The notes under the pieces: model-generated
What the model was told of the DNA's origin: nothing
Database searches by the model: none
The model's input: the letters and a program-made list of their open reading frames with translations, nothing else
Shown here: piece after piece, positions 1 through 10,322 of the stretch
Layout: each line of letters begins with the position of its first letter
Position numbering within the stretch: the first letter of the stretch is position 1
Source: an uncultured Actinomyces sp.
GTDB lineage: Bacteria > Actinomycetota > Actinomycetes > Actinomycetales > Actinomycetaceae
NCBI GenBank assembly: GCA_945949035.1
Contig: CAMFDH010000031.1
Coordinates: 1-10,322, forward strand
Direction: 5' to 3'
DNA length: 10,322 nucleotides
Made by a program: the position numbers and the translations under genes

Positions 1-1
1 G

Positions 2-262
2 CTGAAGCTCATGGAGCGGTCGGCGCTCGTGGAGATCGAGTGGTTTTGGGACAACGATTCGTTCCCCAAGAGGAAGACGCGCGCCTCGGATCACACCTGG
101 TCGGCGAAGCTGACCGGCAAGGGGGTTCGCGTAGCACTGATGCTGGGCTACACGGTGCACCCCGAGGAACACTGTTCGGTACCCATGCTGTGCGAGATCC
201 ATACCCCGTTCGAGGAGAACCGCGTTGCGGTACCCACCCTGGAAGACTGGACGAAGGAGTAA
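2..262 (+). CDS. Small hypothetical protein, 5' end probably outside the window
   Basis: The reading frame is open from the first bases of the window to a TAA at 260-262. An ATG lies at 11, but nothing resembling a ribosome site precedes it, so the true start is probably upstream and this entry is treated as 5'-partial. From the ATG it would give 83 residues. The protein has several Trp/Phe near the N-terminus (EWFWDNDSF), a hydrophobic strand (VRVALMLGYTV) and two Cys in the second half. I recognise no family. Its end carries the AAGGAG (254-259) that serves the next gene, two bases downstream, so the two are co-transcribed. Confidence 0.65.
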   Translation: MKLMERSALVEIEWFWDNDSFPKRKTRASDHTWSAKLTGKGVRVALMLGYTVHPEEHCSVPMLCEIHTPFEENRVAVPTLEDWTKE

Positions 263-264
263 TC

Positions 265-528
265 GTGATCACCCGCATCAAGCCCGAGGTGGAAAAGTTT
301 GAGACTCCTCATGGGCGGGGCGTCTACCTTCAGAACGTCGTCAACTGGACGGAGTTTCGGGGTTCACCCTTTACGCGGCCTCACCAAGACGAGGTGGTGC
401 AAGTTCACCCAGGCGTCTACCGGTTCACACACTATTCCGCCGAAAAGGCATTCAACCCGGACGCGGAGGGCGTGGTGACGTTCGCTCACGTCGAGCGGGT
501 CGGAGAGGTGGGGCAGCGTGGCAAGTAG
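265..528 (+). CDS. Small hypothetical protein (87 aa)
   Basis: A GTG start at 265 is preceded by AAGGAG at 254-259, spacing 5. This is clearly better than any upstream start in the same frame, which would overlap the preceding gene by more than 200 bases. The product begins MITRIKPEVEKFETP and alternates short hydrophobic and aromatic stretches (VYLQNVVNWTEF, VYRFTHYS, VVTFAHVERV), suggesting a small beta-rich domain. There is no signal peptide or membrane segment, and I do not recognise it. The last 11 bases overlap the start of the next gene. Confidence 0.75.
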   Translation: MITRIKPEVEKFETPHGRGVYLQNVVNWTEFRGSPFTRPHQDEVVQVHPGVYRFTHYSAEKAFNPDAEGVVTFAHVERVGEVGQRGK

Positions 529-694
529 TCGTCGCGTCATGGTCGAGGTCGACGGGAGCAGCTTCGAGCAGATGGCCCGCCGACTCCGCGAGATCGCAGA
601 TCATCTCGACAAGGGGTACACGGACGGTGTCGTAGAGCACGGTGACGACGGGACCTACGAGTTCCACGTGTACACCATTCAGGGCGCCAAGTGA
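518..694 (+). CDS. Small hypothetical protein (58 aa)
   Basis: A GTG at 518 overlaps the previous gene by 11 bases and has GGAGAGG (502-508) 9 bases upstream. An internal ATG at 539 (codon 8) is an alternative start but has no ribosome site of its own. The 58-residue product has an amphipathic helix around residues 15-31 (FEQMARRLREIADHLDKG) between short strands (RRVMVEVDG and TYEFHVYTIQG), which would make a compact beta-alpha-beta domain. No family is recognised. The overlap suggests translational coupling with the upstream gene. Confidence 0.7.
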   Translation: MASSRRVMVEVDGSSFEQMARRLREIADHLDKGYTDGVVEHGDDGTYEFHVYTIQGAK

Positions 695-716
695 CTTCGA
701 ACAGAAAGGATCATTC

Positions 717-1085
717 ATGACTGTCAAGATCAGCGAGGTCAAGATCTGGGACGCCGAAGGGGGTGAAGTGGACAGCTCTGCCATTGTGCGGATGAAGCTG
801 TTCCTTCTGACCAAGGCGAAGATGCAGATGAAGTCCAGGGGGGTGATCCAGATGCGGGACGGTTCGATGCGGATCATCCACGTCCGTCACAGCCACAACC
901 CCGACATGCGCGGGCACCTCGTGGTGGTCGGTGAGGCCCTTCCCGGCTCCGGGCATCCCATGCAGTTCGAAGGCATCGCCGAGGGGCTGGAGATCTTCGA
1001 GGGCCAATGGGGGCCGGTGTCCCTGCCGGAGTTCAGGGAGGGGGACGGGGGTCTGCCTCCAGAGGTTGCCGAGTTGCTGACGTGA
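717..1085 (+). CDS. Hypothetical protein (122 aa)
   Basis: The ATG at 717 is preceded by AGAAAGGA at 703-710 with 6-base spacing. The frame is also open further upstream, but that part overlaps the previous gene and lacks a ribosome site. The product is soluble, with a Met/Lys-rich stretch around residues 25-45 (VRMKLFLLTKAKMQMKSRG), then two strands (SMRIIHVRHSH, HLVVVGEAL) and an acidic C-terminus. No known domain is recognised. It is the last gene before a 105-base structured intergenic region, so it probably ends a transcription or processing unit. Confidence 0.8.
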   Translation: MTVKISEVKIWDAEGGEVDSSAIVRMKLFLLTKAKMQMKSRGVIQMRDGSMRIIHVRHSHNPDMRGHLVVVGEALPGSGHPMQFEGIAEGLEIFEGQWGPVSLPEFREGDGGLPPEVAELLT

Positions 1086-1086
1086 C

Positions 1087-1098
1087 CCCCTTCGGGGG
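1087..1098 (+). terminator. Small UUCG-loop hairpin after the 717-1085 gene
   Basis: CCCC (1087-1090), loop TTCG, then GGGG (1095-1098) begins one base after the stop codon. The stem is only 4 bp and no T-run follows, so it is at best a weak terminator or an RNA-stabilising 3' hairpin. The same UUCG loop appears in the two stronger terminators of this window. Confidence 0.35.
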
Positions 1099-1123
1099 CT
1101 GCGTGTGAGACGATGGCGCCCTA

Positions 1124-1149
1124 GAAGGCATGGCCTAGGCCATGCCTTC
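1124..1149. promoter_or_regulatory. Perfect 26-nt palindrome, operator or hairpin candidate
   Basis: The left arm GAAGGCATGGCCT (1124-1136) is followed immediately by its exact reverse complement (1137-1149). It lies 41 bases upstream of the GTG at 1191 in an otherwise non-coding stretch. The inner 14 bases, ATGGCCTAGGCCAT, recur exactly at 6737-6750, also upstream of a gene. Two-fold symmetry without a loop suits a dimeric DNA-binding protein better than a transcriptional terminator, although the RNA could also fold. No clear -35/-10 pair is seen around it. Confidence 0.55.
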
Positions 1150-1150
1150 G

Positions 1151-1180
1151 GGAGTGCTCTCGACCGCAGAGCCAGGAAAG
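1151..1180 (+). promoter_or_regulatory. Hairpin leader just upstream of ribosome site (divergent copy)
   Basis: GCTCT (1156-1160) and AGAGC (1168-1172) form a 5-bp stem with a 7-base loop, followed by GGAAAGG and then the ribosome site of the 1191 gene. The order GGA-n-TGCTCTC, then AGAGC, then GGAAAGG matches the better-conserved leaders at 9701-9729 and 10181-10211. I read it as a diverged third copy. Confidence 0.4.
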
Positions 1181-1190
1181 GGAGAAGGTA

Positions 1191-1610
1191 GTGACCGTCG
1201 AGGACAAGCTGATCAGCATCGTCACCGAATGTGAGCCCCTGTTCACGCAACTGTGGACCGTCGCGCTCGGCGAACCCGTCGGGCCTGACGGACACGTCTA
1301 CGAGTACGGGGACAACGAACTCGCCGAGTGGGTGATCGACATGTTCACCGGTGAGGTCAACTACTGGCCCTGGGAGCTGTCCCGGCACACCTCCAACTGC
1401 TCGAAGGTGTGGGGCGAGGGGGGCACCCTTACGGTCGACCAGGTGCAGAACCTGTCCGACGAAGGCTGGGAGAAGGTTCGGGAGGCTCTTCTCTCGGCTC
1501 ACCCTGGTCGGGAGATCCACTGCCCGTACTGCGGAACCCGCGTCAAGGCACAGGAGGACGAGTTTCACGAGCACTACATCAACGACAAGTGCTGGGACAC
1601 CCAGGACTAA
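1191..1610 (+). CDS. Hypothetical protein with C-terminal zinc-ligand-like cluster (139 aa)
   Basis: A GTG start at 1191 follows GGAGAAGG (1181-1188). The first hundred residues are acidic and Trp-rich with no family I recognise. The C-terminus holds Cys111-x2-Cys114 (CPYCG), then His126, His128 and Cys134, an arrangement that could bind one zinc ion as a small C2HC-type finger. That is a pattern reading, not a family match. The segment EWVID at residues 46-50 recurs as WVID in the next two genes. The gene is first after the palindrome and hairpin region, so it probably heads an operon running to about 2647. Confidence 0.8.
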   Translation: MTVEDKLISIVTECEPLFTQLWTVALGEPVGPDGHVYEYGDNELAEWVIDMFTGEVNYWPWELSRHTSNCSKVWGEGGTLTVDQVQNLSDEGWEKVREALLSAHPGREIHCPYCGTRVKAQEDEFHEHYINDKCWDTQD

Positions 1611-1631
1611 CCGTAAGGGGAAGAAGGAAAC

Positions 1632-2135
1632 ATGTTCTCACACGCAATGATCAAGGCCATCCTGGACGACGAACGCCACGAAAAGTACGGATGGGTGATC
1701 GACGTCGACCACCTGCACGAACAGTTCCCGGAGAGCCCGTCCGTCAAGGGCCTGAAGGGGCCTCGGTCCATTCCGGACCAGATCTCCACCGCCCTGGACG
1801 ACGAGACCAACGGGCGCCGGTTCCGTCTCTACGACTCCGACGACGATCTGTACTACAGCGGTCGCCTGATCGTCGTGGACGAGGGGGACGAGGGAGGGGA
1901 TCTGGACTTCGCCCCGCTCGACGATCTCGGGCGAGCGTCCGGATGCACTGACATCTACTACTGGGACGAGGATGTCTCGAAGTGGGAGTGCAAGGATCAG
2001 GAGGAGGCACGGGAGCGGAAGTCCGGCTATCGCCTCGTCGTCACGAACCTCTCCGACGCCTGGGGCGAAACCCTGTACCGGACCCCCGTCATCAAGGATG
2101 ACGTCAACCAGACGGGCGGCTGGGTCTCCCTGTAG
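1632..2135 (+). CDS. Acidic hypothetical protein (167 aa)
   Basis: The ATG at 1632 is preceded by GAAGAAGGA (1620-1628), and ATG 1647 (codon 6) is a possible alternative. The protein is rich in Asp/Glu. Residues 62-110 read as a beta-strand region: RRFRLYDSDDDLYYSGRL, then DFAPLDDLG, then GCTDIYYWD. From memory this sequence style (F-R-L-x-D-D-D-x-x-Y-Y-x-G-R-I, APLDD, A-G-C-T-x-I) occurs in unnamed small proteins of many actinobacteriophages, but I cannot confirm homology here. WVID occurs at residues 21-24. Cys105 and Cys120 are the only cysteines. Function unknown; it is soluble and cytoplasmic by appearance. Confidence 0.82.
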   Translation: MFSHAMIKAILDDERHEKYGWVIDVDHLHEQFPESPSVKGLKGPRSIPDQISTALDDETNGRRFRLYDSDDDLYYSGRLIVVDEGDEGGDLDFAPLDDLGRASGCTDIYYWDEDVSKWECKDQEEARERKSGYRLVVTNLSDAWGETLYRTPVIKDDVNQTGGWVSL

Positions 2136-2140
2136 ACCTT

Positions 2141-2164
2141 CCGGAGCAGAGACTTTCACTCCGG
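2141..2164 (+). other. Intergenic hairpin (6-bp stem, 12-base loop)
   Basis: CCGGAG (2141-2146) is exactly complementary to CTCCGG (2159-2164) in the 62-base gap before the 2198 gene. A short GTTTTA follows about 6 bases later. The loop is large and the stem short, so termination is uncertain; RNA processing or stability are alternatives. Confidence 0.3.
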
Positions 2165-2197
2165 GACCCCGTTTTACATCGAACAAGGAGAGTTTCC

Positions 2198-2647
2198 ATG
2201 CAGATCACTGACATCCACAACCTGACCAGCCGCCTGGTCGAGGAGGACTGGGTCATCGACTTCGAAGGTGAGGACGACGAAGACGAAAAGAACGAGTTCT
2301 CCGACAGCCTCAAGGAGATCTACGAGAGGGCCGGGGAGGACGACGGAGCGCTCTACGAGTTCTTCACGTTCGCCACCAACGAGAAGGGCAGCACGGGGGC
2401 GGAGTACGAGTGGGACGCAAAGGAACTGAGGACCCAGTTCATTGAGACGTTCCGTGGTTCGGGCCGGGACATTTCCGAGGTGATCCAAAGGTATTTCTCT
2501 GGCTACGAGGACCGCATCCTGGACCCGCTGGCCTCCGACCGCCTGGTCGGGGCTTACTTCCAGTGGGAGGAATACGTTCGTGATCAGCGGCCGGACCTCC
2601 GGATTTACCAGCACGGCCCGATGATGTACCTCTTCAAGTCTGAATGA
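2198..2647 (+). CDS. Possible ArdA-like antirestriction protein (149 aa)
   Basis: The ATG at 2198 follows AAGGAG (2184-2189). The protein is strongly acidic: I count about 37 Asp/Glu against 16 Lys/Arg. Its C-terminal half follows the order typical of ArdA: an F-x-E-x-F-x-G segment (residues 81-87), an acidic helix (90-98), then YFQWEEYVRD (120-129), D-L-x-I (133-136) and a final MMYLF (142-146), comparable to the ArdA ending with Y-I-D-Y-E-x-F-x-R-D and Y-V-F. ArdA proteins mimic DNA and block type I restriction enzymes. The N-terminal half is less recognisable and shorter than in standard ArdA. The assignment is by eye; another acidic phage protein is possible. Confidence 0.8.
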   Translation: MQITDIHNLTSRLVEEDWVIDFEGEDDEDEKNEFSDSLKEIYERAGEDDGALYEFFTFATNEKGSTGAEYEWDAKELRTQFIETFRGSGRDISEVIQRYFSGYEDRILDPLASDRLVGAYFQWEEYVRDQRPDLRIYQHGPMMYLFKSE

Positions 2648-2668
2648 CCCGAGGGGAGGACTTCGGGG

Positions 2669-2690
2669 CTTTCCCGCCTCGGCGGGGAGG
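2669..2690 (+). other. Strong GC hairpin between 2647 and 2748
   Basis: CCCGCC (2673-2678) pairs with GGCGGG (2681-2686), extended outward by four more pairs that include two G-U. Only TT follows, so it is not a clear intrinsic terminator. CCGAGG (2649-2654), just after the stop codon, could instead pair with CCTCGG (2677-2682), giving a mutually exclusive fold. The rest of this 100-base gap shows nothing until the AAGGAGG of the next gene. Confidence 0.4.
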
Positions 2691-2747
2691 TTCCGTGGGT
2701 CTCTCGCCGGACAGAAACCCTGCACATACCCCCTTTAAGGAGGCTCC

Positions 2748-3080
2748 ATGAATAACCTTCCGTACGGCGGCGTCATCAACTGGAAGCTGCCGAAGAACAA
2801 GTCGGTACACGACCCCTCCGTGCACCACGGGTACCGCCACGTTGTGGCTTGGGGGGTAAACATGGGGAGCCACGCGTACTACATCGAAATGCAGTGCGCG
2901 GAGGCCAAGGCTCAGAACGCCCCCGTGGACGCCATTTTCCTCGGCGGTTCCGAGTGGGGGCCGCAGGAGGAGCGCTACTGGCGCACCTACGCCACCCTCA
3001 CTGAGTCTAATCCGGCTCTCGCCGAGGAGATCAACAAGTATGTCGAGGTGATGAAGGACATGGAGGAGCGAAAGGGATGA
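2748..3080 (+). CDS. Hypothetical protein (110 aa)
   Basis: The ATG at 2748 has a near-perfect ribosome site, AAGGAGG (2736-2742) with 5-base spacing, which suggests strong expression. The N-terminus is rich in His, Pro and aromatic residues (residues 5-34), followed by strand-helix segments around HAYYIEMQCAEAKAQNAPVDAIFL (42-65) and a charged C-terminal helix (residues 90-110). No motif I can name. It starts a run of four overlapping genes (2748-4133) and its last four bases, ATGA, are also the start of the next gene. Confidence 0.83.
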   Translation: MNNLPYGGVINWKLPKNKSVHDPSVHHGYRHVVAWGVNMGSHAYYIEMQCAEAKAQNAPVDAIFLGGSEWGPQEERYWRTYATLTESNPALAEEINKYVEVMKDMEERKG

Positions 3081-3418
3081 GGCTCCGCATCAACATCGAC
3101 AACGTCAAGAACAGTGATGGTCTGTTGGTGGAATGGGAAGGTGGCCTCAAAGAACTCATTCCCCTGACCGAGGCTCTAGCCAACGCCATGTGGCACACCG
3201 ACATCGGAAGGGTGACGGAAGACAACGTGGGCGAAGTCTTCCGCCGTATTCAGATCGCCGAGAAGGTTAACGGTGCCTACCTGTTTCACGGCTACAGCGA
3301 GCGGTGGTTCACCCGGGATGACGTGACCCGGCACATCGGGATGTCCGTCAACGTCCGCACCCTCTCCCCCACGGCATTCAACAAGAAGATCAAGGAAAGG
3401 AAGGTGCCCTCCGCATGA
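3077..3418 (+). CDS. Hypothetical protein (113 aa)
   Basis: It starts at 3077 in an ATGA overlap with the previous stop; GGAGGAG at 3062-3068 is the likely ribosome site. The N-terminus MRLRINIDNV looks like an edge beta strand. A helix follows (residues 24-40), then VTEDNVGEVFRRIQIAEKVN (46-65), which could be a helix-turn-helix-like pair, and a basic C-terminus (KKIKERKV). I do not recognise a family. Length and position match the next gene, but alignment by eye is too weak to call them paralogues. Confidence 0.82.
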   Translation: MRLRINIDNVKNSDGLLVEWEGGLKELIPLTEALANAMWHTDIGRVTEDNVGEVFRRIQIAEKVNGAYLFHGYSERWFTRDDVTRHIGMSVNVRTLSPTAFNKKIKERKVPSA

Positions 3419-3753
3419 AGTTCGAGATCACCGCCGACGTAGGCGACGTGATGGAGCGAATCATCGAGCCGCTGACCCAGGCACAGCAGAGCGTCCTCGC
3501 CCACGCCATGGGGGAGTCCAAGCGCTGGGATGTAGTGACGGTTGCCTCTGCGAACGAACGGACCGTCGTTTCTCTCATGCGGGGCCCGTCTCCGCTCATC
3601 CGGGAGAACCGAGTGCACCGCCGGGTGCTGACCCCTCTCGGAATGGACGTGGCCAAGTACCTCATCGCCACCAGGGATTTTCCGGCAATGGACCTGGACT
3701 CGATCATCCCGGACCTGACGCAGGGCAACGCCTCCGAGGAGGGAGAAGAGTGA
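3415..3753 (+). CDS. Hypothetical protein with winged-helix-like C-terminal pattern (112 aa)
   Basis: Starts in an ATGA overlap at 3415; AAGG at 3401-3404 is a weak ribosome site, so translation is probably coupled to the gene before. Residues 20-80 run as helix (LTQAQQSVLAHAM), helix (VASANERTVVSLMRG), a two-strand wing (SPLIRENRVHRRV) and LTPLGMDVAKYL. The ending L-T-P-L-G-x-x-V-A-x-x-L is characteristic of many small winged-helix DNA-binding proteins, so a regulatory or DNA-binding role is a reasonable inference. There is no ligand or dimerisation domain, and the tail is acidic. Other small folds remain possible. Confidence 0.82.
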   Translation: MKFEITADVGDVMERIIEPLTQAQQSVLAHAMGESKRWDVVTVASANERTVVSLMRGPSPLIRENRVHRRVLTPLGMDVAKYLIATRDFPAMDLDSIIPDLTQGNASEEGEE

Positions 3754-4133
3754 GCAGCAACGCCTACCAGCTGATTGTCCACCTGGCCGAAGCGCCGCCC
3801 GGGGAAAGCGACCTCAACGAGGCCCGAAGGGTCGGGAACGCGATCAAGGAAGGGCTGCGGGACCGGTTCGTGGAGATCGACCGGGTCGACATCCGGGAGG
3901 TCCCTCCGCCCCCGCCGAGCAAGGCGGACATCCCTGTCGGCGTCCGGGTGCTGGTCACCAGAACATGGCGGGATGAGCCCAATATCTACACGGCGAAGGT
4001 CGCGGGTTACGACCTGTTCCGGTCGAAGTATCGACTGGACCGGGAACTCAGCCCGGGGCACTACGCCACTGGCGGCCACACCTGGGCGTTCGTCGGCGAG
4101 GTCGAGCGGCACCCGGACAACAAGGCGGACTGA
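3750..4133 (+). CDS. Two-part hypothetical protein with polyproline linker (127 aa)
   Basis: A GTG start at 3750 lies in a GTGA overlap with the preceding stop and follows GAGGAGGGAG (3736-3745). Residues 5-50 look like strand-helix-strand (YQLIVHLAEA, then NEARRVGNAIKEGLRDRF, then IDRVDIREV). A run of five prolines (52-56) acts as a linker. Residues 62-119 resemble an SH3-like barrel (VGVRVLVTRTW, YTAKVAGYDLF, SKYRLDREL, TWAFVGEVER). No catalytic residues are apparent. The fold reading is inference. This is the last gene before the terminator at 4147-4171. Confidence 0.82.
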   Translation: MSSNAYQLIVHLAEAPPGESDLNEARRVGNAIKEGLRDRFVEIDRVDIREVPPPPPSKADIPVGVRVLVTRTWRDEPNIYTAKVAGYDLFRSKYRLDRELSPGHYATGGHTWAFVGEVERHPDNKAD

Positions 4134-4146
4134 GGGAGCACGGTGG

Positions 4147-4171
4147 CTGGCGCCCTTCGGGGCGTCGGTTT
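4147..4171 (+). terminator. UUCG-loop intrinsic terminator after the 3750-4133 gene
   Basis: CTGGCGCCC (4147-4155), loop TTCG (4156-4159), GGGCGTCGG (4160-4168) gives a 9-bp stem with two G-U pairs, followed by TTT. The T-run is short, as is common in GC-rich phages. It sits 13 bases after the stop at 4133 and closes the four-gene block. Confidence 0.65.
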
Positions 4172-4213
4172 GCCGCGCATTCTCAGACCGGGATGCGGGA
4201 GAAGGAGAAAAAC

Positions 4214-4507
4214 GTGACGATCAAGATTCCGAAGCACGTCTTCGAGGGGGCCGCCCATGAGGCGGATGTCCACGACGCCATCACCTGGGACGCAACCGAC
4301 ATGTTCGAGTCGGTGTACTCGAAGCACTGCCCGGCCATCCGGGGTAGTGAGACCGACTTCGCCAAGTTCTACGGCGTGCTGATCCTGCGCTGGTACGAGG
4401 AGGAAGATGCCGACGAAGCCATGGTCCTCGACCTCGGTGAACGCATCGTCTCCCGCGCCTCGGGGCGGCACACCCTCTACGGCTTCGCCGGTCTGGAACT
4501 GACATGA
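4214..4507 (+). CDS. Acidic hypothetical protein (97 aa)
   Basis: I choose the GTG at 4214 because AAGGAG (4202-4207) sits 6 bases upstream. An in-frame ATG at 4193 would place that ribosome site inside the gene and has none of its own. The product begins MTIKIPKHVFEGAA, has a helix-rich middle, a short strand GVLILRWYEEED (residues 54-65) and a C-terminal helix ending in the hydrophobic LYGFAGLEL. No family recognised. It follows the terminator at 4147-4171, so it should begin a new unit; no clear promoter is visible in the 42 bases between. Confidence 0.78.
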   Translation: MTIKIPKHVFEGAAHEADVHDAITWDATDMFESVYSKHCPAIRGSETDFAKFYGVLILRWYEEEDADEAMVLDLGERIVSRASGRHTLYGFAGLELT

Positions 4508-4809
4508 CCCGCATCGAGACGGACTATGTGCCCGGGGACAAACCCATTCCGATCGGGGAGATCGTCCTCTACGCCCCGGATGACTCCCCGATTGCCGGTC
4601 GGTACAAGGTGACGGACTGGGACAACCCTCACGAGCATCCGATGCCTCCGCCGGGGCTCTCTCTGGAGGAGGTGTACCCGGACGGGGCGGCGTACGCGCT
4701 GTGGCCAGAGGGTGTGCCTCGTAAGTTCGGGTTCCGGCATCTGTCGGTGTCCTGGGTCCGTAGGACATCGCTCCGACGGCCCGCATCAGACCGAAAGGAA
4801 GAACGATGA
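4504..4809 (+). CDS. Hypothetical protein with SH3-like pattern (101 aa)
   Basis: Starts in an ATGA overlap at 4504 with almost no ribosome site, so it probably depends on coupling to the upstream gene. Residues 10-87 suggest a small barrel: PGDKPIPIGEIVLYAPD, then GRYKVTDWDN, a proline-rich loop (44-50), GAAYALWPEG and FRHLSVSWVRR. Phage proteins of this G-D-x-V-x-Y / Y-x-V / W-P-x-G type are common and unassigned. The last 20 residues are basic and probably disordered. Function unknown. Confidence 0.8.
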   Translation: MTRIETDYVPGDKPIPIGEIVLYAPDDSPIAGRYKVTDWDNPHEHPMPPPGLSLEEVYPDGAAYALWPEGVPRKFGFRHLSVSWVRRTSLRRPASDRKEER

Positions 4810-4865
4810 CGCAGATCAGCGAGCCGGTACCGGCTGCTAGCAGTGAGCGGGAGGTTGAGGAGTGA
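4806..4865 (+). CDS. 19-residue micro-ORF between two coupled genes
   Basis: ATG at 4806 (ATGA overlap) follows AAAGGAAG at 4794-4801 and reads 19 codons to TGA 4863-4865, itself overlapping the GTG of the next gene. The predicted peptide is MTQISEPVPAASSEREVEE. In favour: a good ribosome site and neat overlaps at both ends. Against: tiny size, and the DNA contains two adjoining palindromes (4822-4835 and 4834-4843), so the stretch may be regulatory rather than coding. It could be a leader peptide that carries ribosomes to the 4862 start. Confidence 0.45.
   Translation: MTQISEPVPAASSEREVEE
4822..4843. repeat. Two adjoining palindromes inside the micro-ORF
   Basis: AGCCGGTACCGGCT (4822-4835) is a perfect 14-nt palindrome and CTGCTAGCAG (4834-4843) a perfect 10-nt one sharing two bases with it. 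They sit 19-40 bases upstream of the GTG at 4862. Possible operator or hairpins affecting translation of that gene. Confidence 0.4.
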
Positions 4866-5101
4866 GCGGGCTCGACGGGTTTCCGCTTCCCCCGACCTCC
4901 GGTCACAACCCGCAGGGACGGCACATCGTGCCGCACATCCGGGAGTGGCGCCGAACGGCCGGTTCCGACCGGGCCGTTCGAGGCTCCGAGGTGGAGCGAA
5001 ACCAGCGCCAGCTGAGTCAGTTCTACGCACATCTGGAGGAGCACCGTCGGCGGGGAGAGCCCGTCGAGGTGGCCAGACAACCCGACGAAGAGGAGAAGTA
5101 G
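4862..5101 (+). CDS. Small charged hypothetical protein (79 aa)
   Basis: A GTG at 4862 in a GTGA overlap, with GGGAGG (4849-4854) 7 bases upstream. The N-terminus is Gly/Pro-rich (MSGLDGFPLPPTSGHNPQG) and probably unstructured. The rest is a long Arg- and Glu-rich helix (residues 25-70: REWRR, SEVERNQRQLSQFYAHLEEHRRR), ending with an acidic tail DEEEK. Could be a small nucleic-acid or protein-binding helix; no family recognised. The final codons contain the AGGAG used by the next gene. Confidence 0.75.
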   Translation: MSGLDGFPLPPTSGHNPQGRHIVPHIREWRRTAGSDRAVRGSEVERNQRQLSQFYAHLEEHRRRGEPVEVARQPDEEEK

Positions 5102-5103
5102 AC

Positions 5104-5316
5104 ATGGCGGACAAGTTCTCGGTGTGGGCGCGCAGCCGGGACCCCGAGTGGACGACTCAGAACCGGTGCAGTGATGTGCTGGTCCTGTTCAGCGTCGACA
5201 AGGGCAAGGCCGAAGGGCTGGTGAACCGGCTCCAGCTCCTCTATCGGGACAGGACGCTGGAGATCCCCCCGGCCAACATCCCACCCGTGCCCAACTCGGT
5301 GGGTTCGGGTGCCTGA
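5104..5316 (+). CDS. Small hypothetical protein (70 aa)
   Basis: The ATG at 5104 is preceded by AGGAGAAG (5092-5099). A longer reading of the frame exists upstream but would overlap the whole preceding gene without a ribosome site. The product has a central strand SDVLVLFSVD (residues 23-32) and a helix GKAEGLVNRLQLLYRD (34-49), followed by a Pro-rich C-terminus (LEIPPANIPPVPNS). No family recognised. It overlaps the following gene by 8 bases. Confidence 0.75.
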   Translation: MADKFSVWARSRDPEWTTQNRCSDVLVLFSVDKGKAEGLVNRLQLLYRDRTLEIPPANIPPVPNSVGSGA

Positions 5317-5515
5317 CCGGCAGGAAGCTCCGTACCCCTCCATCCGGGCCGCCACTGCGGCCCGCCTCGGGATGACTGAGGCGCAGGTGGATGAGGTGCT
5401 GGATGTCTACCTGGAGGAGTCCCGGAAGGACAAAGAGCGACGCCGGGAGTCCCTGAAGGACAACCACGTCTACCAGCAGTGGCTGGCGGCGAAACAACGG
5501 AACGAGACGGCCTGA
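5309..5515 (+). CDS. Small helical hypothetical protein (68 aa)
   Basis: A GTG start at 5309 overlaps the preceding gene by 8 bases; the ribosome site is weak (GGTGGG region), so coupling is likely. ATG 5372 is a shorter alternative. Residues 13-32 (RAATAARLGMTEAQVDEVLD) have the spacing of a helix-turn-helix, followed by a long charged helix (SRKDKERRRESLKD) and QQWLAAKQRN. A DNA-binding role is possible but not demonstrated. It is the last gene before a strong terminator, hence the end of the 4214-5515 unit. Confidence 0.75.
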   Translation: MPDRQEAPYPSIRAATAARLGMTEAQVDEVLDVYLEESRKDKERRRESLKDNHVYQQWLAAKQRNETA

Positions 5516-5533
5516 CGGCCGGAACTCCACATT

Positions 5534-5562
5534 GGGAGGCACCCTTCGGGGCGCCTCCTTTT
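5534..5562 (+). terminator. Strong UUCG-loop intrinsic terminator
   Basis: GGGAGGCACCC (5534-5544), loop TTCG, then GGGCGCCTCCT (5549-5559) gives a stem of ten pairs with one A-C mismatch and one G-U at the base, followed directly by TTT. This is the best terminator in the window, 18 bases after the stop at 5515. It separates the lipoprotein gene from everything upstream. Confidence 0.85.
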
Positions 5563-5608
5563 GTGTGGTTCCGGAGTGGGAGCACGACCGAGAGACAAGG
5601 AGCTGGAT

Positions 5609-6040
5609 ATGAGCAAGGCACTGGGCGGTATTGCGGCGGCGCTGGCGCTGATCCTGGGAGCGTGCGGCGGGTCGGCGTCGGCGGACGACCGGGCGCCGGA
5701 GGCGGCGTCGGCCACCTCGACGGGCGGCGGGTACGATCCGGAGATCTACACCGAGGACCCCTGGCAGCTGGGCTACTGCATCAGCGTGGAGAACGACTCG
5801 GCCGAGGTGCACGAGGTCGAGGGGGGATACGGCACCGGTTCCTACGAGGACCTGCTGGCCGACCGCCCCTGCACGCTGGACCTGGCCTTCGGGTACGGGA
5901 AGCTCCTGAAGAAGCACAATCTGGTCGGGAGCGAGGACTACACCAAGATCTGGAAGGTTCTGTCGGACAAGGAGCCGATGTTCCGGGATAAGGTGGTTCA
6001 GTTCTCGGACGGTTACGCCGAGAACTTCGTCAACCGGTAG
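5609..6040 (+). CDS. Predicted lipoprotein (143 aa)
   Basis: The ATG at 5609 follows CAAGGAG (5596-5602). Residues 1-19 form a lipoprotein signal: MSK, a hydrophobic core GGIAAALALIL and the lipobox L-G-A-C with Cys19 as the lipid-bearing residue. A Gly/Ser/Ala/Asp-rich spacer (20-45) follows, then a soluble acidic domain with just two cysteines, Cys57 and Cys88, which could form a disulfide outside the membrane. Phage-encoded lipoproteins in other systems (Ltp of the temperate Streptococcus phage TP-J34) block superinfection, so an exclusion role is a sensible guess. The domain itself is not recognised. Isolation behind a terminator gives it a moron-like position, although no promoter is evident in the 46 bases between. 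Confidence 0.88.
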   Translation: MSKALGGIAAALALILGACGGSASADDRAPEAASATSTGGGYDPEIYTEDPWQLGYCISVENDSAEVHEVEGGYGTGSYEDLLADRPCTLDLAFGYGKLLKKHNLVGSEDYTKIWKVLSDKEPMFRDKVVQFSDGYAENFVNR

Positions 6041-6123
6041 AAGAGGGCAAGTCGGGAGGAGAAAGAAGTCCCGTCGTCAGACTCTGAAGCAAAAGATCAT
6101 CAGGCACACCTAGGGAGTCCATC

Positions 6124-6393
6124 ATGAACAAGGTTTTGAAGAACGACGAACAGCGGAACCAGGCGTCCGAAGTCCTGGACATGATCTGGGACCTGGTCAG
6201 GTACATCGACGATCTGGAAGAGGAGGAGCTTCAGCAAGGGCTCGCACCCGTCGGTGCGGTGATCGACAGTCAGCTGCCGAAGATGCTGTCCCTCATCGGC
6301 GTCCCCGAAGAGAAGCAGCGGGACGTTCTCGACATGATGGGTGACGGTTCCCCGGCCGAAGAGGCTATTCACGAGTGCATGATGGAGAACTGA
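6124..6393 (+). CDS. Acidic helical protein, diverged copy of the next gene (89 aa)
   Basis: The ATG at 6124 follows AGGGAG (6112-6117). The protein is mostly helical and acidic (DDLEEEELQQ at residues 29-38). LDMIWDL (18-24) and LIGVPE (57-62), followed by a D-rich helix and A-x-x-x-I near the end, match ALDMVDDL and LLGVPE with the same C-terminal pattern in the 6399 gene. I therefore read the two as tandem paralogues. No known domain. The 83-base gap upstream (6041-6123) contains no hairpin or convincing promoter that I can see. Confidence 0.82.
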   Translation: MNKVLKNDEQRNQASEVLDMIWDLVRYIDDLEEEELQQGLAPVGAVIDSQLPKMLSLIGVPEEKQRDVLDMMGDGSPAEEAIHECMMEN

Positions 6394-6398
6394 TCACG

Positions 6399-6728
6399 AT
6401 GGCGAAGCTGACTGCCAAGTCGAGCCTGAAGACCCCTCGGGACCGCCAGTGCGCCCTGGACATGGTCGACGACCTCGGCAAGCTGATGCACCAGCTCAGC
6501 CGGGACAACGTGCTGGCGCTCGTCGCCGCTTACACCCGGAGCCACGATCAGGGAGAGCGGTGTCCGCACCCCAACTATCCGTACGCCAACCTGCACTCGG
6601 CCCTCACCGGGACGCTCCGCCTGCTCGGAGTGCCGGAGGGGAACTTGATGGACGACGCCATCACGGCAGTGGTTGAGGAGCGGGAACCGGCGGTCGATGT
6701 CATCAAGGCGTACACCGCCGCTCAGTAA
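6399..6728 (+). CDS. Helical protein, diverged copy of the previous gene (109 aa)
   Basis: I choose ATG 6399 because GGAGAA (6384-6389) precedes it; an in-frame ATG at 6375 lies inside the previous gene and lacks a ribosome site. The product is longer than its neighbour by a basic N-terminus (MAKLTAKSSLKTPRDR) and an insert with Cys55, His57 and two Tyr (CPHPNYPYANLH, residues 55-66). LLGVPE at 75-80 is the shared landmark. Function unknown. A palindrome shared with position 1130 follows its stop codon. Confidence 0.8.
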   Translation: MAKLTAKSSLKTPRDRQCALDMVDDLGKLMHQLSRDNVLALVAAYTRSHDQGERCPHPNYPYANLHSALTGTLRLLGVPEGNLMDDAITAVVEEREPAVDVIKAYTAAQ

Positions 6729-6736
6729 GGGCTACG

Positions 6737-6750
6737 ATGGCCTAGGCCAT
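6737..6750. promoter_or_regulatory. 14-nt palindrome, second copy of the 1130-1143 core
   Basis: ATGGCCTAGGCCAT is identical to the centre of the 26-nt palindrome at 1124-1149. Here it sits 16 bases before the ATG at 6767 and just upstream of its ribosome site. TACGAT at 6733-6738 overlaps its left edge and could serve as a -10 element, but no matching -35 is clear. Exact recurrence of a symmetric site in front of two genes points to a shared operator. Confidence 0.5.
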
Positions 6751-6766
6751 GGAGAGGGGAAGCTGC

Positions 6767-7048
6767 ATGAGGTGCATCTCTGCACGAGTGAGCAGGAACG
6801 GGAGCGGAGATCTCGTCGTAGACGAGGCCAGCGTCCAACAGGGGGCCGATCCCCACATCCAGGAGGGGTCCGGCTCCCAGCCCGGAGACATGACGGGGGT
6901 GTGGGAGTACTCGGAGCGGCTGTCCACTCAGGATGCCCGCTCCTGGGTCGGCATGACCCTCCCTGACTACCTGTACGTGTGCACCTCCTGGGGCGAGCAC
7001 GTGCGAGTCGCCGACCACTACCGGAACCAGATCGAGGAGACCGACTGA
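6767..7048 (+). CDS. Small hypothetical protein (93 aa)
   Basis: ATG 6767 is preferred because AGGGGA (6755-6760) lies 6 bases upstream; the in-frame ATG at 6749 falls inside the palindrome and has no ribosome site. The first half is Gly/Ser/Asp-rich and looks loosely folded. The second half (WEYSERLSTQDARSW, then LPDYLYVCTSWGEHVRVADHY) is richer in aromatic residues. No family recognised. Its stop overlaps the start of the methyltransferase-like gene by one base (TGATG), so the two are likely translated together. Confidence 0.75.
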   Translation: MRCISARVSRNGSGDLVVDEASVQQGADPHIQEGSGSQPGDMTGVWEYSERLSTQDARSWVGMTLPDYLYVCTSWGEHVRVADHYRNQIEETD

Positions 7049-7806
7049 TGGGGTACACCGACATCTACGACCGTATGGCGGTCAACATCCCGGAGGGTGA
7101 AGTGCGCGGGATGAAGGTCGATCGCTTCGAAGTGATCAGCCTTAAGGACTGGAAGCCCGAGCACGAGAAGCGCAAGGACGCGATCTCACCGCTCACTCTG
7201 GCCCGCGCGTCCCTCCAGGGGCGGGCCCCGAAGCCTGGGTGGTACACCCGCCTCTCCGAGGGGGGAGTTGTGTGGATGTCCGACACCACCGCAGAGCGGG
7301 AGGACCACGCTGCTCCGGTCTTCGCCATGAGCACCACCAAGGCGGAGCGTGTGGTGATCGGCGGCCTCGGCATCGGGATGGTTCTCTCCGCAGCGTTGAG
7401 CTTCGATCATGTCAAGCACGTCGATGTGATCGAGTCCGATGACCGGGTCATCGAGCTGGTCGGACCGCACTACCTGAAGGACCCCCGCGTCACCATCCAC
7501 CACGCGGATGCCTTCGAGCAGATGGACCGTTGGCCCGCCGACGCCCGCTGGGACGTTGGCTGGATGGACATCTGGCCGGACATCTGCGTGGACAACCTGG
7601 AGGAGATGAAGCGGTTCACCGACTTCTACGGTCCCCGGTGCGGTGAGTTCGGCAACTGGTCCGAGGACATCTGCAAGCGGCGGGCGTGGGACAACCGTGA
7701 CTGGGAGGAGGACTATCTCGAATTCCTCACCGAGGAGGATCAGCAGCGCTTCGAGGATGAGGACGAGGAAGACGAGCTGTGGGAAGACGAGGAGGACGAC
7801 GAATGA
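7048..7806 (+). CDS. SAM-dependent methyltransferase / spermidine-synthase-fold protein with acidic tail (252 aa)
   Basis: The ATG at 7048 follows GAGGAGA (7034-7040). The Rossmann-type core is clear: the glycine-rich motif VVIGGLGIGM (residues 102-111), a second strand ending in an acid VDVIES (Glu129, expected to hold the ligand ribose), HHADAFE (Asp154) and WDVGWMDIWPDI (168-179, Asp173). The D-I-W after strand four recalls spermidine-synthase-like proteins. Substrate is unknown: DNA, protein, nucleotide or polyamine are all possible, and a typical N6/C5 DNA-methylase motif (DPPY or PC) is absent. Residues 229-252 are nearly all Asp/Glu, an unusual tail. The largest gene of the window, coupled to its neighbours on both sides. 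Confidence 0.9.
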   Translation: MGYTDIYDRMAVNIPEGEVRGMKVDRFEVISLKDWKPEHEKRKDAISPLTLARASLQGRAPKPGWYTRLSEGGVVWMSDTTAEREDHAAPVFAMSTTKAERVVIGGLGIGMVLSAALSFDHVKHVDVIESDDRVIELVGPHYLKDPRVTIHHADAFEQMDRWPADARWDVGWMDIWPDICVDNLEEMKRFTDFYGPRCGEFGNWSEDICKRRAWDNRDWEEDYLEFLTEEDQQRFEDEDEEDELWEDEEDDE

Positions 7807-8294
7807 TCACGCTGGTGGAGTTCATTCGACTCTTCAAAGAAGGCAAGCCGCTTCCCCAGGACTCCCATCCCCGTCTGCCGGACGCGGACGTCGCCCTCCT
7901 TCAGTGGGAAGCGGGGGACCTGTTCGCCGACTTCGCAACTGCCTTGGAGGAGGACAGCCTCGACTCTACGGCCGACAAGATCAGCGGCCGTGTTGACATG
8001 TTGGTGAACCAGTACGGCTGGTACAACGCCGCCGCAGTGCTGGCTCTCACATGGTCCCCGAACTACGAAGGCTTCGATCTGGCCAACTTCCGGAAGTCGG
8101 AAGATGTGGACGTCGACCAGCTGGCGAAGGTCTTCGTCGTCACGTCCACCGTGCCGGAGGAGCCCGCCAAGTGGAGCTTCGCCCTGGCCATGCTCGCCAC
8201 CTCGTCCCGGGAGGTGGCCTCGCACTTCATCGAGTACCTGTTGTACGTGTCCGTCGCAAGCATCCTCGCCAGAACCCAGAAGGAGGCAACATGA
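7803..8294 (+). CDS. Helical hypothetical protein (163 aa)
   Basis: ATG 7803 lies in an ATGA overlap and GAGGAGG (7790-7796), supplied by the acid-tail codons of the upstream gene, is the ribosome site. The product is largely alpha-helical: MITLVEFIRLFKEG, a helix around WEAGDLFADFATALEED, then NAAAVLALTWS, KWSFALAMLATSS and FIEYLLYVSVASILA. The last two are moderately hydrophobic, but short and interrupted, so I do not call membrane segments. No family recognised. The tight overlap with the methyltransferase-like gene suggests a related role or matched stoichiometry. Confidence 0.82.
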   Translation: MITLVEFIRLFKEGKPLPQDSHPRLPDADVALLQWEAGDLFADFATALEEDSLDSTADKISGRVDMLVNQYGWYNAAAVLALTWSPNYEGFDLANFRKSEDVDVDQLAKVFVVTSTVPEEPAKWSFALAMLATSSREVASHFIEYLLYVSVASILARTQKEAT

Positions 8295-8758
8295 GCAACC
8301 CGCAGTACTCCACCCAGGAGTGGAAGGACTCCTACGATCAGGCGGAGATCGCGATGTTCCGGGAGGCGGACCCGGATCTCGTGGACTGGCCGCTGGCTCA
8401 GTTCATGTGCAAGACAGTGGACACAAGCGATGTGGTGGCCAAGGACCCACTCATCATGCAGGCGATCATCAACATGGTCGACGTGGAAGGGTTCGACAGC
8501 CTCGACCCGGAGACCTTCACCACCATCCTGGGAACAGCCAACGGCACTACCGAGGACGACTTCCAGGGCCTTGCCCAGGAACACATTCGGGAGACGTACG
8601 GCCCGGAGGAGGAGGGCCGTCCGGACGTGAACCAGTTTGTCAGCGAAGACGACTGGGAGTTGTGGTACCGAAACCACGCGATGGGTCCGACCGAAGCCTA
8701 CGGAGACATCATCGGGGGCGGCACGCTCTACTGGTTCGACAGGAAGGACATCTGGTGA
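8291..8758 (+). CDS. Acidic hypothetical protein (155 aa)
   Basis: ATG 8291 is in an ATGA overlap with AAGGAGG (8280-8286) just upstream. The protein is strongly acidic (EEEGRPD, SEDDWELW, EDDFQG) with a helix-rich N-terminal two thirds and a C-terminal segment of aromatic and Gly residues (WYRNHAMGPTEAYGDIIGGGTLYWF, broken across residues 125-149). One Cys (40). I do not recognise a domain. It continues the coupled block begun at 6767 and ends one base into the start of the next gene. Confidence 0.83.
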   Translation: MSNPQYSTQEWKDSYDQAEIAMFREADPDLVDWPLAQFMCKTVDTSDVVAKDPLIMQAIINMVDVEGFDSLDPETFTTILGTANGTTEDDFQGLAQEHIRETYGPEEEGRPDVNQFVSEDDWELWYRNHAMGPTEAYGDIIGGGTLYWFDRKDIW

Positions 8759-8961
8759 TGAGGGCAGGAATGGATCAGACAACGGCGCGCCGCCGGGCCA
8801 AGGAACTGGGGGGCATCGCTGTCTCCGCCCGCCCGGAAAGCACAGGGCGGTGGAATCTCGGCGGCTGGCCCACCGAGAAGGACGTCCGGATCGTGGTTTC
8901 TCTGGACCGGAAGCAAGGGCTCGACGACGGACCGGCCAGCCCGTTGAAGGGCGAGTCATAG
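8758..8961 (+). CDS. Small basic hypothetical protein (67 aa)
   Basis: Start is ambiguous: ATG 8758 overlaps the preceding stop (TGATG), but the in-frame GTG 8755 has better spacing from AGGAAGGA (8741-8748), and ATG 8770 is a further option. The product is basic at the N-terminus (TTARRRAKELGG) with a strand VRIVVSLDR (residues 43-51), unlike its acidic neighbours. No family recognised. It ends the coupled block; a 94-base gap follows. Confidence 0.72.
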   Translation: MRAGMDQTTARRRAKELGGIAVSARPESTGRWNLGGWPTEKDVRIVVSLDRKQGLDDGPASPLKGES

Positions 8962-8998
8962 GAAAGCCCTACAAAGAGGGTTGCAAATCCATTTACCA

Positions 8999-9020
8999 GG
9001 TCGCCGTCTGAGACGGCACC
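8999..9020 (+). other. Hairpin in the gap before the 9056 gene
   Basis: GCCGTC (9003-9008) pairs with GACGGC (9012-9017) around a 3-base loop, extended by GGT/ACC with one bulged C. There is no T-run, so a simple intrinsic terminator is unlikely. The remainder of 8962-9055 contains no gene I can support; a 12-codon ATG-to-TGA reading at 9021-9059 ends in an ATGA overlap with the next gene but lacks a ribosome site. Confidence 0.45.
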
Positions 9021-9055
9021 ATGCTCAATGAGCTGGACGAAAAGGAGAAGGAAAA

Positions 9056-9403
9056 ATGAGCGGATTCCCGATGATCGGAACCGACATGAAGACACCCGTT
9101 CACTTCGCTCCCCCGCCGCAGGGTGAGCCGGTGTTCGTGTTCATCCAGGACGACAGTTCGGACGGCCAGGAGTCCCGAGTGGTCACCACCGCCACCCTGG
9201 ACTGGGTGCGCGAACAGTTCCATGACTACCTCCAGGGTGACCGGGAGACCGACGTGGACTACGAGACGGCGTATGTCCTCGTCGAGGGGGCTAAGAAGCT
9301 TCAGTGGTGTCACCTCGGAACCGGCCCCGGCCGGGGCGCTGGTGACGGGCCGCGCCTGATGGTCTACGACGACACCGGCGTGATCGCCATGTACGACCTC
9401 TAG
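9056..9403 (+). CDS. Acidic hypothetical protein (115 aa)
   Basis: ATG 9056 is preceded by an unusually purine-rich stretch containing AAAAGGAGAAGGAAAA (9040-9055), an excellent ribosome site. Strand VFVFIQDD (residues 26-33), helix LDWVREQFHDYLQGD (48-62), strand YETAYVLVEGAKK (69-81), a Gly-rich loop GTGPGRGAGDGP (88-99) and strands LMVYDDTGVIAMYDL suggest a compact alpha/beta fold. The Gly-rich loop is not a Walker motif because it lacks G-K-S/T. No family recognised. Confidence 0.82.
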   Translation: MSGFPMIGTDMKTPVHFAPPPQGEPVFVFIQDDSSDGQESRVVTTATLDWVREQFHDYLQGDRETDVDYETAYVLVEGAKKLQWCHLGTGPGRGAGDGPRLMVYDDTGVIAMYDL

Positions 9404-9411
9404 GGGCGAGC

Positions 9412-9609
9412 ATGAAATGCACAGGACCGTCCGAGCGGCAGTATGACCTGGATGATCTGGGAGATCTGGATTGCGACGTCACGTTCACGATGCACTCCCA
9501 CTCACCCGATGAGGAAGAGGTCATAGTTCCCATGCGAGACATTCTCTTCCTCGCCGACCTCCATTTTCAGGCGGTGCGGAAAATCGAGCGGGGTGGGCCC
9601 GCGTCCTGA
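9412..9609 (+). CDS. Small acidic hypothetical protein (65 aa)
   Basis: ATG 9412 follows a modest ribosome site (AGGGGCGAG, 9402-9410), 8 bases after the upstream stop. The N-terminal half is very acidic (YDLDDLGDLDCDV), the middle has His27 and His29 (FTMHSHSPDEEE) and the end is a helix (ILFLADLHFQAVRKIE). Two cysteines, 3 and 21. Unknown function. It is followed by a 126-base gap with strong secondary structure. Confidence 0.75.
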   Translation: MKCTGPSERQYDLDDLGDLDCDVTFTMHSHSPDEEEVIVPMRDILFLADLHFQAVRKIERGGPAS

Positions 9610-9663
9610 AGATCTTGACTCTGGAGGACGAATGACCCGCTTCTGATGGCGTGCAGTGCTCCG

Positions 9664-9689
9664 CTGACAGCCCCGAGGGGTGCTGTCAG
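9664..9689 (+). terminator. Long hairpin after the 9412-9609 gene
   Basis: CTGACAGC (9664-9671) pairs fully with GCTGTCAG (9682-9689); inside it CCC pairs with GGG around a GAG loop, with one bulged T, for 11 pairs in all. No T-run follows, so it may terminate inefficiently, act as a processing or stability element, or form part of the leader of the next gene, whose own hairpin begins 12 bases later. Confidence 0.5.
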
Positions 9690-9700
9690 TGGGGTGCTGG

Positions 9701-9729
9701 ATGCTCTCAGCGAGAGAGCACGGAAAGGA
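9701..9729 (+). promoter_or_regulatory. Conserved hairpin plus ribosome-site leader, copy 1
   Basis: TGCTCTC (9702-9708), loop AGCGA, GAGAGCA (9714-9720) forms a perfect 7-bp stem, followed by CGGAAAGGA, which includes the ribosome site for ATG 9736. The whole block recurs at 10181-10211 with 26 of 31 bases identical. Comparable in concept to the start-associated sequences with upstream inverted repeats in cluster K mycobacteriophages, though the sequence differs. Confidence 0.65.
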
Positions 9730-9735
9730 TGAAAA

Positions 9736-10125
9736 ATGTACCGAAAGAACACTATGAACCACCTCTACCGGCTGTTCGACGAAGAGTTGAAGCTTTGCGA
9801 GTGCGGGACCCCGGAGGCCGCATACGGACTGGTCCATCACTTGTTGGAGTTGGCTCCCTTCTACGAGCACCCGGAGAAGGTGACCGAGGCCGCCGGTGGT
9901 GAGGGGTCAGCGCACCTTGTGCTGTCGATGCTGACCAATGCTGACCTGATCGAGCACGGAGGCGCCATTGGGGGGTCGTGGATCACCCCCAAGGGGGCCT
10001 GGTTCCGCGACGTCCTACGGAACATCGACAACTGGGAGGACTTCGCGGACAACCGTCCAGGAATTCCGGATCTCCACGGCGGGAAGAAGTGCACGGACGC
10101 CTGCTGGAATGCTCCCACGGCTTGA
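9736..10125 (+). CDS. Hypothetical protein with winged-helix-like pattern (129 aa)
   Basis: ATG 9736 lies 6 bases after AAAGGA (9724-9729). Residues 8-45 are helical with LCECG at 20-24. Residues 57-95 (SAHLVLSMLTNADLIEHGG, then GGSWITPKGAWFRDVL) have the helix-wing order of winged-helix proteins, with I-T-P-K-G in the place of the usual L-T-x-x-G. The C-terminus adds two more cysteines (KKCTDACW, 119 and 123), which with Cys21 and Cys23 could form a CxC/CxxxC metal site if they meet in the fold. Role in DNA binding is an inference. It carries the conserved hairpin leader. Confidence 0.82.
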   Translation: MYRKNTMNHLYRLFDEELKLCECGTPEAAYGLVHHLLELAPFYEHPEKVTEAAGGEGSAHLVLSMLTNADLIEHGGAIGGSWITPKGAWFRDVLRNIDNWEDFADNRPGIPDLHGGKKCTDACWNAPTA

Positions 10126-10140
10126 AAAGAATTTGAAGGC

Positions 10141-10154
10141 GTGCGGTGCCGCAC
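10141..10154 (+). other. 14-nt palindrome / hairpin after the 9736-10125 gene
   Basis: GTGCGGTGCCGCAC is a perfect palindrome 15 bases after the stop codon. As RNA it would form a tight GC hairpin with a 2-4 base loop and no T-run. It occupies the same place relative to the following leader as the hairpin at 9664-9689 does for copy 1. Confidence 0.4.
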
Positions 10155-10180
10155 CGGTGGAGTCATATCGATGCGGGGCC

Positions 10181-10211
10181 GGATGTTCTCAAGAAGAGAG
10201 CACAGAAAGGA
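10181..10211 (+). promoter_or_regulatory. Conserved hairpin plus ribosome-site leader, copy 2
   Basis: TGTTCTC (10184-10190), loop AAGAA, GAGAGCA (10196-10202) keeps the 7-bp stem of copy 1: the one stem change, C to T, becomes a G-U pair rather than a mismatch. ACAGAAAGGA follows. Differences from copy 1 fall mostly in the loop, which suggests the RNA structure is what is conserved. Confidence 0.65.
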
Positions 10212-10217
10212 AACATG

Positions 10218-10298
10218 ATGAGTGACCTGAAGCTGAACAGCGACGACATCCGCAAGCTCCAGAAGTCGATCGACCTGACCCAGGACCGCGGACAGTAA
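10218..10298 (+). CDS. 26-residue microprotein behind the conserved leader
   Basis: Two adjacent ATGs at 10215 and 10218 are available; 10218 is preferred because AAAGGA (10206-10211) then lies 6 bases upstream. The peptide starts MSDLKLNSDDIRKLQKS and ends in DLTQDRGQ, a short amphipathic charged helix, before TAA 10296-10298. Its leader nearly matches that of the 9736 gene, which supports real translation. The DNA turns abruptly AT-rich directly after the stop, so the reading frame may have been shortened by a junction or assembly end at that point. Confidence 0.55.
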   Translation: MSDLKLNSDDIRKLQKSIDLTQDRGQ

Positions 10299-10322
10299 CT
10301 CTATTATTGTTAATTAAGAATG
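10299..10322. other. Abruptly AT-rich end of the window
   Basis: Only about 5 of the last 24 bases are G or C, in a window that is otherwise about 60 % GC. It contains TTAATTAA (10310-10317). It could be a promoter region for a following gene, the edge of a horizontally acquired piece, or an assembly or vector end. The sequence is too short to decide. Confidence 0.4.

Follow-up and report, generated by a model that had tools for sequence, protein, structure and literature searches.

We describe a folded leader that fronts two, and probably three, small genes in a window of 10,322 nucleotides. The window is the whole stretch of DNA that was analysed and makes up an entire contig (C31) of a bin that totals 1,688,676 bases in 303 contigs. 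Each leader is predicted to form a long imperfect hairpin that ends shortly before the start codon, and the right arm of this hairpin can instead pair with a strand next to the ribosome site. The three leaders appear from their sequences to be paralogous, structured RNAs, most likely with a role in processing and translation start, and they would probably control the cutting or the reading of the downstream messages. We tentatively favour one account, with a probability of roughly 0.36, in which the leaders are RNase III-type processing sites and the strand freed by cutting folds anew next to the ribosome site.

Repeated leaders before small genes

According to our own gene calls, the window contains around 29 tightly packed genes, all on one strand. 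Two blocks near its end, spaced 482 bases apart, are identical at 26 of 31 bases (sequence reading and repeat search). The first-pass annotation had reported this match, which is real, with the first copy two bases off, at 9701–9731 rather than 9699–9729; the second spans 10181–10211. It had also described a 7-bp stem, a 5-base loop and GAAAGGA in each block, which we read directly in both copies, and a change from C–G to U–G, which is indeed the sole difference between the two stems (the loop differs at three of five bases). A weaker third form, placed by the annotation at 1151–1180, is present at 1154–1183 with two of its seven stem pairs broken. The gap between hairpin and GAAAGG is two bases in all three copies. 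The features are as follows.

1111–1162, + strand: copy 3, long hairpin, 22 bp, −34.3 kcal/mol; basal helix CGA/UCG, U·C, GGCGC/GUGCU
1155–1182, + strand: copy 3, degraded short hairpin that retains 5 of 7 pairs, plus GAAAGGG of the gene at 1191–1610
1191–1610, + strand: gene downstream of copy 3
4130–4186, + strand: possible fourth leader of similar layout and different sequence, a 24-bp hairpin over the upstream stop codon, preceding the gene at 4214
9644–9709, + strand: copy 1, long imperfect hairpin, 29 bp, −48.6 kcal/mol; basal helix UGA/UCA, 1 × 1 U·C, GGCGU/AUGCU
9702–9720, + strand: copy 1, short hairpin, 7 bp, 5-base loop (arms 9702–9708 and 9714–9720)
9723–9729, + strand: GAAAGGA, Shine–Dalgarno sequence of the gene at 9736–10125
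9736–10125, + strand: gene downstream of copy 1, 129 amino acids, function unknown; with relatives in metagenomes, on Streptomyces plasmids and on IMG/VR contigs
10133–10192, + strand: copy 2, long imperfect hairpin, 22–23 bp, −31.8 kcal/mol; basal helix as in copy 1, mismatch A·C
10184–10202, + strand: copy 2, short hairpin, 7 bp including one U–G, 5-base loop (arms 10184–10190 and 10196–10202)
10205–10211, + strand: GAAAGGA, Shine–Dalgarno sequence of the gene at 10215–10298
10215–10298, + strand: gene downstream of copy 2, 27 amino acids, our own call from the reading frame

GAAAGGA is presumably the expected complement of the 16S tail, so its seven shared bases need no special reason. A pattern that joins hairpin and ribosome site (TGYTCTCN5GAGAGCANNGAAAGG, at most three mismatches) matched three times in the window and in none of 200 shuffles; across the 1,688,676-base bin it matched three times, always on this contig, and the reversed control gave no match. 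The hairpin pattern without the ribosome site had six matches on both strands (three places), a number equalled in 16 of 200 shuffles. Searches of Rfam found no family, and the single match up to an E value of 1 was mir-9457 at 5517–5575, which scored 23.3 bits, below the gathering score of 90. The possible new translation-control element suggested by the first-pass annotation is therefore upheld as a repeated, start-associated feature that exceeds chance and matches no Rfam family, but not through its short hairpin, which is not visibly kept.

We rejected the short hairpin as a conserved structure: across the three copies, one pair changes on one side, two are broken and none changes on both sides. 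Pieces of 57–60 nt around it also fold less unusually (z = −2.24, −0.68 and −0.12) than the complete leaders. A 7-bp hairpin directly precedes 4 distinct places among 37 that resemble Shine–Dalgarno sequences, three of them leaders and one within a gene (2241), and 7 of 12 leaders have no short hairpin of at least 5 bp before the ribosome site. We also rejected a reading of the conserved block as a coding start (ATG CTC TCA, ATG TTC TCA and GTG CTC TCG), as the differences, judged by eye, have no third-position bias.

The intergenic gaps at 9610–9735 and 10126–10214 align over 9644–9729 and 10134–10211, their last 86 and 78 nt. The score of 41 was the best of 66 gap pairs; 300 shuffles averaged 15.1 and did not exceed 25 (p of about 1 × 10−7, extrapolated from a Gumbel fit to these shuffles). 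A cassette larger than a ribosome site was therefore duplicated or shared, and since the intergenic block aligns as a whole, duplication is not excluded by the unrelatedness of the downstream proteins, as the first-pass annotation had argued it was.

The gaps upstream of the three leader genes measure 105, 126 and 89 nt, and the long hairpins predicted on their coding strand end 22–28 nt upstream of the start codon. All three share a base of three pairs, a 1 × 1 mismatch (U·C, A·C and U·C) and five pairs; 24 of 24 cells of this basal helix pair in register, and only 8–13 of 24 do so when the register is slid by 1–4. The left blocks of copies 1 and 2 differ at one base, the unpaired one. The apex of the copy 3 hairpin is a 26-bp perfect palindrome (1124–1149). 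Complete leaders folded with z scores of −5.42, −3.65 and −3.48, and for each of them none of 200 shuffles was as good; with other bounds the scores were −4.72, −4.04 and −3.37, with 0, 0 and 1 of 200 shuffles as good.

Stems of at least 22 bp occur in five of nine gaps of at least 60 nt, ending 22–37 nt before the start, compared with 3 of 216 coding windows; when these gaps were shuffled singly, the observed stem length was equalled in 0 to 8 of 300 draws each. Within 110 nt before the start, stems of at least 20 bp precede 5 of 24 window open reading frames (ORFs) of at least 75 amino acids versus 3 of 72 on seven other contigs of the bin (individually 1/14, 0/15, 1/9, 1/6, 0/10, 0/6 and 0/12); long pre-start stems are therefore not general in the bin. 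In the possible fourth leader, the right arm of the long hairpin joins a 7-bp hairpin at 4176–4197, three bases before the ribosome site, and the long form is favoured by around 7 kcal/mol.

Pair-keeping changes, competing folds and candidate roles

Copies 1 and 2 were aligned without structural information before pairs were counted. Despite 14 substitutions in paired columns, 21 of the 23 pairs are kept (13 unchanged, 4 changed on both sides and 4 with a compatible one-sided change; 2 are broken). Random substitution preserved as many pairs in 1.2 × 10−4 of draws, and a null with the observed transition bias (11 of 14 are transitions) did so in 5.5 × 10−3; slid registers gave two-sided changes in none of six. 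Relative to copies 1 and 2, copy 3 has two basal pairs changed on both sides from U–A to C–G in the structural register, in which alone the second of these changes appears. MAFFT misplaced the third leader in one alignment and left a gap in the basal helix of copy 3 in another; one two-sided change is visible in the three-row basal helix because the gap hides the second. Reshuffling of the alignment, a weak test with so few rows, was as good in 39 of 500 cases for the two-row alignment and in 178 of 500 for the three-row basal helix. The covariation comes from two or three copies, all on one contig.

The right arm of the long hairpin, RUGYUCUCR, doubles as the left arm of the short one. The two folds are mutually exclusive because they have this strand in common. 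Ensemble energies with each fold forced were −55.72 versus −54.21 kcal/mol in copy 1 and −41.70 versus −40.93 kcal/mol in copy 2 (gaps of around 1.5 and 0.8 kcal/mol), and in copy 3 the short fold costs around 4.5 kcal/mol. The Shine–Dalgarno sequence lies outside both hairpins in the leaders; in copy 2 it need not be open, because the prediction pairs several of its bases with the gene start.

Three observations bear on where these hairpins lie in the transcript. A promoter scan found no sigma-70-like promoter in the window. The eight terminator-like sites with a T run are all on the other strand (shuffle mean, 5.8), in a scan that is blind to stems with mismatches such as the one at around 5534–5559 followed by TTTTGTGT. 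The 22–28 nt between stem and start are too short for an ordinary promoter. The hairpins are thus most likely inside longer messages. Their predicted stems are intergenic and 22–29 bp long, a size that would suit RNase III, whose sites are transcribed stems of about two helical turns. In the account that we favour, the long hairpin would sit within a longer message and be cut as an RNase III-type site. A cut in the long stem would free the right arm, which could then pair with GAGAGCA; the small hairpin so formed would lie close to the new 5′ end and shield the message while the ribosome site stays outside it. A single conserved strand would in this way be used twice, before and after cutting.

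Next in rank comes a two-state translational switch without cutting, which we consider possible, if doubtful. The long hairpin would keep the YUCUC strand off the start region until its base is opened by a protein, a ligand or a ribosome on the upstream ORF; the strand would then pair with GAGAGCA beside the Shine–Dalgarno sequence and alter initiation. The exclusive folds of copies 1 and 2 are close in energy, and the differently built leader before the gene at 4214 has the same overlap of arms. Upstream stop codons lie at or near the left arms. In copy 1, the TGA of the left arm is the stop of a four-codon ORF with a Shine–Dalgarno sequence (MTRF, 9632–9646); in copy 2, the arm starts 7 nt past the upstream stop codon, and in the leader before 4214 it contains the stop. 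However, the long fold is strongly favoured in copy 3 and in that fourth leader, we saw no ORF that ends on the left arm of copy 3, and neither fold hides the ribosome site. The four-codon ORF itself may be a leader peptide or a gene remnant.

A broader proposal, about as doubtful as the switch, is that the leaders form a new phage leader RNA family in which one strand alternates between the long hairpin and the hairpin on the Shine–Dalgarno side, so that scattered small genes would be co-switched by upstream translation, cutting or a phage protein.

Long stems suit terminators too, which is a caveat for the processing account. The hairpins could be terminators or attenuators of the upstream genes, copied along with the next ribosome site, with read-through feeding the downstream genes. 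Their stems are long, G+C-rich, intergenic and strand-specific and lie shortly past stop codons; hairpin clusters as terminators are the topic of PMC8355165, as judged from the accessible part of that paper. We nevertheless consider this explanation unlikely: by sequence reading, no T run follows any of the three long stems, the terminator-like sites are all on the other strand at a number in line with shuffles, and the conservation that extends from the right arm through the Shine–Dalgarno sequence would be left unexplained.

A DNA dyad is expected to fold almost equally well on both strands. For the leaders, the coding strand gave −48.6 versus −28.4 kcal/mol for the other strand in copy 1, −31.8 versus −18.4 in copy 2 and −34.3 versus −29.8 in copy 3. 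The other strand folds much worse in copies 1 and 2 because their long stems contain six G–U pairs each. This asymmetry speaks for an RNA rather than a DNA element, as far as predicted energies go. Two further intergenic hairpins in the window differ in this respect: a 22-bp one at 5519–5574, with a T-rich stretch after its inner stem, is symmetric (−39.1 versus −39.3 kcal/mol) and was set apart from the leaders, and a 24-bp one at 2649–2710 is strand-specific (−40.0 versus −22.1 kcal/mol).

A promoter or operator copied before several genes, with the inverted repeat as a protein site, seems improbable. It would have a parallel in the extended start-associated sequences (ESAS) of cluster K mycobacteriophages, which combine SigA-like promoters with inverted repeats (PMC11373665, accessible part); the left block TCTGATGGCG can be read as a −10 box, and the apex palindrome of copy 3 recurs in other contigs of the bin. 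Against it, the window has no sigma-70-like promoter and, by eye, no −35 box at the usual distance, copies 1 and 2 fold strand-specifically through their G–U pairs, and the arms diverge yet keep RNA pairing. Part of copy 3 may still be a DNA site, because its short hairpin is degraded and its apex palindrome is found elsewhere.

A recent, functionless duplication of intergenic DNA, with the shared ribosome site as the best part of the match, would suit two neighbouring copies that align over most of their length, but it is very improbable: with 14 substitutions, drift would seldom leave 21 of 23 pairs intact, and the basal helix recurs in a third copy at a distance of 8.5 kb.

Relatives and the likely parent

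A covariance model built from the three short copies, as the first-pass annotation had proposed, recovered its own three seeds in the bin and nothing further; among 27 sequence sources, its next matches had E values of 1.2 (locus L033) and 4.3 (window position 3376). A two-arm pattern (GAWGGCGN35-62RTGYTCTCR) gave five matches in the bin and none in the control. Three of these are the leaders described here, and the others are on contigs C16 and C126, with that on C126 falling below 7 pairs under a looser descriptor; over the collected loci, this descriptor gave many chance matches among the matches listed. Pattern scans of IMG/VR gave no match, and that of GTDB contigs gave one, in Gluconobacter, which is about the chance expectation.

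Comparison with 50,697 phage records by megablast returned no match. Distant blastn searches found one weak match for the window end, within a gene, and five records for 2400–10322, each of them matching within the methyltransferase gene or at its end. The proteins that start at 1191 and 1632 had no tblastn match in phages. Relatives of the 129-amino-acid protein came from twelve IMG/VR loci, two Streptomyces plasmids and one Microbacterium phage, and in these 15 relatives we saw no such leader by eye in the 140 nt before the match, with start codons unsure in several. Single-sequence scans of IMG/VR with the proteins at 9736 and 9056 found none; with the methyltransferase, three loci were found, in which the leader was searched for with the covariance model and the descriptor. 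Family searches yielded 42 stretches in IMG/VR (1191 family) and 210 in GTDB contigs (9736 family), with no relatives in either. Kin of the bin amounted to 1 of 99 and 1 of 394 genomes, both times the bin itself; by DNA, 2 of 213 genomes matched, of which one was again the bin and the other shared 81 bases at 5632–5712. The leader was absent from all relatives with readable DNA. An absence of further copies, which the first-pass annotation had held to count against the element, is half borne out: none lies elsewhere in the bin, but the sequence covers no more than 10.3 kb of the phage.

The methyltransferase is the sole member of a named PHROGs family among 18 proteins scanned (phrog_15480, E = 4 × 10−31), and its best phage relatives are in Microbacterium phages; in the same scan, the protein at 1632–2135 matched a family of unknown function (phrog_12268, E = 1.4 × 10−14). 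Metagenome relatives of the two larger downstream proteins are 93% and 88% identical. The clusters that hold relatives of the proteins at 9736 and 1191 (P0001 and P0011) reach contigs of 149,585 and 177,009 bases. The window is therefore probably a small part of a large parent phage, of around 150 kb or more. The leaders probably belong to an uncultured large phage of an actinobacterium. The 129-amino-acid protein has conserved cysteines and histidines, and its relatives are on Streptomyces contigs, plasmids and viral contigs.

At 1130–1143 and 6737–6750, the palindrome ATGGCCTAGGCCAT stands before genes. It recurs exactly on two other contigs of the bin (C53 at 3026 and C81 at 3073) and with one mismatch at six more places (C8, C81, C84, C86 twice and C126); with up to two mismatches, the bin has 27 forward matches versus 6 in the reversed control. 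The palindrome looks like a phage operator, and contigs that carry it may belong to the same phage or its kin. On C53 (L042), it lies just before an ORF at 3061–4089 that by eye resembles an ATP-grasp protein, and another ORF, at 4201–6279, resembles a TROVE/Ro60-type protein, again by eye.

Comparison with known systems

We found no description of the leader element in the literature, which does not prove that none exists. The RNase III sites of phage T7 are long, imperfect stems that lie between genes, a short way upstream of the following ribosome site. The leaders, as predicted from sequence alone, resemble these in stem type and place; they differ in the second hairpin that overlaps the right arm and in the host group.

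The remaining comparisons draw on the accessible parts of the papers cited. Microbacterium phages of clusters EC, EF, EG and EI have start-associated repeats, with several copies per genome shortly before starts, and cluster EF has GGGAAAGGACCCC at the ribosome site (PMC7302621). Unlike the leaders, these are short fixed motifs or 18-bp dyads, and in that part of PMC7302621 no long stem with a competing fold is described. Cluster O mycobacteriophages have 17-bp dyads of a fixed symmetric DNA motif, around one-third of them within genes (PMC4351075). They share with the leaders the spread of short inverted repeats over an actinophage genome and are nearer to the palindrome ATGGCCTAGGCCAT.

The first-pass annotation likened the element to the start-associated sequences (SAS) and ESAS of cluster K mycobacteriophages. 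The likeness holds in position: in both systems a conserved ribosome-site block has an inverted repeat just upstream, and the genes that follow have long gaps before them and lie in an actinophage's non-structural region. The leaders have the SAS placement at the ribosome site, with gaps of more than 50 bp, and the ESAS arrangement of an imperfect inverted repeat just upstream, here 22–28 nt before the start. The sequence is different: SAS have a 13-bp motif, GGGATAGGAGCCC or GGGAAAGGACCCC, and by reading the ribosome site here is GAGAGCACRGAAAGGA. SAS number ten or more per genome (SAS and ESAS counts in cluster K are given in PMC12699233); here three leaders are present in 10.3 kb of a probably far larger phage genome, with none elsewhere in the bin. 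The leader stems of 22–29 bp exceed the 17-bp repeats of ESAS, and the SigA-like −35 and −10 boxes of ESAS were not found, with no promoter-like site in the window. The likeness gives way at RNA pairing. ESAS arms have a fixed half-site sequence in common. In the accessible part of PMC3203893, the ESAS inverted repeats are judged not to support RNA pairing or mRNA hairpins, whereas departures between the leader arms keep pairing in the long stem (4 two-sided and 4 compatible one-sided changes, with 2 pairs broken). Start-associated repeats are known in several actinophage clusters, and the inverted repeats of cluster K look like DNA sites. A repeat that is apparently kept as RNA pairing with two competing folds offers a concrete, testable mechanism, which would bear on the way in which large phages control what their many small genes produce.
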